Shown here in pieces: positions 1 to 64,000 of a DNA stretch of 64,000 nucleotides (the first letter of the stretch is position 1; every line of letters begins with the position of its first letter). The DNA lies in assembly GCF_001684965.1 (NCBI RefSeq), contig NZ_MAYG01000001.1, positions 682,001 through 746,000 on the forward strand, in the 5' to 3' direction. The notes under the pieces are model-generated. The model was not told the DNA's origin, did not search any database, and saw only the letters and a list, made by a program, of their open reading frames with translations. Origin of the DNA: Chryseobacterium arthrosphaerae (GTDB lineage: Bacteria > Bacteroidota > Bacteroidia > Flavobacteriales > Weeksellaceae). The position numbers and the translations under genes were made by a program.

Positions 1-369
1 GGACAGGCCGTTAATTTCGGAGGAAAAACAGTTCCTGCAGGTACCTACGGACTATTCATCGTTCCTACAGAAAAAGAATGGAAAGTGATCCTGAATAAAG
101 ACTTCCAGCAATGGGGCGCTTATACCTATGATCCTAAGCAGGATGTAGTAGACGTTACCGTACCGGTGAACAAACTGGCAGACAAGCAGGAGTGGTTTGA
201 AATTACCCTGAATCCTACAGACGAAAACTCTGGAAATCTTGTGATCAAGTGGGATATGGCTCAGGCTGAGGTTCCGTTGAAGCCATCCAAACTGGATACC
301 GTGATCAAGATTTCTGATAAACTGAAAGAAATCAAGAAAATAGAATCAGATTCCACTAAAAAAAGCTAG
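1..369 (+). CDS. DUF2911 domain protein, C-terminal part (cut by window start)
   Basis: The reading frame is open from base 1 and ends at a TAG at 367-369, so only the last 122 residues are present. The visible part carries the DUF2911 pattern: a stretch reading GQAVNFGGKTVPAGTYGLF, then a beta-rich region with WGAYTYDP, and a charged Lys/Ser-rich tail. DUF2911 proteins are exported Bacteroidetes proteins of unknown function, usually with a signal peptide that here would lie outside the window. The acetyltransferase gene starts one base after the stop, so the three genes 1-1266 are probably one transcript. Family call is fairly sure; role unknown. Confidence 0.75.
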   Translation, partial: GQAVNFGGKTVPAGTYGLFIVPTEKEWKVILNKDFQQWGAYTYDPKQDVVDVTVPVNKLADKQEWFEITLNPTDENSGNLVIKWDMAQAEVPLKPSKLDTVIKISDKLKEIKKIESDSTKKS

Positions 370-370
370 C

Positions 371-898
371 ATGAATTTTTCTGTTCAGACTGTTTTAGAG
401 AATGAAGAATATCAATTAATCCCCTTACAGCAAGGGGATTTTGAGTCTTTATATGAAGTAGCCTCCGATCCAAAGGTTTGGGAACAGCATCCCAACAAAG
501 ACCGGTACAAAAGGGAAGTGTTTGAAAGCTTTTTCAGAGGAGCTATGGAGAGTAAGGGAGCTTTTAAAATTGTAGAGAAAGCTACAGGAGATGTATTGGG
601 AAGCAGCCGCTATTATAATTTTGATGAAGCAGATCATCATATTTTCATCGGCTATACTTTTTACGGCACGAAATCCTGGGGAAAAGGCATCAATCCACAG
701 ATCAAAAAGCTGATGCTGGATTATATCTTCCAGTTTGTAGATAAGGTACATTTTCATATCGGGAAAGAGAACTTCCGCTCACAAACCGCTTTGGAAAGAT
801 TGGGAGGCATCAGGATTGCAGAAGAGGAGGTGGCTTATTTTGCCGAACCTACCCGTACTAATTTTGTATACGAAATCAAAAAAGAAAATTGGATATGA
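371..898 (+). CDS. GNAT-family N-acetyltransferase (RimJ/RimL type)
   Basis: A 175-residue protein with the layout of the RimJ/RimL branch of GNAT acetyltransferases: an N-terminal strand region (YQLIPLQQGDFESLYEVASDP), a central beta sheet, and the acetyl-CoA region around GKGINPQIKKLMLDYIF, followed by NFRSQTALERLGG, which is characteristic of this branch. It would transfer acetyl from acetyl-CoA to an amine or protein N terminus; the substrate cannot be told. The ATG lies one base after the stop of the DUF2911 gene, and its TGA overlaps the ATG of the cupin gene (ATGA), so all three look translationally coupled. Confidence 0.85.
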   Translation: MNFSVQTVLENEEYQLIPLQQGDFESLYEVASDPKVWEQHPNKDRYKREVFESFFRGAMESKGAFKIVEKATGDVLGSSRYYNFDEADHHIFIGYTFYGTKSWGKGINPQIKKLMLDYIFQFVDKVHFHIGKENFRSQTALERLGGIRIAEEEVAYFAEPTRTNFVYEIKKENWI

Positions 899-1266
899 AA
901 AAATATAAGATCCAGCAATCGCCGTTTGTAGTGCCTACTACGGATGGAAAGCTTATTGAGGAACATTGGGGAAATTCTACAGGCAATTCCAATGTTTCCA
1001 TTGCTCATATGGTGGCACCTCCGGATTGGAGTGAGCCTCACCAGACCCCTGAGTTTGATGAGTTCACCTACATTATTTCAGGGAAAAAACAGTTTGAAAT
1101 AGATGGTGAGATCGTTACACTGGAAAAAGGGCAGAGCATCCTGATTGAAAAAGGTGCCAGAATCCGGTACAGCAACCCGTTCTCAGAAGCTTGTGAATAC
1201 CTTGCGATCTGTCTTCCTGCGTTTTCTATGGAGCTGGTGAACAGGGAAGAGGAAGGAGTAGATTAG
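895..1266 (+). CDS. Cupin domain protein
   Basis: A 123-residue single-domain cupin. The first motif region reads SEPHQTPEFDEFTYIISG and the second EKGQSILIEKGARIRYSNP, giving the small beta-barrel of the cupin fold with possible metal ligands His, Glu and Asp. I chose ATG 895, which overlaps the stop of the acetyltransferase gene (ATGA); a TTG two codons upstream is possible but less likely. The protein is probably cytoplasmic because no signal peptide is visible. Ligand or reaction cannot be predicted. A strong hairpin follows directly and ends the transcript. Confidence 0.8.
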   Translation: MKKYKIQQSPFVVPTTDGKLIEEHWGNSTGNSNVSIAHMVAPPDWSEPHQTPEFDEFTYIISGKKQFEIDGEIVTLEKGQSILIEKGARIRYSNPFSEACEYLAICLPAFSMELVNREEEGVD

Positions 1267-1276
1267 TATATAATAT

Positions 1277-1310
1277 AACAATGTACCAATTTTGATATTG
1301 GTACATTGTT
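1277..1310. terminator. Bidirectional terminator hairpin between convergent genes
   Basis: A perfect 14-bp inverted repeat (AACAATGTACCAAT and its complement) with a 6-nt loop lies between the converging cupin gene and the dienelactone hydrolase gene. T-rich sequence is modest on both sides, so it may work as a bidirectional terminator or as a transcript-end stabiliser. Confidence 0.75.
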
Positions 1311-1320
1311 ACACTGAGTT

Positions 1321-2064
1321 TTATTTCAGTATTTCTTTCAGGAACATCAGCGTATGGTTCCATGCTCTCTTAGCCATCACTTCATTATAATCCGGAGACT
1401 TCGGATCGGTGAAGGTATGTTTTGAGTGGGCATACGTGATGATCTGCCAGTCTGCATTTCCGTCATTCATTTCTTTGATCAGGTTGTTGTAATCCTCAGG
1501 GGTTACGCCTCTGTCGTCAGCTGGGTTTTCAACCAGGATTTTAGCAGTAAGTTTTTCATTTTTTCTGCTCTGATCTCTGCCCAGGCTTCCGTGAATGGAA
1601 ACAACGCCTGCAACAGGCAGATTTCCTCTTGCGGATTCCAAAGCACCGGTTCCCCCGAAACAATACCCGATGACCGCTGTCTTATCAGCTATCGCTCCGT
1701 TTTTCTTCAGCTGCTCTAATGCCAGCGAAATCCGTTTTTGGTATTCCTGGTAATTCTGTTTGTAATAACCAGAGCTTTTGGCTGCAGATTCATTATCTGC
1801 CGGGATCTTGCCTTCGCCATAAATATCGGCAATGAAGGCAATATAACCTTGTTTTTCCAGCTCTATGGCTGCTGTTTTGGCTTCTTCATCAATCCCTTTC
1901 CAGGCTGGGAGAATCAGTACTCCCGGAAGTTTTTTTCCTGCATTTGATGTGATCAGGCCGTTCAGTTTCTGTGGGCCGTCCTGATAGGTTACTGTTTTGA
2001 GCTTCTGGCTGAAAAGAGTTCCTGAAGCTACCATCAATGTGGTGAGTAAAATGGATCGTATCAT
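1321..2064 (-). CDS. Dienelactone hydrolase family protein, exported
   Basis: From ATG at 2064 the product is 247 residues: a signal peptide (about 1-19, MIRSILLTTLMVASGTLFSQ), then an alpha/beta hydrolase of the dienelactone hydrolase family. The nucleophile motif GYCFGG at 133-138 carries Cys135, as in true dienelactone hydrolases, and candidate partners are the Asp pair in NPADDRG (183/184) and His216 in HSKHTF. A longer frame upstream would put 20 extra polar residues before the signal peptide, so the internal Met is the better start. It probably hydrolyses esters or lactones in the periplasm; the substrate is unknown. Confidence 0.85.
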   Translation of the reverse strand: MIRSILLTTLMVASGTLFSQKLKTVTYQDGPQKLNGLITSNAGKKLPGVLILPAWKGIDEEAKTAAIELEKQGYIAFIADIYGEGKIPADNESAAKSSGYYKQNYQEYQKRISLALEQLKKNGAIADKTAVIGYCFGGTGALESARGNLPVAGVVSIHGSLGRDQSRKNEKLTAKILVENPADDRGVTPEDYNNLIKEMNDGNADWQIITYAHSKHTFTDPKSPDYNEVMAKRAWNHTLMFLKEILK

Positions 2065-2178
2065 ATCGTTATTTTGTAATGGTAAGGTGAAATTTTTTTT
2101 CTTATATCTATAAGAAATCCTCAACTAAATTACTTAAAATAACTTAATTGAGGATGAAATATATTGTATATAAAATCA

Positions 2179-2790
2179 TTACATTTTTACCCCTAAAACA
2201 GTAAGCTCCTGCTCAAGATTGGTATCGAGTGTTACATGAATGGTTGCAAAACCTAACGACCGGGCCATTTCAATATTCTTTGGATTGTCATCAATAAAAA
2301 CAGATTCACCGGCCTGTATATGGTATCTTTCTAATAGGATGTGCCAGATTGCAGGATCAGGTTTGATGAGTTTTTCTGTGCCCGAAACAACAATTTTACC
2401 ATCAAAAATCTGGAAAAAATCATAATTTTCCAACGCATAAGGAAACGTTTCTGCAGACCAGTTTGTCAAACCGAATAACTGATAATCCGTATTCTTCAGT
2501 TTTCTTAAAACATCTACATTCTGAGGAATGTCACTCTTCAGCATCACCGTCCAGTTATCATAGTAAGCTCTGATCTCTTTTTCCCATTCAGGGAATTTTT
2601 TTATCTGAATTTCAGTCCCTTCCGATAGGCTTCTTCCTCTGTCCTGTTCAATATTCCATTCATCCTGAGCGATATTTTCCAGAAAATATTCCATTTTATC
2701 GTCATCATTGAAGTAATCTTTAAAGAAATATCTTGGGTTCCAGTCCATTAATACACCACCAAAATCGAATATAATGTTTTTTATTTTCAT
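2179..2790 (-). CDS. HAD-superfamily phosphatase (subfamily IA, YihX-like)
   Basis: A 203-residue haloacid-dehalogenase fold hydrolase. Motif I is IIFDFGGVLMDWNP with nucleophile Asp9; the +2 position is Gly rather than the usual Asp, which is common in the YihX/epoxide-hydrolase-like branch. Motif II is LFGLTNWS (Thr109/Asn110), motif III Lys143 in IKPDP, and motif IV VFIDDNPKN (Asp167/Asp168). It likely removes phosphate from a small sugar phosphate or similar metabolite in the cytoplasm. It lies on the minus strand between the dienelactone hydrolase and the HsdR-N-like gene, possibly transcribed from upstream. Confidence 0.85.
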   Translation of the reverse strand: MKIKNIIFDFGGVLMDWNPRYFFKDYFNDDDKMEYFLENIAQDEWNIEQDRGRSLSEGTEIQIKKFPEWEKEIRAYYDNWTVMLKSDIPQNVDVLRKLKNTDYQLFGLTNWSAETFPYALENYDFFQIFDGKIVVSGTEKLIKPDPAIWHILLERYHIQAGESVFIDDNPKNIEMARSLGFATIHVTLDTNLEQELTVLGVKM

Positions 2791-2823
2791 AATAATTACT
2801 ATTGCTGTGAATTCCTGTTTTTT

Positions 2824-3255
2824 TTATTCCGGTCTGTAAAACCGGTACTGCCCATCTTCATAATAAGCATTGATATGCTGCAATCCGTTGGTCAGGATAA
2901 TTTCCCTGGCTCCGATAATGGAATTATACCTGGCGGTCTGCTCAAATGTTTTTTCGGTTAATTTGATCTGGGGAGCTTTACATTCGATCAGGACTACGGG
3001 TTCTGTTTTTTCAGTAATCAGCAGATCAACTCTCTTGGTAAGACCGTTCAGAACGATCTTTTTTTCCGTGATCAGTGCTGAGGTAGAATAGGATTTTACC
3101 GTAAGATAATAGTGGACCCAGTGCTGTCTTACCCATTCCTCAGGAGTGAGCAGAAGATAAGTTTTACGAACCAAATCATAAATAAAAAACTTATCTTTGT
3201 CTTTCTTGAATTTAAAATCAAAAGTTTCCTGAAAATTCAGTTTTGGAAGTTCCAT
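2824..3255 (-). CDS. HsdR N-terminal-like (nuclease-fold) protein
   Basis: From ATG at 3255 the product is 143 residues and matches the stand-alone type I restriction enzyme R N-terminal domain family (HSDR_N_2). Visible features are a conserved N-terminal block (DLVRKTYLLLTPEEWVRQHWVHYY) and the PD-(D/E)xK-like core, RVDLLITE followed by VLIECKAP, giving Asp and E-x-K. It is not near hsdM or hsdS, so it is not part of a restriction system here; its role in Bacteroidetes is unknown. Its start codon is only 7 bp from the divergent holA start. Confidence 0.75.
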   Translation of the reverse strand: MELPKLNFQETFDFKFKKDKDKFFIYDLVRKTYLLLTPEEWVRQHWVHYYLTVKSYSTSALITEKKIVLNGLTKRVDLLITEKTEPVVLIECKAPQIKLTEKTFEQTARYNSIIGAREIILTNGLQHINAYYEDGQYRFYRPE

Positions 3256-3262
3256 TAATAAG

Positions 3263-4300
3263 ATGAAAGAATTAGATTTAATCCTCAAAAATATTAAAAA
3301 TAAAGAAGTTTTACCTATTTATTTTTTTCACGGAGAAGAAGCCTACTTTATTGACCTTGCCGTAAAAGCCCTTGAACACAATTTCCTGGAGGAAGATGAA
3401 AAAGCTTTCAACCAAACCGTTACTTACGGAAAAGATACTTCTTATCAGGAAGTGCTTTCTCTGGCAAGACAGTTTCCGATGATGGGTGATAAGCAGGTGA
3501 TCATTGTGAAGGAGGCCCAGGATCTGAAATTTAATGAAGAGGAAAACAGGATTCTGGAAGCTTATGTAGAAAATCCCGTACCTTCTACTGTACTGGTTTT
3601 TGCCCATAAACACAAAAAACTGGACAGCAGAAAAAAAGCGGCCAAGGCCCTGGATAAAGCCAAAGCACTTTTTCTGAGCGAATCGGTAAAGGACGGAAAT
3701 CTTCCCAAATGGATTGCTGATGAATGTACCAGGCTCAACATCAAAACAGCACCCAATATTTCCCACCTTCTGGCAGAATATCTCGGGAATGACCTTTCAA
3801 GAATTGCCAATGAACTGAACAAGCTGAAGATCATCCTTAAAGAAAATGAAGTGCTGGACGGAACGATTATTGAAAATCATATCGGGATCAGTAAAGAATA
3901 CAATATTTTTGAGCTTCAGAAAGCTTTAGGAACCAAAAATGCCAATGCAGCCTTTAAGATTGCTCATTTTATGGGAAAGAATCCTAAAAACAACCCTTTT
4001 GTAATGATGCTTGCAAGCCTTTACAACTATTTTTCTAACGTCATTATTTACCAGACCATGGCAGGGCAGCCTCAGCAGACGATTGCCTCCCAGATGGGCG
4101 TTCATCCTTATTTCATCAAAGATTATGCGGAAAGTGCAAGACTGTATCCTTTAAAACATGCGACAAGGGTCATTTCTATTCTAAGGGAGTTTGATATGAA
4201 AGGAAAAGGACTGGGAGCTGTGAATATGGGAGAAGCAGAGCTGATCAAAGAACTGGTCTATAAGATCATTAATGTGGATAAGATCAAGATGAAAGTATAG
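3263..4300 (+). CDS. holA: DNA polymerase III subunit delta
   Basis: A 345-residue protein of the size and layout of the delta subunit of the clamp loader: domain I begins PIYFFHGEEAYFIDLAVKAL, followed by the degenerate AAA+ core (QFPMMGDKQVIIVKEAQDL) and the helical domain (LAEYLGNDLSRIANELNKL) and a C-terminal collar region. Delta opens the sliding clamp by binding the beta ring during replication. It lacks a real Walker A, as expected. The gene is divergent from the HsdR-N-like gene with a 7-bp gap. Confident call. Confidence 0.93.
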   Translation: MKELDLILKNIKNKEVLPIYFFHGEEAYFIDLAVKALEHNFLEEDEKAFNQTVTYGKDTSYQEVLSLARQFPMMGDKQVIIVKEAQDLKFNEEENRILEAYVENPVPSTVLVFAHKHKKLDSRKKAAKALDKAKALFLSESVKDGNLPKWIADECTRLNIKTAPNISHLLAEYLGNDLSRIANELNKLKIILKENEVLDGTIIENHIGISKEYNIFELQKALGTKNANAAFKIAHFMGKNPKNNPFVMMLASLYNYFSNVIIYQTMAGQPQQTIASQMGVHPYFIKDYAESARLYPLKHATRVISILREFDMKGKGLGAVNMGEAELIKELVYKIINVDKIKMKV

Positions 4301-4513
4301 TGAGGAGATGATGGATCTAGACGGAGAGATGATAGATAAGGTACAGATGTTTTTATTGATCAGCTTTAACCCGTATCTGTCTTCCAACCCTTCATTGACA
4401 ATCCGCATATCTGATATTGACAAGTATCATTAAAATAACTTTAAAAAGACGGTAAAAATTACGAAATTAGCGGTCTTAATTAAATTAAAATCTTTTTTCG
4501 AACAAAATAAATT

Positions 4514-5455
4514 ATGGAGCAAAACATTTTAGATTGTGTGATCGTAGGATCCGGGCCTTCTGGTTTCACAGCTGCTATCTATGCAGCAAGAGCAGACTTA
4601 AAACCTGAATTGTATACAGGTCTGGAGCCGGGCGGACAATTAACAACCACTACGGAAGTTGATAACTTTCCAGGGTATCCGGCCGGGATTACAGGTCCTG
4701 AAATGATGATGGATCTGCAAAAACAGGCAGAAAGATTTGAAACAAAGGTACATTATGAAATGATCACCAAAGCTGAATTCTCTAAAGAAAGAGGCGGTGT
4801 TCACAAACTATATGCAGGAAACAAAGAGATTCTTGCCAAAACAGTTATCATCTCTACAGGAGCTACGGCAAAATATCTGGGCCTTGAAGACGAGAAAAAA
4901 TATGCAGGAGGCGGGGTTTCTGCCTGTGCTACATGTGATGGCTTCTTCTACAGAGGAAAAGACGTGGTAGTAGTAGGTGCAGGTGATACGGCGGCTGAAG
5001 AAGCCACTTATCTTGCCAAATTATGTAAGAAAGTTACCATGCTGGTAAGAAAAGATGTTTTCAGAGCTTCAAAAGCAATGATCCACAGAGTGGAAAATAC
5101 TCCGAATATCGAAGTGAAATTCCACCACGAGCTGATCGGTATTGAAGGTGAAAACAGCCTGGTAGAAAGAGCAGTGATCATCAACAACCAGACTCAGGAA
5201 AAATCTACAGTGGATGTGGAAGGGATCTTCATCGCTATCGGTCACAAGCCGAATACGGATATCTTCACAGGCCAGGTAGATCTTGATGAGAACGGCTATA
5301 TTCTTACAGAAAAAGGATCTTCAAGAACCAATCTTCCGGGAGTATTTGCTGCAGGAGATGTACAGGATCATATCTACAGACAGGCTATTACTGCTGCAGG
5401 AAGCGGGTGCATGGCTGCAATGGATGCGGAGAAATACTTAGCTGAATTGCATTAA
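4514..5455 (+). CDS. trxB: Thioredoxin-disulfide reductase
   Basis: A 313-residue flavoprotein with the FAD-binding motif VGSGPSGFTAAIYAARA near the N terminus, the redox-active CATC pair (Cys138 and Cys141, in SACATCDGFFYRG), the NADPH-binding motif VVVVGAGDTAAEEA at about 151-164, and the C-terminal FAD motif GVFAAGDVQD. It passes electrons from NADPH to thioredoxin in the cytoplasm. Length and motifs are normal for the low-molecular-weight bacterial enzyme. It appears to be a single-gene transcript; the 213 bp before it hold no recognised gene. Confidence 0.96.
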   Translation: MEQNILDCVIVGSGPSGFTAAIYAARADLKPELYTGLEPGGQLTTTTEVDNFPGYPAGITGPEMMMDLQKQAERFETKVHYEMITKAEFSKERGGVHKLYAGNKEILAKTVIISTGATAKYLGLEDEKKYAGGGVSACATCDGFFYRGKDVVVVGAGDTAAEEATYLAKLCKKVTMLVRKDVFRASKAMIHRVENTPNIEVKFHHELIGIEGENSLVERAVIINNQTQEKSTVDVEGIFIAIGHKPNTDIFTGQVDLDENGYILTEKGSSRTNLPGVFAAGDVQDHIYRQAITAAGSGCMAAMDAEKYLAELH

Positions 5456-5478
5456 TATTCAGTTTTTAAAAATAATAT

Positions 5479-5503
5479 AAAGCGTGCCTTAGGGTGCGCT
5501 TTT
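5479..5503 (+). terminator. Probable terminator of trxB
   Basis: AAAGCG pairs with CGCTTT around an interrupted inner stem (CC/GG) and is followed by a T-rich stretch. It begins about 23 bp after the trxB stop. The stem is short, so confidence is moderate. Confidence 0.5.
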
Positions 5504-5545
5504 CTTTTGGACGTATCGCAGTTCAGTTAGATTTTTATCTTCTTT

Positions 5546-5818
5546 GTTAAACGCAAAGGCGCAAGTTTTTTTTCTAACTTGATGTATATTTTAAGGCGCA
5601 AGAAAATCAGAGATTTTCAGCAAGAGTTTACGTGATTTTTACAACTGTAATCTATGTTTCTATGTTGTTTATTTTTTCAACCGCAGAGACATAGTTTTTT
5701 ATTTTGTATAAATTATTTGTACTCATGGCAGTTATAAATGGCCTTAATTTTATCGGAGATAAAATCCTTGCGCCTTAAAAAGCATTCTTTTAATATTACT
5801 TGCGCCTTTGCGATTAAC
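5546..5818. repeat. Nested palindromic element, MITE- or REP-like
   Basis: Three inverted pairs are nested around one centre in a spacer without genes. The outer arms (5546-5566 and 5798-5818) share CGCAAAGGCGCAAGT with 20 of 21 positions complementary. The inner arms (5589-5602 and 5767-5780) are a perfect TTTTAAGGCGCAAG pair. The central arms (5652-5667 and 5678-5694) share CTATGTNTCT and GGTTG-like ends. The GGCGCAAG core appears four times. The whole 273 bp could fold into one long hairpin. No coding frame or transposase is visible, so it looks like a non-autonomous element. Confidence 0.7.
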
Positions 5819-5993
5819 CAACCCATACATAATATTTAATACAAATATTTCATTGGATTTATAAAACAGGTAATAAAAACATTAATATATTTACAGACTT
5901 TTAGACCCTTAAGTTTTTAGAGCGAGATGTATGCTAACAGAACACCTAAACCTTGTGAAAATCTCAGTTTTCACTAAATAAAAACGGATAAAA

Positions 5994-6371
5994 ATGAAAA
6001 AAGTAACAGCCATCGGAGGAATCTTCTTCAAGTGTAAAGATCCTGAACAGGTAAACGATTGGTATAAAACCCATTTGGGAGTAGAAACCAGCCCATATGG
6101 AACCAAATTCGACTGGAGAGAAACAGACTCCGAAAAAAAGGGATATACCTTATGGAGCCCGTTCAAAGAATCTACCCAGTATTTTGAGCCTTCGGAGAAA
6201 GACTTTATGATCAATTACCACGTAGCAAATATTGAAGCACTGGTAGAAGAATTAAAAAAAGAAGGAGTTACCGTCCTGGATGAGATCGCCACTTATGAAT
6301 ATGGAAAATTTGTTCATATCATGGATCCGGAAGGCAATAAAATTGAATTGTTCGAACCGGCAGGAGAGTAA
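5994..6371 (+). CDS. VOC (glyoxalase/bleomycin resistance) family protein
   Basis: A 125-residue protein with two beta-alpha-beta-beta-beta halves typical of the vicinal oxygen chelate fold: the first half starts AIGGIFFKCKDPEQVNDWYKTHLGV, the second NYHVANIEALVEELKKEGV and ends GKFVHIMDPEGNKIELFEP, where the final Glu is a usual metal ligand. Enzyme activity (lyase, dioxygenase, isomerase) cannot be told from the sequence. It seems to be a single gene after the palindromic element. Four other VOC genes lie in this window and are only distantly alike. Confidence 0.85.
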   Translation: MKKVTAIGGIFFKCKDPEQVNDWYKTHLGVETSPYGTKFDWRETDSEKKGYTLWSPFKESTQYFEPSEKDFMINYHVANIEALVEELKKEGVTVLDEIATYEYGKFVHIMDPEGNKIELFEPAGE

Positions 6372-6625
6372 AAGGGTGATGGTTTTACCCATACACCTTT
6401 TCCCATTGTCATTCAGGCGTAGGAAAAATCCCAGACATTTATAAGGTTTTTCCTACATCAGATGACTGTTTACAGTATTTGTATAATGCTTAATCCAGAA
6501 TATAAATTTTCTTCTCCTTAAGATTGAACCCCAGTTTTTACCAAGCCAGTTGATGCCCGTTGATGGTCATAAATGTCTTCATACTTCAGATAAAATTCCT
6601 ACATTTAGCAACTAATCAAAAAAAT

Positions 6626-6838
6626 ATGGAAACAAAAGTCATCAAAATAACACACGTTACCGGAACCTACACCATTGAAGCTCCCCACGGACAGCTCAAT
6701 GACCTGAAAACCCAACTGGACAAATGCCTGAACGATGAGCAGGGAGCCATTGTAATAAAAGGTAAGGATGGAGATCAGTTTGTATACCCTTCCGATCTTT
6801 TAAAAAACAGCTTCATCGCAATAGTTGACAGAGAATAG
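6626..6838 (+). CDS. Small hypothetical protein (70 aa)
   Basis: From ATG 6626 (METKVIKITHVTG) the product is 70 residues, without signal peptide or membrane segment. It is a mix of beta-strand-like and one helical stretch (GQLNDLKTQLDKCLNDE), ending in YPSDLLKNSFIAIVD. An upstream in-frame ATG would add 22 hydrophobic residues that do not look like a signal peptide, and the AT-rich spacer just before METK fits a Bacteroidetes start better. I do not recognise the family; coding character (charge pattern, codon use) suggests a real gene. Confidence 0.6.
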   Translation: METKVIKITHVTGTYTIEAPHGQLNDLKTQLDKCLNDEQGAIVIKGKDGDQFVYPSDLLKNSFIAIVDRE

Positions 6839-6945
6839 AGACATTAATATTACCTTACAGGGAATAGTTAAATATTTTATGTAAAATAATTCCCTTGATT
6901 TCTAGTCTATTATTAAGTTTTGTTAAAATTTATGTTCTAAAAGTT

Positions 6946-6975
6946 TTGCAGGAATTAAAAATCGTTCTATATTTG
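6946..6975 (+). promoter_or_regulatory. Promoter of tRNA-Ser (TTG-N19-TATATTTG)
   Basis: TTG at 6946-6948 and TATATTTG at 6968-6975 are separated by 19 bp and match the Bacteroidetes housekeeping consensus exactly (TTG, then TAnnTTTG). Transcription would start near 6981, about 30 bp before the tRNA. Confidence 0.8.
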
Positions 6976-7009
6976 CACCACTGAAAACAACGGTATTACC
7001 GGAGTTTAA

Positions 7010-7094
7010 GGAGAGTTGGCAGAGTGGTCGATTGCGGCAGTCTTGAAAACTGTTGACTGTAACAGGTCCGGGGGTTCGAATCCCTCACTCTCCG
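7010..7094 (+). tRNA. tRNA-Ser (anticodon UGA)
   Basis: An 85-nt class II tRNA. The acceptor stem pairs GGAGAGT with ACTCTCC, discriminator G. The anticodon loop is CTTGAAA (anticodon TGA), flanked by a GCAGT-type stem. A long variable arm follows, and the T arm contains GGTTCGAATCC. The long variable arm and the anticodon both show serine. CCA is not encoded (the next bases are CAG). Confidence 0.96.
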
Positions 7095-7100
7095 CAGAAA

Positions 7101-7130
7101 AACCTTCAGATTTTATCTGAAGGTTTTTTT
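7101..7130 (+). terminator. Rho-independent terminator of tRNA-Ser
   Basis: A perfect 11-bp stem (AACCTTCAGAT and its complement) with a 3-nt loop, followed by seven T. It begins 7 bp after the tRNA. Confidence 0.9.
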
Positions 7131-7652
7131 ATTTTTTAGCCATAAGGATTTTTAAGGAAGAATGGATGCTTCGCCGTTAAAGAAGGTGCATGCCTATATC
7201 CGCTTCATAAGAATCAATGAAATTGATTCCATTCTTTGCCTCCTTAAAAACCAGCAGTTTCAACAATAAAATCTTTGCGTTAATTCAATTCCATCAATAC
7301 AGATAATACTATTCCCCAACTTTTGTACCCTGTCCGAAGTATCTGGCTTTAAGAATTTAAAACATTCAATTAAGAATCAGAATAAATTTTGGAAAATTAA
7401 AAAATAGTGGCCCGGTCATGAATACTGATATCAGTTGTAGGGCCGTTCAACAATTTCCTTACGCATCAGGATACTTTTACCGGTGTAAGATTGTAATAAT
7501 AATCAGCTGTTAGATTGAATATCCGTAAACTTTATGATGACAATACTTGATCAATGATGAAAAAGGCTTTGGTAATGTCAGATAATGTTATTAAATTTAT
7601 AATGAGTTCCTGAATCACAATATTTTATTACACCTCTTTAAATTTATTAATC
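7131..7652. other. Spacer between tRNA-Ser and the pilin-like cluster, no gene seen
   Basis: About 520 bp with no credible reading frame. The only structures noticed are a short dyad GAATCAAT-gaa-ATTGATTC at 7211-7229 and AT-rich sequence before the first pilin-like gene. The TGTAGTG motif array found before the later three pilin genes is absent here, apart from one TGTAGGG at 7436-7442. Confidence 0.5.
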
Positions 7653-8195
7653 ATGAAAAAAAAGATCTTTATCTCTGCGCTGTCTCTGGGAGCAATTGTC
7701 CTGGGAACCCAACAGGTTATGGCACAAAATTCAGAGCGGGTGAGTACATCAGTAAATATTATTTTATCGGACGTTATTGCTATGGACATTGGCTCTGCTG
7801 CTTCAGAGGGAGCTGTAGATTTTAATTATGCGAATACAAAAGATTACAATTCACCGAAAAATATTACCGTTCCCAATAGTTTAGTCATCATTTCATCCAA
7901 AAATTTTGATGTAAAAGTAAAATCTGAAGGGACACACTTTGTAAGCGGAGCAAACTTAATTCCTGTAGATATATTACAGGTAAAAGCAATACCGGGCGGA
8001 AGCCTGGTAGGAACCCTGAATGAGGTTACTTTATCTGCAAATGATCAGGTGCTGGTGAGTAATGCAAGTTTAGGTACCAGACAGTCTTTAAATATTGCTT
8101 ACTCCATTTCGGCAGAAAATGCATCCAGGGTTCTTCTGGGAAAACCCCATGGAACTTACACACAGAAAATAACGTATACTGCCACTGCATTGTAA
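7653..8195 (+). CDS. Pilin-like secreted protein, divergent paralogue
   Basis: A 180-residue protein with a signal peptide cleaved after MAQ (about residue 25). The mature part is a single beta-sandwich-like domain paralogous to the three proteins that follow: shared blocks are VNIILSDVIAMDIGS, VDFNYANTKDYNSPKNI, NFDVKVKSEG, LIPVDILQVKA, and the C-terminal strand GTYTQKITYTATAL. It has no Cys. The pattern (secreted, about 155 mature residues, final GTYxxxxxYxATAL strand next to a chaperone gene) recalls spore-coat-U/Csu-type and DUF4402 fibre subunits, but I cannot prove the fold. It is separated from the next copy by a strong hairpin, so it may be expressed on its own. Confidence 0.75.
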   Translation: MKKKIFISALSLGAIVLGTQQVMAQNSERVSTSVNIILSDVIAMDIGSAASEGAVDFNYANTKDYNSPKNITVPNSLVIISSKNFDVKVKSEGTHFVSGANLIPVDILQVKAIPGGSLVGTLNEVTLSANDQVLVSNASLGTRQSLNIAYSISAENASRVLLGKPHGTYTQKITYTATAL

Positions 8196-8210
8196 ATAAA
8201 ATACCAATCC

Positions 8211-8258
8211 AAACAGAAAGCCCTCAATACTGTCAAAAGTATTGAGGGCTTTCTGTTT
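8211..8258 (+). terminator. Terminator after first pilin-like gene
   Basis: A perfect 21-bp stem (8211-8231 with 8238-8258, core CCCTCAATACT) with a 6-nt loop. It starts 15 bp after the stop codon. The stem is unusually long; related hairpins with the same CCCTCA core follow the second and third genes of the cluster. Confidence 0.85.
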
Positions 8259-8276
8259 AGGCCCAATGTGTAATGC

Positions 8277-8396
8277 TGTAGTGATTTTACTACATGAACT
8301 TCCTTTTTCCACTACAAAGAAACTTTTATTGCCGCTGTAGATTTGTAGTGTTCAAAAGGAACAATAAAAAAAGAATAACAATTAAATAATACTGCC
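8277..8396 (+). promoter_or_regulatory. Conserved leader of pilin copy 1 with heptamer array
   Basis: TGTAGTG or its complement CACTACA occurs at 8277-8283 (direct), 8288-8294 (as tACTACA), 8310-8316 (inverted) and 8344-8350 (direct). A -7 element TAGATTTG (TAnnTTTG) sits at 8338-8345 and overlaps the last heptamer, but no TTG lies at the usual distance upstream. That suggests an activator-dependent promoter. The 5' leader would be about 45 nt. Confidence 0.6.
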
Positions 8397-8942
8397 ATGA
8401 CAAAACAAATCTTAATCACAGCCTTAACTATCGGAGCGATCATATTGGGAACAGATAATGTTCAGGCTCAAAATACTACTGCAACTACAACCGTAAACAT
8501 TACCCTGAACGATGTAATCTCTATTGATGCCGGAAGTACTGCAATTGGTAATACGGTTGATTTTAATTATGCTACTGCAGCAGATTATAATTCTGATCAG
8601 ACGATTACTAAAGCCAACTCTCTGAAGGTTACTTCAACAAAGAACTTTAATGTAAAAGTAAAAGCAGGGGGTGCTAATTTCATGAATGGAACAAACTTAA
8701 TCCCTGTCAATGTTTTGACTATCAAAGCTGCCACAGCTGCCGGAACCATGGGCGGAACAAAAAATGCTGTAGTTTTATCTGCAACGGATCAGAATTTAGT
8801 TACCAATGCTCCTCTTGGAAGCGCATTAACACTGAATCTGGATTACACTATTCCCGCAGCAAAATCATCATCATCTGATATTTTAGGTAAACCGGCCGGA
8901 ACTTATACTCAAACAGTAACTTATACGGCGACTGCTTTATAA
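8397..8942 (+). CDS. Pilin-like secreted protein, tandem copy 1
   Basis: A 181-residue protein with a signal peptide (MTKQILITALTIGAIILG.., cleavage after VQAQ, about residue 25). The mature 156 residues are rich in Thr, Asn, Ala and Val with alternating hydrophobic strands, starting TTATTTVNITLNDVISIDAG and ending GTYTQTVTYTATAL; there is no Cys. The final strand motif also ends each of the three domains of the 477-residue protein at 14332. With a chaperone-like and a barrel protein downstream, the best reading is a major fibre subunit exported by a chaperone-usher-like route. Function is inference; homology among the cluster members is directly visible. Confidence 0.75.
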   Translation: MTKQILITALTIGAIILGTDNVQAQNTTATTTVNITLNDVISIDAGSTAIGNTVDFNYATAADYNSDQTITKANSLKVTSTKNFNVKVKAGGANFMNGTNLIPVNVLTIKAATAAGTMGGTKNAVVLSATDQNLVTNAPLGSALTLNLDYTIPAAKSSSSDILGKPAGTYTQTVTYTATAL

Positions 8943-9150
8943 GTTAATTTTTCATATTAATATTTTGTGATTTGGTGTTTCGAAGGCTTCCTCAGGAGGC
9001 CTTTGATTTTGTATGCATTTCTGGACATTTAAATCTAATTAATACATCACACCCAAACATTCAGTAGATTTTTGTGAAAACCTGAAGAAAAATTATACGC
9101 AAATGGTGATTTATATTATGATTGCTTTATAATAGTAACAGAATTTATAT

Positions 9151-9190
9151 AAGCCCTCAATACTTAGAAAGTGTTGGGGGCTTTATTATT
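9151..9190 (+). terminator. Terminator after pilin copy 1
   Basis: AAGCCCTCAATACT (9151-9164) pairs, with G.T wobbles, with AGTGTTGGGGGCTT (9170-9183), followed by T-rich sequence. It lies about 210 bp past the stop in the 390-bp spacer 8943-9332, which otherwise holds only the copy-2 leader. Confidence 0.7.
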
Positions 9191-9212
9191 TAATTCAAAA
9201 ATGAATAAACCG

Positions 9213-9332
9213 TGTAGTGATTTTACTACATGAACTTCCTTTTTCCACTACAAGGAAACTTTTATAGCCGCTGTAGATTTGTAGTGTTCAAAAGGAACAA
9301 TAAAAAAAGAATAACAATTAAATAATACTGCC
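9213..9332 (+). promoter_or_regulatory. Conserved leader of pilin copy 2
   Basis: The same 120-bp block as before copy 1, with TGTAGTG at 9213-9219, CACTACA at 9246-9252 and TGTAGTG at 9280-9286, and the TAGATTTG element overlapping the last one. A few bases differ from copy 1. Confidence 0.6.
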
Positions 9333-9878
9333 ATGACAAAACAAATCTTAATCACAGCCTTAACTATCGGAGCGATCATATTGGGAACAGATAATGTTCA
9401 GGCTCAAAATACTACTGCAACTACAACCGTAAACATTACCCTTAACGATGTAATCTCTATTGATGCCGGAAGTACTGCAATTGGTAATACGGTTGATTTT
9501 AACTATGTAACTGCAGCAGATTATAATTCTGATCAGACGATTACTAAAGCCAACTCTCTGAAGGTAACTTCAACAAAGAACTTTAATGTAAAAGTAAAAG
9601 CAGGGGGTGCTAATTTCATGAATGGAACCAATTTAATCCCTGTCAATGTTTTGACAATCAAAGCAGCAACAGCTGGCGGAACCATGGGCGGAACAAAAAA
9701 TGCTGTAGTTTTATCTGCAACGGATCAGAATTTAGTTACCAATGCTCCTCTTGGAAGTGCGTTAACACTGAATCTGGATTATACTATTCCCGCAGCAAAA
9801 TCATCATCTTCTGATATTTTAGGTAAACCGGCCGGAACCTATACGCAAACAGTAACGTATACAGCGACTGCTTTATAA
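9333..9878 (+). CDS. Pilin-like secreted protein, tandem copy 2
   Basis: A 181-residue protein that differs from copy 1 at two residues (Val in FNYVTAADY, Gly in KAATAGGTMGG). It has the same signal peptide, strand pattern and GTYTQTVTYTATAL end. Most nucleotide differences are silent, so the protein sequence seems to be under selection or kept alike by conversion. It has its own leader and its own hairpin terminator, so each copy may be transcribed as a single-gene unit. Confidence 0.75.
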   Translation: MTKQILITALTIGAIILGTDNVQAQNTTATTTVNITLNDVISIDAGSTAIGNTVDFNYVTAADYNSDQTITKANSLKVTSTKNFNVKVKAGGANFMNGTNLIPVNVLTIKAATAGGTMGGTKNAVVLSATDQNLVTNAPLGSALTLNLDYTIPAAKSSSSDILGKPAGTYTQTVTYTATAL

Positions 9879-9902
9879 TAAAAAAACACATCAATATATT
9901 TG

Positions 9903-9934
9903 CCCTCAGTACTTTCCAGGTATTGAGGGTTTTT
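9903..9934 (+). terminator. Terminator after pilin copy 2
   Basis: CCCTCAGTAC (9903-9912) pairs with GGTATTGAGGG (to 9929) with one wobble, 7-nt loop, followed by five T. Confidence 0.8.
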
Positions 9935-9957
9935 CTGTTTAGCCCAATGCGTAATGC

Positions 9958-10077
9958 TGTAGTGATTTTACTACATAAGCTTCCTCTTTCCACTACAAGG
10001 AAACTTTTATAGCCGCTGTAGATTTGTAGTGTTCAAAAGGAACAATTAAAAAAGAATAACAATTAAATAATACTGCC
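9958..10077 (+). promoter_or_regulatory. Conserved leader of pilin copy 3
   Basis: The same 120-bp block, with TGTAGTG at 9958-9964 and further direct and inverted copies at the same relative positions as in copies 1 and 2. It sits only 80 bp after the stop of copy 2. Confidence 0.6.
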
Positions 10078-10623
10078 ATGACAAAACAAATCTTAATCAC
10101 AGCCTTAACTATCGGAGCGATCATATTGGGAACAGATAATGTTCAGGCTCAAAATACTACCGCAACTACAACCGTAAACATTACCCTGAACGATGTAATC
10201 TCTATTGATGCCGGAAGTACTGCAATTGGTAATACGGTTGATTTTAACTATGTAACTGCAGCAGACTATAATTCTGATCAGACGATTACTAAAGCCAACT
10301 CTCTGAAGGTAACTTCAACGAAGAACTTTAATGTAAAAGTAAAAGCAGGGGGTGCTAATTTCATGAATGGAACGAACTTAATCCCTGTCAATGTTTTGAC
10401 TATCAAAGCAGCAACAGCTGCCGGAACCATGGGCGGAACAAAAAATGCTGTAGTTTTATCTGCAACGGATCAGAATTTAGTTACCAATGCTCCTCTTGGA
10501 AGTGCGTTAACATTGAATCTGGATTACACTATTCCCGCAGCAAAATCATCATCATCTGATATTTTAGGTAAACCGGCCGGAACTTATACTCAAACAGTAA
10601 CGTATACGGCGACTGCCTTATAA
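10078..10623 (+). CDS. Pilin-like secreted protein, tandem copy 3
   Basis: A 181-residue protein, identical to copy 2 except Ala for Gly in KAATAAGTMGG. Signal peptide, Thr/Asn-rich strands and C-terminal GTYTQTVTYTATAL are the same. No clear hairpin separates it from the chaperone-like gene 80 bp downstream, so transcription from this leader may read on into 10704-15765. If so, copy 3 links subunit and assembly genes, while the first two copies would only add subunit dosage. This last point is inference. Confidence 0.75.
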   Translation: MTKQILITALTIGAIILGTDNVQAQNTTATTTVNITLNDVISIDAGSTAIGNTVDFNYVTAADYNSDQTITKANSLKVTSTKNFNVKVKAGGANFMNGTNLIPVNVLTIKAATAAGTMGGTKNAVVLSATDQNLVTNAPLGSALTLNLDYTIPAAKSSSSDILGKPAGTYTQTVTYTATAL

Positions 10624-10666
10624 TAAAATTTTTAGTTTCAAAAGCTCCTTTTTGCTATGTTTTCAG

Positions 10667-10674
10667 TAGTTTTG
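10667..10674 (+). promoter_or_regulatory. Possible -7 element before the chaperone-like gene
   Basis: TAGTTTTG matches TAnnTTTG and lies 29 bp before the ATG at 10704. The nearest upstream TTG is only 12 bp away, too close for the usual spacing, so this is a weak call. Confidence 0.3.
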
Positions 10675-10703
10675 GGTTCTTTTATCATTAAACTATTTAC
10701 ACC

Positions 10704-11504
10704 ATGCACAAGTTTATTCACCTATTCATTTTCTTTCTCCTCACAGGATCTTCTTCACTTCTGGCACAAAGTATCTCTATGTCGCCTACACGCTTGTTTT
10801 TTACCGGTAATCCGGGAGAAAAAGTAACAAAGACTGTTACGCTTCAAAACAGCTCGGATAAAGATTATGTTTTTAATCTCAACTATAAAGATTGGTTTAG
10901 AGAAGAAGACGGAAATAAGGTTTATCTTGAAGCAGGCAGTTCAAAAACTTCCAATGCTTCCTGGGTGTCTACTTTAGAAAACGCTGTAACGGTTCCTGCG
11001 AAAAGTACAAAGGAGATTGTAGTAACCATGCAGATTCCGGCAAACGCATCACAGTCTGCCGTTACAAACAGTATGCTGTTTTTCACCCAACTTCCTCAGC
11101 AGGCAGATAAGGCACGTGTTCAGAACGGTATTGGTATTATTACCTTATTTGAGGTGGGGCTTCATATCTTTTATACTCCACCGGGAAACCATGTGAAAAG
11201 TCTGGATATTACCAATATTGCAGAGGTGAGTAATCAGAATGCAGCGAACAGAAAAGTCGCAGTAAGCATTCATAATGATGGAAACACGGTCAATGATGCC
11301 ACCGTTGAGTTTGAACTCACCAATACAGACAGTGGTAAGGAAATGAAATTACCCGCAATTTCCATCTCCATGCTTCCGGATACCGATCAGGTTGTTCAGT
11401 TTTCTTTACCGGAGAACATTTCAGGGAACTTTCTTGGCGTGGTTATCGTCAAAATGGCAGAATCCAACGATTTACGTGTAGGAGAAAAAAACTTTAAATT
11501 TTAA
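10704..11504 (+). CDS. Periplasmic fimbrial-chaperone-like protein
   Basis: A 266-residue protein with a signal peptide ending LLAQ (about residue 22). The mature part starts SISMSPTRLFFTGNPGEKVTKTVTLQNSSDKDYVFNLNY, the classic opening of a PapD-like immunoglobulin domain, and continues with VTVPAKSTKEIVVTMQIPANASQ and MLFFTQLPQQ. A second Ig-like half follows (KSLDITNIAEVSNQ... to LGVVIVKMAES). Two Ig-like halves of about 120 residues fit a boomerang-shaped pilus chaperone. It lies between the subunit genes and the barrel gene, 9 bp from the latter. Sequence similarity to proteobacterial chaperones looks low; the call rests on layout and context. Confidence 0.65.
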   Translation: MHKFIHLFIFFLLTGSSSLLAQSISMSPTRLFFTGNPGEKVTKTVTLQNSSDKDYVFNLNYKDWFREEDGNKVYLEAGSSKTSNASWVSTLENAVTVPAKSTKEIVVTMQIPANASQSAVTNSMLFFTQLPQQADKARVQNGIGIITLFEVGLHIFYTPPGNHVKSLDITNIAEVSNQNAANRKVAVSIHNDGNTVNDATVEFELTNTDSGKEMKLPAISISMLPDTDQVVQFSLPENISGNFLGVVIVKMAESNDLRVGEKNFKF

Positions 11505-11513
11505 AATTAAGTC

Positions 11514-14321
11514 TTGAAACCACAGAATGGAATATCAATATCAGTCCTGAGAAGAACAATCTTATTTTTTGTATTTGTTCTTCTGCATATGTCGTTGGCC
11601 TTTGCGCAGGAAAAAAAGGACATTCAAATCCATTTTGAAAATGACAGTGTAGCTGTTGAGAAGGGTTCTACTTTTACTAATTTCCTGGTCATTGAGAATA
11701 AAAGTTCTGAAGAGATTATCATTCAGAATATCTTACCTCAGGAAAAATATCCGGGATTGCTTTTCTATCCCAAAAATGACTTTACTTTAGGTGCGGGTCA
11801 GTCTAAAACTCTTCCTGTAAAACTGATCGCCAACCTGGATTTTATGAAACTGAGATCCAATAAGATCCAATTCCAGGTTTCGTATGCCACCCCAACGCTC
11901 ACCGGAACTGAAAGCACATCGTTCTTCGTTGCTAAAGGCGAGAACAAAAACATTGCAATTTATACCGACACATACGAAAATTTCATTAATCCTGCTTTGC
12001 CCCAATCCTCAATTCTGCTGATTGTAGAAAACCAGGGATATAGTAAACGGACCGTTAAGATTGATTTGCAATCTATTCCTGATGGTCTGGAAATTTTGCC
12101 AAAACAGCAAACCATAACTCTGGAAGGTTTAGAAAAGCAAACGGTAGAGATCAGAATTGCAGTCAGAAAACAGAATACACTTTATCCGGAATTTAATATT
12201 AATGCAACTGTTACAGACCTGCTTGATAATAAAATCGTGGGAAGCAACACACTTTACTTAGTTATTTTATCGCATAACAGACAAATTGCCCGGGGAAACG
12301 AAGCGGCGAGCGGAAGTAATTTTGCGGAATTTAGCTATAATGAAAACAGTTCCGGTTTCAATTATCTTCAATTGAGGGGAAATACAGCGTTCCGGATGAC
12401 TGATAATTTGAAATCACGTTTCAATATTGGTGCAGATTACTATCATGAAGACGGCCGCTATAACCTGTATGATACCTGGCTGGAACTGGAGCGAAAAAAT
12501 ACGGTATTGAGGGTGGGAAATGTGAATAGCAGCGATTACGATTACCCGGTTTTCGGAAGAGGAGGGAAGGTTTCTACCAGATTTGGAAAAAATAACCAGG
12601 TTGAAATTCTTGCGCTTGAAAATAATTATAACCTCTACGGCACTTATTTCCAGCAAACGGAAGGATCTACCATGGTAGGGGCAAAATATGGTTTTGGGAA
12701 TGCCCAATCTTTCCATGGGAAAGTATCTTATATATTCGATCATGATCCGCGCTTTCACGTAGATACGCAGGTAGCGAATGCGGTGACATCGTTTCTGATT
12801 AACGATAAACATACCGTGCGGACGGAGATAGGCTTGAGCCACGAAAAAGGACTTTTGAACAATGATGAAAATGCAGGAGCTTCAATGGGAGCCCATTACG
12901 AAGGGAAAATAGGAAAATGGGATATACAATCTGTAAATTCATTTGCCACTAAAAGTTATGCAGGAATCAAACGGGGATCCTTTTTCTCAAATCAGCGGAT
13001 CGGCCGCCAGTTTTCTGCTGCTCAGCGTGCTTTTATACAATATCAGAATTCGCAGATAGAACCTGAGTTCCTGAGCTTCCAGAGTGAACCGGCCCAAGCT
13101 GGGAATACCTCGGATTTGCGTTATTATTTCAACAGCACAGAAGCTTTGGGATTAGGATATCAGTTTTCTTTAAAGAAGTGGAATTTTCTATTTTCTCCAA
13201 AGGTTGAAAAGCAGAAAACCGCTAATTTTTACACATCTCAGGAACTTTTTTCATACCGGTTGGAAGCCAATATCAGCACTACATTAGGTGCCCACGGGTT
13301 GAACCTGACGGCGGAATATTCTTATTCAAAAGAGAATAATAAACCGGACTGGTTCAACAGTCTGAAAACAACTTTGTCTTACAGATATAAATCATTCTCC
13401 CTCAACGGAACAGCCCAGTGGAATGCAACCAGTGTCTTTGATTTAAATTCTTATTATTATGATGTGAACCGTAATTTTGCCAACTATAACGTATACGCCT
13501 CGTATAATTTCCAGATGTTTAACCATAATCTGACCGGGTCATTTTCAGCAGGAGCCTTCTATTCGGAACTTTATAAAAATTTAAACAGCAATATCACCGG
13601 TAATCTGGAATATAAGATCTCGCCTTCCTGGTCCACCACAGGGTATTTTAATCTTTCAGGTTATAAATCTACGGCCGAATATGCAACCAGTGGCAGTTAT
13701 TACCAGTTCAGAGTGGGAATTAAAAAATATTTTACCACAGCTACAGCTTTCGGAAACCATAAAGTGGCGTTCCAGTTCTTTGAAGATAAAAATTTCAATG
13801 GACTTCTGGAGTCGGGCGAACCGGTACTTGCTAATGAAATTGTAAAGCTGGACAATTATGTAGCGATGACAGATAGGAATGGAAAAGTAGTTTTTCTGAA
13901 TGTGCCTGATGGCACTTACACCCTGAAGGTGAACGAAAGTGCGGGTGCACGGTTGATGATGGATCCTGTCATTATGGTACATAACAGTATCAACCGCAAA
14001 GTAGGCCTGGTAAAAAACATCAGGGTAAGTGGGAGATTGACAGAGATCAAACAGGCTTACGATACTGTGGAAACGGATGTGACCGGAATAGTGGTGTATG
14101 CAAAAAGTGAAGATGGTACGATCTCTACTGCCGTGGTTAATCAGAAAAATGAGTTTGAGTTTTTCCTGAAAGATGGAAAATACAACCTCTATATTGAAAA
14201 TGACAAATACAGCTATACACACCCTATCCAGACTATTCAGGTGACAAAAGAAGGATACTCAAAAACCGTGATTTTTGAATATAAGAAGAAAGACACTACC
14301 ATTAAGGTGAAAAAGTTTTAA
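11514..14321 (+). CDS. Outer-membrane beta-barrel protein, candidate usher
   Basis: A 935-residue protein. It has a signal peptide (1-31, ending SLAFAQ), then two Ig-like domains (about 35-150 and 150-255; NFLVIENKSSEEIII and ILLIVENQGYSKRTV), then about 480 residues of alternating aromatic strands (YNLYDTWLELERKNTVLRVGN, NLTAEYSYSKENN, SLNGTAQWNATSVFDL) that read as an outer-membrane barrel. A C-terminal SdrD/carboxypeptidase-regulatory-like domain follows (FFEDKNFNGLLESGEPVLANE, about 755-830), then one more beta domain. The start is TTG at 11514, the only start that keeps the whole signal peptide; it lies 9 bp after the chaperone stop. Usher function is inferred from position and architecture. 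Confidence 0.6.
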   Translation: MKPQNGISISVLRRTILFFVFVLLHMSLAFAQEKKDIQIHFENDSVAVEKGSTFTNFLVIENKSSEEIIIQNILPQEKYPGLLFYPKNDFTLGAGQSKTLPVKLIANLDFMKLRSNKIQFQVSYATPTLTGTESTSFFVAKGENKNIAIYTDTYENFINPALPQSSILLIVENQGYSKRTVKIDLQSIPDGLEILPKQQTITLEGLEKQTVEIRIAVRKQNTLYPEFNINATVTDLLDNKIVGSNTLYLVILSHNRQIARGNEAASGSNFAEFSYNENSSGFNYLQLRGNTAFRMTDNLKSRFNIGADYYHEDGRYNLYDTWLELERKNTVLRVGNVNSSDYDYPVFGRGGKVSTRFGKNNQVEILALENNYNLYGTYFQQTEGSTMVGAKYGFGNAQSFHGKVSYIFDHDPRFHVDTQVANAVTSFLINDKHTVRTEIGLSHEKGLLNNDENAGASMGAHYEGKIGKWDIQSVNSFATKSYAGIKRGSFFSNQRIGRQFSAAQRAFIQYQNSQIEPEFLSFQSEPAQAGNTSDLRYYFNSTEALGLGYQFSLKKWNFLFSPKVEKQKTANFYTSQELFSYRLEANISTTLGAHGLNLTAEYSYSKENNKPDWFNSLKTTLSYRYKSFSLNGTAQWNATSVFDLNSYYYDVNRNFANYNVYASYNFQMFNHNLTGSFSAGAFYSELYKNLNSNITGNLEYKISPSWSTTGYFNLSGYKSTAEYATSGSYYQFRVGIKKYFTTATAFGNHKVAFQFFEDKNFNGLLESGEPVLANEIVKLDNYVAMTDRNGKVVFLNVPDGTYTLKVNESAGARLMMDPVIMVHNSINRKVGLVKNIRVSGRLTEIKQAYDTVETDVTGIVVYAKSEDGTISTAVVNQKNEFEFFLKDGKYNLYIENDKYSYTHPIQTIQVTKEGYSKTVIFEYKKKDTTIKVKKF

Positions 14322-14331
14322 ATTTAAAAGT

Positions 14332-15765
14332 ATGAAAAAGATGAGGGCTTTTCTAATAGGAATTTTTACGGTGTTATGCGGGTCTGCAGCCACGAAAGCT
14401 CAGGATGTGTACCTGTCGGTTCCTGAAAATAATATTTTTAACAGAAGTGAATTTACCTCAGTACCTACAAGGGTAATGACAAACGCCAACAGAACAAACT
14501 GGGATTATGCCTTTTTGGGATTACTTCCTACAGCGCCTACATTTACCTCTGTTTCCGGGCCAACTTTTACTCACTCTTCGTCCTCACTTACTTTACCCAG
14601 TTCCACGCTTCTTTGGCAGTTGGAAAGCATGGGCGGGCAGCTGCCGTCTATTGGATTTTCAGGTTATTTACCAGGTTTTCAGTCGTTCAGTACAAGCGCT
14701 GTAAGATGGTTTGAACCGCCATCAACCAGCCTCGGGGGAGGATTTAACCGGGGAAATATCAATTTTACATTTAAAATTCCTGCCGCACAATTTACGGCCA
14801 ATGCCTTCCGGGCCGGAAATTACTCCATGGATATCACTCAGAATTATAATGACTTCACCCCACGAAACTTTAAAACAATTTTGGTCATTCCTTCCTCTAT
14901 ACGATGGATCGCCAACTCTTTAACAAAATACATAGAAATATCTTCTCTGAATGACTACCGCAATACAGCTACGCGCGTATGGGATCTGGGGAATACGGAA
15001 ATTGCGCATACGGTCGATTTTAATTTTTGGGCGAAAGCTGCTTCCGCAAACATTCAGTTCACTTCTTCCAAAGGTGTTCCGGGAACCAGAAATATAGCCA
15101 GCCTTAAATTGGGGAGTAACGGATCTGCACTCACAACCAAGGCCCTGTCTTCCGACTTTCAGAATTTTTCAGCTGCTAATTTCAGTGTTGTAGCGGGAAA
15201 CAGAAGCAGCTTTATTCCGCAGCTTTATGTGTCTGCGGATGACTTTAAAAACCTTTTTTTTGAAGCCGGAACCTATACGTTTGAATTGAACTTCAATGCC
15301 GGAAGTACGGATAATTCAATTAACAGTCTGCAAAATACGGCTGTTCAGTTGAAGGTGCTTCCTCTGTCCGAGATTACCATCCCCAGTTCCGGGCGTAACG
15401 TCAACTTCAATTTCAATACCGCTGCCCAATATACCGACGGCCAGTCACAAATGATTCCCAACCAGATTATGTTGTCCAATAATGAAAATTTTGAACTCTA
15501 TGTAAAATCGGACGAAAATTACTTCAAGAAAGGCGGCCTGCAGACCGACATCAATTCAAACATTTTACAAATTGGTGTAGATGGAGGCTCTGTAAATGTA
15601 CCTTTATCCAAAACTCCTCAAAAAATACTTTTTAACGGAGCACCGGTTTTGGACCGGGGGCTGAACATAAGATATACCATACCTCCTGCAGGTGCCCAAA
15701 GTTTGGTAGGGAAGGAAAACACCACTTACTCTGTCAATGTTTATTATAGCTTTACGGCAATTTAA
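14332..15765 (+). CDS. Three-domain pilin-like protein, candidate tip adhesin
   Basis: A 477-residue secreted protein (signal peptide 1-24, ending TKAQ). Three tandem domains can be seen. Each ends in the same kind of strand as the small subunits: AGNYSMDITQ near 161, AGTYTFELNF near 312, and NTTYSVNVYYSFTAI at the C terminus. The last domain (about 340-477) aligns clearly with the pilin-like proteins: VNFNFNTAAQY against VDFNYATAADY, and LNIRYTIPPA against LNLDYTIPAA. A long protein with one subunit-like domain at its C terminus is the usual design of tip adhesins in chaperone-usher systems. The gene starts 10 bp after the barrel gene. Confidence 0.65.
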   Translation: MKKMRAFLIGIFTVLCGSAATKAQDVYLSVPENNIFNRSEFTSVPTRVMTNANRTNWDYAFLGLLPTAPTFTSVSGPTFTHSSSSLTLPSSTLLWQLESMGGQLPSIGFSGYLPGFQSFSTSAVRWFEPPSTSLGGGFNRGNINFTFKIPAAQFTANAFRAGNYSMDITQNYNDFTPRNFKTILVIPSSIRWIANSLTKYIEISSLNDYRNTATRVWDLGNTEIAHTVDFNFWAKAASANIQFTSSKGVPGTRNIASLKLGSNGSALTTKALSSDFQNFSAANFSVVAGNRSSFIPQLYVSADDFKNLFFEAGTYTFELNFNAGSTDNSINSLQNTAVQLKVLPLSEITIPSSGRNVNFNFNTAAQYTDGQSQMIPNQIMLSNNENFELYVKSDENYFKKGGLQTDINSNILQIGVDGGSVNVPLSKTPQKILFNGAPVLDRGLNIRYTIPPAGAQSLVGKENTTYSVNVYYSFTAI

Positions 15766-16420
15766 CTTTCTGAAGTAACTCTTGTAATACTTAATCGCCG
15801 GATCAGCATAATATTAACGGTATTCAAAAAAAATCTGGTTTTTGATTTTTTGTGCTTGCGGCTTCTAAGATGAACGGTTTTGCTTTCATCGGTTGGCGAA
15901 AAATTCCTTCATGCGCATAAAATAAGCGGGAGGCCTTCCAATAATTCGTTTCTCATTCCATGCTGTGCCAGCATTTTAGGGCTGTGGTTCCGTCATCACA
16001 ATTGATATAGGCCATAAAACTGTTCAAAAGATTTCTTAAAGTATCTCTGCAGATACGTTTCTTCCTTTGATGATTTTTCCTTCATCACGCCATATTTTCA
16101 GAACCTGTAGATGTGATATTGCCCCATGTTTCATCTTTTACCCGTTTCCCGTAATGCAAGTAACAGTTTATTAGGTGGAAGTCTTCCGGAATATTATGCC
16201 GCACAAAGCTGTTTTAAGTTAAATAAAATACGGTATTTGTAATTTTAGGTAAATCCTATTTGATTTTTCTTTTTACCAATATGATATTTTTTATAACTTG
16301 CCGGCTCCTGGAAGAAAGGCCTGAACTATAGTTTTATTTGCATTTAAACAATGCAATCCTTTCTGCCTTCTTTCAAAAAAAATAATTCAAACAGCTTCTA
16401 AAACCTTTGAAACGGATTTT
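15766..16420. other. 655-bp spacer with possible decayed gene on the minus strand
   Basis: No intact gene of normal size is present. On the minus strand, short coding-like pieces sit in different frames: 16036-16134 encodes 32 residues starting MKHGAISHLQVLKIWRDEG and ending SAEIL, and further pieces (for example RNLLNSFMAYINCDDGTTAL) continue in other frames towards 15900. This would fit a gene broken by frameshifts, but the pieces are short and could be chance. No clear terminator for the preceding operon was found. Confidence 0.35.
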
Positions 16421-17155
16421 ATGAATGATTTTATCAACGAACTACAATTAAAAATTGAAAGACTGGAAAACGAAATCAATTTCAAGAACGGACTGATCTC
16501 GCTATTGTCTCATGATTCAAAAGAACTGTTTGGAACCCTTCTGTGGCTTTTAGAAGAGCTGGAGCAGAAGACCATAAGTGAGGAAGATTTTTTTAAGTTG
16601 TTGCCACAGATAAAAAAAGATGCCCGGAAAAACCTGCAAACTATTCAGGACAGCGTTGCATGGCTAAAAACGCAATACGGGGAATTTAAGATTAAGCCCG
16701 TCAAAATTATGGTGATGGATCTTTTTCATCATTTAGAAGAGAAATATGCGGCTAAATTAAAAGAAAAAAACATCAGATTTTATTTTAAAGGAGATCACAA
16801 TGCATTGGTGACAGGCGACCGTATATTGCTCGAATATGTTTTAGACAAAATTTTTGATAATGCGGTAAAATACTCCTTTCCGGGGCAGGATGTTTATCTG
16901 CAGGAAGTTACAGAAGGTAATCAGGTTGTACTGTCTGTAATTGATTTCGGAACCGGAATGAATGAAAAGTATTTACCTGCGATCTACACCTATGATCATC
17001 CTGTATTCCTGGGAACTGCCGGTGAGAAAGGCGTTGGATTAAGTTTGAAAATTGTAAAAAATTTTATATCCTTGCTGAATGGAAACATCCAAATCATTTC
17101 CGCTGAAAATAAAGGCACTACGGTTTCCCTTTTTTTACATAAATTTATAGAATAA
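16421..17155 (+). CDS. Soluble sensor histidine kinase
   Basis: A 244-residue kinase without membrane segments or a recognised sensor domain. A short coiled coil (INELQLKIERLENEI) leads directly into the H box (LISLLSHDSKELFG, His31). The ATP-binding domain follows, with FDNAVKYSF (N box), VIDFGTGMNEKYL (G1) and GEKGVGLSLKIVKNF (G2). Its UAA overlaps the AUG of the response regulator by one base, so the two are translationally coupled. Because it has no sensor part, it probably takes its input from another protein. It lies next to the pilus-like cluster and is the best candidate for its control. Confidence 0.88.
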   Translation: MNDFINELQLKIERLENEINFKNGLISLLSHDSKELFGTLLWLLEELEQKTISEEDFFKLLPQIKKDARKNLQTIQDSVAWLKTQYGEFKIKPVKIMVMDLFHHLEEKYAAKLKEKNIRFYFKGDHNALVTGDRILLEYVLDKIFDNAVKYSFPGQDVYLQEVTEGNQVVLSVIDFGTGMNEKYLPAIYTYDHPVFLGTAGEKGVGLSLKIVKNFISLLNGNIQIISAENKGTTVSLFLHKFIE

Positions 17156-17799
17156 TGGGTTCAAAAGTAAACATTCGTATTGTAGTAGCAGATGATCATG
17201 GTATCGTTCGGATGGGTTTGATACAGACGATCAAACGGTTAAGACCCGATGCCGTCATTTCAGAAGTAGAGGATTATAAATCACTGTACAAATTAATTCT
17301 GAATGAAAAACCGGACCTGGCTATTATGGATGTAAATATGCCTAATGGTACTGTGCAGGAAGCGATAGATTATGTAAAAATTCACCAACCTGAATTGAAA
17401 ATTCTGATATTTTCTTCACAGGATGAAGAACTGTATGGGATGCGTTACCTGAAAATGGGTGCCGGTGGCTACTTAAGCAAACTAAGCTCTACTGAAGTAA
17501 TTGAGACTGCTTTAACGGCGATGCTTACTAAGGGCCGGTATGTAAGTGACCATATAAAAGAAGCTGTTTTCTTAGAATCATTAAATGGCACAGCCAAAAA
17601 TTCTCCTTTTGAAGCGTTATCGGACCGCGAATTGCAAATTGCGAATAAGCTTGCAGAAGGTCTTCCCCTTAAAGAAATCTCTAACCAGCTGAATCTCCAT
17701 TCATCAACGATCAGCACCTACAAAATAAGGTTGTTTGAGAAGTTAAAAATACGGTCTATACCCGAATTGGTGGAGATCCTCAGGATGTATAACCAATAG
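17155..17799 (+). CDS. LuxR/NarL-type response regulator
   Basis: A 214-residue regulator: receiver domain (IRIVVADDHGIVRMGL, phospho-acceptor Asp59 in LAIMDVNMP, conserved Lys in GGYLSKLSS) and a C-terminal LuxR-type helix-turn-helix (ALSDRELQIANKLAEGLPLKEISNQLNLHSSTISTYK). It would bind DNA when phosphorylated by the kinase encoded just before it. It is a clear paralogue of the regulator at 41044. The repeated TGTAGTG motifs before the pilin-like genes are a reasonable target guess, but this is untested. Confidence 0.92.
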   Translation: MGSKVNIRIVVADDHGIVRMGLIQTIKRLRPDAVISEVEDYKSLYKLILNEKPDLAIMDVNMPNGTVQEAIDYVKIHQPELKILIFSSQDEELYGMRYLKMGAGGYLSKLSSTEVIETALTAMLTKGRYVSDHIKEAVFLESLNGTAKNSPFEALSDRELQIANKLAEGLPLKEISNQLNLHSSTISTYKIRLFEKLKIRSIPELVEILRMYNQ

Positions 17800-18209
17800 A
17801 TATTCTATCATAAAAATCTGATTGAAATTCAATGGGATTATATTAAATGCTGCAGCGGATTTTGCAATGCAGATGAGAGAGATATGGAGTGTTTGCTGTT
17901 GTTATCAATCTACGCTGCCAAATAGAGATTCCAGAAGATTTTTATATCTCAAGGGTACTTTTTTTAGTTTCATAATACCAATGACTTCTCTGAAAAATCC
18001 GGAATTTGCTTCAATTCATTTGAAATAATCATGTATAAATGTTTATTGTCAAATTTACTGTAATGTAATACAAATAATTTCGTATTTTGGTTTGCCTGTT
18101 AAAATAATAATTCAAAGCATTTAAAAATATTTAAAATATAAACTTTAATGCGGTGATTATCATTTTTTAATAATTGAAATAGAAAAATCTCTAATTGTTG
18201 ATATAATAT
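17800..18209. other. Spacer before the hybrid kinase, no gene seen
   Basis: About 410 AT-rich bases. A 68-codon open frame at 17822-18028 has no recognisable features and an odd composition (MQMREIWSVCCCYQ), so I do not call it. No clear terminator or promoter was identified. Confidence 0.4.
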
Positions 18210-21200
18210 ATGAAGAAGTATCCAATTCCTGCGAATGAAGAAGGGAGAATGAAAAAACTGGAGTATTTTGATCTTTTAAACCTTGAAAAAGATCCCCAGT
18301 TAGACATTTTTGCAGAAACAGCATGCCTGGTGACAGACTGCCCCGCAGCGCTTATTGCTATGATGGAAAGCGAAACCCAGACCATTCAGAGCTGTGTAGG
18401 ACTTGCCCTTGACTTTGTAGACAGAAAAAACACGGTATGCCAGTATTCTATTGCAAGTGGAGATATCCTCATTATCAATGATACTCTGTTAGACGAAAGA
18501 TCATCTGATAACCCGCTTATTCTGGCTGGTGGCATTCGGTTTTATGCAGGAATACCACTTATTGATGATGAAGGATTCGTATTAGGAACCATCTGTGTTA
18601 TTGATTATAAACCCAAAACAATTACCAGCGATCAGATTTCAACCCTAAAAAAAATAGGAGAGGCCATCACCAAAATACTGATGGCAAAAAGGAAGAATAT
18701 TGAGGCTGAGTATTTTCAAAAAACGTTTACCATTTCTAATAATCTGATCTGTGTTCTGGATAAAGATTTTTTATTGAAAGAGAGTAACCCGGCCTTTGAA
18801 AAAACCTTTCAAATGGATAAAGGGCATCTTCTCAATCAGAATTTTCTCGATCTGATCGGAAGTCATAATTCTCAACTTCAACTATTTTCCAAAAATCTAC
18901 CCGATACAGATGAAGAAGTGACATTTACTACTTCAACAAACATAGGTAACACCCAAACCATCATTATTGAATGGTATTTAAAACTCAATCAAAATCATTC
19001 AGAGATTTTTTGTTTCGGAATTAACATCACTCAGCGAATCGAAGAAAAGCTTAAACTTGAAAGCTCTGAACGCCGCTTCAGAAGCTTCTTTGAAAATGCT
19101 ATTGGCCTGATGAGCATGCATGATATGGAAGGAAATATCATTGCTGTCAACGAAAAAGGCAGGGAAACCCTTCAATATTCTGCCGAAGAGGTTGAAAAGT
19201 TGAATTTAAAAGACCTTGTTCCCCAAAAAAACTGGCCTCTTTTGGAGCAATATCTCGAACGAATCAACAAAAGTCAGGAAGATTTCGGAACTATGATCCT
19301 GAGAACAAAAGGAGGTGAGGATATTGTCTGGATGTATCATAATCTCGTGGAGATCGATAAAGAAGGAAATCCATATGTGGTGAGTACTGCCCTGAATGTG
19401 ACTGAAAGAATTACCTTGGAAAAAGATCTTGTTCATACCAAAAAGATGTTGGAACAGACCAGTGCCGTTGCCCAGGTGGGAGGATGGGAAGTTAACCTGA
19501 AAAACAATACTGTTCTCTGGTCACAGTCTACCAGGGAAATCCATAAAATAGATAAAAATTTCCAGCCCGATCTTGAAAATGCACTGGGTTTCTACAGTGA
19601 GAAAAGCCGTGAGAAACTGGAATTATTGTTCGAAAAAGCTGTAAAAGAAGGCATTCCCTATGATGAAGAATTACAGCTTGTGCAAAATGACGGTATGATG
19701 ATCTGGGTAAGGGTAAAAGGCATACCGGAATTTGAAGACGGAGTATGCACCAGGGTCTATGGAATCATTCAGAATATTGATAACTTCAAGAATATTTATC
19801 TTGAACTGGCCAAAAAAGAGGCTATGCTGCAGTCTTTTGTAAAATACGTACCTTCTACAGTAGCGATGTTTGACAAAGATCTTAATTACCTTTCCGTAAG
19901 CAGAAGCTGGAAAGATGAATTCCAGATGAACGACATCAGGCTTATTGGCGAAAACATGTTTAAGATTTCCCCCAATGTACCGGATGAAAGAATAAAAATA
20001 TACCAGGATGCACTGGCAGGAAAGGCTTACAAAAATGAAGATATGGCCATCGAAGTTCCAGGTAAAGGCATCATTCAGCATTATAATATAGAAGTTACTC
20101 CATGGTATCTTTCGAGTAATGTCATAGGCGGAATTATTGTTTCTGCACAGAATATTACAGCCTCTGTGAAAATCAATAAAGAGCTGAAAAATGCGAAGAA
20201 AATGGCAGATATTGCGAGTAAAGCAAAGACTGAATTCTTAGCCAATATGAGCCATGAAATCCGAACCCCGCTGAACGGTGTTATCGGGTTCTCTGATCTT
20301 CTTTTGAAAACGCCATTGAATGATATACAGACTCAATACCTCAATTATATCAATGAATCAGGGGAGAATTTACTGAATATCATCAACGATATACTTGATT
20401 TTTCCAAGGTAGAATCCGGAAAAATGGATCTGGTTGTTGACAGGTCCAATATTTATGACATGGTAAGCCAGGTCATCAATGTAATTCTTTACCAGTCGCA
20501 GAAAAAAAATATTGAGTTACTGCTGAATATAGAACAGGGACTCCCTGAAACCATCTGGCTGGATGAATCACGGCTGAAACAGATTTTGGTCAACCTTCTT
20601 GGAAATGCAGTGAAATTTACAGAACAGGGAGAAATAGAACTTAAAGTAGAAAAACTGAATCTGGACAGTAAGAATATCAAATTGAGATTTTCCGTAAGAG
20701 ATACGGGAATTGGTATCCCCAAGGAAAAACAGCAGCATATTTTCAATGCATTTACCCAGGAAAACAGTTCTATCAGCAAACGGTATGGAGGAACAGGTCT
20801 CGGACTGACCATTTCAAATAATATTCTGAAATATATGGGAAGTAGCCTGTCATTGTTGAGCGAAGTTCAGAAAGGATCTGTTTTCTATTTTGACATAGAA
20901 GTACCTTACGAAATATCTGACCGTCATGAAAATGAGGACCTGAAAATAAACAAGGTGCTGATTGTAGATGATAATGAAGCCAACAGGATTATTATTCAGC
21001 ATATGCTTGCCTATAAAAATATAGATTCAAAGCTTGCAGCCAACGGAATGGAAGCTCTTCAGATATTACTTGCAGGAGAGCGTTTTGATGTCATTCTGAT
21101 GGATTATCATATGCCGGTTATTTCCGGGCTGGAAACGATCGAAAAAATCAGGGAACTCTTCAACAAACAGCATGAATCTTCTCCTTTGATTATTCTTCAC

Positions 21201-22118
21201 ACGTCTTCTGAGGAACACGATGTTATTAATTCTTTCCGCCAGGAAAACAATTCATATTTCCTGCTGAAGCCTATCAAGTCTGAAGAGCTTTATAAAACAT
21301 TAAGAACAGCTGTGAAAAATACAGAAAAAGAGACAACCGTTACCGTACAACCTGAAACAGAAATATCCATACTGATGCAGTCTCCGAAAGTTTTACTGGT
21401 AGATGATAACCCGGTCAATATGGTTCTTAACCATAAAATGATGCGTTCACTGGTTCCGGATGCACAGCTTACAGAAGCTACGGATGGGCTGCAGGCTGTT
21501 TTGCAGTGTAAAGAAAAAACATTCGACATCATTTTAATGGATGTTCAGATGCCGGTAATGGATGGTATTGAAGCTACTAAACAAATCCGTTTACTCCCGG
21601 AATATTCCAATGTTCCGATTATTGGTGTAACTGCAGGTAATGTTCTTGGAGAGAAAGAAAAGTGCCTGGATTCCGGGATGAATGACTTCCTGCCTAAACC
21701 TTTAAGACAGGCTGATCTACTGGAAATGCTGAAAAATCATATCGGTAATGAAAATAATACTCTTTCCGGAGATTCTGCTACTAAGAAAACCTACCTGGAT
21801 ATCAACCTCCTGAATGAACAAATAGGGGATGACGATGAGGATTTCAGAAAAACATTTTTGAACCTTGTAATAGATCAACTTACTCAGGCTGAGGAAAATA
21901 TCAAAAAAAGCACAGCTGAAAAAGACAGTGCCGGCTTGAAACTGATTCTTCACAAGCTCAAAGGAACGGCAGGAACAGCAGGACTGATAAGTCTTACTGA
22001 ACGTACTGCAAGTTGGGAAAATAAAACAGATCCTGAGATGGATTTTATTTCCATGGAAGAAGAAATTATCCAGGAGATAAAAACCGGTTTACAGTTAATT
22101 AAAAATCTGATACAATAA
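18210..22118 (+). CDS. Hybrid sensor histidine kinase (GAF-PAS4-HK-REC2-Hpt)
   Basis: A 1302-residue cytoplasmic phosphorelay protein. The order of domains is a GAF domain (about 20-160), four PAS domains (about 165-280, 285-405, 410-530 and 535-660), a HisKA domain with His682 (FLANMSHEIRTPLNG), an ATPase domain (GIPKEKQQHIFNAFTQ, GGTGLGLTISNNIL), two receiver domains (Asp965 in VILMDYHMP and Asp1111 in IILMDVQMP), and a C-terminal Hpt domain with His1248 (LHKLKGTAGT). All steps of a relay are in one chain, but no separate output regulator lies next to it. There is no membrane segment, so the signal should be cytoplasmic. Confidence 0.93.
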   Translation: MKKYPIPANEEGRMKKLEYFDLLNLEKDPQLDIFAETACLVTDCPAALIAMMESETQTIQSCVGLALDFVDRKNTVCQYSIASGDILIINDTLLDERSSDNPLILAGGIRFYAGIPLIDDEGFVLGTICVIDYKPKTITSDQISTLKKIGEAITKILMAKRKNIEAEYFQKTFTISNNLICVLDKDFLLKESNPAFEKTFQMDKGHLLNQNFLDLIGSHNSQLQLFSKNLPDTDEEVTFTTSTNIGNTQTIIIEWYLKLNQNHSEIFCFGINITQRIEEKLKLESSERRFRSFFENAIGLMSMHDMEGNIIAVNEKGRETLQYSAEEVEKLNLKDLVPQKNWPLLEQYLERINKSQEDFGTMILRTKGGEDIVWMYHNLVEIDKEGNPYVVSTALNVTERITLEKDLVHTKKMLEQTSAVAQVGGWEVNLKNNTVLWSQSTREIHKIDKNFQPDLENALGFYSEKSREKLELLFEKAVKEGIPYDEELQLVQNDGMMIWVRVKGIPEFEDGVCTRVYGIIQNIDNFKNIYLELAKKEAMLQSFVKYVPSTVAMFDKDLNYLSVSRSWKDEFQMNDIRLIGENMFKISPNVPDERIKIYQDALAGKAYKNEDMAIEVPGKGIIQHYNIEVTPWYLSSNVIGGIIVSAQNITASVKINKELKNAKKMADIASKAKTEFLANMSHEIRTPLNGVIGFSDLLLKTPLNDIQTQYLNYINESGENLLNIINDILDFSKVESGKMDLVVDRSNIYDMVSQVINVILYQSQKKNIELLLNIEQGLPETIWLDESRLKQILVNLLGNAVKFTEQGEIELKVEKLNLDSKNIKLRFSVRDTGIGIPKEKQQHIFNAFTQENSSISKRYGGTGLGLTISNNILKYMGSSLSLLSEVQKGSVFYFDIEVPYEISDRHENEDLKINKVLIVDDNEANRIIIQHMLAYKNIDSKLAANGMEALQILLAGERFDVILMDYHMPVISGLETIEKIRELFNKQHESSPLIILHTSSEEHDVINSFRQENNSYFLLKPIKSEELYKTLRTAVKNTEKETTVTVQPETEISILMQSPKVLLVDDNPVNMVLNHKMMRSLVPDAQLTEATDGLQAVLQCKEKTFDIILMDVQMPVMDGIEATKQIRLLPEYSNVPIIGVTAGNVLGEKEKCLDSGMNDFLPKPLRQADLLEMLKNHIGNENNTLSGDSATKKTYLDINLLNEQIGDDDEDFRKTFLNLVIDQLTQAEENIKKSTAEKDSAGLKLILHKLKGTAGTAGLISLTERTASWENKTDPEMDFISMEEEIIQEIKTGLQLIKNLIQ

Positions 22119-22285
22119 AAAACTGAAATGATACGGATTCTAACCATCGAAGGTATGTTGCCGGAGCTGTGGTTTGTCCTGTGATAAAGCTTAAATTACT
22201 GATTAATAATTTGGTCATAGCTAACTATGGCAGAATCGAGACAGCAGTTATTTGCAAAGGCTGTCATCCCTCAATTTCTGCAAAT

Positions 22286-22325
22286 AAAACCTCGAAAATC
22301 CTGGATTTTCAAGGTTTTATTTTTT
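22286..22325 (+). terminator. Terminator of the hybrid kinase gene
   Basis: AAAACCTcGAAAATC pairs with GATTTTCaAGGTTTT (one mismatch, 3-nt loop) and is followed by a T-rich run. It also sits just past the end of the convergent DUF892 gene and may serve both. Confidence 0.8.
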
Positions 22326-22370
22326 ATATATTCTTTGTCTTTTTCAGATTCCGGTTTTTATGCGGAATGA

Positions 22371-22940
22371 TTACAGCGCTTTAGTATTCAGGCCAACGTC
22401 TGCAATTTTACTAAGTAATTTATCACATTTTTTTTCTTCATTGAGGGTGGCTAAAAGATTTTTCAGACATACATTTTCCTTAAGGACTTTTGCATAAGCA
22501 GCCAGTGTACCATAGGTTGCAATCTCATAATGTTCTATTTTCTGTGCGGCAGCTATTATTCCTGCATCTCTTACAGTCCCTGCTTCAGTTTCTTCAATGA
22601 TGCTCTTTCCTTCATCAAGAAGGCCCTGCATGGCATCGCATTTTTTTGCCTGTGCTTTCTTTTTCAGTGCTTTGAAACATTCTGTGAGTCTTTTTACGTG
22701 CATTTCAGTTTCCATTAAATGATTTTCAATAGCTAGCCTGAGCTTTTTGTCTGTCGCATTTTTATGCATTCTGGGTAAGGCCTTTACCAATGCTTTTTCT
22801 GCCCAGTAGATGTCTTTGAGACCATCTTCAAATAAATCTTCCAATCCTTTAGAAGCATTCTTTTTAGCAGGAGCTTTTTTTGTATTACCTGCCGGTACCT
22901 TTTTTACAGAAGCTTTTTTTGTTACGTTTTTGGTTGCCAT
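22371..22940 (-). CDS. Ferritin-like DUF892 (YciE/YciF) protein
   Basis: From ATG 22940 the product is 189 residues. Residues 1-35 are a Lys/Ala-rich, probably disordered tail (KKVPAGNTKKAPAKKNAS). Then comes the DUF892 four-helix domain: LEDLFEDGLKDIYWAEKALVKALPRM, HLMETEMHVKRLTECF, and QKIEHYEIATYGTL, with Glu and His residues placed as in ferritin-like metal sites. YciE/YciF proteins are linked to stress response in other bacteria. An upstream Met 45 codons earlier would add a stretch unlike the family, so I chose the start just before the Lys-rich tail. The basic tail might touch DNA or RNA. Confidence 0.85.
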   Translation of the reverse strand: MATKNVTKKASVKKVPAGNTKKAPAKKNASKGLEDLFEDGLKDIYWAEKALVKALPRMHKNATDKKLRLAIENHLMETEMHVKRLTECFKALKKKAQAKKCDAMQGLLDEGKSIIEETEAGTVRDAGIIAAAQKIEHYEIATYGTLAAYAKVLKENVCLKNLLATLNEEKKCDKLLSKIADVGLNTKAL

Positions 22941-23273
22941 AATATTATATTTTGTGTGATTATTTTTAATCTGCTGCAATTCTAGGACCATTTGTGTCTC
23001 ATGGGTCATAAGTTGATTTTCTGAAAAGTATAAATATTGTATCCGGACGATCCGGCAGGACAAGTTGAAATACATGTGATGGAATGCCTGTTAAAGGCAA
23101 ACGATGTATATTTAAATCAGATCCTTTACCCTTGGCACATTGCGATTCTGTAAGATGTATGGCCGTCTGAATCTTATTAAACCATTCACAGATAAAATAC
23201 AGTCATTAACAGATATAATTATGGCTCCTTACGCAATGAAACTACTTTTGCTACCATTAAAAAACATTTAAAT
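22941..23273. other. Divergent spacer with a possible -7 element
   Basis: The 333 bp between two divergent genes hold no reading frame of note. TACTTTTG at 23243-23250 matches TAnnTTTG and is about 24 bp before the plus-strand gene at 23274, but no TTG sits at the expected distance. Confidence 0.4.
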
Positions 23274-23612
23274 ATGAAATCGATCAAAATTTTATTCATC
23301 GTTCTGAGCTTATTGCCATTTCATGACCTTACCGGCCAAATATTAAAAGGGAAGATCACAGATGAAAAAACAGCAAAACCTTTGGCTGGAGCATTGATCA
23401 CTTTTAAAAGGGTTGATGATAATGTAACAGGCAAAATATCAGCGAATGACAAAGGTGTTTATCAGCTTCCCGAATCTTTTGAAAAAGGTAATTATGAATT
23501 TGAAATAAGCTTAAAAGGATATAAAACAAAAAGTTTCTGTGTTCTTTTCCGAAAAGATACAGTTCTGGATATCCCTATGGCTTTAAACGTAGATGAAAAA
23601 AAGTTCGATTAA
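23274..23612 (+). CDS. Small secreted carboxypeptidase-regulatory-like domain protein
   Basis: A 112-residue protein with a signal peptide (about 1-21, ending DLTGQ) followed by a single carboxypeptidase-D regulatory-like domain: ILKGKITDEKTAKPLAGALITF, then GVYQLPESFEKGNYEFEISLKGYKT. In Bacteroidetes this domain is normally the N-terminal part of TonB-type outer-membrane receptors. The receptor-like protein encoded 14 bp downstream lacks it. The two may therefore be split parts of one functional unit. No frameshift is seen, since both have their own signal peptide. Confidence 0.75.
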   Translation: MKSIKILFIVLSLLPFHDLTGQILKGKITDEKTAKPLAGALITFKRVDDNVTGKISANDKGVYQLPESFEKGNYEFEISLKGYKTKSFCVLFRKDTVLDIPMALNVDEKKFD

Positions 23613-23626
23613 AAAAATATCATTGA

Positions 23627-25768
23627 ATGAAAAAAATTATAGTTTCTATTGCTTTATTAGCAGGAATTCCTACCCTTGCACAGTCAACAAACGATACCAT
23701 CAGGAAGCCGGAAAATCAAATAGAAGGAGTTACCATTACCGCAAGAAAACCTACAGTAGAATCAAAAGCTGACCGAACTGTTTTTAATGTGTCCAACAGT
23801 TCTATCCTGGCAGGAAATGCCACCTGGGATGTCCTGAAACTGACTCCCTTGCTGAATATTGATAATAATGATAATATAAATGCCGGGGGAGAATTGGTGA
23901 CAGTTTACATTAATGACAGAAAATCGGTATTTACAGGCAAGCAGTTAAAAGATTATCTGCAAACGATTCCTGCTGATAACCTGATGAAAATTGAGGTGAT
24001 CACAAGCCCGTCATCCCGTTATGAAGCCAGAGGACCGGTAGTGAATATCGTATTGAAAAAAAATGATGATGAGGGAATTAAAGGCAGTGTGACGTTTAAT
24101 AACAAACAGAGAAACAAAAATATACAGTATACTAATGCCAATCTTAACTACCATAAGAAAAATTTTACCCAGACCCTGATCGGAAGTTATAATAACGGTG
24201 CTGGTTTCCAGAGAAATACCTTTGTAAACAGTTTGTATAAAGATAATGACGTTACCACCACTGCCAACGAATCGGTAGGGTATGATAAGACACCTTCTCT
24301 GTCTTCCACTTCCGAATATGACCTGAATGCTAAAAATAAGATAGGACTTATTCTTGAATATTTTCAGAGTAAAAATACTTCAGGTTCTTATGCTGATATC
24401 AGCAGGACCAAAAACGGGGAATTCTTTGATGCCTACCGCCAGGATCAGGATGTCATCGGCCGTAACCGTACATTGGGGACAAATGCTTTTTACAAGTATT
24501 ATGATAAAGAAAAAAACAGGATTCTGGATATTAATCTGGGCTTCAATTATAATTCCCAGAATGAGCTGAGCACCTTTTTAAAAACCTCTCCCGCCTCAGG
24601 CATTATCAATCAATTGGGTATAAATTCTGATGCACAGTTACGCAATTATTATTTTAAGGCAGATTATGTTCATTCGCTTGGAACCGGGGGAAGTTTTGAA
24701 GCAGGCGGAAAAATGGATTTCAATAACAATATGATCCGGAATACACTTTCCGGAAACAATGCTGATAACCTGCGTCCGCACGATGTTTTTCATTATGAGG
24801 AAAATATCAGTTCCCTCTATATGAACTACAGCAAAACATTCTTCGGAAAACTGGAAACAAGGGTTGGGCTACGGTATGAGCATATCAATTACACAGCGAA
24901 GCAGGATGTGGCCGGCACGGAAAGAAAAGAGTCCTACGGCAACTTCCTTCCTGACTTATTGCTGAAATATTCTTTCTCAAAGAATTATGACCTGAGTTTA
25001 ACCTATAACCGTGTTCTGTGGCGACCATTGTATCATGAGTTTAATCCTTTCCTTTTTCCTTCCAATGACGGTACTTTCTTCCGTGGCAATATGGATATCA
25101 ACCCAAACCTGAGCCACAGGCTTTACATGAAATTCGGATTCCTGAAAAAATATTTCATCTCGGCAAGGTATAACTACACAGACAGGGATTACTGGAGGTC
25201 TTTTGTAGAAGAGGGTGGCAAAATGGTTTCCCTGCCGGTTAATCTGAACGGAAAAGTGCAGAAATATAACCTTTTTGCCAATACGAACCAGACTTTCCTC
25301 AAAAACAGGCTGAACATCAATCTAGGGGTAGGATGGAATTATATAGACAACCATGATTTCAATGAAGTGAATAATCTCGCAAGCAGAGACTATATCAGTT
25401 ATATGGAAGCTTCAGCCAATCTTTCTTATACCAATCTTTTTAACAAAAATATAAACCTGAGTGCCTCGGTAAATGTTTTCAATCAGAACTATGGAAACTC
25501 TCTCGCCAATACAACAAATGTCTTCCATAACATCTCTGCTACCAAAATATTCCCGAAAACACAGATGGAGGTAAGTTTGCAGCTGATGAATATTTTTAAA
25601 CGACCTGTTTTCGACAATACAATGTATAGCGAGACCGGAACTTTCAGATCGGAGATGAGAGCAGACTGGTACGGATTCTCACTTTCATTTGTGAAACGTT
25701 TTGGAAACCAGAAAGTAAAAGAAAATACTAAAACAGAGGTAGAGAAAAATAAAAACACTGAAAAATAA
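23627..25768 (+). CDS. Outer-membrane TonB-receptor-like beta-barrel protein
   Basis: A 713-residue protein with a signal peptide (1-18, ending TLAQ) and a plug-like domain (GVTITARKPTVESKADRTVFNV to IEVITSPSSRYEARGPVVNIVL, about 30-150). The barrel of the OMP_b-brl_3 type starts at about 160 and is full of alternating aromatic strands, for example KKYFISARYNYTDRDYW. The end is a Lys/Glu/Asn-rich tail rather than the usual terminal Phe; the last aromatic strand (YGFSLSFVKRFG) lies about 20 residues before it. The regulatory-like N-terminal domain is missing and is encoded by the preceding small gene. The substrate is unknown. Confidence 0.85.
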   Translation: MKKIIVSIALLAGIPTLAQSTNDTIRKPENQIEGVTITARKPTVESKADRTVFNVSNSSILAGNATWDVLKLTPLLNIDNNDNINAGGELVTVYINDRKSVFTGKQLKDYLQTIPADNLMKIEVITSPSSRYEARGPVVNIVLKKNDDEGIKGSVTFNNKQRNKNIQYTNANLNYHKKNFTQTLIGSYNNGAGFQRNTFVNSLYKDNDVTTTANESVGYDKTPSLSSTSEYDLNAKNKIGLILEYFQSKNTSGSYADISRTKNGEFFDAYRQDQDVIGRNRTLGTNAFYKYYDKEKNRILDINLGFNYNSQNELSTFLKTSPASGIINQLGINSDAQLRNYYFKADYVHSLGTGGSFEAGGKMDFNNNMIRNTLSGNNADNLRPHDVFHYEENISSLYMNYSKTFFGKLETRVGLRYEHINYTAKQDVAGTERKESYGNFLPDLLLKYSFSKNYDLSLTYNRVLWRPLYHEFNPFLFPSNDGTFFRGNMDINPNLSHRLYMKFGFLKKYFISARYNYTDRDYWRSFVEEGGKMVSLPVNLNGKVQKYNLFANTNQTFLKNRLNINLGVGWNYIDNHDFNEVNNLASRDYISYMEASANLSYTNLFNKNINLSASVNVFNQNYGNSLANTTNVFHNISATKIFPKTQMEVSLQLMNIFKRPVFDNTMYSETGTFRSEMRADWYGFSLSFVKRFGNQKVKENTKTEVEKNKNTEK

Positions 25769-25987
25769 AGATTCCATGCACCGAAATATAAAATTTCCTA
25801 AAACCATGTGTTTATCTTTTGTAACTTTAAAACGTGCTCCTGTATCATTCTTGGGAATGATGGTCAGCGGTATGATAAACCAGAATCCGGGATCACCATA
25901 AATACCGGTAAGAAAAAGAAATAAGTGAACAGAAAAGTTCTGTATTACAAAAAGGCAGAATGAAATAGCCTGTATAAAATAAATCGT

Positions 25988-26980
25988 ATGAAAAAACACA
26001 CCCCTTTACTCATAGAATCTGTTGGACATCTGCTGTTCTGGACTTTTTATGTGGTGTATCCTGTCTTGATATTTGGAAAAGCGAGCTGTTTTAGATTTGA
26101 TCTTATTAAATCGCTCGTTGATATTGCGACTATTGGAATACCGTCATATGTCATATATTTCTTCCTTCTGAAAAACATTAAAAATCCGGTTTACTGGATC
26201 ATACTGCTGATATTGACGGGTATTGCGATATATTTTGTCTGTACATATGATTGTGTGTGTAATCTCAAGTATTGCACAATTAATAAAATGATCGGATTAA
26301 TATTTGTCAGCAGTCTATTTACCGCCATATTTTTCATAAAAAGAAATATCACCCATATAAAATCACTGGCTCATGCAGAGCAGGCTAGGGTAGATGCCGA
26401 GCTCAAAGCTTTAAAAGCCCAGATCAACCCTCATTTTCTGTTTAATACTTTAAATATGCTGTATTCAGACGCAATTGCTGTAAATGAAGATATTGCAGAT
26501 AAAATTCTCAAACTTTCAGATAATCTTCATTACCTGATACATGAAGGCCAGAAAAAGGAAATATTACTGGAGACAGAAGTTCATTTTATTGAAAATTATC
26601 TGGTCCTGCAGAAATCAAGAATAGGAGACCGTGTAGATATTCAGTTTCATGTGCATATTGATGATCAGTCACAGCTTATTCCACCTTTATTATTTATTCC
26701 GTTTATAGAAAATGCCTTCAAATATTCAAGCATGCTTGAAGGAAAGGAAGCTCCTGTTTTAATAGATATTCATTCTTCCAAAGGGATCATCAGCCTGAAG
26801 GTCAGCAATAAATTCAATGCAAAATACAGGGAGAATCAAAAGAAAGAATGGAAAGACAGCGGTATTGGAATAGAAAATGTAAAACAGAGGCTGGAAATAC
26901 TTTTCCCTTCCAGACACGAAATTAAGATTACAGAAAATGAAGACCAGTTTTTAGTTAATTTAATAATAAACACACGATGA
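25988..26980 (+). CDS. LytS-type sensor histidine kinase
   Basis: A 330-residue kinase with four N-terminal membrane segments (within about 8-120), a short coiled link (HAEQARVDAELKALKAQI) and the His_kinase domain, with His149 in QINPHFLFNTLN. The ATP-binding part ends GIGIENVKQRLEILFP. There is no separate extracellular domain, so sensing is probably within the membrane. The gene overlaps the LytTR regulator by 4 bp (ATGA). It follows the TonB-like barrel gene by 219 bp and may regulate it. Confidence 0.92.
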   Translation: MKKHTPLLIESVGHLLFWTFYVVYPVLIFGKASCFRFDLIKSLVDIATIGIPSYVIYFFLLKNIKNPVYWIILLILTGIAIYFVCTYDCVCNLKYCTINKMIGLIFVSSLFTAIFFIKRNITHIKSLAHAEQARVDAELKALKAQINPHFLFNTLNMLYSDAIAVNEDIADKILKLSDNLHYLIHEGQKKEILLETEVHFIENYLVLQKSRIGDRVDIQFHVHIDDQSQLIPPLLFIPFIENAFKYSSMLEGKEAPVLIDIHSSKGIISLKVSNKFNAKYRENQKKEWKDSGIGIENVKQRLEILFPSRHEIKITENEDQFLVNLIINTR

Positions 26981-27654
26981 AATGTATCATAATAGAAGAT
27001 GAGCTGCCCGCTATAAAATTACTGAAGACCTATGTAGACAAAACATTGTTTTTAGAATGCCTGGGCGTATTTCAGTCAGTTTCTGAACTGCCTTCCGGTA
27101 TACTGACGAAAGTAGATTTTATTTTTTTAGACGTTCAGCTGCCGGGAATAAACGGCCTTGATTTTTTAAAAAGCATTGATAAAAAGCCGAAAGTCATTAT
27201 TACAACTGCGCATAGGGATTATGCAGTAGATGCCTTTGAGCTGGCAGTGGATGATTATCTGCTTAAACCATTTTCATATGAACGGTTTTTGAAATCCATC
27301 TACAGGTTGCAGGAAGACACAAAATCTGAAAAAGACGAAAATAAGAACGAACTTTTTGTTTATACAGATAAAACGTTCTTCAAAATCAATAAAAACGAGA
27401 TCTATTATATTAAGGCAGAAGTAGATTATGTGAATATTTTTTATGAACACAACCAACTTCTTGTACAGGACAGTATGAATAACTGGGAAAATAAATTAAA
27501 AGAAGATGGCTTTATAAGAGTACACAGATCATATCTTATTAATTTTAATAAAATAATCAAAGTGGAAGGTAATTTAATTCATATTAAAGACACCATCATT
27601 CCGATCGGGAAAACTTACCAGACCGCTTTTTTTAATGCGATTAAAGAAAAGTAG
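26977..27654 (+). CDS. LytTR-type response regulator
   Basis: A 225-residue regulator with a receiver domain (Asp52 in FIFLDVQLPG; Lys in DDYLLKPFSYERF) and a C-terminal LytTR DNA-binding domain (about 118-215; IYYIKAEVDYVNIFY, then FIRVHRSYLINFNKIIKVEG). It is the partner of the kinase just upstream, with coupled translation. LytTR regulators bind pairs of short direct repeats in DNA; none was clearly recognised here. Confidence 0.93.
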   Translation: MKCIIIEDELPAIKLLKTYVDKTLFLECLGVFQSVSELPSGILTKVDFIFLDVQLPGINGLDFLKSIDKKPKVIITTAHRDYAVDAFELAVDDYLLKPFSYERFLKSIYRLQEDTKSEKDENKNELFVYTDKTFFKINKNEIYYIKAEVDYVNIFYEHNQLLVQDSMNNWENKLKEDGFIRVHRSYLINFNKIIKVEGNLIHIKDTIIPIGKTYQTAFFNAIKEK

Positions 27655-27811
27655 TTCTCTATGGTATTGAAATGCTGATATTGAGGGTTTTGTATCAATA
27701 CACATTTTTGGTATTAATCCACTTTTATGCATACAGTCATAAAGTTTTTCTGTTACAAATTTTAATTTTGAATCACCATAATAGTTGTAGTATCAATCTC
27801 TGCATCTTAGT

Positions 27812-27836
27812 AACCCTCCTGATAAGAGGGTTTTTG
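27812..27836 (+). terminator. Terminator of the LytS/LytTR operon
   Basis: AACCCTC pairs with GAGGGTT across a 7-nt loop, followed by a run of T. It lies about 160 bp after the regulator stop. Confidence 0.8.
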
Positions 27837-27925
27837 TGTGATTCTGTGACACTGATCTGAGGATAACCTTTACAAAATAGGACTTATCTGTTACATTTCA
27901 GGCTATACATCATAAACAATGAAAT

Positions 27926-28285
27926 ATGGATTTAAAAATATTATCAGTCGTCTGGGGAGTGCAGGATATGAACAGAGCTGTTGCTTTCTGGTCTGAAGCC
28001 CTGAACTATAAACTCAAAAAAGATCCCGAACCGGATTTTGCCATCCTGATTCCTGAAGACGGGCAGGGAATTCAGTTATCATTAAAACTGACCACATCCC
28101 CGGAACCGAAAAGGCATCACATAGATCTTATAACGGATCATCAGGATCGGGAAGTGGAACGTTTACTCCATTTAGGAGCCGAAAGGATGAAAGACTGGAA
28201 TTACGAACAGGATGCAGACTATGTGGTCCTGCTGGATCCCGAAGGAAATTCCTTTTGCGTCGTACAGGCCCCGGAAAACCCATAA
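27926..28285 (+). CDS. VOC (glyoxalase-like) family protein
   Basis: A 119-residue protein of the vicinal oxygen chelate fold: VVWGVQDMNRAVAFWSEALNY in the first half, HHIDLITDHQDREVERLLHLGAE in the second, and VVLLDPEGNSFCVVQAP at the end. In this subgroup (Glyoxalase_6 type) the first metal ligand is often missing, and no clear His is seen at the start here, so it may bind a ligand rather than catalyse. It appears monocistronic and is followed by a strong hairpin. Confidence 0.82.
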   Translation: MDLKILSVVWGVQDMNRAVAFWSEALNYKLKKDPEPDFAILIPEDGQGIQLSLKLTTSPEPKRHHIDLITDHQDREVERLLHLGAERMKDWNYEQDADYVVLLDPEGNSFCVVQAPENP

Positions 28286-28290
28286 AAAAA

Positions 28291-28317
28291 CGCCTTAAGA
28301 TCAAAGATCCTAAGGCG
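28291..28317 (-). terminator. Hairpin terminator for the minus-strand leader peptides
   Basis: CGCCTTAAGATC (28291-28302) pairs with GATCCTAAGGCG (28306-28317), one mismatch, 3-nt loop. On the minus strand it is followed by seven T, making it a proper terminator for the peptide genes at 28340-28655; on the plus strand it may also end the VOC transcript. Confidence 0.85.
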
Positions 28318-28339
28318 CTGTTATTTTCATTAATTAATA

Positions 28340-28486
28340 TCAGCTTAGTATATCACATGGTGCATAGCAAAGTATCCATGGACATTTTTTTATTCCCGGT
28401 GGCGGGCAGCATGCTTCGGAGCAGCTGAGTGCTCCGCCATTGATGTTTTTCAACTGGTCTCTTGAAATTTTCTTACAATTTTTCAT
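28340..28486 (-). CDS. Small Cys-rich bacteriocin-like / RiPP precursor peptide B
   Basis: A 48-residue peptide. It starts MKNCKKISRDQLKNINGG, a leader with the same plan as peptide A (MKN, two Lys, an R/Q-containing helix, then Gly-Gly). After Gly-Gly comes a 30-residue core with six Cys, including a CC pair, three consecutive Pro (CCPPPG) and CPWILCYAPC. This matches the short double-glycine leader peptides annotated as bacteriocin-like in Chryseobacterium. It has a proper terminator 22 bp downstream and lies 25 bp after peptide A. No modifying enzyme or exporter is nearby. The peptide family is convincing; activity is unknown. Confidence 0.75.
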   Translation of the reverse strand: MKNCKKISRDQLKNINGGALSCSEACCPPPGIKKCPWILCYAPCDILS

Positions 28487-28511
28487 AGTCAAGTCATTTA
28501 AGCGTTACAAT

Positions 28512-28655
28512 TTAAGGCTGATTTCCGCCGCCACATCCATCGTACGGCATGCATTGCCATTTCCCGTTGATTAGGCATATCTGACCTCCAGGGCAGTTAA
28601 TACCTCCTTTAATAGCTTTCAGTTCCTGTCTTTCGATTTTTTTTAAATTTTTCAT
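28512..28655 (-). CDS. Small Cys-containing bacteriocin-like / RiPP precursor peptide A
   Basis: A 47-residue peptide. The leader is MKNLKKIERQELKAIKGG, a textbook Chryseobacterium-type double-glycine leader. The 29-residue core begins INCPGGQIC, holds WQCMPYDGC, and ends GGGNQP; four Cys are spread through it. Peptides A and B share the leader pattern but not the core, as expected for precursors whose leader is read by common maturation machinery. Neither machinery nor an exporter is present in this window, so any processing would depend on genes elsewhere. Confidence 0.78.
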   Translation of the reverse strand: MKNLKKIERQELKAIKGGINCPGGQICLINGKWQCMPYDGCGGGNQP

Positions 28656-28888
28656 AATATTTAGGTTTAGTTCTGTTCGAAATTAATCAATTTTTATTTA
28701 CTGAGGTAAATTATTCTTAAAAAATATTTATTATCCGTGTGAGTTTACCGGTGTGATATTGATGGATAAGCCTTTTAAATCAGGTAAAATATATCAGCTC
28801 TGAAAGTTTTCCCGGAATGAAGTTCATCAGAACATACTCTGAGATAAAAATCTTGTCTTGTGGCAAGTGGGATTTCATAATGACTTGG

Positions 28889-28896
28889 TAATTTTG
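28889..28896 (+). promoter_or_regulatory. Possible -7 element of the alpha/beta hydrolase gene
   Basis: TAATTTTG matches TAnnTTTG and lies 35 bp before the ATG at 28931. The nearest suitable TTG is about 28 bp upstream, slightly beyond the usual spacing. Confidence 0.35.
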
Positions 28897-28930
28897 ATTC
28901 AACATATTACTTAACTAAATCCGGAATATT

Positions 28931-29797
28931 ATGAAAAATCTATTCAAATCTTATACGTTATTCATCGCCGCTGTACTTATTTTACTGACTGTATCACAGA
29001 TGAATGCTCAGAAAATAAAACCTTCTGACAGTGGCTATGCTCCTGTGAACGGGATCAAAGTTTACTATGAAGTATATGGCGAAGGCCGCCCTGTAATTTT
29101 GCTGCATGGCGCTTTTATGACCATTGATACAAACTGGGGAGAACTGATTCCCGAGCTTTCAAAAAACAGAAAAGTAATTGCCGTCGAATTGCAGGGCCAT
29201 GGGCACAGCCCGTACTCAGACAGAAAATTATCTCATACCACATTGGCGAGTGATGTGGCAGGAGTAATGGATCATCTGAAGGTTGAAAGTGCGGATGTGG
29301 TAGGATACAGTTTTGGAGGCGCCATAGCCTATCAGTTTGCCATCCAGAGCCCTAAACGGTTAAAAAATCTGGTCATTATTTCTGCCACATATAAAAGCAG
29401 TGGCTGGATCCCTGAGATCAACAGTGTCTTTAAAACCATGAAACCGGCTCTTTTTGAAAATAGTCCTATGCATACAGCTTATAATGCAGTAGCTCCTGAT
29501 AAGACAAAATGGACAAAATTCCTGGAGCAGATGATTGCTTCTGCCGGAACGCCATATGATATGGGAGATTCCAATATTGCTAAAATTACCGCTCCTGTGC
29601 TGATCATAGCAGGTGATAATGACGGACTGGATAAAACCGAACTCGCAAAAACCTATAAGTTATTGGGCGGGGGTATTGCCGCTGATATGGCTCCCATGCC
29701 AAAGTCCCAGCTGGCTATTGTACCGGGACAAAGCCATGTAAGCCTGATGATGCAGACCGCAACAATACTTGGCTACCTGAATAATTTCTTAAAATAA
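28931..29797 (+). CDS. Alpha/beta hydrolase, exported
   Basis: A 288-residue protein with a signal peptide (1-27, ending QMNAQ) and an alpha/beta hydrolase fold. It has the oxyanion-hole motif VILLHGAF (55-62), the nucleophile elbow GYSFGG with Ser127, a candidate Asp in IIAGDNDG, and a catalytic His in PGQSHVSLM near the C terminus. It is likely a periplasmic esterase or similar; the substrate cannot be told. The two genes that follow (VOC, secreted protein) are separated by 47 and 124 bp and may or may not share a transcript. Confidence 0.88.
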   Translation: MKNLFKSYTLFIAAVLILLTVSQMNAQKIKPSDSGYAPVNGIKVYYEVYGEGRPVILLHGAFMTIDTNWGELIPELSKNRKVIAVELQGHGHSPYSDRKLSHTTLASDVAGVMDHLKVESADVVGYSFGGAIAYQFAIQSPKRLKNLVIISATYKSSGWIPEINSVFKTMKPALFENSPMHTAYNAVAPDKTKWTKFLEQMIASAGTPYDMGDSNIAKITAPVLIIAGDNDGLDKTELAKTYKLLGGGIAADMAPMPKSQLAIVPGQSHVSLMMQTATILGYLNNFLK

Positions 29798-29844
29798 TCT
29801 GAAGCTGTAACAGCCCATATTTTCTTTCATTAATACCATACCAT

Positions 29845-30210
29845 ATGAATACAAAATTTGAAGCAGGAATCAATATCGCCATCAAAATTCCAAAAAATAA
29901 ATATCAAAAAACGGTCGCTTTTTACAGGGATATTCTGAAACTTGAGGTTGAAGAAAAGCCGATTACCAATCCTACGGTTTCCAGAACACATGAAGTAAAA
30001 TTCGGACACAATGTGATATGGCTCGACTGTGTAGATAACTATACCCATTCCGAAACATGGCTGCAGCTTACTGTACCTGACGTAGAAGCTGCAACGGAAT
30101 ATCTGAAACTGAACGGAGTAGAGACCTGCGATGAAATTGAAGAACTTCCTGAAGGGATGCACTGGATCACAGACCCGGCAGGTACGGTCTTCAATCTGCA
30201 GCATGGGTGA
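29845..30210 (+). CDS. VOC (glyoxalase-like) family protein
   Basis: A 121-residue protein with the VOC layout: NIAIKIPKNKYQKTVAFYRDILKLEVEEKP in the first half and TVPDVEAATEYLKLNGVETCDEIEEL plus HWITDPAGTVFNLQH in the second. It ends at a His rather than the usual Glu ligand. No signal peptide. It is 47 bp after the hydrolase gene. Substrate unknown. Confidence 0.82.
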   Translation: MNTKFEAGINIAIKIPKNKYQKTVAFYRDILKLEVEEKPITNPTVSRTHEVKFGHNVIWLDCVDNYTHSETWLQLTVPDVEAATEYLKLNGVETCDEIEELPEGMHWITDPAGTVFNLQHG

Positions 30211-30334
30211 AAGGTTTCAGAAAATATTTCTTCTTTTTAATCAAAAATCATTGTTTTCATAAAGTATTTCTTCTCTTTTGGATTTGGTTTGCTTTTTGTA
30301 GTGAGTGATGGATTAAAAAAATAAATAAAAAATT

Positions 30335-30919
30335 ATGAAAATCTCTTATTGGGGAGCCGGAATTGTAGGTACAGCATTAGTACTTGCATTAAGCTCAAAT
30401 GTTGTTTTTGCTAAAAAAGGTCTGAAACCCGTTTTTGAAAAAGTCAGTGCGAATTCAGATTCATTAAAAGTTGAAAGTCTGGCTAAAGAACTGAAGAAGC
30501 TGAAACCTCTTGGTTCTGATGCATTTAAAAGTAAATTTAAAAAAGAGATTAACGGATACAAGCTTACGGAAGTAACCGCTTCTGAAGATAATGAAACGGG
30601 TTCCTTCGCTACAGGAAATTATGCAAAAGCAGGTAAAAACATTTATCTGATGGTTACAGACGGGGCCGGACCCGGAGCTGAACAGGTAAAATCAAGTCTG
30701 CTTAATTACCTGGAAACAAAAAAATATGTAGAACCCGGAGATAAAACCAATATCAAAAGCTATAAGGGCTGGCAGGTATATTTTGATTACAGTATGTTTG
30801 ACAGTGATCAACATACCAGCATCCAATATCTGGAAGGGAACAGGTATTCTGTAGTTTCATCAGGCAATAATGTTCCTATTGACGAGCTGAAAAGCTTTTT
30901 AGATAATTTTAGTCTGTAA
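30335..30919 (+). CDS. Secreted hypothetical protein (194 aa)
   Basis: Starts with a signal peptide (ISYWGAGIVGTALVLALSSNVVFA, cleavage about residue 26). The mature part begins with a Lys/Ser-rich helical stretch, followed by a beta-rich region (KEINGYKLTEVTASEDNETGSF, GWQVYFDYSMFDSDQHTSIQYLEGNRYSVVSSG) ending in a short helix (IDELKSFLDNF). I recognise no family. It sits 53 bp before another secreted protein of similar size, and the pair may work together; this rests only on position. Confidence 0.7.
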   Translation: MKISYWGAGIVGTALVLALSSNVVFAKKGLKPVFEKVSANSDSLKVESLAKELKKLKPLGSDAFKSKFKKEINGYKLTEVTASEDNETGSFATGNYAKAGKNIYLMVTDGAGPGAEQVKSSLLNYLETKKYVEPGDKTNIKSYKGWQVYFDYSMFDSDQHTSIQYLEGNRYSVVSSGNNVPIDELKSFLDNFSL

Positions 30920-30972
30920 CATTACTTTTTATTATTTTTAGGCACCGAATTATAAAATTTAATAGTATCCTT

Positions 30973-31515
30973 ATGACAATGAAACGATTCACTCTGATTT
31001 TGGCTGTGTTTTTTCAATTGGTAAGTATAACCGCATTTTCGCAGAAAACAGCAGGACTCAATTCTTTACTTACTAAAGAGTCAGAATTTATTTTCCCGCA
31101 GACTCCTGATAAAATTTCAAAAGCTCTGCAGGCAAAAACAATTTTCTATGAAGATGCCAATGAACAGAAATATGCAAAATGGCTGACCAAATCAGGTCTT
31201 GAGCTATACTGTGGTTTAGGAAAAAATAATATGATCAGCGAAATGTTTTTTGACATTCCTGATGATAAACCTGTAGTAGTAGAAGGCCTTCCTTTTGGTC
31301 TTGCAATGAATAAAACAACTTTAGAAGAGGCTAAAAGAAAACTGGGGAAATATGGAGCGAAAGTTCAGAAACTGGGAGACGACAGTGAATTTTCCGGAGG
31401 TTCAAAACTGACCTTCAAAAAAGGCAGACATTATACGACTTTACTTTTTGACAGCAAGAGTCTTTTAAAATCTATAGGCCTTACGAAAGAGCTTGCAGAT
31501 CCTGCAGCAAACTGA
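30973..31515 (+). CDS. Secreted hypothetical protein (180 aa)
   Basis: Signal peptide (MKRFTLILAVFFQLVSITAFSQ). The start may be ATG 30973 or the Met two codons later. The mature part is a mix of strands and helices: ESEFIFPQTPDKISKALQAKTIFYEDANEQKYAKWLTKSG, then FGLAMNKTTLEEAKRKLGKYGAKVQKLG and FKKGRHYTTLLFDSKSLLKSIGL. The helix TLEEAKRKLG followed by a basic strand recalls small beta-lactamase-inhibitor-like or PepSY-like repeat domains, but the match is too weak to name. No Cys in the mature part apart from one in LYCGLG. Confidence 0.7.
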   Translation: MTMKRFTLILAVFFQLVSITAFSQKTAGLNSLLTKESEFIFPQTPDKISKALQAKTIFYEDANEQKYAKWLTKSGLELYCGLGKNNMISEMFFDIPDDKPVVVEGLPFGLAMNKTTLEEAKRKLGKYGAKVQKLGDDSEFSGGSKLTFKKGRHYTTLLFDSKSLLKSIGLTKELADPAAN

Positions 31516-31573
31516 TCTATTTTTTAAGAAGCCTGACTTCATAAAAATCTTCCTGATCAACGGGAAATTTTAA

Positions 31574-31617
31574 TTGCCACGGATGCACGGATTTTTTTAT
31601 CCGTATATCCGTGGCAA
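31574..31617. terminator. Long hairpin, bidirectional terminator-like repeat
   Basis: Arms 31574-31592 and 31599-31617 are complementary at 17 of 19 positions and contain the doubled word ACGGAT. A T-run fills the loop and A/T sequence flanks both sides. It lies between two convergent genes. Hairpins of the form TTGCCACGGAT...ATCCGTGGCAA recur between genes in many Flavobacteriia, so this may also be a repeat family member. Confidence 0.75.
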
Positions 31618-31646
31618 AAAATATCTTCTATACTGAATGGAATCAT

Positions 31647-33101
31647 TTAGTTACGCAGAAACTGACCAATTCCGGCAGAATCAAACGTAAAAACCGACTG
31701 ACTTTCAGACTTATCTATTTTACTGCTGATCGTTAAAGCCCACAACACCAGTTCCTTGCAGAAATTCTGATCTTCTTTGCTTAATTCCGGTACATTTTCC
31801 TCAATTACTGCAGCCAATGGTGCTACTTTATCAAGTTTAGCATAAAACTCCTTATCAGTATCATTATAATGAAGTTCCAGATGATTTTTGTTGAACCAGC
31901 GGATCAGGTCTGTATAAGGTGTCCTGATATCTTCTTTCTCCAGTTTGGGAATACGGGGGAAAAGCGTTTCAAACTGTCTCATGACCGCCTTGTCAATTAA
32001 TATCCTGGCCACATAATCTGCACCTTCCTGCTCACCTTCATATACCAGCTCGATTTTTCCGGTAATAGACGGGATAATAGACATGAAATCAAGCAAACGG
32101 ACCGTGGTTTTTTCAGCTCCGGACTCAATGAGTCGTAATTTTGCTGCAGCTATCAGGTTTTCCATTGCACTGATGGTCAGCCGGGCACTTACACCGCTTT
32201 TTGCATCTACATATTCACTTTCACGGGCTGCAAAAGCAACTTCTTCCAAAAGATCTTTAGCCAGATCAGGAATCCGGATACTGGATTGGTCTTCGGACGA
32301 AATCATGGCTTCCTGTTCAGTAATCTGGCGGGCAAGGGCAATGGTTTTAGGATAATGGGTGAAAATCTGTGATCCGATCCTGTCTTTCAGTGGGGTTACA
32401 ATGCTTCCCCGGTTGGTATAATCTTCCGGATTGGCGGTAAAGACAAACTGGATATCCAACGGCATTCTCAGCTGGAAACCACGGATCTGAACATCCCCTT
32501 CCTGTAAAATATTGAACAGGGAAACCTGAATCCTTGCCTGCAGATCGGGAAGTTCATTCAATACAAATATAGAACGGTTTGCCCGTGGAATCATTCCGTA
32601 GTGTAAAACCCTTTCATCAGAATAGGGCAGTTTTAAAGTTGCTGCTTTAATAGGATCTATATCTCCAATTAAATCTGCAACATTCACATCCGGTGTTGCC
32701 AGCTTTTCAAAGAAACGGTCGGAGCGGTGTACCCAAGAGACAGGTGTTTCATCTCCCAGTTCTGCAATAAGATCTCTGGCAAATTTAGAGATAGGATGAA
32801 ACGGACTGTCATTGATTTCAGAACCTTTTACAACAGGCATGTATTCATCAAGCAGATCTACCATGCTTCTTGCAATCCTGGTTTTTGCCTGTCCCCTTAA
32901 ACCGAGCAGGTTGATATGATGGCCGGCGAGAATTGCTTTTTTCAACTGAGGAATTACCGTGTCTTCATATCCCCAGAGTCCTTCAAATACAGGTTGTCCG
33001 GCCCTGATCCTTGCAATCAGGTTGGCCTGAATTTCTTCGTTGACTGTTTTATGAATATATCCGGAATCTTTCAGTTCCTTGAATGTAATATCGTTTTTCA
33101 T
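31647..33101 (-). CDS. MoxR/magnesium-chelatase-like AAA+ ATPase
   Basis: A 484-residue AAA+ protein. The nucleotide-binding loop reads GLRGQAKTR (67-75; Lys73/Thr74), a Walker A variant with Ala in place of the usual last Gly. Later motifs are FVLNELPDLQARIQVSLFNILQEGDVQIRG (Walker B/pore region as in ChlI), and FVFTANPEDYTNRGSIVTPLKDRIGSQIFTHYP (sensor I and arginine-finger region). It works with the von Willebrand domain protein encoded just upstream on the same strand (72-bp gap). Such pairs act as chaperone-like machines that mature or remodel a target protein; the target is unknown here. Confidence 0.88.
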   Translation of the reverse strand: MKNDITFKELKDSGYIHKTVNEEIQANLIARIRAGQPVFEGLWGYEDTVIPQLKKAILAGHHINLLGLRGQAKTRIARSMVDLLDEYMPVVKGSEINDSPFHPISKFARDLIAELGDETPVSWVHRSDRFFEKLATPDVNVADLIGDIDPIKAATLKLPYSDERVLHYGMIPRANRSIFVLNELPDLQARIQVSLFNILQEGDVQIRGFQLRMPLDIQFVFTANPEDYTNRGSIVTPLKDRIGSQIFTHYPKTIALARQITEQEAMISSEDQSSIRIPDLAKDLLEEVAFAARESEYVDAKSGVSARLTISAMENLIAAAKLRLIESGAEKTTVRLLDFMSIIPSITGKIELVYEGEQEGADYVARILIDKAVMRQFETLFPRIPKLEKEDIRTPYTDLIRWFNKNHLELHYNDTDKEFYAKLDKVAPLAAVIEENVPELSKEDQNFCKELVLWALTISSKIDKSESQSVFTFDSAGIGQFLRN

Positions 33102-33173
33102 TTCTTTTTAAATTAGTATCTGGTGAGAATTTCAGCGCTAAAACTTAAGTACTGTGATGGGTAAATCAGTTTT

Positions 33174-34313
33174 CTATATTCTCTTTATTCTGTTTTTTTC
33201 GTAATCTTCAAAAATCATCTGTCCAAGACCTGACAGGCCGGTTAAGAACGCTTTCCCTTTATTCTGGGCTGTGAAAGCTTCCACAAACTGGCGGAGGTAA
33301 GGATCCTGGGCAATCATAAAGGTTGTGATCGGGATTTTCAGTTTTCTGGCCTGCGCAGCCCGGTTGAGACATTGGTTCACGATCATTTCGTCAAGACCAT
33401 AGCTGTTCATATAAAATTCTCCTGTAGGAAGCTGGATGCAGCTGGGCTTTCCGTCAGTAATCATAAAGATCTGTTTGTTGGTATTTCTTTTCCTGCGAAG
33501 AATATCCATGGCGAGTTCTAAACCGGCTACCGTATTGGTATGGTAGGGCCCGACTTTTAAATAGGGAAGGTCTTTGATTTTGATAGGCCATGCTTCGTTT
33601 CCGAACACGATGATATCTATAGAATCTTTAGGATATTTCCGTTTGATCAGTTCTACCAGTGCCATAGCTACCTTTTTGGCCGGAGTAATCCGGTCTTCAC
33701 CATACAGGATCATAGAATGGCTGATGTCAATCATCAGTACGGTACTCATCTGTGCCTTGTGTTTGGTTTCTTCCACTACAAGATCATCTTCAGTTAGCCG
33801 CAGGTCAGAAATTCCGTTATTCACCTGTGCGTTTTTCAGGCTTTCGGTCATATTGACGGCAGACAGGTCGTCTCCATATTGGTAAGACCTGCTTTCACCA
33901 TCCCGTTCATCACCGATGCCTGTCCTGGAAGTGCGGTGATTTCCGGTGCCGCTTTTTTTCAGTTTTCCGAAAATCTGATCCAGAGCATATTCACGGAGGG
34001 CAGCCTCCAGTTTTGGGGTCAAGATATTTTTGCCTTTCCCATTTCCGGAATTGCCCTCTTCGGAATCATCTTTCCTGATGTATCCCCGTTTTCTCAAATC
34101 TTCCTCAAAATCCTGTAAAGAATATTCATCATCAAAAATATCATATTCTTTATCAAGCATATCAAGCCATTCGAAGGCTTCTTCAATATCCCCGGAGGTG
34201 TGGGTAAGCAAATCTTTGAACACATCAAAGACCCGGTCAAAATGCGATATTTCTTCCGGTACATGTTTGCTGAATATAAAGCCTCTCTGGGGACTAAATT
34301 CTTTATTGGTCAT
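33174..34313 (-). CDS. VWA domain protein, MoxR partner
   Basis: A 379-residue protein. The N-terminal 185 residues are charged and partly disordered (EEGNSGNGKGKN, SGTGNHRTSRTGIGDERDG). The C-terminal half is a von Willebrand A domain with an intact MIDAS motif DISHS (Asp196, Ser198, Ser200), a conserved Thr in PYHTNTVAGLELA, and Asp in FMITDGKPS. It has no signal peptide, so it acts in the cytoplasm. It is the first gene of the two-gene MoxR/VWA operon. Confidence 0.9.
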   Translation of the reverse strand: MTNKEFSPQRGFIFSKHVPEEISHFDRVFDVFKDLLTHTSGDIEEAFEWLDMLDKEYDIFDDEYSLQDFEEDLRKRGYIRKDDSEEGNSGNGKGKNILTPKLEAALREYALDQIFGKLKKSGTGNHRTSRTGIGDERDGESRSYQYGDDLSAVNMTESLKNAQVNNGISDLRLTEDDLVVEETKHKAQMSTVLMIDISHSMILYGEDRITPAKKVAMALVELIKRKYPKDSIDIIVFGNEAWPIKIKDLPYLKVGPYHTNTVAGLELAMDILRRKRNTNKQIFMITDGKPSCIQLPTGEFYMNSYGLDEMIVNQCLNRAAQARKLKIPITTFMIAQDPYLRQFVEAFTAQNKGKAFLTGLSGLGQMIFEDYEKNRIKRI

Positions 34314-34524
34314 AAGATGATGAAGCTTTTTTGCTGTTATCTGCTTTTGAATTTCACTGACAGTGCATTATGATGACCGGCAGGTATTCAGTATTGCTTT
34401 ACTTTTTTAAAGAGACAAGTTAGCAAAATATCATTTCAGGAACTCTTATGAAAAATAGAAAAAACTAATGGTGGTTATATAAAATCGAAATATAGTTGGC
34501 CAGACTTTAGTTTCATCGTAATAC

Positions 34525-36126
34525 CTAAATATCAGATGCTGCTGAATGATGGCTGTTCAGCTCGTTAATAAAGTAAGAAGGGGTAACTCCTTTTTCTTTT
34601 TTGAATGCGATCACGAAGACCTGGGATGAAGCATACCCGCATTCTTCTGCAAGGTAACTTATTTTATATTCTCTGTATTTAGGATCATTATACAGGTTGT
34701 GAACAATATAATTGATTCTTAAACTATTGATATAGGCATTGAAATTCTGCGATTTATTATTTCTGATTACTTCAGACAGGTATTTGGGATTGGTACTGAG
34801 CAGATTCGACAAATAGGCAATATTGATTCCTTTTTTGAGGAACTTTTCAGAATTTTCGAAGGTTTCCAGCTTCTTTAAAATTCTTTTTTCGGTCTCAGAG
34901 GAAATACAGGTTGTTAAATGATCTTTATTTTCATCCTCAGGCCCGGGATTGTTCTGATACAGCTCGTGGATGAGTTCATTATATTTTTTACGGTATTCAT
35001 CGGCTCTTTTTTTATTGTATTTCCATGATACGGCAATAATCATAAAAATAATGACTGCTGCAGTGATAATGATGGCCAGTCTGTTTCTGCTGTAAACATC
35101 CCTGAAGGTATTGATTTTTTTTCTGGACTGATTGATCACGCTGATATTCTGGGCTTTATTGATGCTGTCATTCAGGTGGGTGTATAGCTTCAGGTATGTA
35201 AGCTCTTCCTCTGAATTTCCTAAAGCATTATAAGAATCTTTAATGATGTCATAGGCAGAAAGTCTTTCCTGTGGTTTTTTCTTTACTTTTTCAAGTTCCA
35301 GCACCTTTCTGGAATATCCTATACTTTTGTGATAATCTTTTTGGGTAAAATAAAAATAACTTACTGCTTCATACACTTCAATATCACAAAGTTTGAAATA
35401 CTGCGGATGAGTAACAGAATAGACAAGTGCCTTCTGAAAATATTTTTCTGCAAGACCGGGCCTGGGTTTTTGGGGATGGTAGGCATAGGCAATCCCCATA
35501 TTCATCAGCTGAAATATGGTAAGATAATAACATCTGATTTCCTGGTAGGCCGTAAGACCTGAAGAAGGTATTGATTTCAGCCTGTTCAGGCTTTTTTGTG
35601 TATAATATACCATGGAATCTTTAGCATTAATCCTTGAAAATACTCCTGCAAGAAGCATATATGCATTGGCGTAATAAAGATCTTTGTCTGTCTTATTCTC
35701 AATTCTGTCTGCGTATGTGGTATCTTCCAATAGCATTCTGGCTTCAGGCTGCAGACCCAGGTCTACTGCTGCACAGGCTTTGTTGAGATGGATCAGGCTT
35801 AGTGAATAATTGTCATTCTCTTCCTGGGCCAATTTTTCCGCTTCATCCCCGTATTTCTCAGAAAGGCTGTAATTTCCCCTTCTCAGAGCATTCCGTTGCA
35901 AAAGTATAAGTCCTCGGAGCTCTCCGGATCTGAAATTAATCTCTTTCGACTTATGGATCATTTGCCGGATATCATCCATATTGGTGATCTTTCCTACATC
36001 ATTATACTCAATCAGGTCATATTGCTTCATGAGCTGTTTTTCTTTACTTCTGATATCCTGTGCAGGAAGTGGGTGGAAAATAAATAAGGGTAATAAAAAA
36101 GATATCAGGGAAAAACTTTTGATCAT
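34525..36126 (-). CDS. AraC-family regulator with TPR sensor and one membrane segment
   Basis: A 533-residue protein. It has a signal peptide (ending LPAQ), a periplasmic TPR-like helical region (about 25-340, for example LSLIHLNKACAAVDLGLQPEARMLL), a membrane segment (about 347-368, LAIIITAAVIIFMIIAVSW), a cytoplasmic linker, and a C-terminal AraC-type double helix-turn-helix (about 430-530; INYIVHNLYNDPKYREYKISYLAEECGYASSQVFVIAFKKEKGVTP). This design lets a periplasmic signal control DNA binding directly across the inner membrane. It is common in Chryseobacterium. The target genes are unknown; the metalloprotease gene starts 257 bp away and is divergent. Confidence 0.88.
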   Translation of the reverse strand: MIKSFSLISFLLPLFIFHPLPAQDIRSKEKQLMKQYDLIEYNDVGKITNMDDIRQMIHKSKEINFRSGELRGLILLQRNALRRGNYSLSEKYGDEAEKLAQEENDNYSLSLIHLNKACAAVDLGLQPEARMLLEDTTYADRIENKTDKDLYYANAYMLLAGVFSRINAKDSMVYYTQKSLNRLKSIPSSGLTAYQEIRCYYLTIFQLMNMGIAYAYHPQKPRPGLAEKYFQKALVYSVTHPQYFKLCDIEVYEAVSYFYFTQKDYHKSIGYSRKVLELEKVKKKPQERLSAYDIIKDSYNALGNSEEELTYLKLYTHLNDSINKAQNISVINQSRKKINTFRDVYSRNRLAIIITAAVIIFMIIAVSWKYNKKRADEYRKKYNELIHELYQNNPGPEDENKDHLTTCISSETEKRILKKLETFENSEKFLKKGINIAYLSNLLSTNPKYLSEVIRNNKSQNFNAYINSLRINYIVHNLYNDPKYREYKISYLAEECGYASSQVFVIAFKKEKGVTPSYFINELNSHHSAASDI

Positions 36127-36337
36127 TATTTTTCAATTCATTTACGGTGTTAAAATTAAAATATTTTGCCTTAAAAATTTTTGATTTTATGCAATGATTA
36201 CTGAAATTATTCTATTTTAATTTTATTGTATTTGTTTGGCTGTCATATGTTTGCGGTGTGATTTGCTGAAGTCTCCGGAAGACAGTTTTTAAGAAGGAGA
36301 ATGGTAGAAGGATTTCTATAATCTTTCCTTTGTTCAG

Positions 36338-36368
36338 TTGTCGTACACAATATTGTGAAATAAATTTG
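36338..36368 (+). promoter_or_regulatory. Promoter of the metalloprotease gene (TTG-N20-TAAATTTG)
   Basis: TTG at 36338-36340, a 20-bp spacer and TAAATTTG at 36361-36368 match the Bacteroidetes promoter consensus in full. Transcription should start near 36375, only about 10 nt before the ATG at 36384, leaving almost no 5' untranslated region. Confidence 0.82.
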
Positions 36369-36383
36369 ACTAAAATTTAATGT

Positions 36384-38759
36384 ATGAATAAAAGAACAAG
36401 ACCATTTTTGTTAGCCATTGCCACCACTGCAATGAGCCTGCAGATGACTTATGCACAGCGTGGTTTTTTTAAAGATCTTTCTCATGGTGAAAAGGCTGAA
36501 AAAATGAAAACAGTTCCTGTTGAGAATATAAAAAAATATTCTATCCTGGAAATGAATGATACCGCATTAAAAACGTACCTATCATCCGCTCCTTCAGCCA
36601 GCCAGTACAAAAAATCCGGAATATCATTAGAAATTCCTTTACCCAACGGAAAGACAGAAACCTTTGTTATTTATGAATCATCAGTTCTTGCTCCCGAACT
36701 TCAGGCGCTACATCCGGATATCAGAACATATAAGGGAGAAGGAACCCGGAATCCGGGCTATAAAATCAGATTCAGTCTTACTTCAGAAGGTTTTAATGCT
36801 ATTATCCTGGGAGTAGGAGGAGATACTGTTATTATAGAAAAAATCAGGAATGTAAATAATCTGTACAAAAGCTATTTTTCCAAAGACGCCCTGTTGCCAG
36901 CCCAGCCTGTTTCTCAAAACAGATGTGGTACCAGCCTTGATCTTGGGGCATTTACCCAAAAACTGCAGAATAATGCCAGTCTTGCCAACGGAAAATTGTC
37001 AAATGGTGACCATATTAAAAAATTTAAACTTGCCATAGCAGCTACAGGAGAATATACTGCTGCTTTCGGAGGGGGAAATGCCAATGTTGCCTATGCTACC
37101 ATTGTAGCTTATGTCAATGAGGTGAATGCAGTTTACGAAGCGGAACTGGGCGTTAATTTACAGCTGGTAAGCGGTACAAATGTAGTGTATACCGACCCTG
37201 CTTCCGATCCCTATACGGCGAATGATCAGGGGACAATGCTGGATGAAAACAGGGCAAACCTTGCCAATGTAATCGGGAACGCCAATTATGACGTAGGGCA
37301 TGTGTTTGGAGCCGGAGGCAGCGGGTCCGGAGGAGGAGTGGCCTTTTCGCCGGCAGTGTGTAATGATACCTATAAAGGTGGGGGTGTATCGGATATCGGT
37401 GATGAAGTGAATTATGCGAGAGTATTTTCTATTCAGCTGATCGCTCATGAGATAGGCCATCAGTTCGGAATGTCACACTCCTACAACAGTAATATTCCGG
37501 TGTGTACTACCCGAAGATATACGACCTCAGTGGAACCGGGATCCGGTGCTACCGTAATGAGCTATGGTTTTACCTGTGCCAATAATAACCCGGCTAACGG
37601 AGTGACTGGAGATGATGATTATTCTGACAGCTATGACGGAACGGGAAAAAAGATAGGCCCTTTCCTTAATTTTCATACAGCGAGTATAAAACAGGCTCTG
37701 GATTATATCTCTACGCTAAGCTGTTACACTACTGTGGCTTCAGGAAATACCATTCCGGTGATTAATGCTATGCAGGCTTCCTATACCGTCCCTAAATCAA
37801 CGCCGTTCTACCTTAAAGGAACAGCAACGGATGGCGATAATGATCCGTTAAGCTATTCATGGGAAGGTACTAACATCAGTGATCTGCAGGATGTAACGGG
37901 AAGTAACGGATCTCCTGCTGCGCCTCCGGGCCTTGACGGAACTGTTCTTGAAAATACAACCCATCCGCCGTTCTTCAGGTCTTATCCCCCGGTTACGGCA
38001 GGTACAGATCCCGGGCTGAGATATTATCCGCTGCTTGCTGCTGTATTAGGTGGAACAAACTATTCAAAAGGGGATAAGCTGCCATCAGTAGCTGTTGAAA
38101 CCACCCATACCCTTACCGTTCGTGACGGCAGAGGAGGAACAGTAACAAAAAATGTTGTAGTGAATGTAGATAATTCAGGTCCTTTCCTTATTACGAATGA
38201 TCCATCCGGCACTTATACTCCGGGCTATAATCTCCCTGTGCATTGGAGCGTGAACGGTACGAATAATGCTCCGGTGAATTGCAAGCTGGTTGATATCTGG
38301 CTTTCAACCGATGGCGGATATACATTTACACTGCTGGCTTCAGCACTGCCTAATTCGGGAACAGCGAACGTTATTTTACCTAATGTGACGACGAGTCATG
38401 CAAGATTAAAAATAACACCGGGTACAAGTACGGTGTCCGGAAATGTTCCGGGGATCTTCTTCGATATTTCTAATACGGATTTTTCCATTGGCAGTACTTT
38501 AGCTGCGAATAATCCGGCCGCAAAGAATGATGAGATCAGGATATATTCCGATGCCCGCAATATTGTAGTGGCCTCTTCTGTTCAGAAAATTCTTTCAGTG
38601 GAGCTTTTTGATATGTCAGGACGTCATCTGTACAAAAAGAAAAATATCAATGCTAATATATTCTCTATTCCGGATATAGGTCTGAACAGGCAGGTGGTCA
38701 TAGTGGAAGTTATTACACAACAAGGTAAAGTGGAAACCAAAAAACTTCTGATCAATTAA
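36384..38759 (+). CDS. Secreted reprolysin-like zinc metalloprotease with T9SS sorting domain
   Basis: A 791-residue protein: signal peptide (1-25, ending TYAQ), a propeptide-like region (about 40-200), and a zinc protease domain with HEIGHQFGMSH at 355-365 (zinc ligands His355, His359, His365; catalytic Glu356) and the Met-turn VMSYG. After that come cadherin/Ig-like beta domains (TDGDNDPLSYSWEG), and a C-terminal type A sorting domain of the type IX secretion system (VELFDMSGRHLYKKK to VETKKLLIN). It should cross the outer membrane by T9SS, be processed, and act on the surface or in the medium. Gene has a strong promoter and its own terminator. Confidence 0.9.
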   Translation: MNKRTRPFLLAIATTAMSLQMTYAQRGFFKDLSHGEKAEKMKTVPVENIKKYSILEMNDTALKTYLSSAPSASQYKKSGISLEIPLPNGKTETFVIYESSVLAPELQALHPDIRTYKGEGTRNPGYKIRFSLTSEGFNAIILGVGGDTVIIEKIRNVNNLYKSYFSKDALLPAQPVSQNRCGTSLDLGAFTQKLQNNASLANGKLSNGDHIKKFKLAIAATGEYTAAFGGGNANVAYATIVAYVNEVNAVYEAELGVNLQLVSGTNVVYTDPASDPYTANDQGTMLDENRANLANVIGNANYDVGHVFGAGGSGSGGGVAFSPAVCNDTYKGGGVSDIGDEVNYARVFSIQLIAHEIGHQFGMSHSYNSNIPVCTTRRYTTSVEPGSGATVMSYGFTCANNNPANGVTGDDDYSDSYDGTGKKIGPFLNFHTASIKQALDYISTLSCYTTVASGNTIPVINAMQASYTVPKSTPFYLKGTATDGDNDPLSYSWEGTNISDLQDVTGSNGSPAAPPGLDGTVLENTTHPPFFRSYPPVTAGTDPGLRYYPLLAAVLGGTNYSKGDKLPSVAVETTHTLTVRDGRGGTVTKNVVVNVDNSGPFLITNDPSGTYTPGYNLPVHWSVNGTNNAPVNCKLVDIWLSTDGGYTFTLLASALPNSGTANVILPNVTTSHARLKITPGTSTVSGNVPGIFFDISNTDFSIGSTLAANNPAAKNDEIRIYSDARNIVVASSVQKILSVELFDMSGRHLYKKKNINANIFSIPDIGLNRQVVIVEVITQQGKVETKKLLIN

Positions 38760-39332
38760 CAGAAAGCTCATCCGAAAATTGATCTGCTGAAAACTCTGAC
38801 ATTTTCCTTCCGGGATAAGAAAAACCTGCTGGTAACAGCAGGTTTTTTTATTTTTAATATTTCATAATGATATTAAGCAAAAACCGGTAAAAGACAATAA
38901 GAATAAATATGTAGTGCTTCTTATTGATTACTCTCAATCCTATAAAAATAATTACTCAGAAATACAGACAGGGTAGAGATGCGACACATAGGTGTGAGGA
39001 GTATGAATGGATAGCGGAATCCGGCTCCTGATCAGGGATCTGAAGAAAGTATTAAATATTTTGTTGAACACCGATTTTTGCATCTTATTCTGAAAATATC
39101 CTGCCCGGAACAAAATTTTTAAGCTGTAAAAGGATTTTACTGTCAACTTATATTGAGTTTTACCGATTTTGTCTGATATTTACTATTATAAAGAAGTGAA
39201 AATTTACTTTAACTTTGTAAATTGTATGGTATCATACATATTGCAGAATTTTTGACAATAATGGTATATCATTGAAAATTAATAAGAAGTGAATTTAAAT
39301 TATCCGGAAAATTAATTAGCTGACAAATAGAT
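38760..39332. other. Spacer with terminator and a dyad near a -7 element
   Basis: Besides the terminator at 38821-38851, nothing coding was recognised in these 573 bp. TAACTTTG at 39210-39217 matches TAnnTTTG and is followed at once by the dyad TGTATGGTATCATACA (39223-39238), which could be an operator over the start site of the kinase gene at 39333. No TTG is at the usual distance. Confidence 0.4.
38821..38851 (+). terminator. Rho-independent terminator of the metalloprotease gene
   Basis: AAAACCTGCTG pairs perfectly with CAGCAGGTTTT around a 4-nt GTAA loop, followed by a T-rich run. It lies about 60 bp after the stop. Confidence 0.9.
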
Positions 39333-41066
39333 ATGAAGAATAAATTCTTAAATTTTAAATTGAGGAAAGTAGTTCATTACTCGCTGATCATATGTATTTT
39401 ATCAATACAGGTGATTATCGCCATATTCTTTTATAACGAATTTGTCAACGGAAAGAAACTTCAGTTTATCAAAAACCAGCTGGAAGACAGCAGAGCCCTG
39501 GGAGGATTAACGGATGATTCAAGGAAAGATTTTATGGCCGCCCAGGAACATTTCCAGAAATATATGGCTACCCAGGATGATAAGGATCTTCAGTCGTATT
39601 TTCAGTCGCTGAAAAAGCTTAAGCTGAATTTTGATAAAATCAGTGAATATGAAAATACCAGCCCGAGGCTGAAAAACGCTCTTGCACAGCATAAAAAGGA
39701 TACGCTGAAAGTGACGCAACTGAAAACCCTGATCGATTCTGTATACCAGACTTCCCTGAACCCTCCTTCAAAAATTGAGGATAAAAAGTATGAGCCGGAG
39801 AAGTATAAGAATGATTTTGAAGATTTCAATATACAGACCCGTACTTATGCAGATACAATTAAAAAGAAAGGCTTTTTCGGACGTTTAAAGGATGCGGTAA
39901 CCGGTAAAGTGGATGTTCAGAAGGAAAGCACGGTTATTACATTAACGAATAACAAAACCATAGATATTTCTCAGGTAAAATCAAAGATGGACAATACCAT
40001 AAAGTCTATGGATAAGCATTATGCCGCAGAAGTGAAGAAGGTTCAGCAGTATGCCGCACAGAGCCAGAAAGATAATTTAAGGTTTTACAGTACATTTGGT
40101 AAGCTGCTGGTCTACAGCAACGGTCTTATCGATGTGTATGAAAGTGCCATCAGGGATTTTAAAGCCGAACTGGAAAAAGAATACAACAAACAAAGCTCGG
40201 ATAATAACAGAATAAGAACTAACCTTGTCCTCGGATTGATGGTTCTGATGTTCATTGTATCTATCCTGATCATGTATTTTACAAGAATGGCATTTATTTA
40301 TGAGCAGAAGCTTAATGTAGCCAATAATGAAATTAAAAAGAATCTTAATTTCAAGAACAGAATACTGGGAATGCTGAGCCATGATCTGAGATCTCCTTTG
40401 AAGATTATTAATATTTTTATTGATAAAATTCACAGATCTACCGGTGATGAGACCATAAAAGACTATCTGAAGTCGATAAAGTTTACCAACAGTACTTTGC
40501 TGCTGCAGTCTAATCAGATCCTGGAATATACGAAGAATCAGGATGCTGAAAAGAAACTGATACAGTCTGTCTTTAATCTTAAAGAAGAGATCAGTTCTAT
40601 TGTAAAGGTGATTAACCCTTATCTGGAAACGAGAAACAATAAATTTGTAGTAACGGACAGGATTCCTGAAGATGTGGTGGTGTACTCGGATAATATCAGG
40701 ATCAATCAGATTTTCATGAATATTCTGGGGAATGCCAACAAATTCACAGAAAACGGACAGGTGGATCTTACTATGTTCACAGAACCGGTGGATAAAAATA
40801 CCATTGCACTGATCACCACGGTAGGAGATACCGGAATTGGAATCTCCGAATCTGATCTGGGTAAAATTTTTGACCCTTACTATCAGGGAATGGTATCTGA
40901 TGAGGTTGATAATCTGGGAGCAGGACTGGGTCTGAACCTGGTAAAAGAGATTGTAGAACTTTTCGATGGAGAAATATCAGTAACGAGCAAGCTGCATAAA
41001 GGCACAAAAATAACTTTCAGGATCAACTTAAATATAAATCATAATGGAACAGCCAATGGAAAATAA
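39333..41066 (+). CDS. Membrane sensor histidine kinase with long periplasmic domain
   Basis: A 577-residue kinase with two membrane segments (about 14-34 and 297-318) around a periplasmic, strongly helical domain of about 260 residues (many Lys, Asp, Gln; KDLQSYFQSLKKLKLNFDKI). The kinase core has His350 (GMLSHDLRSPLK), the N box LGNANKFTENG, and GDTGIGISESDLGKIFDP and GAGLGLNLVKEIV. Its C terminus overlaps the start of the LuxR-type regulator by 23 bp (or 11 if the second Met is used). It is the membrane counterpart of the soluble kinase/LuxR pair at 16421-17799. Confidence 0.92.
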   Translation: MKNKFLNFKLRKVVHYSLIICILSIQVIIAIFFYNEFVNGKKLQFIKNQLEDSRALGGLTDDSRKDFMAAQEHFQKYMATQDDKDLQSYFQSLKKLKLNFDKISEYENTSPRLKNALAQHKKDTLKVTQLKTLIDSVYQTSLNPPSKIEDKKYEPEKYKNDFEDFNIQTRTYADTIKKKGFFGRLKDAVTGKVDVQKESTVITLTNNKTIDISQVKSKMDNTIKSMDKHYAAEVKKVQQYAAQSQKDNLRFYSTFGKLLVYSNGLIDVYESAIRDFKAELEKEYNKQSSDNNRIRTNLVLGLMVLMFIVSILIMYFTRMAFIYEQKLNVANNEIKKNLNFKNRILGMLSHDLRSPLKIINIFIDKIHRSTGDETIKDYLKSIKFTNSTLLLQSNQILEYTKNQDAEKKLIQSVFNLKEEISSIVKVINPYLETRNNKFVVTDRIPEDVVVYSDNIRINQIFMNILGNANKFTENGQVDLTMFTEPVDKNTIALITTVGDTGIGISESDLGKIFDPYYQGMVSDEVDNLGAGLGLNLVKEIVELFDGEISVTSKLHKGTKITFRINLNINHNGTANGK

Positions 41067-41697
41067 GGAAATTGTATTTCTTTTAGCAGATGACCACAGT
41101 ATTGTAAGACAGGGGATGGAGATCGTCATCAGTGATATTGTTCCGGATGCTAAAATCTACCAGACTTCATCTTTACAACAGGTGGTAGAGCTTATAGAAT
41201 CCAAAGGAATAGAGATGGCTATCATAGATGCCCATTTTCCGGATGGAAACAGCTTACACATTTTGCCACAGATGAAAGCCGCCAATCCTGATCTCAAGAT
41301 TTTGATCTTTACAGGTCTTGAAGAAGATCTGCACGTTCTAAAATTTATTAAAGCAGGAGCGAACGGATATTTGAGTAAACTGAGTGAAGAGGAAGAAATA
41401 AAAGAAGCACTTACAACCTTTATACAAAAAGGAGAGTATTTCTCTGAGCTGTCCAGAAATTTATTGGTGCAGTTTGTCTATAATCCCAATCTGATCAGCC
41501 CTCTCAGCAGCCTTACCAAAAGAGAAATGGAAATTGCAGAAATGTATGCAGAAGGCTATGGTAATCTGGAAATTGCAAATAATTTAAACATAAAGCAAAA
41601 TACTGTAAGTACCATCAAAAAAAATATCTTTGAGAAACTGAAAATTGAAAACCTGGTTGAGTTGATCGAACTCATAAAAACCCATCACAAAATATAG
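41044..41697 (+). CDS. LuxR/NarL-type response regulator, paralogue of 17155
   Basis: A 217-residue regulator: receiver domain with Asp62 (MAIIDAHFPDG) and Lys in NGYLSKLSEEE, then a LuxR-type helix-turn-helix (LTKREMEIAEMYAEGYGNLEIANNLNIKQNTVSTIKKNIFEKL). It shares with the regulator at 17155 the blocks ADDHxIVRxG, LKILIF, GYLSKLS and IFEKLKI. The start may also be the Met at 41056. Its DNA-binding helix (KQNTVSTIK) differs from the other copy (HSSTISTYK), so the two probably bind different sites. Confidence 0.92.
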   Translation: MEQPMENKEIVFLLADDHSIVRQGMEIVISDIVPDAKIYQTSSLQQVVELIESKGIEMAIIDAHFPDGNSLHILPQMKAANPDLKILIFTGLEEDLHVLKFIKAGANGYLSKLSEEEEIKEALTTFIQKGEYFSELSRNLLVQFVYNPNLISPLSSLTKREMEIAEMYAEGYGNLEIANNLNIKQNTVSTIKKNIFEKLKIENLVELIELIKTHHKI

Positions 41698-42140
41698 CTC
41701 CCGGAAGGGGTATTCCTTATTTCCTGTGTTTTATCGATAAATATCTATAGAATTGCCGACATGTATCGATGGTTTTTGTAGATGATTTTATTTCGCAATG
41801 TTGTTACTTTGTAGTATAAAATTTACCAAATAAAAAAAAGTATGGAAGTCCATAAAAATGCTTTTTTAAAAAGGTCAATTTTTAAGCAAAAACACACAAT
41901 GATCATAACTATAAAAATAATAAACTATAGTTATATAAAACACAAGTGATGAAGAAGAATTATGCAAGTGATGAAATAAAATACATAAGCGTATAATAGC
42001 CTTTAGTAAGAGCTTCTTGAAAAAAGCCAAATGATAAAAAAAACACAAATTACTATAGGGAAGTTCATACAGGTTATTAGTACAAGTAAAAAGGAGACTG
42101 CAGTGTCTCCTTTTTTTATGCCATTCGGAGACTAATATTT
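41698..42140. other. Spacer with possible short transcript ending at a strong terminator
   Basis: The 443 bp hold no gene of normal size. A 35-codon frame at 41842 (MEVHKNAFLKRS...) is basic and Ile/Lys-rich without recognisable features. The dyad ATAACTATA-N12-TATAGTTAT lies at 41905-41934, and the sequence ends in the terminator at 42088-42117, 390 bp past the regulator gene. A small RNA here is possible but not shown. Confidence 0.35.
42088..42117. terminator. Bidirectional rho-independent terminator
   Basis: AAAAAGGAGAC and GTCTCCTTTTT form a perfect 11-bp stem with a 6-nt loop (TGCAGT), with A-rich sequence on the left and T-rich on the right, so it can end both the plus-strand regulator transcript and the minus-strand DoxX transcript. 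Confidence 0.9.
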
Positions 42141-42599
42141 TTACCTGTTTACTGATCGGTCAATGGAGTATTTTCCGCCTCCCAATGTCATAAGCGAAAG
42201 ACAGATTCCCAGTACCAGCAGATGATATTCAAACCCTTCGGCACCGGCAGGCATCTTTCCGAACCAGTTCATGAAGAAACCATGGGAAGCATGATCTGTA
42301 ACAATCATTCCTACAAATAAAGAAAAAACAGCTATGGCCGTAATTTTTGTCCATGCTCCCAGTAACAGAAATAAAGTTCCCAGACATTCGATGGCGATTG
42401 CAGTAGCAGCAACGATTGGTGAAAGTCCCACATGGGTGGTCATATAATCCATTTCTCCTTTTAGCCCCGGTCCTTCAAACCAACCGAATAATTTTTGGGC
42501 TGCATGGGGAAATAATACGATTCCTAAAGTGAGCCTTAGAATAAGCGGGGACCATGTATCATCTCCAGATACAATCCACTGTTTGATTGCTTTGTTCAT
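42141..42599 (-). CDS. DoxX family membrane protein
   Basis: A 152-residue protein with four membrane segments and the DoxX pattern LILRLTLGIVLFPHAAQKLFGWFEGPG near the start, then VAATAIAIECLGTLFLLLG, IAVFSLFVGMIVTDHA, and YHLLVLGICLSLMTLGGG. DoxX proteins are small integral membrane proteins; some act with oxidoreductases in thiol redox or antibiotic resistance, but the function here is unknown. It is 86 bp after the Crp/Fnr-family gene on the same strand and may be regulated by it. Confidence 0.88.
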   Translation of the reverse strand: MNKAIKQWIVSGDDTWSPLILRLTLGIVLFPHAAQKLFGWFEGPGLKGEMDYMTTHVGLSPIVAATAIAIECLGTLFLLLGAWTKITAIAVFSLFVGMIVTDHASHGFFMNWFGKMPAGAEGFEYHLLVLGICLSLMTLGGGKYSIDRSVNR

Positions 42600-42685
42600 T
42601 TTTTTTACAGGTTTTGATGAACAAAATTAATGCAGCATCTGTTGTTTTTCCTGTGATTTTTGGTACAAAAAAGTTGTGCGGTTTG

Positions 42686-43285
42686 TCACACGTTGGAAGG
42701 CTCGTCTCTATATTGCTGACCTTTGAGCCTGCTCAGTGTTTCACGGGTAATACCCAGGAAAGAAGCTATGTGCTGTTGGGAAAGACGCTGCTCAAACCAG
42801 CCGTATGATCTTGCAAATTCCTGATACCGCTCTTCAGCCGGCTTCTGCTGGAACAGGATCCTTTTCTGAAGAGAAATGAAAGCGCTCAGGAAGATCTGAC
42901 GAAAGTAACTTTCCAAGGCAGGAATTTCTATAAAAAGCTGCTCCAGTCTGTTTTTTTCAATCATCAAAACCTCAGTATTTTCAATAGCTTCAATATTATA
43001 GACGGAGGGCTGGGCATGCATCATACTGTACCAGTCGGAGATCCACCAGTTTTCAAATGCAAACTGAACCGTATTTTCCCGGCCGTTCTCGCTGACCTCA
43101 TATTGTCTCAGACAGCCTTTGATCACAAAAGAATCATAGGTACAGATGTTACCTTCCTGTAACAGATACTGTTTTCTGCGGAATTTCCGGTAAACCAATG
43201 CAGAGCAGAAAAGCTCTTTTTCCTGATCCGACAGGAGGACGTACTGGCTGATGTGGTTTACTATACCTTCGTATTGAGGAGCCAT
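42686..43285 (-). CDS. Crp/Fnr-family transcriptional regulator
   Basis: A 199-residue regulator. Residues 1-125 form a cyclic-nucleotide-binding-like beta barrel (FRRKQYLLQEGNICTYDSFVIKGCLRQYEVSENGRENTVQFAFENWWISDWYSM), a central helix follows (LESYFRQIFLSAFISLQKRILF), and the C terminus is a helix-turn-helix (RLSQQHIASFLGITRETLSRLKGQ). There is no Cys cluster for an iron-sulfur centre, so it is not an FNR-type oxygen sensor; the ligand is unknown. It is the likely regulator of the DoxX gene directly downstream. Confidence 0.88.
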   Translation of the reverse strand: MAPQYEGIVNHISQYVLLSDQEKELFCSALVYRKFRRKQYLLQEGNICTYDSFVIKGCLRQYEVSENGRENTVQFAFENWWISDWYSMMHAQPSVYNIEAIENTEVLMIEKNRLEQLFIEIPALESYFRQIFLSAFISLQKRILFQQKPAEERYQEFARSYGWFEQRLSQQHIASFLGITRETLSRLKGQQYRDEPSNV

Positions 43286-43412
43286 TTCGTATGATTTGGA
43301 TGTTTATTCAAAGATAACTATTCTTTTGGTGGATCAGATTTCCTTTGAACTAAAAAATCTTTTTTGCCGGAAATGTACCGGTTTTATTAAAATATTCTAC
43401 AGCAGATATTCA

Positions 43413-43847
43413 TTACAGGCGGTTATCATTTCCATACAGAATGGCAACTCCAGATTTTTTACGTACAATCTGACGCAGTGCCTTCTGAAATTCGTCAACA
43501 GCATGAGGTTCCGCAATAATCTCAAACTGAATTTTACATTGGGTTTCAGGCCGGAAGGTGGCATCAGTGGCCATGGTAATCTGAATACCAATCTGAGAAA
43601 GTGAAGAGGCCGGATAAAGCTTCATAGAGAAATAGGACAGGGTAGAATCTTTATGCCCAAATTCAAAAAAAGGAATTGTATTATTTTGTGGGAAATCAGT
43701 GAGGCTGTCGGTAAAGTGCTCAAAGGCTTTGCGATCCCCGTAACCCCACGTTTCTCCGGAGAAAACAGTGTTGGAGCCTTTAATATCAAATATCATATCT
43801 ATATCATCATCACTTACGTTAATTTCCAGGTAAGATTTCAGGTTCAT
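43413..43847 (-). CDS. Hypothetical protein (144 aa)
   Basis: A 144-residue protein without signal peptide or membrane segment. The sequence is mostly strand-like: SYLEINVSDDDIDMIFDIKG, GDRKAFEHFTDSLTDFPQN, TLSYFSMKLYP, IGIQITMATDATFRPETQCKIQFEIIAEPHAVDEFQKALRQIV. The size and the acidic start recall immunity proteins of polymorphic-toxin systems, but no toxin is near and no family is recognised. Its codon use looks like that of neighbouring genes. Confidence 0.65.
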   Translation of the reverse strand: MNLKSYLEINVSDDDIDMIFDIKGSNTVFSGETWGYGDRKAFEHFTDSLTDFPQNNTIPFFEFGHKDSTLSYFSMKLYPASSLSQIGIQITMATDATFRPETQCKIQFEIIAEPHAVDEFQKALRQIVRKKSGVAILYGNDNRL

Positions 43848-43957
43848 GGTCTGTTTAGAATATTTTTATTTTTCAAATATAATCAATTAGTAGCCGTATT
43901 TACGGAAAAGTCTTGCTGAAAAGAAGAAAATATCTATCTTTCAGGAAACTAAGAGCC

Positions 43958-44710
43958 ATGCTGAAAATTCTTACATTTCTGTCTTTGCTTTCTGCTGTTC
44001 ATATCTGTTCTCAGTTGAAGCTCGGGGTAAAGATAGCAGATGATGAACCCAATGAATCTATGATACCGGAAACTTTTAAAATGTATACATCCGGGGCGTC
44101 CCCAAAAGGATATATTTTAGAATTCATCCTCACCAATACTTCTTCGCAGGCTGTTTCCTTTCCTTTGGATACCCGCAGCTATGCAATACCTTTTGCCGAA
44201 GATACAAGTGTTTATTATCAGGAAGATAATATATCTTCGGCCCCTGACAGGCTGTATCGTCTGGGAGTGTACGGATTCATCAATCAGAACGGGTATATTC
44301 CTGAAGGAGACATAGGATGTTCAATGCCTGATGTGACAGAACATCCGGAAAGCAAAAAAGACAGGGAAGAAAGAGAAATGATGATCAGTACATGGAAAAA
44401 AGAAAATGACTTTGTGAATGAAAAACAGCTGGTGAATAATTGGTACATCATGAAGAATATGAGAACCCTGAAACCCAAAGAAAGCATTCATTACAAAATG
44501 TATTTCAATCCTTTTTTCAAAAAACTCTGCCATTACTGTTATCATGAATTTTATGACGGGCTTAAACCCGGATTACCTTATGATGTTAACTTCAAGGTCA
44601 TCCTGAATGAGGATGTATATCAGTTGATGACAACAGAGCAGCAGAAACAGTATAAAAATCTTTATACAAAGACCGTAATCTCCAATACACTCAGATTTGA
44701 CGGCCTTTAA
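43958..44710 (+). CDS. Secreted hypothetical protein (250 aa)
   Basis: From ATG 43958 the product has a clear signal peptide (MLKILTFLSLLSAVHICSQ); an earlier in-frame start would place 15 charged residues before it. The first part of the mature chain reads like an Ig-like or DUF-type extracellular domain (YILEFILTNTSSQAVSFPLDTRSYAIPF). A charged helical middle follows (ESKKDREEREMMISTWKKENDF), then a Cys-containing segment (FKKLCHYCYHEFYDGLKPG) that could form a disulfide or bind metal. Family not recognised. Confidence 0.7.
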   Translation: MLKILTFLSLLSAVHICSQLKLGVKIADDEPNESMIPETFKMYTSGASPKGYILEFILTNTSSQAVSFPLDTRSYAIPFAEDTSVYYQEDNISSAPDRLYRLGVYGFINQNGYIPEGDIGCSMPDVTEHPESKKDREEREMMISTWKKENDFVNEKQLVNNWYIMKNMRTLKPKESIHYKMYFNPFFKKLCHYCYHEFYDGLKPGLPYDVNFKVILNEDVYQLMTTEQQKQYKNLYTKTVISNTLRFDGL

Positions 44711-44714
44711 AGAG

Positions 44715-44787
44715 AAAAATGGAGAGATCACCTGTAAAAAACTCTTGAATTAAGAATCTAAAGTTATGAATCCGCTCCATTTTTTTG
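44715..44787. terminator. Possible terminator with long loop between convergent genes
   Basis: AAAAATGGAG (44715-44724) is complementary to CTCCATTTTT (44775-44784), which is followed by T-rich sequence. The loop is about 50 nt, so the hairpin is less certain than others. Confidence 0.4.
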
Positions 44788-44803
44788 AGTTCAATGCAGG
44801 GAT

Positions 44804-45202
44804 TTAACTGAACTTCTGAATGGCTTCAGGGCTCACAGGGGTGAAAAAATTAATAAGATTTCCATCCGGATCTGAGAACAGGAGTGAGCGGTTACCCCAT
44901 GGCATGGTGGCAGGCTCCTGAACAATGCGGTCCGTAAGGTTTTTAATTCTTTCATATTCCTCATCTACACTGGCTACCAGAAATTCTATAATGGTATTTT
45001 TAGAACTTTCAGCAGCAGTCTGATGTTCAGTCCCGAACATTTGCATGGTGCGGGTACTGCCAATGGCAATGGTAATGGAATCTGTGGAGAGTTCAGCAAA
45101 GTCTTCCGTATACCAGCGGGCTTTCAACCCTATAGTATTTTCATAAAACTGAACAGATTGTCTGATGTCCTGTGTGATGATCCTTAATGATGTTAATTTC
45201 AT
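44804..45202 (-). CDS. VOC (glyoxalase-like) family protein
   Basis: A 132-residue protein: LRIITQDIRQSVQFYENTIGLKARW in the first half and IIEFLVASVDEEYERIKNLTDRIVQEPATMPWGNRSLLFSDPDGNLINFFTP in the second, the usual VOC arrangement with the closing DPDGNLI motif. It is a likely monocistronic gene and converges with the secreted protein gene. The 92 bp downstream hold the possible terminator at 44715-44787. Confidence 0.85.
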   Translation of the reverse strand: MKLTSLRIITQDIRQSVQFYENTIGLKARWYTEDFAELSTDSITIAIGSTRTMQMFGTEHQTAAESSKNTIIEFLVASVDEEYERIKNLTDRIVQEPATMPWGNRSLLFSDPDGNLINFFTPVSPEAIQKFS

Positions 45203-45371
45203 TGGTTTAAAATTGTGTTATTGAATAATTTTAAACAAAGGTAGAGTGGAGTAGTGACAACAGGATGTCAGCAGCTTCTGTTTTTATTTTCCATTGATCT
45301 CATCAATCATTAAAACTATCCGGCAAGGTCTTCGGGAGGATCGTAGCCAAAAGGTACAGATGAATTCCTAT

Positions 45372-46688
45372 TTATTCCAGAAACCACAATTCAAAACAGC
45401 TCCCTTCCTGCAGGGCTTTATAATTAAGATAACCGCCATGAGCTTCCATGATACTTTTAGTAAGCGTAAGCCCGATTCCGGAGCCATTGGACCTCGTTGT
45501 AAAAAACGGGAGGAATATCTTGTCTTTGATCTCAGAAGGAACTCCTGAGCCGTTATCCGTGATGCTTATAATAATCCGGTTGTTGTGAGACCTTACAACG
45601 GTAGTGATGATTTTGTTTTCTTTTTCAGAAAGGGCATGAATTGCATTGAGATAAACATTGATCAGGCTGCGTTCAACCATTTTTTCATCTGCGGACACAA
45701 TATGGTTTCCAAGGTCTGAGCTCATCCGGATATTATGCTTCTCAAATTCCGGTTTCAGAAAACTGATGGCAGCTTCAATAACTTTTTTGAGTGGAACAGG
45801 GGAAAGGACAGGCTTAGGCAATTCTGCAATCTGGCGGTAGTGATCCACGAAATTTAAAAGCTGCTTTGATTTGGAATTGATGATCATGAGGCTGTCTTTC
45901 ATTTCCTGCTGATCTTCGGGATCTATCACTTCCTGGTTGCTGATGTATTCAAGATTCTGGATCAGGCTGTTGACCGGAGTTAAAGTATTCAGGAGCTCAT
46001 GGGAGATCACTTTCATCAGATTGTTCCAGGCCAGTTTTTCTTTTTGTTCTATGATTTTCTGCACAGATTCCATGGTGATGACATAGAAACGGTGCTGGGT
46101 GTTTTTTATCTGCTTGGTCCTGAGGGAAAAAGACTGTTTGGTATTATTATGAATGGAAATATCAAAAAACTCCTGTGAACTCTTATAGCCTGTTTCTTCA
46201 ATAATTCTGTAAAATTCAGGTACTTTGGCGGCATACAGTTCCCAGCGGTTGTATTTGGGAACCTTTAAAATATCAAGAAAGGTGTTGTTTACATAAAATA
46301 CATCCCAGTTTTTATCTTTTTCAGACAGGATGATCAATCCCGTTTCCATTTGATCCAGGATACTTTCATAGAGGAGTTTATAGGAAGATAAAGAAAACTG
46401 TTCCTCTTTGCTCTGGTAATACAGACGGATACTGTTATCAAGCAGCGGATCACCTTCCATCCGGGGAAATAGTGAAAAATCTTTCTTTCTGACAGCATAA
46501 ATGATTTTTTCCGCTTTTGAAGTACGGGCAAGGAATGAATAATACATCAATGCCACAAAAACAATCGTAAGCAGGATAAAGAGCAGGGTATTGAACCATT
46601 TTCCTTCCGAAAAAAAGTGATAGGCACCAATTCCACAAGCAATAGCAAGCAAATTGTAGATGAGTCCTAAATGATAGCTTTTATTCAT
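45372..46688 (-). CDS. NtrY-like sensor histidine kinase
   Basis: A 438-residue kinase with two membrane segments close together (about 8-26 and 32-52) and almost no periplasmic loop, a PAS-like domain (about 105-205; ILDQMETGLIILSEKDKNWDVFYVNN), the H box with His230 (KVISHELLNTLTPV), and an ATPase domain ending in FLPFFTTRSNGSGIGLTLTKSIMEAHGG. It is the partner of the sigma-54 activator encoded upstream on the same strand (93-bp gap). The pair is transcribed away from the export operon it most likely controls. Confidence 0.9.
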   Translation of the reverse strand: MNKSYHLGLIYNLLAIACGIGAYHFFSEGKWFNTLLFILLTIVFVALMYYSFLARTSKAEKIIYAVRKKDFSLFPRMEGDPLLDNSIRLYYQSKEEQFSLSSYKLLYESILDQMETGLIILSEKDKNWDVFYVNNTFLDILKVPKYNRWELYAAKVPEFYRIIEETGYKSSQEFFDISIHNNTKQSFSLRTKQIKNTQHRFYVITMESVQKIIEQKEKLAWNNLMKVISHELLNTLTPVNSLIQNLEYISNQEVIDPEDQQEMKDSLMIINSKSKQLLNFVDHYRQIAELPKPVLSPVPLKKVIEAAISFLKPEFEKHNIRMSSDLGNHIVSADEKMVERSLINVYLNAIHALSEKENKIITTVVRSHNNRIIISITDNGSGVPSEIKDKIFLPFFTTRSNGSGIGLTLTKSIMEAHGGYLNYKALQEGSCFELWFLE

Positions 46689-46781
46689 TATGTAAAAACA
46701 AATTTTTATTCATATTTAAAATTGGTTTGTGATGGCAGTCAGGAATTACAGGTGCGCAATACTTCCGGCCTATCACTTCAC

Positions 46782-48125
46782 TTACAGTCCAAATTTCTCC
46801 ATTCTCCTGTACAAAGCAGCCCGGGAAAGTCCCAGGTCTTCTGCGGCCAGGGAAATATTTCCTTTGTGTTTCCTTAGCGCTTTCCTGATAAGGACTTCTT
46901 CCATCTCTTCAATATTGAGGTTGACAATAGTGTTTTCCTGTTCCTCCAGCTGTGGGATCAATACCTGAAGCTTATTATCGTTGGATAAAATAACACTTCT
47001 TTCAAGACAGTGATCAAGTTCCCGGATATTTCCCGGCCATGGAAACTGGGTAAGTCCGGCCATGAGCTCATGGGTAAGTTCAAGACCGGGTTTATGGTAC
47101 TTTTGTTTGTAACGGTCCAGGAAATATTGAGCCAGCAGCCCGATATCTTCCTGTCTTTCCCGTAAAGCAGGGATCTTCACTTCCACAGTATTGATCCTGT
47201 AATACAGATCCTGGCGGAAACGGTTTTCTGCAACGGCTTTTTTCAGGTTTTCATTGGTGGCAAAAATAAAACGTACATCCAGTATCCTTTCTTTAGATTC
47301 TCCCAGTCTGGATAATTTCCTGTTCTGGATCAGGCTGAGTAATTTCGCCTGAAGCTGAAGAGGCAGGTTGCCGATTTCATCAAGAAAAACAGTTCCGTTC
47401 TGGGCATTTTCAATTTTTCCCGTATAATCCTGGTTGGCATCTGTAAAAGCTCCTTTTTTATACCCGAACAGTTCAGATTCAAAAAGATTCTCCGAAATAC
47501 TTCCCAGGTCAATATGCACAAACGGTTGGTTTTTCCTTTCAGACTGCTCATGAATAGATTCGGCAAGAACATATTTTCCTGTTCCGTTTTCACCCAATAA
47601 CAATACATTGGCATCAGTGGGAGCAACCCGCCTGATCTGTTCGAGCACTTCCTGCATCCCCGGAGAACGGCTTTCCAGCTGATATTGGCTGTTTTTATGA
47701 TGTACATTTTCCCATTGGCTGAGCTTTCTGTTTTTTCTTGAAATATCTACAGCAAGATTGACAGAGGCATACAGTTTCTCATTGTTCCACGGTTTCAGAA
47801 TAAAGTCTGAGGCCCCGTTTTTCAGTGCTTCCACAGCCAGTTCCACTTCACCGTAAGCCGTCATGAGTATGATAGGCAGCTGAGGTTCCAGTGTCTTTAT
47901 CTCGTTCATCCAGTAAAGACCGTCCTGCCCGCTTTCAAAACCTTTTCTGAAATTCATGTCCAGTACAACAGCGTCTACCTGGTTTTCCGTCATGAATTTT
48001 AAAATTTCTGCCGGCTTACTCAGGCAGCTTACCTGTGAAAAAAACTTTTTCAGCCAGACTCTTGCTGAAAACAGGATATCTTCGTCATCATCTACAATCA
48101 GGATATGAGCTTCTTTTTTACGCAT
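46782..48125 (-). CDS. NtrC-family sigma-54-dependent response regulator
   Basis: A 447-residue activator: receiver domain (Asp56 in AVVLDMNF, with a family-type longer loop FRKGFESGQDGL after it), AAA+ domain with Walker A GENGTGK (178-184), the sigma-54 contact loop GAFTDA (225-230), Walker B TVFLDEIG and sensor FIFATNENL, and a C-terminal Fis-type helix-turn-helix (GNISLAAEDLGLSRAALYRRMEKFGL). It should activate a -24/-12 promoter by ATP hydrolysis. Just upstream lies a 43-bp dyad (48156-48198) and, 60 bp further, a sigma-54 promoter for the divergent export operon. Confidence 0.95.
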   Translation of the reverse strand: MRKKEAHILIVDDDEDILFSARVWLKKFFSQVSCLSKPAEILKFMTENQVDAVVLDMNFRKGFESGQDGLYWMNEIKTLEPQLPIILMTAYGEVELAVEALKNGASDFILKPWNNEKLYASVNLAVDISRKNRKLSQWENVHHKNSQYQLESRSPGMQEVLEQIRRVAPTDANVLLLGENGTGKYVLAESIHEQSERKNQPFVHIDLGSISENLFESELFGYKKGAFTDANQDYTGKIENAQNGTVFLDEIGNLPLQLQAKLLSLIQNRKLSRLGESKERILDVRFIFATNENLKKAVAENRFRQDLYYRINTVEVKIPALRERQEDIGLLAQYFLDRYKQKYHKPGLELTHELMAGLTQFPWPGNIRELDHCLERSVILSNDNKLQVLIPQLEEQENTIVNLNIEEMEEVLIRKALRKHKGNISLAAEDLGLSRAALYRRMEKFGL

Positions 48126-48155
48126 ATTGTGGTATTGCTCTTTTAAAATGGTTAA

Positions 48156-48198
48156 AACTGTTCATTTCCGTACAAAAAGTGTCCGATAATGAACAGTT
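48156..48198. promoter_or_regulatory. Candidate NtrC-type enhancer dyad (UAS)
   Basis: Arms 48156-48174 and 48180-48198 are complementary at 16 of 19 positions, with a perfect outer 10 bp (AACTGTTCAT / ATGAACAGTT) and matching CGnACA ends. It is centred about 98 bp before the -12 element, a normal enhancer distance. It also sits 31 bp before the activator's own start codon, so autoregulation is possible. Assignment is inference from position and symmetry. Confidence 0.65.
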
Positions 48199-48259
48199 CC
48201 CGGAAAGGTATTAAAAACATTACTGCAGATTTTCAAGGACTTACAGGCTTATATTTTTC

Positions 48260-48275
48260 TGGCATCTGCCTTGTG
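48260..48275 (+). promoter_or_regulatory. Sigma-54 (-24/-12) promoter of the export operon
   Basis: TGGCAT-N5-TTGTG matches the RpoN consensus TGGCAY-N5-TTGCW except for the C of GC at -12. GG and TG are spaced as required. Transcription would start near 48286, about 23 nt before the ATG at 48309. No TTG/TAnnTTTG pair is seen in the same spacer. Confidence 0.68.
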
Positions 48276-48308
48276 TAATCTATTGTAACAAAATGAGTTA
48301 TCTTTAAT

Positions 48309-49550
48309 ATGGATACGAAAATAGTAAAAAAGAAATCGAAATTAAAATTTGTTTTAGGCGGATTGATTCTGTTGGGAGTTGTGATACTCTCCAGCTGGTA
48401 TTTTCTGCTGCAGAAAAAAACATACAATGTTTCTGCCGAAAGTATTCAGACTGATGTGGTTACCCAGGGGAAATTTGAAGATATGCTGATGGTAACGGCA
48501 CAGACCCAGTCGCTTAATTCTTCACTGGTCAATGTTCTGGAAGGTGGTGCCGTGAAAGAGATCTTTGCAGAAGACGGGCAGATGCTCACCAAAGACCAGC
48601 CCATTGCAAGGGTATACAATCCCAATACGGAATTTACGTATATGAGCCAGGAAACAGGAATTATGCAGCAGATCAGCCAGATGTGGAATACGCTTCTTGA
48701 GCTGAAAAACCAGGAACTGGCTCAGGATAAAGAACTGCTGCTGGCACAGAATGACTACAATACGGCACTTCAGAATTTTAACCTGCAAAAGAGACTGTAT
48801 GATGCAGAAATCGGAAAAAAAACAGATTACGACGTCAGTGTACAGAATCTTACCTATCAGAAACAAAGAAAATCAATTGTTGAAAAAGGGTTTTCTGCTG
48901 AGAAGAATTCAAGAAATGCACAGATGTCAGCCATCAATACTTCAATGGGGCAGATGGATAAGAGCCTTCAGATCTTACGTTCCAACAAAAACAATTTCCT
49001 GATCATGGCTCCTGTTTCCGGAAGGCTTTCATCATTTTCCATTTCATTGGGCGAAAACCTGACAACAGGGCAGAGCATCGGAAAGATCGATCTGATGGAC
49101 GGCTATAAACTGGTGGCTAAAGTAGATGAATACTATATCAATAAACTTCATAACGGCATCAAAGGTGTGCTCGATAATAATAATCAGCCTTATGAAGTCA
49201 TCATTACCAAAATCCTGCCGGAAGTAAAGGACGGTCAGTTTCTGGTTGAACTGAATTTTACAGAAAAGAAACCGGACAACCTTACAATAGGAATGACTTT
49301 CGGACTGAAGCTGAAGCTTTCCGCAGATACCCAAAGCATCATGCTTCCCAAGGGCAGTTTCTCAAAAGATACCGGCGGAAAATGGATCTTTGTGGTCAAA
49401 GGAAATAAAGCAGAAAGAAGAACAATCAGCCTTGGCCGGGAAAATCCGCTCTATTACGAGGTAATGTCAGGATTGAAGGCCGGTGAAACGGTGATCACAT
49501 CAGATTATGCAGATCTGAAAAAATATGAGATCCTTGCTATTAAAAAGTAA
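48309..49550 (+). CDS. MacA-like periplasmic adaptor (HlyD family)
   Basis: A 413-residue membrane-fusion protein. It has an N-terminal anchor (about 15-33, FVLGGLILLGVVILSSWYF), a split lipoyl/barrel-sandwich domain (GGAVKEIFAEDGQMLTKDQPIARV, then LIMAPVSGRLSSFSISLGENLTTGQSIG), a long alpha-helical hairpin between them (about 120-230), a beta-barrel and a C-terminal membrane-proximal domain (NKAERRTISLGRENPLYYEVMSGLKAGETVITS). It would link the inner-membrane ABC transporter to the outer-membrane channel. It is the first gene of a four-gene operon and lies behind the sigma-54 promoter. Confidence 0.92.
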   Translation: MDTKIVKKKSKLKFVLGGLILLGVVILSSWYFLLQKKTYNVSAESIQTDVVTQGKFEDMLMVTAQTQSLNSSLVNVLEGGAVKEIFAEDGQMLTKDQPIARVYNPNTEFTYMSQETGIMQQISQMWNTLLELKNQELAQDKELLLAQNDYNTALQNFNLQKRLYDAEIGKKTDYDVSVQNLTYQKQRKSIVEKGFSAEKNSRNAQMSAINTSMGQMDKSLQILRSNKNNFLIMAPVSGRLSSFSISLGENLTTGQSIGKIDLMDGYKLVAKVDEYYINKLHNGIKGVLDNNNQPYEVIITKILPEVKDGQFLVELNFTEKKPDNLTIGMTFGLKLKLSADTQSIMLPKGSFSKDTGGKWIFVVKGNKAERRTISLGRENPLYYEVMSGLKAGETVITSDYADLKKYEILAIKK

Positions 49551-49629
49551 AAAGATGAATATTTTTAACCTTTTGTTTTCGTCATTTAAAAAAGAACTTA
49601 ATCAATTAAACCCATAAAAAAACATTATC

Positions 49630-50352
49630 ATGATCAATATACACAACCTTTCAAAAATATACAGAGCCGAAGACGTACAGACGCATGCCTTAAATGAGGT
49701 GAGCCTGAGCATTAAAGAAGGTGAATTTCTCGCTATAATGGGACCTTCCGGATGTGGAAAATCAACCTTCCTGAATATTATCGGGCTTCTGGATACTGCT
49801 TCGTCAGGCTCCTATAAATTTGAAACGGCAGAAATGATGGGGCTGAGCGAAAGAAAGAAATCTGATGTCCGTAAGAAAAATATAGGCTTTATTTTCCAGA
49901 ATTTTAATCTGATCGATGAACTGACAGTCTATGAAAATATTGAATTGCCCCTGATCTACAACGGAGTTTCCCCTTCCGAAAGAAAAAGAAAAGTAGAAGA
50001 GATCATGGATAAGATCAATATTTCCCACCGGGCCAAGCATTATCCGCAGCAGCTTTCCGGCGGGCAGCAGCAGAGAGCGGCAGTCGCAAGAGCTTTGGTA
50101 ACAAAACCCAAACTGATTCTCGCAGATGAACCCACAGGAAACCTGGACAGCTCTAATGGTAATGAAGTCATGAACCTGCTGGCAGAACTTCACAGAGAAG
50201 GATCTACCATTGTAATGGTGACCCACTCTTCCTATGATGCAGGTTTTGCCTCCCGTATCATCAATATGAAAGACGGTGAAATTTTTAATGAAGAACACGC
50301 TTCCCAGAGAAAAGATGTCTTTGCAAAGGCTGATGCCGGAGCATTCGAATAA
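49630..50352 (+). CDS. ABC transporter ATP-binding protein (MacB/LolD type)
   Basis: A 240-residue ATPase: Walker A GPSGCGKST (38-46), Q loop FIFQNFNLID, signature LSGGQQQR (142-148) and Walker B ILADEP (163-168) followed by TGNLDSSNG and the H loop MVTHSSYDA. It is of the MacB/LolD/FtsE group, which couples ATP hydrolysis to a mechanical movement across the periplasm rather than to transport through the membrane. It pairs with the FtsX-type permease 45 bp downstream. Confidence 0.94.
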   Translation: MINIHNLSKIYRAEDVQTHALNEVSLSIKEGEFLAIMGPSGCGKSTFLNIIGLLDTASSGSYKFETAEMMGLSERKKSDVRKKNIGFIFQNFNLIDELTVYENIELPLIYNGVSPSERKRKVEEIMDKINISHRAKHYPQQLSGGQQQRAAVARALVTKPKLILADEPTGNLDSSNGNEVMNLLAELHREGSTIVMVTHSSYDAGFASRIINMKDGEIFNEEHASQRKDVFAKADAGAFE

Positions 50353-50397
50353 ATCAGAAGTGTTTCATCAACTATCATTAATTACAATATTACTATT

Positions 50398-52812
50398 ATG
50401 CTTACCAACTGGCTCAAAATTGCCCTGATCAATTATAAAAAAAACTGGCTGTCGACAGGTATTAATTTATTTGGACTCACCATTGGCTTAACCGGCTTTA
50501 TGCTCATTCTGATGCACTGGAATGATGAAGAATCCTATGAAAGATGGAACCCCAAAAAAGATCATATCTATGCTTTTCAGTCTTACTCCAAAAAAGACAA
50601 TTCCTATGGAAATAATATTTCTATTCCAATGGCCAAACGGGCTAAGGAAATGATTCCGGGAGTTCAGGATTACGTCCTGTTCAGCGGATCAGGAATAGGG
50701 GTGAAGATAACTGCAAAAGACAAATCGGTGTATCAGAAAGATGGAATGGCGGTTTCTGAAAGCTTTTTCAATTTCTTTCCATTCAAACTGATTGCAGGAA
50801 GCTATAAAGATGCGCTGAAGGGGGAGAGTTCCGCAGCGCTTTCCACTACTGCTGCCCGGAATATTTTCGGCAAAACCGATGTGGTAGGGGAAAGTATCAA
50901 ATTTGATGGCAAGAATTACAGTGTAACTGCTGTGTATGAACTTCCGGAAGGAAATTCACAGATAAAACCGGAATTCGTTTTCAATCCTGTTCAGCAGATG
51001 AAGGAGAATGAGAACAGTTGGGGAAATTTCAGTTATGGCTGTTTCTTTATGCTTAAGGAAGGTACTGATCTTGCTGTAGTACGGCAAAAATTTATAAAAG
51101 ATATCTTTGAATACCGTGCAGCCCGGGATGGAAAATCCTCAGGATTGTCAGTACAGCAGTATCTTGATCTGTATGGTCCTACAGACAGCCTATTGACGCC
51201 ACTGGATGGGCTGAAACTCCACGCAAAATCTTCCTGGTTTGGAAATCCTGATTTCAAAACACTGATGATCCTCTTTACGCTTTCTGTTCTTATTGTTGTT
51301 TTATCAGCCATCAACTTTATCAACCTGAAGACGGCACAGGCCTCTCAACGTGCTAAAGAAATTGGCGTGAGAAAGGCAATCGGCAGTACCAAAACACATC
51401 TTGTCCTGCAGTTTTTGCTGGAAACATTTGTAATCTGTATTTCATCTTATCTGCTTTCACTGGCTTTAACGGAGCTGCTCCTGCCAGGCTTCAATAAATT
51501 CTTTGGTAAAGAAATCAAGATGACCGACTGGCATATTTACTTTTACTCTTTTGGGATGATCCTTCTGGTTACGCTGATTTCAGGACTTATTCCGGCAGTT
51601 TATCTTTCAAATTTCAAAGCGATAGAGACCCTGAAAGGAAATTTTGCCAGAAGCAAGCATGGCGTTTGGATGAGAAACGGAATTCTCACCTTACAGTTAA
51701 TCATCTCTTCATTTTTTATTATTGGCGGGCTTATCGTTAATCAGCAGGTGAAATACATGATGAACAAAGATCTTGGCTTTAACGGAAAACAGGTAATGAT
51801 GATCAACTTCAGTGAAAGTAATCCGAAACCGTGGCTGAAATATGAGCGCCTTAAGACTGATATGAGAAATATTCAGGGAGTGACCGATGTCTCTTACGGG
51901 GAAGCTGTGCCGGGAGAAGGAAGATATGGCAGTTCCAATATGGATTTTATGGATAAAAGCATTCAGGCCCAGCATGGTTCTATGGACTATAATTACCTGA
52001 AGTTTATGAATGTAAAACTTATAAAAGGACGCTGGCTGGATCCGAACCTATCATCTGATACAATCAGCAATATTTTAGTGAATGAAGCTTTTGTAAGAAA
52101 ATTCGGATGGAATGATGATCAGGCCCTGAAGAATGAAATACAACCCGGATTTGATGACAAAAAATATAAAATTGTAGGTATTGTAAAAGATTTCAATATA
52201 AGAAGCCTTAAAAGAGAAGTAGAACCCATCGTATTTTTCCATTACAGGCAGACAGGATGGAAGCGGTACAATATCTATAACATTCAGCTGAAAATAGCTC
52301 CGAACGATATTGACGGGACCGTAAAAAGGCTGAAAACCTATTGGCAGACCAACGTGGAACCGGGCTATCCTTTTACCTATTATTTTGTAGATCAGCGATT
52401 TGCCAAAACTTTTGAAGTCTATCAAAAACAGCAGACCTTATTCACCATTCTGAATGCTATGGTACTTATGGTAGCTCTGCTGGGACTTTTTGCACTGTCT
52501 TCATTAATGATCGAACAGAAACTGAAAGATGTAGCGATCAGAAAAACATTGGGAGCTTCAGATCATACACTTGTTTTCGGATTGACAAGACAGTTCCTGT
52601 GGATTGCTGTGATTGCTGTTCTGATCAGCGTTCCGATCTGCTATTTTCTGATGAACGAATGGCTGAAAGATTTCGCCTACAGAATAGATATGCCGGTATG
52701 GCCGTTCATCGTAAGCTTTTTAACATTACTGGGATTAACGTTTGCTGTCGTAAGTATCAAAGCGTATAAAGCAACCAAGGTAAACCTTATAAAATATCTG
52801 AAGTATGAATAA
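50398..52812 (+). CDS. ABC transporter permease, double MacB/FtsX type
   Basis: An 804-residue membrane protein with the fused double layout common in Bacteroidetes. It has a first membrane helix (about 22-41), a MacB-type periplasmic domain (about 60-280), three helices of an FtsX domain (285-405; LSVLIVVLSAINFINLKTAQASQRAKEIGVRKAIGSTKT), then a second helix (425-445), a second periplasmic domain (about 455-680) and three final helices (ALLGLFALSSLMIEQKLKDVAIRKTLGAS). The repeated EIGVRKAIG / DVAIRKTLG coupling helices contact the ATPase. The substrate is unknown: peptide, lipid, antibiotic or haem-like molecules are all possible. Confidence 0.92.
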   Translation: MLTNWLKIALINYKKNWLSTGINLFGLTIGLTGFMLILMHWNDEESYERWNPKKDHIYAFQSYSKKDNSYGNNISIPMAKRAKEMIPGVQDYVLFSGSGIGVKITAKDKSVYQKDGMAVSESFFNFFPFKLIAGSYKDALKGESSAALSTTAARNIFGKTDVVGESIKFDGKNYSVTAVYELPEGNSQIKPEFVFNPVQQMKENENSWGNFSYGCFFMLKEGTDLAVVRQKFIKDIFEYRAARDGKSSGLSVQQYLDLYGPTDSLLTPLDGLKLHAKSSWFGNPDFKTLMILFTLSVLIVVLSAINFINLKTAQASQRAKEIGVRKAIGSTKTHLVLQFLLETFVICISSYLLSLALTELLLPGFNKFFGKEIKMTDWHIYFYSFGMILLVTLISGLIPAVYLSNFKAIETLKGNFARSKHGVWMRNGILTLQLIISSFFIIGGLIVNQQVKYMMNKDLGFNGKQVMMINFSESNPKPWLKYERLKTDMRNIQGVTDVSYGEAVPGEGRYGSSNMDFMDKSIQAQHGSMDYNYLKFMNVKLIKGRWLDPNLSSDTISNILVNEAFVRKFGWNDDQALKNEIQPGFDDKKYKIVGIVKDFNIRSLKREVEPIVFFHYRQTGWKRYNIYNIQLKIAPNDIDGTVKRLKTYWQTNVEPGYPFTYYFVDQRFAKTFEVYQKQQTLFTILNAMVLMVALLGLFALSSLMIEQKLKDVAIRKTLGASDHTLVFGLTRQFLWIAVIAVLISVPICYFLMNEWLKDFAYRIDMPVWPFIVSFLTLLGLTFAVVSIKAYKATKVNLIKYLKYE

Positions 52813-52854
52813 TTGAGCGTATGGCTCATTAATGATTAAAACCGCAACGTACTC

Positions 52855-54153
52855 ATGAAAAATTTCATTTTCCTATTTTTTGTTGGCCTTTATCCGGCAC
52901 AGCAGGCATGGAACCTGCAGCAGTGTCTCGACTATGCTTCCAGTCATCATCCTTTGGTAAAGCAGGCTACAGTAAACGTCAGCAGGAATGAAAAGCTTAT
53001 TACGGGATCAAAAGGAATGCTTTTACCCTCAGTAGAAGCAGGAGTGAGGCATACTTACAGTTTTGGATCTTCTATCAACCAGTCCAGTAACCAGAGAGAA
53101 GCTCTCAATACCCAATATGATCAGTTTTATGCCCAGGCAGACTGGAATCTCTTTAACTGGAAAAATATTCTGGATATTTCTCTGTCTAAACTGAATAAAG
53201 AAACCAGCATCTATAAACTTAAGCAGGCCCGGAATAAGGTAAAACTGAATGTGATCCAGATGTTTTTTGCCTATCAGAACGGCAGAAGCTGGCTTGAAGT
53301 ACTGGAAACCCAGATATCCGGAATGCAGGAACAGATCAAACGTACCGAAAAAGAAGTGGAGATCGGGAACAGGCCTAAAAGTGATATTTACGATATCAAA
53401 GCGAACCTGGGAACTTTACAGGAGCAGTGGGTCTCTGCTAAAAATCAGCGGGATCAGTCAAAAATTAACCTGTTGAATGCCTTGTCCATAGCCGAAGATT
53501 CCCTGGATTTTGTGATGGCCGATGAAAATCTTTCTTCAGAGGCCGAGTTTCATGATCCGGACTTTACCCGGAAACTCCTGGAAGTAAATCCCGCTTACCA
53601 ATCGGCAATCGCAGAAATAAAAGCCCAGGAAAAAAAAGAAGCTATTGCAAGGGCAGGCTACCTGCCGACTTTAAACGGCAGCTACAGCTGGTCAACCTTT
53701 TATAATAAAGTATTGGGGAAAGATAACGGTTCTACCGTCAGTTTCTCTGATCAGTTTTCACAGAATAAAAATCAGTCTCTGAATGTTGGGCTCAGCATTC
53801 CCATTTTCAATAAACTTCAGGTAAAAACCAATGTGGAAACCGCAAAACTGAACAGTATCAGTGCACAATACGATAAAGAGCTGGTTATTAATGATCTTAC
53901 TCAGAATATAAATTCCATTAAGGCACAGTTTTTAAATGCCCAGGAGAAATACAGCCTGCTGGATGCTAATTTTGAAAATCAAAAACTATCCTTCCAGAAA
54001 TCTGAGGAAAAATATAAAGAAGGATTAATGGATGCCTATACTTTTTTCGTAGTCAGGAACGGATGGCTTCAGGCTAATTTTAACCTCATCACCAGCAGAA
54101 ATGATGTGATTCAGCAGACAGAATTACTCAAAGTATTACAAACAGAATTTTAA
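52855..54153 (+). CDS. TolC-family outer-membrane channel protein
   Basis: A 432-residue protein with a signal peptide (about 1-18) followed by the outer-membrane efflux protein fold: two internally repeated halves with long helices (NLQQCLDYASSHHPLVKQATVN, LEVLETQISGMQEQIKRTEKEVEIGNRPKSDIYDIKANLGTLQEQ) and strand regions (GSYSWSTFYNKVLG). It would form the trimeric tunnel that completes the MacA-MacB-TolC-like system encoded by the three genes before it. A good terminator follows 26 bp later. Confidence 0.92.
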   Translation: MKNFIFLFFVGLYPAQQAWNLQQCLDYASSHHPLVKQATVNVSRNEKLITGSKGMLLPSVEAGVRHTYSFGSSINQSSNQREALNTQYDQFYAQADWNLFNWKNILDISLSKLNKETSIYKLKQARNKVKLNVIQMFFAYQNGRSWLEVLETQISGMQEQIKRTEKEVEIGNRPKSDIYDIKANLGTLQEQWVSAKNQRDQSKINLLNALSIAEDSLDFVMADENLSSEAEFHDPDFTRKLLEVNPAYQSAIAEIKAQEKKEAIARAGYLPTLNGSYSWSTFYNKVLGKDNGSTVSFSDQFSQNKNQSLNVGLSIPIFNKLQVKTNVETAKLNSISAQYDKELVINDLTQNINSIKAQFLNAQEKYSLLDANFENQKLSFQKSEEKYKEGLMDAYTFFVVRNGWLQANFNLITSRNDVIQQTELLKVLQTEF

Positions 54154-54178
54154 ATTTCAGATCAGTCATATTTTTAGG

Positions 54179-54213
54179 AAAGCGGTCTTCATTATTTTGA
54201 AGACTGCTTTTAT
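54179..54213 (+). terminator. Terminator of the export operon
   Basis: AAAGCgGTCTTCA (54179-54191) pairs with TGAAGACtGCTTT (54198-54210), one mismatch, 6-nt loop, followed by T-rich sequence. Confidence 0.85.
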
Positions 54214-54356
54214 TCATGCTTTATCAGAAGAGAAGGAAATGACCAAAAAAAACCTGAAAAAATAGGCTCAAATAAAAACAAGCGATTGTAATGAAAATAA
54301 ATGTAATTTTAAGATCATAATGGATTGTAAAAATCCTTTTCAAACTCAAAAAGCTT

Positions 54357-54719
54357 ATGGAAATCGTAACGGATTTGGATACTATCAATGAAATTTTAAG
54401 GAAGGCTGATTATGATCAGGCCGGAATATGGCTATTTGATATAACCCATAGAAAACTGGCCATAAAACTTTATTCAAATGAAAATGAAGACGTTATTTAT
54501 TTGGTGATGGGAAGTTGCTTGTATATAAAAGGAAATTTTTCATGGAAAAATCCTGACCTGTTGGTGAGTATGGTTTTTAATATTGAACATTCAGAAAATG
54601 AATATAAAATACGGGATCATAAAGCCGATTTTGAACTAATTGGTAACAGCAGAATTGCATTGGCTAAAGGATTGGAAACTGAATTTGGAGATTCCTTTGA
54701 AGGCTTTTTGAAGGCGTAG
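54357..54719 (+). CDS. Hypothetical protein (120 aa), possible immunity-like
   Basis: A 120-residue cytoplasmic protein with alternating strands and helices: VTDLDTINEILRKADYDQAGIWLFDI, KLYSNENEDVIYLVMGSCLYIKGNFSW, and a C-terminal helix GDSFEGFLKA. The composition (acidic, single domain, no signal peptide) resembles immunity proteins, but I recognise no family. It is a single gene between two terminators, which is why I accept it despite its small size. Confidence 0.6.
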   Translation: MEIVTDLDTINEILRKADYDQAGIWLFDITHRKLAIKLYSNENEDVIYLVMGSCLYIKGNFSWKNPDLLVSMVFNIEHSENEYKIRDHKADFELIGNSRIALAKGLETEFGDSFEGFLKA

Positions 54720-54741
54720 ATCCCAATCTATACATCATTAA

Positions 54742-54777
54742 AAAAAGGATATTCCAAAACACCGGAATATCCTTTTT
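54742..54777. terminator. Bidirectional terminator between convergent genes
   Basis: AAAAAGGATATTCC and GGAATATCCTTTTT form a perfect 14-bp stem with an 8-nt loop. It separates the plus-strand hypothetical gene and the minus-strand DUF4249 gene. Confidence 0.92.
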
Positions 54778-54782
54778 AAATT

Positions 54783-55601
54783 TTATGGAGTTGTCACTTG
54801 CTGAATGACATAGCTTTGCCGGTCCACCGTATGGGCAGAAAAATAACCCAGGGCACCATTGCTGATGTTGCTTGGCGGATTGGCAGGGGTAGTTCCCCCG
54901 CCGTTACCACCGGTGATCTGAAGCAGGGCATTATAATAGGTAAATATATTAGGACTGATGCACTGCATTTCTACGTGGATGGTATCTCCTGGCACTACCT
55001 CGTGATCTCTGCCTTTGTTGTCATCATTAGGCAGAATCAGAGGTTGCTGATTCGGTAATCCGTTATTGACGTTGTCTGAAGAGACATTCATATATTTTTT
55101 AGTCAGATTATTGATCGTAAAGCTGAATAAATAGCGGTTGCCCAACGGTGCCGGGTCTGTAAAAACCGGTAAAAGTGTATAGGTAGTCTTGTCTCCAAAT
55201 TTAAAAGAGCTCTGTGCCAGATTCAGTAAAGGTACCGGTTCAGGCATCGTGCTCTGAGCGGTATATTCCTTTCCTTCGGCCTGTACTTTCAGGGTATAGG
55301 TTCTGCCCGGATCACCATAGAAAGCAGTCGTCTGGTACATTCCGTTTCCTACATAGTGAAGCGTTTCAGTCTGTCCGTTATCATCACTTAAAACAACTGT
55401 GGCGCCGGTAACAGCTGGATACTGATTGGGATCCGAAACATTGACAGATTTTGTTATTTTCACCGTGTAAGGGCCCACTTTATCCGTTACATTTCCTTCA
55501 ATAACGATATTTCCGCTCTGATTGTTGAGATCCAGATCAATCTCTTTTTCACAGGAAGTTAAAGCAAACAGGGATAATATGATAAAATATGTATTTTTCA
55601 T
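54783..55601 (-). CDS. DUF4249 family outer-membrane lipoprotein
   Basis: A 272-residue lipoprotein: lipobox LTSC with Cys17, then CEKEIDLDLNNQSGNIVIEGNVTDKVGPYTVKITKS, the usual start of the DUF4249 family. It is rich in strands and may form two beta-sandwich domains. In Bacteroidetes, DUF4249 genes nearly always follow a TonB-dependent receptor and the protein is thought to sit on the receptor as a surface partner. Here it starts 3 bp after the receptor's stop, so translation is coupled. Confidence 0.9.
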   Translation of the reverse strand: MKNTYFIILSLFALTSCEKEIDLDLNNQSGNIVIEGNVTDKVGPYTVKITKSVNVSDPNQYPAVTGATVVLSDDNGQTETLHYVGNGMYQTTAFYGDPGRTYTLKVQAEGKEYTAQSTMPEPVPLLNLAQSSFKFGDKTTYTLLPVFTDPAPLGNRYLFSFTINNLTKKYMNVSSDNVNNGLPNQQPLILPNDDNKGRDHEVVPGDTIHVEMQCISPNIFTYYNALLQITGGNGGGTTPANPPSNISNGALGYFSAHTVDRQSYVIQQVTTP

Positions 55602-55604
55602 GAT

Positions 55605-57935
55605 TTAGAATTTGAAGTTATAAGTGATATTAGGTACCCAGCGGAATAAGGAGGTCTGCATGGCACGTGTTGTTCCGGGACGGTCAGGATTATCTTCGAA
55701 ATTAATAATGTAGGCATTCTCACGGCCATACAGGTTATAAATTCCGAAAGTCCAGGAACCACGGAAACGTTTGTTGGATTCCGGTTCATAGGTCGCACTG
55801 AGATCCATTCTGTGATATGCCGGCATTCTGTCGGCATTCCTGTTACTGTATTGGAATACTGTTTGTCCGTTCAGCTCATATTTCCCGGTAGGAAAGGTCA
55901 CTGCATTTCCTGTACTGTAAACAAACAGTCCGGAGAAAGTCCACTTGGGATTCAGCTGATACGTAGCTACTATGGAAAGATCGTGGGTTTTGTCCATTCT
56001 GGCATTATACCATTCGTTGTTATTGATTCCGTTGATCTTTCTTTCCGTTTTGGATAAGGTATAGGAGATCCATCCTGTAAGCTTTCCGCTTTTCTTTTTG
56101 GCAATAAGTTCCAGACCGTATGCTCTGCCTTTTCCAAACAGCAGTTCACTTTCTACATCTGCTCCTGTATCAAAGGCGATCTCAGCTCCGTTTTTGAAGT
56201 CGATCTGGTTTTGCATGGACTTGTAATAAATTTCAGCATTCAGCTCATAATTATTGTTGTTGAAATTCCTGCTGTAGCCCACACTGATCTGATCTGCAAT
56301 TTCAGGTTTTACAGTATAGCTGCTTCCGATCCATTGGTCTGTAGGATTTCCGCTGTTGCTGTTGCTTAAAAGATGGAGGTTTTGGGTATTCCGGGCATAC
56401 GCTCCCTTCACACTGCTTACTTCGTTGATACGGTAATTGGCTGAAACTCTCGGTTCAAGATTCACGTACGTTTTTCCGAATTTCCCTTTTTCCAGAAACC
56501 TGCTGTCTGTAAGCACGCCGTTTTCATAGGTATTGAAGGTATCACCCCCCAGGACACTGAACATAGAAAGCCTTGCTCCGTAATTGATGGTCAGCTTTTC
56601 CGTAGCTTTAAAATCATCATTGATATAAAGTGCATTTTCCCAGGATTTTCTGGGATTTCTCGGGTAGCTGCTTACACTTGTACCTCCGGCACTGCTTGGA
56701 GTGATCGTATGATAAATAGACTGAAGACCGAAACGTACAGAATGTTTGTTTCCTGCAAACCATGTAAAATCCTGCTTCAGATTCCAGTCCTGTATTTTAG
56801 AGTTCAGGTCAAAAACGCTGTCATCATTTTTCAGACTGATCTTATAATCATAATTGCTGTAAATAAAAGAAGTATTGGAGAACAGCTTGCTGTTGATAAT
56901 GCTGTTCCAGCGCAAAGTAGCTGTAGTATTTCCCCAATCTGTTGAGAAGGTATCTCCCAGGCCCAGCACATCCCTTCCGAAATATCCCGAAAGATAAAGA
57001 CGGTTGTTTTCATTGAGCTGGTAATTGGCCTTTAAATTGAGATCGTAAAAATAAAGTTTGTTGTCTTTATAATCTTTAGACGTTTTCAGGAACAGGTCGG
57101 CATACGTTCTTCTTCCGGAAACAATGAAAGAAGATTTTTCCTTTTGAATAGGACCTTCCACACTTAATCTGCTGCTGATCAGCCCAATCCCTCCGTTGAT
57201 GTTGTAATCTTTATTATTTCCGTCCTTCATTTTCACATCCAGTACGGAAGCAAGACGTCCTCCATATTGTGCAGGACTGTTTCCTTTAATGATGCTGGCA
57301 TCTTTTAAGGCGTCACTGTTGAATGTACTGAAGAATCCAAGTAAGTGAGAAGCATTGTACACGGGAGCTTCATCCAGCAAGATCAGATTCTGATCAGTGG
57401 CACCTCCTCTTACACTGAACCCGCTGCTTCCTTCACCATTGCTTTTAATACCAGGAAGGAGCTGTATGGTTTTCATCACATCCTTTTCACCGAAAAGAAC
57501 CGGAAGCTTTTCTATATTCTTAATGCTTAATGTTTCTGCACCCATTTGGGCAGACGTTAAGTTTTTATCCTTTTTTATTCCTGTTATTACCACTTCATCA
57601 ATTGCCTTGGCAATCTGTTCCTGCGGACTGAGCGGAAGATCCAGTTTCATATTCTGGTTAACGGTGATGTCCTGTTCAAAATCTTTATAGCCCGGATAGG
57701 AAATAATAACCTTGTAATTTCCTTCCGGTAACGATAGAGAATAGAAGCCATATTCATTGGCAATCACATTGATAGAAGGGTCTTCAGCTACTTTTACACT
57801 TACTCCGATCAGGAGTTCACCGTTTTTTTGATCCTTAACAGTTCCGCTTACCTGGTATTTTTGTTGTGCCATAGCCCAACTGCTGAAGCAGAGTGCGGCT
57901 GAGGCAGCAGCAATTTTAAAAAAAGATGTTTGCAT
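55605..57935 (-). CDS. TonB-dependent receptor
   Basis: A 776-residue outer-membrane receptor: signal peptide (1-23, ending AMAQ), carboxypeptidase-regulatory-like domain (about 26-105; VSGTVKDQKNGELLIGVSV), plug (about 125-235; IKNIEKLPVLFGEKDVMKTIQLLPGIKSNGEGSSGFSVRGG) and a 22-strand-type barrel ending SLFRWVPNITYNFKF with a terminal Phe, as required for outer-membrane insertion. It takes up an unknown substrate using TonB energy, with the DUF4249 lipoprotein encoded next. No anti-sigma/sigma pair is adjacent. Confidence 0.94.
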   Translation of the reverse strand: MQTSFFKIAAASAALCFSSWAMAQQKYQVSGTVKDQKNGELLIGVSVKVAEDPSINVIANEYGFYSLSLPEGNYKVIISYPGYKDFEQDITVNQNMKLDLPLSPQEQIAKAIDEVVITGIKKDKNLTSAQMGAETLSIKNIEKLPVLFGEKDVMKTIQLLPGIKSNGEGSSGFSVRGGATDQNLILLDEAPVYNASHLLGFFSTFNSDALKDASIIKGNSPAQYGGRLASVLDVKMKDGNNKDYNINGGIGLISSRLSVEGPIQKEKSSFIVSGRRTYADLFLKTSKDYKDNKLYFYDLNLKANYQLNENNRLYLSGYFGRDVLGLGDTFSTDWGNTTATLRWNSIINSKLFSNTSFIYSNYDYKISLKNDDSVFDLNSKIQDWNLKQDFTWFAGNKHSVRFGLQSIYHTITPSSAGGTSVSSYPRNPRKSWENALYINDDFKATEKLTINYGARLSMFSVLGGDTFNTYENGVLTDSRFLEKGKFGKTYVNLEPRVSANYRINEVSSVKGAYARNTQNLHLLSNSNSGNPTDQWIGSSYTVKPEIADQISVGYSRNFNNNNYELNAEIYYKSMQNQIDFKNGAEIAFDTGADVESELLFGKGRAYGLELIAKKKSGKLTGWISYTLSKTERKINGINNNEWYNARMDKTHDLSIVATYQLNPKWTFSGLFVYSTGNAVTFPTGKYELNGQTVFQYSNRNADRMPAYHRMDLSATYEPESNKRFRGSWTFGIYNLYGRENAYIINFEDNPDRPGTTRAMQTSLFRWVPNITYNFKF

Positions 57936-58350
57936 TAAGTTTATTGTTTTAAAGTAGTAAAGATTTTCTTATAGGAGGTTATAGTTTGTTGATGTTGAAT
58001 TAGTTGAAGAGAAAGTGGATTAGTTACACGAAAAAAATAATTTTAAAATTAAATTATCGTGAAGCACATATTTCCTGTTTTCATCTGTCCTTCCGGGATT
58101 TTCAGAGGCAAATATAAACGCAAATATCATAAAATCTTATATTATGTAGTGTATATTTCTTTTTTTAACAAATAATAATTCACTGTATGATAATATTAAT
58201 ATAGATGTTTTTTAAAAGGGATTTATTTTTGAGGTGTCTGTTCAAACCCGCTTCACACCGGGGGTGTTATCATAATTTTTAGTTAATTAACCCAATTAGG
58301 GAATCCGGATTCCGGTAAAATCATATTTTTGACAACTTAATATAAAATCC
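57936..58350. other. Divergent spacer with possible promoter and palindrome
   Basis: The 415 bp between divergent genes hold no gene. Near the plus-strand gene there is TATTTTTG (58324-58331, matching TAnnTTTG) about 20 bp before the ATG at 58351, and a perfect 12-bp palindrome GAATCCGGATTC at 58301-58312 in place of the expected TTG box. This could be an operator, but such palindromes also arise by chance. Confidence 0.4.
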
Positions 58351-60159
58351 ATGAAAGCCAGAACAAGTTTTTATATGGCAATTGCCCTGGGAATACTGGG
58401 GAACCCTCTCTCTGCCCAAAATCAAACTGAAACAGATCGTGAAATTGCTAAAGTAGAATCAGGGCTGATGCCCGTTACCCGTTTTGAAGGAGAAAAACTC
58501 TGGACATTAGCTTCCCGGATGAAACATTATAATGTTCCCGGCGTAAGTATCGCCGTGATCAAAAACTCCAAAGTAATCTGGAGTAAAACATACGGACTGG
58601 CAGACGTTGAATCTAACATTCCGGTGAACTCACGGACTTTGTTTCAGGCAGCCTCTATGAGTAAGCCCGTAAGCGTTTATGCGGCATTAAGCATCCTGGA
58701 AAAAAGAAAACTTGATCCTGATGCAGACGTGAATACCTATCTGACCTCATGGAAGATCCCCGACAATCAATTTACAAAAGATAAAAAGGTCAGCCTTAAA
58801 AATATTGCCAGCCATACTGCCGGTTTTACGGTGAGCGGCTTTCCCGGATATGAGCCGGGAAAACCTGTACCCACACTCATCCAGGTGCTGAATGGCCAGA
58901 ACCCTGCCAATACTTCAGCTGTGGTCGTGGATCAGGTTCCCGGAAAATCCTTCCGGTATGCCGGTGGCGGATATTGTGTAATGCAGCAGATGCTTATCGA
59001 TATCGAAAAGAAAGATTTTCCCACCATCATGAAGGAAAATGTACTTCAGCCACTGGATATGAAAAACAGTACTTTCGTTCAGCCATTACCGGAATCCCAG
59101 GTTCAATGGGCTGCAACAGCCTATAATATGGATGGGAAAAGAGTGCAGGGAAGATATCATACCTACCCTGAAATGGCCGCTGCAGGACTATGGACCACCG
59201 CTGAAGATCTTGCCGGATTTGTTATCGATATCCAAAATACACTGGGCAATAAAAGTACAAATATCGTTTCTCAGAAAACAGCAGAAGAGTTTACAAGCCC
59301 TTTCTTTGATAAATTTGAAGGACTGGGAATTTTCCTTGAAAACCGGAAAGGAGAAACTTATTTTACCCATGGCGGCTGGAATGAAGGGTTTTCCAGCAGA
59401 TTTATCGCAGGCAAAACCAGTGGTGATGGGGTAGTGGTTCTTACCAATACCAATAAGCCTGATTTTATAGAAGAATTAGTGCGGTCAGTAGCCGCAGTGT
59501 ATCATTGGCCGGGATATACCAATCCTGTAAATAAGATTTTACCTTTAAAAGAAGAAGATTTCAGACATAGCGTAGGCCGCTACAGATTTAATAATTACGG
59601 GCTTTACAGGGTCTACCGTGAAAAAGGAAAGCTGATGATGAGCATCAATGATATTGAGAACCCGGTGGAACTTATAAAAGTAGGAGAAAATGCGTATACC
59701 ACCCGAAACTGGGATTACAGGTCAGAATTTGTGAAAAATCCTGAGACCGGAAAACCGGAGCTAGTACAGGTTTTGCAGGATAAGACCATCCACTCAAGAA
59801 ATCCACAATTGGGTAAGGATGAAAATACACCTTTAGAGCTTATACTGGAAGGGAACTTTGATAAAGGACTGGCAGCTTTCCGGAAAGCTAAAACTGAAAA
59901 TTCCGATCATTACTTTCTTTCTGAAGATTTTCTGAATAATGTAGCCTACAGCCAGCTCCGGGAAAAAAAGTATACAAAGGCCATTGATGTTTTCAGAACC
60001 ATTAATGCATTATATCCTGAAAATAAAACCGTGTATGAAAGTTTAGGAGAAGCCTATCTGAAAGCAGGAAAGAAAGAAAACGCAAAACAGGCTTATCGTA
60101 AAGCGCTGGAAATAAATCCTGAAAATGAAAATGCAGCAAAAGCTCTGAAAACACTTTAA
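58351..60159 (+). CDS. Serine hydrolase (class C beta-lactamase-like) with TPR tail
   Basis: A 602-residue protein with a signal peptide (1-22, ending LSAQ). Its beta-lactamase/penicillin-binding-type domain (about 45-400) has the nucleophile motif SMSK (Ser102, Lys105), the second motif YAG (Tyr203-Gly205) in place of YxN, and the third-motif equivalent HGGWNEG. The C-terminal 130 residues contain TPR repeats (YFLSEDFLNNVAYSQLREKKYTKAIDVFRTINALYPENKTVYESLGEAYLKAGKKENAKQAYRKALEINPENE). It is likely an esterase or peptidase in the periplasm that binds partners through the TPRs. The TlpA gene follows by 36 bp. Confidence 0.9.
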   Translation: MKARTSFYMAIALGILGNPLSAQNQTETDREIAKVESGLMPVTRFEGEKLWTLASRMKHYNVPGVSIAVIKNSKVIWSKTYGLADVESNIPVNSRTLFQAASMSKPVSVYAALSILEKRKLDPDADVNTYLTSWKIPDNQFTKDKKVSLKNIASHTAGFTVSGFPGYEPGKPVPTLIQVLNGQNPANTSAVVVDQVPGKSFRYAGGGYCVMQQMLIDIEKKDFPTIMKENVLQPLDMKNSTFVQPLPESQVQWAATAYNMDGKRVQGRYHTYPEMAAAGLWTTAEDLAGFVIDIQNTLGNKSTNIVSQKTAEEFTSPFFDKFEGLGIFLENRKGETYFTHGGWNEGFSSRFIAGKTSGDGVVVLTNTNKPDFIEELVRSVAAVYHWPGYTNPVNKILPLKEEDFRHSVGRYRFNNYGLYRVYREKGKLMMSINDIENPVELIKVGENAYTTRNWDYRSEFVKNPETGKPELVQVLQDKTIHSRNPQLGKDENTPLELILEGNFDKGLAAFRKAKTENSDHYFLSEDFLNNVAYSQLREKKYTKAIDVFRTINALYPENKTVYESLGEAYLKAGKKENAKQAYRKALEINPENENAAKALKTL

Positions 60160-60195
60160 TACAGAAGATAAGAGCCCTATATTCAAATAAAAAAC

Positions 60196-60789
60196 ATGGA
60201 AAATCTGAAAAAATGGATCATCAATAATTGGTCTACACTCATCTTAACAATGCTCTTTGTAGTATTGTTGGTCAGTCCGGATGCCAAAGCATGGCTGATG
60301 AGGCAGGTAGCATCAACCGGATTATTAAATTCCAGTATATCTGAGGCTAAAAAGAGTCCGGAAACTGTTTCGGGCGTATCTTATGCAGATTTCATTCTGA
60401 AGAATGAGGCGGGCAAAACTGTTCAGATATCAGATTTGAGAGGAAAAGTTGTTTTTATCAATTTTTGGGCATCATGGTGTCCGCCGTGCCGGGCAGAATT
60501 TCCTTCCATTCAGAAGTTTTATGCAAAATATCACTCAGATCCTGATATGGTTTTTCTGACGGTGAATCTGGATGATGATCCTGCTTTGGGGCAGGCTTAC
60601 CTGAAGAAAAACGGGTTTACAGTTCCATTGCTGACTGCAGTGGGACCCGTTCCGAAAGAAATTTATGACGGATCATTACCTACCACCGTGGTTTTGGATA
60701 AAAAAGGAGAAATAAGGCTCCATCATACAGGAGTGGCTGATTACAGCAAGGAATCTTTTTATAGAGAAATTGACAGACTGCTGAGGTAA
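60196..60789 (+). CDS. TlpA-family membrane-anchored thiol-disulfide oxidoreductase
   Basis: A 197-residue protein with one N-terminal membrane anchor (about 14-28) and a thioredoxin-fold domain outside. The active site is WASWCPPCR (Cys95, Cys98), followed by FPSIQKFYAKY, the VFLTVNLDDDPALGQAYLKKNGF region and a cis-Pro in GSLPTTVVLD. It likely reduces disulfides in the periplasm. It forms a short operon with the serine hydrolase. Confidence 0.92.
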   Translation: MENLKKWIINNWSTLILTMLFVVLLVSPDAKAWLMRQVASTGLLNSSISEAKKSPETVSGVSYADFILKNEAGKTVQISDLRGKVVFINFWASWCPPCRAEFPSIQKFYAKYHSDPDMVFLTVNLDDDPALGQAYLKKNGFTVPLLTAVGPVPKEIYDGSLPTTVVLDKKGEIRLHHTGVADYSKESFYREIDRLLR

Positions 60790-60831
60790 AATACGATTGA
60801 ATGATTATATTGTACCGTGTTAAAGAATGAG

Positions 60832-61365
60832 ATGATGAACTGGTATACCTTATTTTCTTTCCATCCCAAAGAAGATTATTATTTTTCTGTTATTGATAAA
60901 AAGGGAGTTATATTTGATAAATTCCAGTTTCAGGAATGCAGGGATATCCCTTTAAGAAACAATTGTATTCCTGTTAAAGAAGAATTTACAGAGAAACATC
61001 ATGTAAACCTGGAAGCTTTTCTGGACGAATACGATCTGTATACCTGCTACACGGGCGGCGTAGGAGATTTATTCTCCGAAAAAGCAGTTGTTGTCCTCAG
61101 AGAAGAGTTGAAAGATGAAATAGAGTTCATACCCTGCGTGCTGAAAGGAAAGCCGGTTCCCGTTTACGCTGCATTATTTCTCAAAACGGCCCCTATTGTA
61201 AAAGATTTTGACGGAATGGGATTTACATTTGAAGAAAAACAGCCTTTACCCATTAAATATGCGGTTCAGGATGAAAGCAAAGGGATTAAGCTCTGTACAC
61301 AAGCCTTTGCAGACCTCGTGGAAAAACACCAATTGAAAATTGAGTTTACATTACATACCTCATGA
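60832..61365 (+). CDS. Hypothetical protein, possible immunity-type (177 aa)
   Basis: A cytoplasmic protein of 177 residues from ATG 60832 (a GTG 15 bases earlier is possible). Strand-rich start (WYTLFSFHPKEDYYFSVIDKKGVIFDKFQFQECRDIP), a segment AFLDEYDLYTCYTGGVGDLFSEKAVVVL, and a mixed C-terminal part. The layout vaguely recalls Imm11-like immunity proteins, but I cannot confirm it. It is separated by 147 bp from another immunity-like gene, and no toxin is nearby. Confidence 0.6.
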   Translation: MMNWYTLFSFHPKEDYYFSVIDKKGVIFDKFQFQECRDIPLRNNCIPVKEEFTEKHHVNLEAFLDEYDLYTCYTGGVGDLFSEKAVVVLREELKDEIEFIPCVLKGKPVPVYAALFLKTAPIVKDFDGMGFTFEEKQPLPIKYAVQDESKGIKLCTQAFADLVEKHQLKIEFTLHTS

Positions 61366-61512
61366 GAGATCTGCTCACATATTATTGGATAAAAAATGGT
61401 CAGCTGCATCCCGTCTTGATTTTAATAACGCATTGACTGCAAGCAAGGCTCCCCGGTCAGACCAGTACCAATTGAGATTTTCACATCAAAAGAATACAGA
61501 ATTCAACCTGTT

Positions 61513-61998
61513 ATGAACTTATTTAAAATACCGGATATTGAAGAAGCAGAAGCTGAAATTCTAAACAATAAAGGAATCTTTCAAAACTTTCCGGCAACCA
61601 TTGATTTTTCATTTCCGGAGCGGTATAAAAAAATAGTTACCCGGATCAGAACCATTGAACTGGCTTCAGAAGCAATCCTTTTCAGTTCTGTAGAATCTGT
61701 TAATGAAAATAAGGAATCGGGGTTCAGGGAACACTGGTGCTTTGCGGCGAACGGACAGGGAGACCGATGGTTTCTTGACCGGAATGAGAACGTATTTTTT
61801 TATGATCATGATGAAGAAAGCTTACAGCCTATGGATATTCATTTTGATCAATGGTTACAAATGGCATTTATCATTCACCAGCTGGATCGGTATTTTGACG
61901 AATTGGACGAGATCCCGGAACCCGTACAGCAAGATTTTTATGCTGCTTTGAATGGTATACACCCCGGACTTAGTGAAAATTATCCGTTTAGAATTTAG
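61513..61998 (+). CDS. SUKH/SMI1-KNR4-like immunity-type protein (161 aa)
   Basis: A 161-residue cytoplasmic protein. The central part reads EHWCFAANGQGDRWFLDRNENVFFYDHDEES, typical of the SMI1/KNR4 (SUKH) superfamily (FAxNGxGDxWxLD...). It is followed by DIHFDQWLQMAFIIHQLDRYFDELDEIPE. SUKH proteins are mainly immunity proteins against nuclease-type toxins. No toxin gene is adjacent, so this may be an orphan immunity gene or one with another role. Confidence 0.65.
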   Translation: MNLFKIPDIEEAEAEILNNKGIFQNFPATIDFSFPERYKKIVTRIRTIELASEAILFSSVESVNENKESGFREHWCFAANGQGDRWFLDRNENVFFYDHDEESLQPMDIHFDQWLQMAFIIHQLDRYFDELDEIPEPVQQDFYAALNGIHPGLSENYPFRI

Positions 61999-62206
61999 TT
62001 TGAAGATTAAAAAAAAGAAGATTGAGGTAAGAAGTTGGGGGCGAAGGTATTGGATACACAAAAGAAATCTTTTTTGATATTAACCTTAGTACAACCAATT
62101 GAAGGAGAAAGTCATTCCTTATCCTTAACAATCTCCAACCTCAGCTCCCATTATTCTGAAGGTTTTTTATTACCTTTATATAACTAAATTCTAATCATAG
62201 AAAGGT

Positions 62207-62995
62207 ATGAATATTCAACTTTTTTCGAAAAATGCACTGGTAGGAGGAGCTACGCAGGGAATAGGAGCAGGAATAGCCACTGAACTGGCAAAATGCGGAG
62301 CCAATGTCACTGTAATGGCCCGGAATGAAGCAAAACTTAAGGATTTCATCGCTACGTTACCTGTAGTGACTCCGGAGCAGAGACATCAGTATCTTACGGT
62401 AGATTTTTCAGATTTTGAAAGCTATAAGAAAACCATTACTGAATATTTTAATATCCATTCTATTGATATTCTTGTGAATAATACCAATGGCCCGGAACCG
62501 GGGCTGGCTCTTGAAAAAAACGTTGAAGATTATCAGAAAGCCTTCGATCTGCTTTTTAAGACTGTCTGTGAGACTACTTTGCTGGCTTTACCTCATATGA
62601 TCAAACAGGGAAGCGGCCGCATCATCAATGTGTCCTCACTCTCTGTGAAAGAACCCATAGGGAATCTGGCGCTTTCGAATTCCATACGCTCAGCAGTGAT
62701 TGCCTGGGCCAAAACCTTATCCAACGAGGTCGCTCAGCACCAAATCACGGTCAATAATGTTCTGACAGGCTATTTCGATACGGAAAGGATTCAGAACCTT
62801 ATCCGCCATGAGTCACAACAGACAGGAAATTCTACAGAAGAAATAAAAAAAGCAAGGGAAAATAAAATTCCTATGAAAAGACTGGGCAAAACTGAAGAAT
62901 ATGGTCATCTGGTCGCCTTTCTGGCTTCTGAATACGCCTCTTATCTTACCGGCACAAGCATTCCTTTGGATGGCGGGCTGAATAATACGTATTAA
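62207..62995 (+). CDS. SDR-family oxidoreductase lacking the usual Tyr/Lys pair
   Basis: A 262-residue short-chain dehydrogenase/reductase fold: nucleotide motif VGGATQGIGAGIA (12-24), NNTNGPEPG in place of NNAG, IINVSSLSV with the catalytic-type Ser, and the C-terminal VAFLASEYASYLTGTSIPLDGGL. The usual YxxxK motif is replaced by LALSNSIRSAVIAWAKTL, so the standard catalytic Tyr and Lys are absent. This substitution is known in a subgroup of SDR proteins; the enzyme may work differently or bind a ligand. No signal peptide. Confidence 0.88.
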   Translation: MNIQLFSKNALVGGATQGIGAGIATELAKCGANVTVMARNEAKLKDFIATLPVVTPEQRHQYLTVDFSDFESYKKTITEYFNIHSIDILVNNTNGPEPGLALEKNVEDYQKAFDLLFKTVCETTLLALPHMIKQGSGRIINVSSLSVKEPIGNLALSNSIRSAVIAWAKTLSNEVAQHQITVNNVLTGYFDTERIQNLIRHESQQTGNSTEEIKKARENKIPMKRLGKTEEYGHLVAFLASEYASYLTGTSIPLDGGLNNTY

Positions 62996-63167
62996 TCTGT
63001 TGATAATGAGATTTATATATTGAATTCAAGATGGTTGATGTTCCTGTTTCTAAACATTTCCAGCCTCTTTCTTTCAGATTCCAGCTCCTCATTTAATAAA
63101 AATTTTTATTTCTTCATGTAATAAATTCTTTCCATCAGTTGTCCTATCTATTATTGGAAAATAGTAT

Positions 63168-64000
63168 ATGAAAAACTGGTCTTTTAAAAAATGGAACACC
63201 GTACTCGGATGGTTCCTCTTCGCTATTGCATTGATTACTTATCTGTCTACCATGGAGCATTCCCTCAGTTTCTGGGATTGCGGGGAGTATATTTCTTCAG
63301 CAGTAAAGCTGGAAGTTACCCATGCACCGGGAGCTGCTTTATTTCAGATTCTGGGAGCCGTGGCCAGTATTTTTGCATTGGGCAAAGCAGAAAATTATTC
63401 AGTTGTTATCAATGCAATGTCGGCAATATGCAGTTCATTTACCATTTTGTTCCTGTTCTGGACCATTACTCATTTCGTAAGACGGCTATTACATAAAGAT
63501 TTTGAAGAAATTACCAGGCATCAGGGAATTGCCATTCTGTTTGCAGGAGTAACGGGTGCTTTATGCTTTACCTTTTCCGATACATTCTGGTTTTCAGCAG
63601 TTGAAGGAGAAGTATATTCCATGGCGTCTATGTTTATCGCATTGCTGGTATGGCTTGTTACAAAATGGGAGAACGAATATAAGGCTGCTGACAGTGAACG
63701 GTGGATCATTCTTATTTTCTTTATCATAGGTCTTTCCGTGGGCGTACACATGATGTGTATGCTGGCTATACCGGCTATCTGCCTGATCTATTATGCCAGA
63801 AACTATACCTTTACCTGGAAGAGTTTTATACTCGCCAACCTGATGACCCTCGGCGTCCTGGCCTTTGTGTTCAAAATGATTTTCCCTCTGATCATGACAA
63901 TGTTCGGGAAGCTGGAAATTTTCTTTGTCAATGGATTGGGGCTTCCTTTCCATTCCGGGACGATTGCAGCATTTGTTATAATGGCGGTTATCTGTTACCT
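63168..64000 (+). CDS. DUF2723 protein O-mannosyltransferase-like, 5' part (cut by window end)
   Basis: From ATG 63168 the frame is open to the end of the window (277 codons, no stop). The visible part is a polytopic membrane protein starting SFKKWNTVLGWFLFAIALITYLSTMEHSLSFWDCGEYISSAVKLEVTHAPGAALFQILG, a clear DUF2723/GT117 signature (FWDCGExI followed by KLEVxHxPG). Members are integral glycosyltransferases of Bacteroidetes thought to mannosylate exported proteins. Two membrane segments flank an early loop with the conserved Asp and Glu; several more follow. Confidence 0.9.
   Translation, partial: MKNWSFKKWNTVLGWFLFAIALITYLSTMEHSLSFWDCGEYISSAVKLEVTHAPGAALFQILGAVASIFALGKAENYSVVINAMSAICSSFTILFLFWTITHFVRRLLHKDFEEITRHQGIAILFAGVTGALCFTFSDTFWFSAVEGEVYSMASMFIALLVWLVTKWENEYKAADSERWIILIFFIIGLSVGVHMMCMLAIPAICLIYYARNYTFTWKSFILANLMTLGVLAFVFKMIFPLIMTMFGKLEIFFVNGLGLPFHSGTIAAFVIMAVICY

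Follow-up and report, generated by a model that had tools for sequence, protein, structure and literature searches.

The window, a 64,000-nucleotide stretch of the Chryseobacterium arthrosphaerae genome, holds a block of putative surface-fibre and regulatory genes. The original prediction had placed nine genes here, and all nine open reading frames were found in place on the + strand. The features are as follows.

7653-8195, +, subunit 1, a divergent copy and candidate minor subunit (180 aa; signal peptide seen by eye)
8397-8942, +, main subunit copy 1 (181 aa; AlphaFold2 model mb8293b6822d7)
9333-9878, +, main subunit copy 2 (181 aa; 19 differences from copy 1 in 546 bases)
10078-10623, +, main subunit copy 3 (181 aa; 15 differences from copy 1 in 546 bases)
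8277-10257, +, span of a three-copy direct repeat, each copy starting some 120 bases upstream of a main subunit gene
10704-11504, +, periplasmic chaperone-like protein, PapD-like and WxLIP-like (266 aa)
11514-14321, +, usher-like outer-membrane barrel (935 aa, TTG start; AlphaFold2 model m0ad26d61c405)
14332-15765, +, putative adhesin or tip protein with a C-terminal subunit domain (477 aa)
16421-17155, +, histidine kinase, HATPase_c (244 aa; by eye without a membrane segment)
17155-17799, +, response regulator, receiver and LuxR-type DNA-binding domain (214 aa)

The three 181-aa subunit genes differed pairwise at 15-19 of 546 bases. As the direct repeat starts upstream of each of them, the copies were duplicated together with their upstream stretch. 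Subunit 7653 was 56% identical to 8397, and of the 21 class A loci, 15 have a subunit of its type. Among the six class A loci lacking it, four start at a contig end, L054 may extend beyond the examined stretch, and L047 is without it. Class A loci uncut by a contig end carried two to six tandem near-identical subunit genes. The Bacteroidota promoter consensus was scanned over 6901-18300 on both strands; it gave no + strand site before any subunit gene, one + strand site at 6946, before a tRNA gene, and two sites on the − strand.

Chaperone, barrel and adhesin genes co-occurred in all 21 class A loci (window counted) with differing flanking genes. In 69 of 72 named class B loci the genes for small subunit, chaperone, adhesin and barrel all lay together; the remaining three are truncated at contig ends, and one of the 69, L156, has a cut subunit. 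Both the chaperone and the barrel gene were present in the first distant loci (20/20). A broader barrel profile was tested on 18 new matches. Thirteen extended past the C-terminal domains, and each of these (10 + 3) had a chaperone gene near the barrel. The other five were restricted to the C-terminal domains; three had no chaperone gene, L198 had one, and L200 was cut by a contig end. Across the phylum, the barrel profile matched 20 of 170 Bacteroidota genera sampled, a few of these partially, and a Deinococcus plasmid also carries relatives of the chaperone and the barrel. The gene content of the block is established, as is its recurrence, which is far beyond chance.

Protein 10704 had been described as a periplasmic chaperone-like protein with two Ig domains, and profile comparison supports this. 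A profile of 73 distinct relatives aligned with six K-12 PapD-like chaperones at Prob 88.1 (mature) and 96.9 (full length), compared with Prob 0.2-19.9 for decoys and 0.2 for a reversed decoy. The alignment spanned both domains, including the G1 donor-strand region. Taken singly, chaperone classes A, B and C gave Prob 6.6, 2.6 and 5.3 against the K-12 chaperones, and Pfam PapD_N was detected, weakly, in 2 of 27 chaperones (window and 26 class B). R30 of the window chaperone falls in the column of PapD Arg8 and H154 in that of PapD Lys112. Of the 73 relatives, 53 have Arg at the Arg8 column and 42 have Lys at the Lys112 column, where the window chaperone has His; all six K-12 chaperones have the PapD residue in both.

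The same profile matched a Gram-positive DUF916/WxLIP protein of Cohnella at Prob 97.5. That protein had been left out of the 73-member profile, and removing nine proteins that were entered under two names barely changed the scores. In Pfam searches, the window chaperone scored above the threshold of WxLIP_PGBD (32.3 against 27.3 bits) and one class C chaperone above that of WxLIP_HBD (39.2 against 28.9 bits); at E up to 0.01, WxLIP_PGBD matched only 2 of 27 chaperones (window and 26 class B). Reading of the C terminus revealed no membrane helix in the window chaperone. The homology of the chaperone is established, and by its sequence 10704 also belongs with Gram-positive WxLIP, a kinship absent from the original prediction.

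The AlphaFold2 model of 11514 showed N-terminal strands at residues 37-257 (Ig-like by Pfam FixG_C), 25 consecutive long strands at residues 269-740, and small beta domains at the C terminus (residues 749-925). In the Foldseek search of 350,542 PDB chains, ranks 1-10 were all ushers, with E from 2e-16 to 2.7e-12. The confidence of the model was moderate (pTM 0.47) and TM-scores to ushers were about 0.2. Many large transport barrels appeared among the matches from about 3e-8 on, and the isolated FimD pore scored near LptDE (E 7.8e-9 vs 2.9e-8), so the usher match depends on the whole domain order. An usher-like architecture of the model is established, and the large barrel of about 24 strands foreseen for 11514 agrees, at the level of the model, with the predicted fold. 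In ushers, a plug domain sits between strands 6 and 7 of the barrel. No usher-sized plug was seen in the model; between strands 7 and 8 there were only 28 low-confidence residues (372-399).

Sequence searches did not link the barrel to ushers. The Pfam usher family PF00577 gave no match in the own genome and, with an E threshold of 0.01, none among 39 barrels (that of the window plus 38 from class B); in 296 genomes of the phylum there were none above the cut-off and three below it. Against K-12 ushers, the barrel profile reached Prob 6.0 and a barrel-only profile 1.3 (reversed decoy 0.5). The best PDB profile-search row was NOMO2, matching the C-terminal domains with E 0.0011. A match of the C-terminal part to EcpC (Prob 77.3) reflects a common small beta domain and was discounted as usher homology. 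In the three Bacteroidota loci with sub-cut-off usher matches, one of which was recovered with PF00577 by hmmscan, a window-family chaperone (Prob 99.1 to window-family chaperones) adjoins the barrel. These three barrels matched the window family in the C-terminal domains at Prob 97.8 and in the barrel alone at 1.2. Against the K-12 proteins, the trio gave no more than Prob 20-31 for ushers and 20 for chaperones. These loci suggest a bridge, short of proof.

In the subunit model (8397), the first strand did not begin before residue 41 and the final strand formed the C terminus. Residues 31-40 had a mean pLDDT of 90 and no strand; as they are confidently placed, a free N-terminal arm is not demonstrated by the model. 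In Foldseek, 12 of the 20 top rows were chaperone-usher pilus entries with E from 2e-3 to 5e-2, and a single row had E below 0.001. CfaB was the best-ranked chaperone-usher pilin, glycoside hydrolases held ranks 4-6, the TasA fibre stood at rank 14, and some of the FimH rows may align to the lectin domain. The subunit profile had no sequence match to K-12 pilins (Prob 0.5), its best PDB profile-search row was a viral capsid peptide (E 0.011), and PDB sequence searches with the chaperone, barrel and subunit returned no pilus protein. The model matches are rich in chaperone-usher pilins, at modest E-values. The homology claimed between the adhesin C terminus and the subunits is established, with a profile-profile Prob of 97.5 over the domain for 21 adhesins. 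Two earlier adhesin segments also finish in a G-x-Y motif by eye; they had no profile match with the subunits.

All 21 class A loci have the response regulator and 20 of them have the small kinase; in 6 of these 20, an extra kinase-like open reading frame lies between adhesin and small kinase. The pair thus travels with the block across the genus.

The locus probably encodes a far-diverged chaperone-usher-type system that builds a surface fibre under the control of its own kinase-regulator pair. In the proposed mechanism, Sec would export the subunits, and 10704 would hold each of them in the periplasm by donor-strand complementation, lending a beta strand to an incomplete Ig-like fold. The periplasmic domains of 11514 would receive the chaperone-subunit complexes, and the barrel would pass the subunits outward. 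At the surface, donor-strand exchange would link the subunits to one another, with the alternating segment at their N terminus as the donor. We infer that they polymerise into a fibre built of the 8397/9333/10078 subunit, with the 14332 adhesin probably at the tip; the kinase-regulator pair would control the system. The original proposal of a surface fibre assembled by a chaperone-usher analogue is supported by gene block, chaperone profile and barrel model.

The gene content resembles that of chaperone-usher pili, whether classical (type 1/P), alternative (CFA/I, ECP) or archaic (Csu). As in these systems, the chaperone has two domains and a G1 segment that matches theirs, the barrel model matches FimD/PapC over the whole protein, and the adhesin bears a C-terminal subunit domain. 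Unlike them, the window has a barrel that escapes the Usher family and whose barrel region has no sequence match, with a larger N-terminal part and no usher-sized plug; its subunits have no sequence match to K-12 pilins, and the locus has its own kinase-regulator pair. Because the Pfam usher model misses the barrel, the barrel-alone profile fails and no usher-sized plug is seen, the system appears chaperone-usher-like in its working and is not classed with the known families. The suggested membership in the archaic/alternative class found no support in the sequence.

We consider it unlikely that the locus is instead a Gram-negative WxL-like surface complex, in which the WxLIP-like protein stays on subunits and adhesin and the barrel merely exports or anchors them. 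The WxL/WxLIP (DUF916-DUF3324) clusters of Bacillota contain a homologous two-domain protein, in keeping with the WxLIP cut-offs passed by the window and class C chaperones, as well as a small and a large partner sharing a C-terminal domain. According to PMC10599100, such clusters combine a small protein, a large one that shares its C-terminal domain, and WxLIP, a layout that the present locus matches; strand insertion of WxLIP into its partner is predicted there. However, the window locus has an outer-membrane barrel, no C-terminal membrane helix is seen in its chaperone on reading, and the WxL domain PF13731 was found in none of 59 genomes from the genus and the order, with a positive Lactococcus control. 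Two to six tandem near-identical subunit genes also suit a polymer. The tandem copies likewise argue against secretion of single Ig-like adhesins through the barrel without polymerisation, as do the subunit domain on the adhesin and the chaperone gene that accompanies nearly every barrel examined. The large transport barrels among the Foldseek matches speak for such a role, which we regard as more improbable still.

The fibre most often cited in Bacteroidota is the type V pilus, and the type V pili of Bacteroidia (FimA/Mfa1) share the phylum and the inferred role of a surface fibre. That the locus is a type V fimbria beside unrelated neighbours is nevertheless highly improbable. A Deinococcus chaperone relative, annotated FimB/Mfa2, narrowly passes the Mfa2 threshold (21.7 against 21.2 bits), and Porphyromonas FimS is the best NCBIfam row of the window kinase, far under its cut-off (93 vs 600 bits). 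In contrast, no FimA/Mfa family matched 7653, 8397, the chaperone, the barrel or the adhesin at E up to 10, no lipobox was seen on reading, and the locus has a chaperone and a barrel, helpers that P. gingivalis probably does not have, according to a passage of PMC5789003 on Mfa1.

The chaperone-usher-type system proposed here also touches on the TasA/TapA fibres of Bacillus, since TasA is among the matches of the subunit model; those fibres are not known to have an outer-membrane pore. Their assembly by strand exchange is reported in PMC9674648. It is conceivable, at somewhat less than an even chance, that PapD-like and WxLIP proteins share one donor-strand chaperone ancestor, and that the Bacteroidota and Deinococcota loci form a separate branch with plug-less ushers, missed by the usual usher model.

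No description of such a locus was found in searches of open-licence PMC papers. One passage of PMC4654587 assigns archaic chaperone-usher systems to Proteobacteria, Cyanobacteria and Deinococcus-Thermus; Bacteroidota go unmentioned there. The locus seems to be a remote relative, so far overlooked, of the adhesive-fibre machinery of E. coli, with similar sets in many other Bacteroidota. If this is true, a second donor-strand fibre system, unseen by the standard usher family, would extend across a good part of the phylum, WxLIP would be tied to the pilus chaperones, and a plug-less usher would be useful for asking how the pore is gated.

The nine ORFs of the block all lay on the + strand, exactly where the original prediction had placed them: subunit genes at 7653, 8397, 9333 and 10078, the chaperone at 10704, the barrel at 11514, the adhesin at 14332, the kinase at 16421 and the regulator at 17155. 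The main subunit genes (8397, 9333 and 10078) were near-identical tandem copies differing at 15-19 of 546 bases, and an upstream stretch was copied along with each. A tRNA-Ser was located just 5' of the block (window 7010-7095).

A single-sequence search with the window chaperone found relatives in all 60 Chryseobacterium genomes, its own included, and in none of 39 genomes from the order's other families. Identity to the window chaperone divided them into class A (86-100%; found in 27 of these 60 genomes), class B (about 24-29%) and class C (about 16-21%). Small secreted-looking proteins, a chaperone, a barrel (mostly 910-935 aa) and either an adhesin-like or another small protein were common to all three classes among the loci fetched. 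All 21 class A loci, the window included, had the chaperone, barrel, adhesin and response regulator, and 20 had the small kinase. Six of these 20, all outside the window, carried another kinase-like ORF between the adhesin and the small kinase, in place of the large hybrid sensor kinase (18210-22118) directly 3' of the window's regulator. Main subunit copies numbered two to six per class A locus, leaving out loci cut by contig ends. The outer flanks varied, a pattern that would fit a cassette that is mobile or has been exchanged repeatedly. The same gene order, kinase and regulator included, was seen in L081, a locus belonging to a different family within the order. The window's own genome held a second, class C copy (L031:7368-12686; G000:C1 about 3,415,400-3,420,700) with a subunit, chaperone, barrel and two small proteins, adjoined by genes labelled by eye as SusC/SusD-like and, in one case, esterase-like.

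Pfam detected WxLIP_PGBD in the window chaperone (32.3 bits, cut-off 27.3) and WxLIP_HBD in a class C chaperone (39.2 bits, cut-off 28.9); in a set of 27, made up of the window chaperone and 26 from class B, PapD_N appeared in 2, weakly, and WxLIP_PGBD in 2. A profile of 73 distinct relatives, built with the Gram-positive Cohnella DUF916 protein left out, matched that protein with a profile-profile Prob of 97.5 and six E. coli K-12 PapD-like chaperones with 88.1 (mature) and 96.9 (full length). The controls gave 0.2 (reversed), 19.9 and 0.6 (barrel N- and C-terminal parts) and 2.9 (subunits). An 82-row set that still contained duplicates gave closely similar values. Single classes A, B and C scored just 6.6, 2.6 and 5.3 against the K-12 chaperones, and 91.1, 2.2 and 90.3 against the Cohnella protein. 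In the joint alignment, the PapD Arg8 column had Arg in 53 of 73 relatives, and the Lys112 column had Lys, Gln, His and Tyr in 42, 18, 11 and 2, respectively. All six K-12 chaperones had the Arg-Lys pair, and the window chaperone had Arg and His.

The AlphaFold2 model of the barrel (39 sequences; pLDDT 73.5, pTM 0.47) comprised three regions:

residues 37-257, N-terminal strands
residues 269-740, 25 long strands
residues 749-925, small domains

Foldseek against 350,542 PDB chains placed FimD or PapC at ranks 1-10 (E 2e-16 to 2.7e-12; TM-scores of the matches about 0.2), followed by ciliary proteins (from 5.7e-10), the isolated FimD pore (7.8e-9) and LptDE (2.9e-8). Since the isolated pore ranked far below whole ushers and near LptDE, the match is to an entire usher and not just to its pore. 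A pore-only sequence profile found nothing (Prob 1.3, reversed control 0.5), and the Pfam Usher family was detected in none of the 39 barrels and, above cut-off, in none of 296 sampled phylum genomes. In three Bacteroidota loci (L201, L202 and L203), a barrel with sub-cut-off PF00577 similarity adjoined a chaperone of this family, and two of these barrels carried SPOR domains; these loci may form a bridge to known ushers.

The subunit model (pLDDT 83.0, pTM 0.73) began its first strand no earlier than residue 41, residues 31-40 nonetheless having a mean pLDDT of 90, and its final strand (174-180) formed the C terminus. Residues 26-40 alternated hydrophobic and polar by eye. Foldseek returned TLP-1a (9.2e-5, the only row below 0.001), CfaB (2.0e-3 and 3.2e-3) and glycoside hydrolases at ranks 4-6, with CFA/I pili, FimH, archaeal pili, TasA, PapA and others lower down. 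Chaperone-usher pilus entries made up 12 of the best 20 rows, one of which (6k73_D) could be the chaperone instead. The adhesin's C-terminal domain was a subunit domain (Prob 97.5), and its first two segments did not match the subunit profile (0.5 and 0.6). By eye, these segments of the adhesin (gene at window 14332-15765) end in a G-x-Y strand and then a hydrophobic stretch, like the subunits, a layout in which each domain might be completed by the following one of the chain.

A class B chaperone scan of GTDB contigs gave 72 loci, from Chryseobacterium, Flavobacterium, Myroides, Paenimyroides, Niabella, Mesonia, Sinomicrobium, Dysgonomonas, Leadbetterella, Weeksella and unplaced Weeksellaceae. 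The order subunit-chaperone-adhesin-barrel was observed in 69 (subunit cut in L156), and contig ends cut the other three (L102, L106 and L109). A barrel profile had hits in 69 of 296 genomes from the order at E 0.001, many limited to a short C-terminal domain, and in 15 of 395 phylum genomes at 1e-12; the distant loci fetched had both chaperone and barrel in 20 of 20 (opposite strands in L098). With a broader profile, 30 of 395 genomes gave matches at 1e-10, and 18 previously unfetched places among the 44 listed were examined. All 13 extending past the C-terminal domains had a chaperone gene nearby, three of them recognised by stop-to-stop reading; in L193 the chaperone gene and the barrel were on opposite strands, about 1.5 kb apart. 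Of the five C-terminal-domain-only places, L196, L197 and L199 had no chaperone, L198 had one and L200 was cut off. A Deinococcus deserti plasmid (L173:6372-10828) encoded a chaperone sharing 30.6% identity with one of class C, adjoined by a barrel relative (E 1e-7); the pair is annotated FimB/Mfa2 and carboxypeptidase regulatory-like. The two small proteins flanking it, which gave no match to the subunit profile, are taken as putative subunits from position and size.

No description of this family was found in the open-licence papers searched. The chaperone joins the system to WxLIP, for which PMC10599100 predicts a strand that completes the WxL domain in parallel fashion. The system would work like the chaperone-usher pathway, yet neither the Usher family nor the plug was found, and we therefore do not file it as a member. 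The analysis establishes what genes the block contains, that it recurs, that the chaperone is homologous to known ones and that the barrel has an usher-like architecture, whereas the mechanism outlined next is inferred. Most likely, Sec would export the subunits, and the chaperone would hold them through a lent strand and deliver them to the barrel's periplasmic domains. Donor-strand exchange would then join them at the surface into a fibre with the adhesin at its tip, under the control of the kinase-regulator pair.
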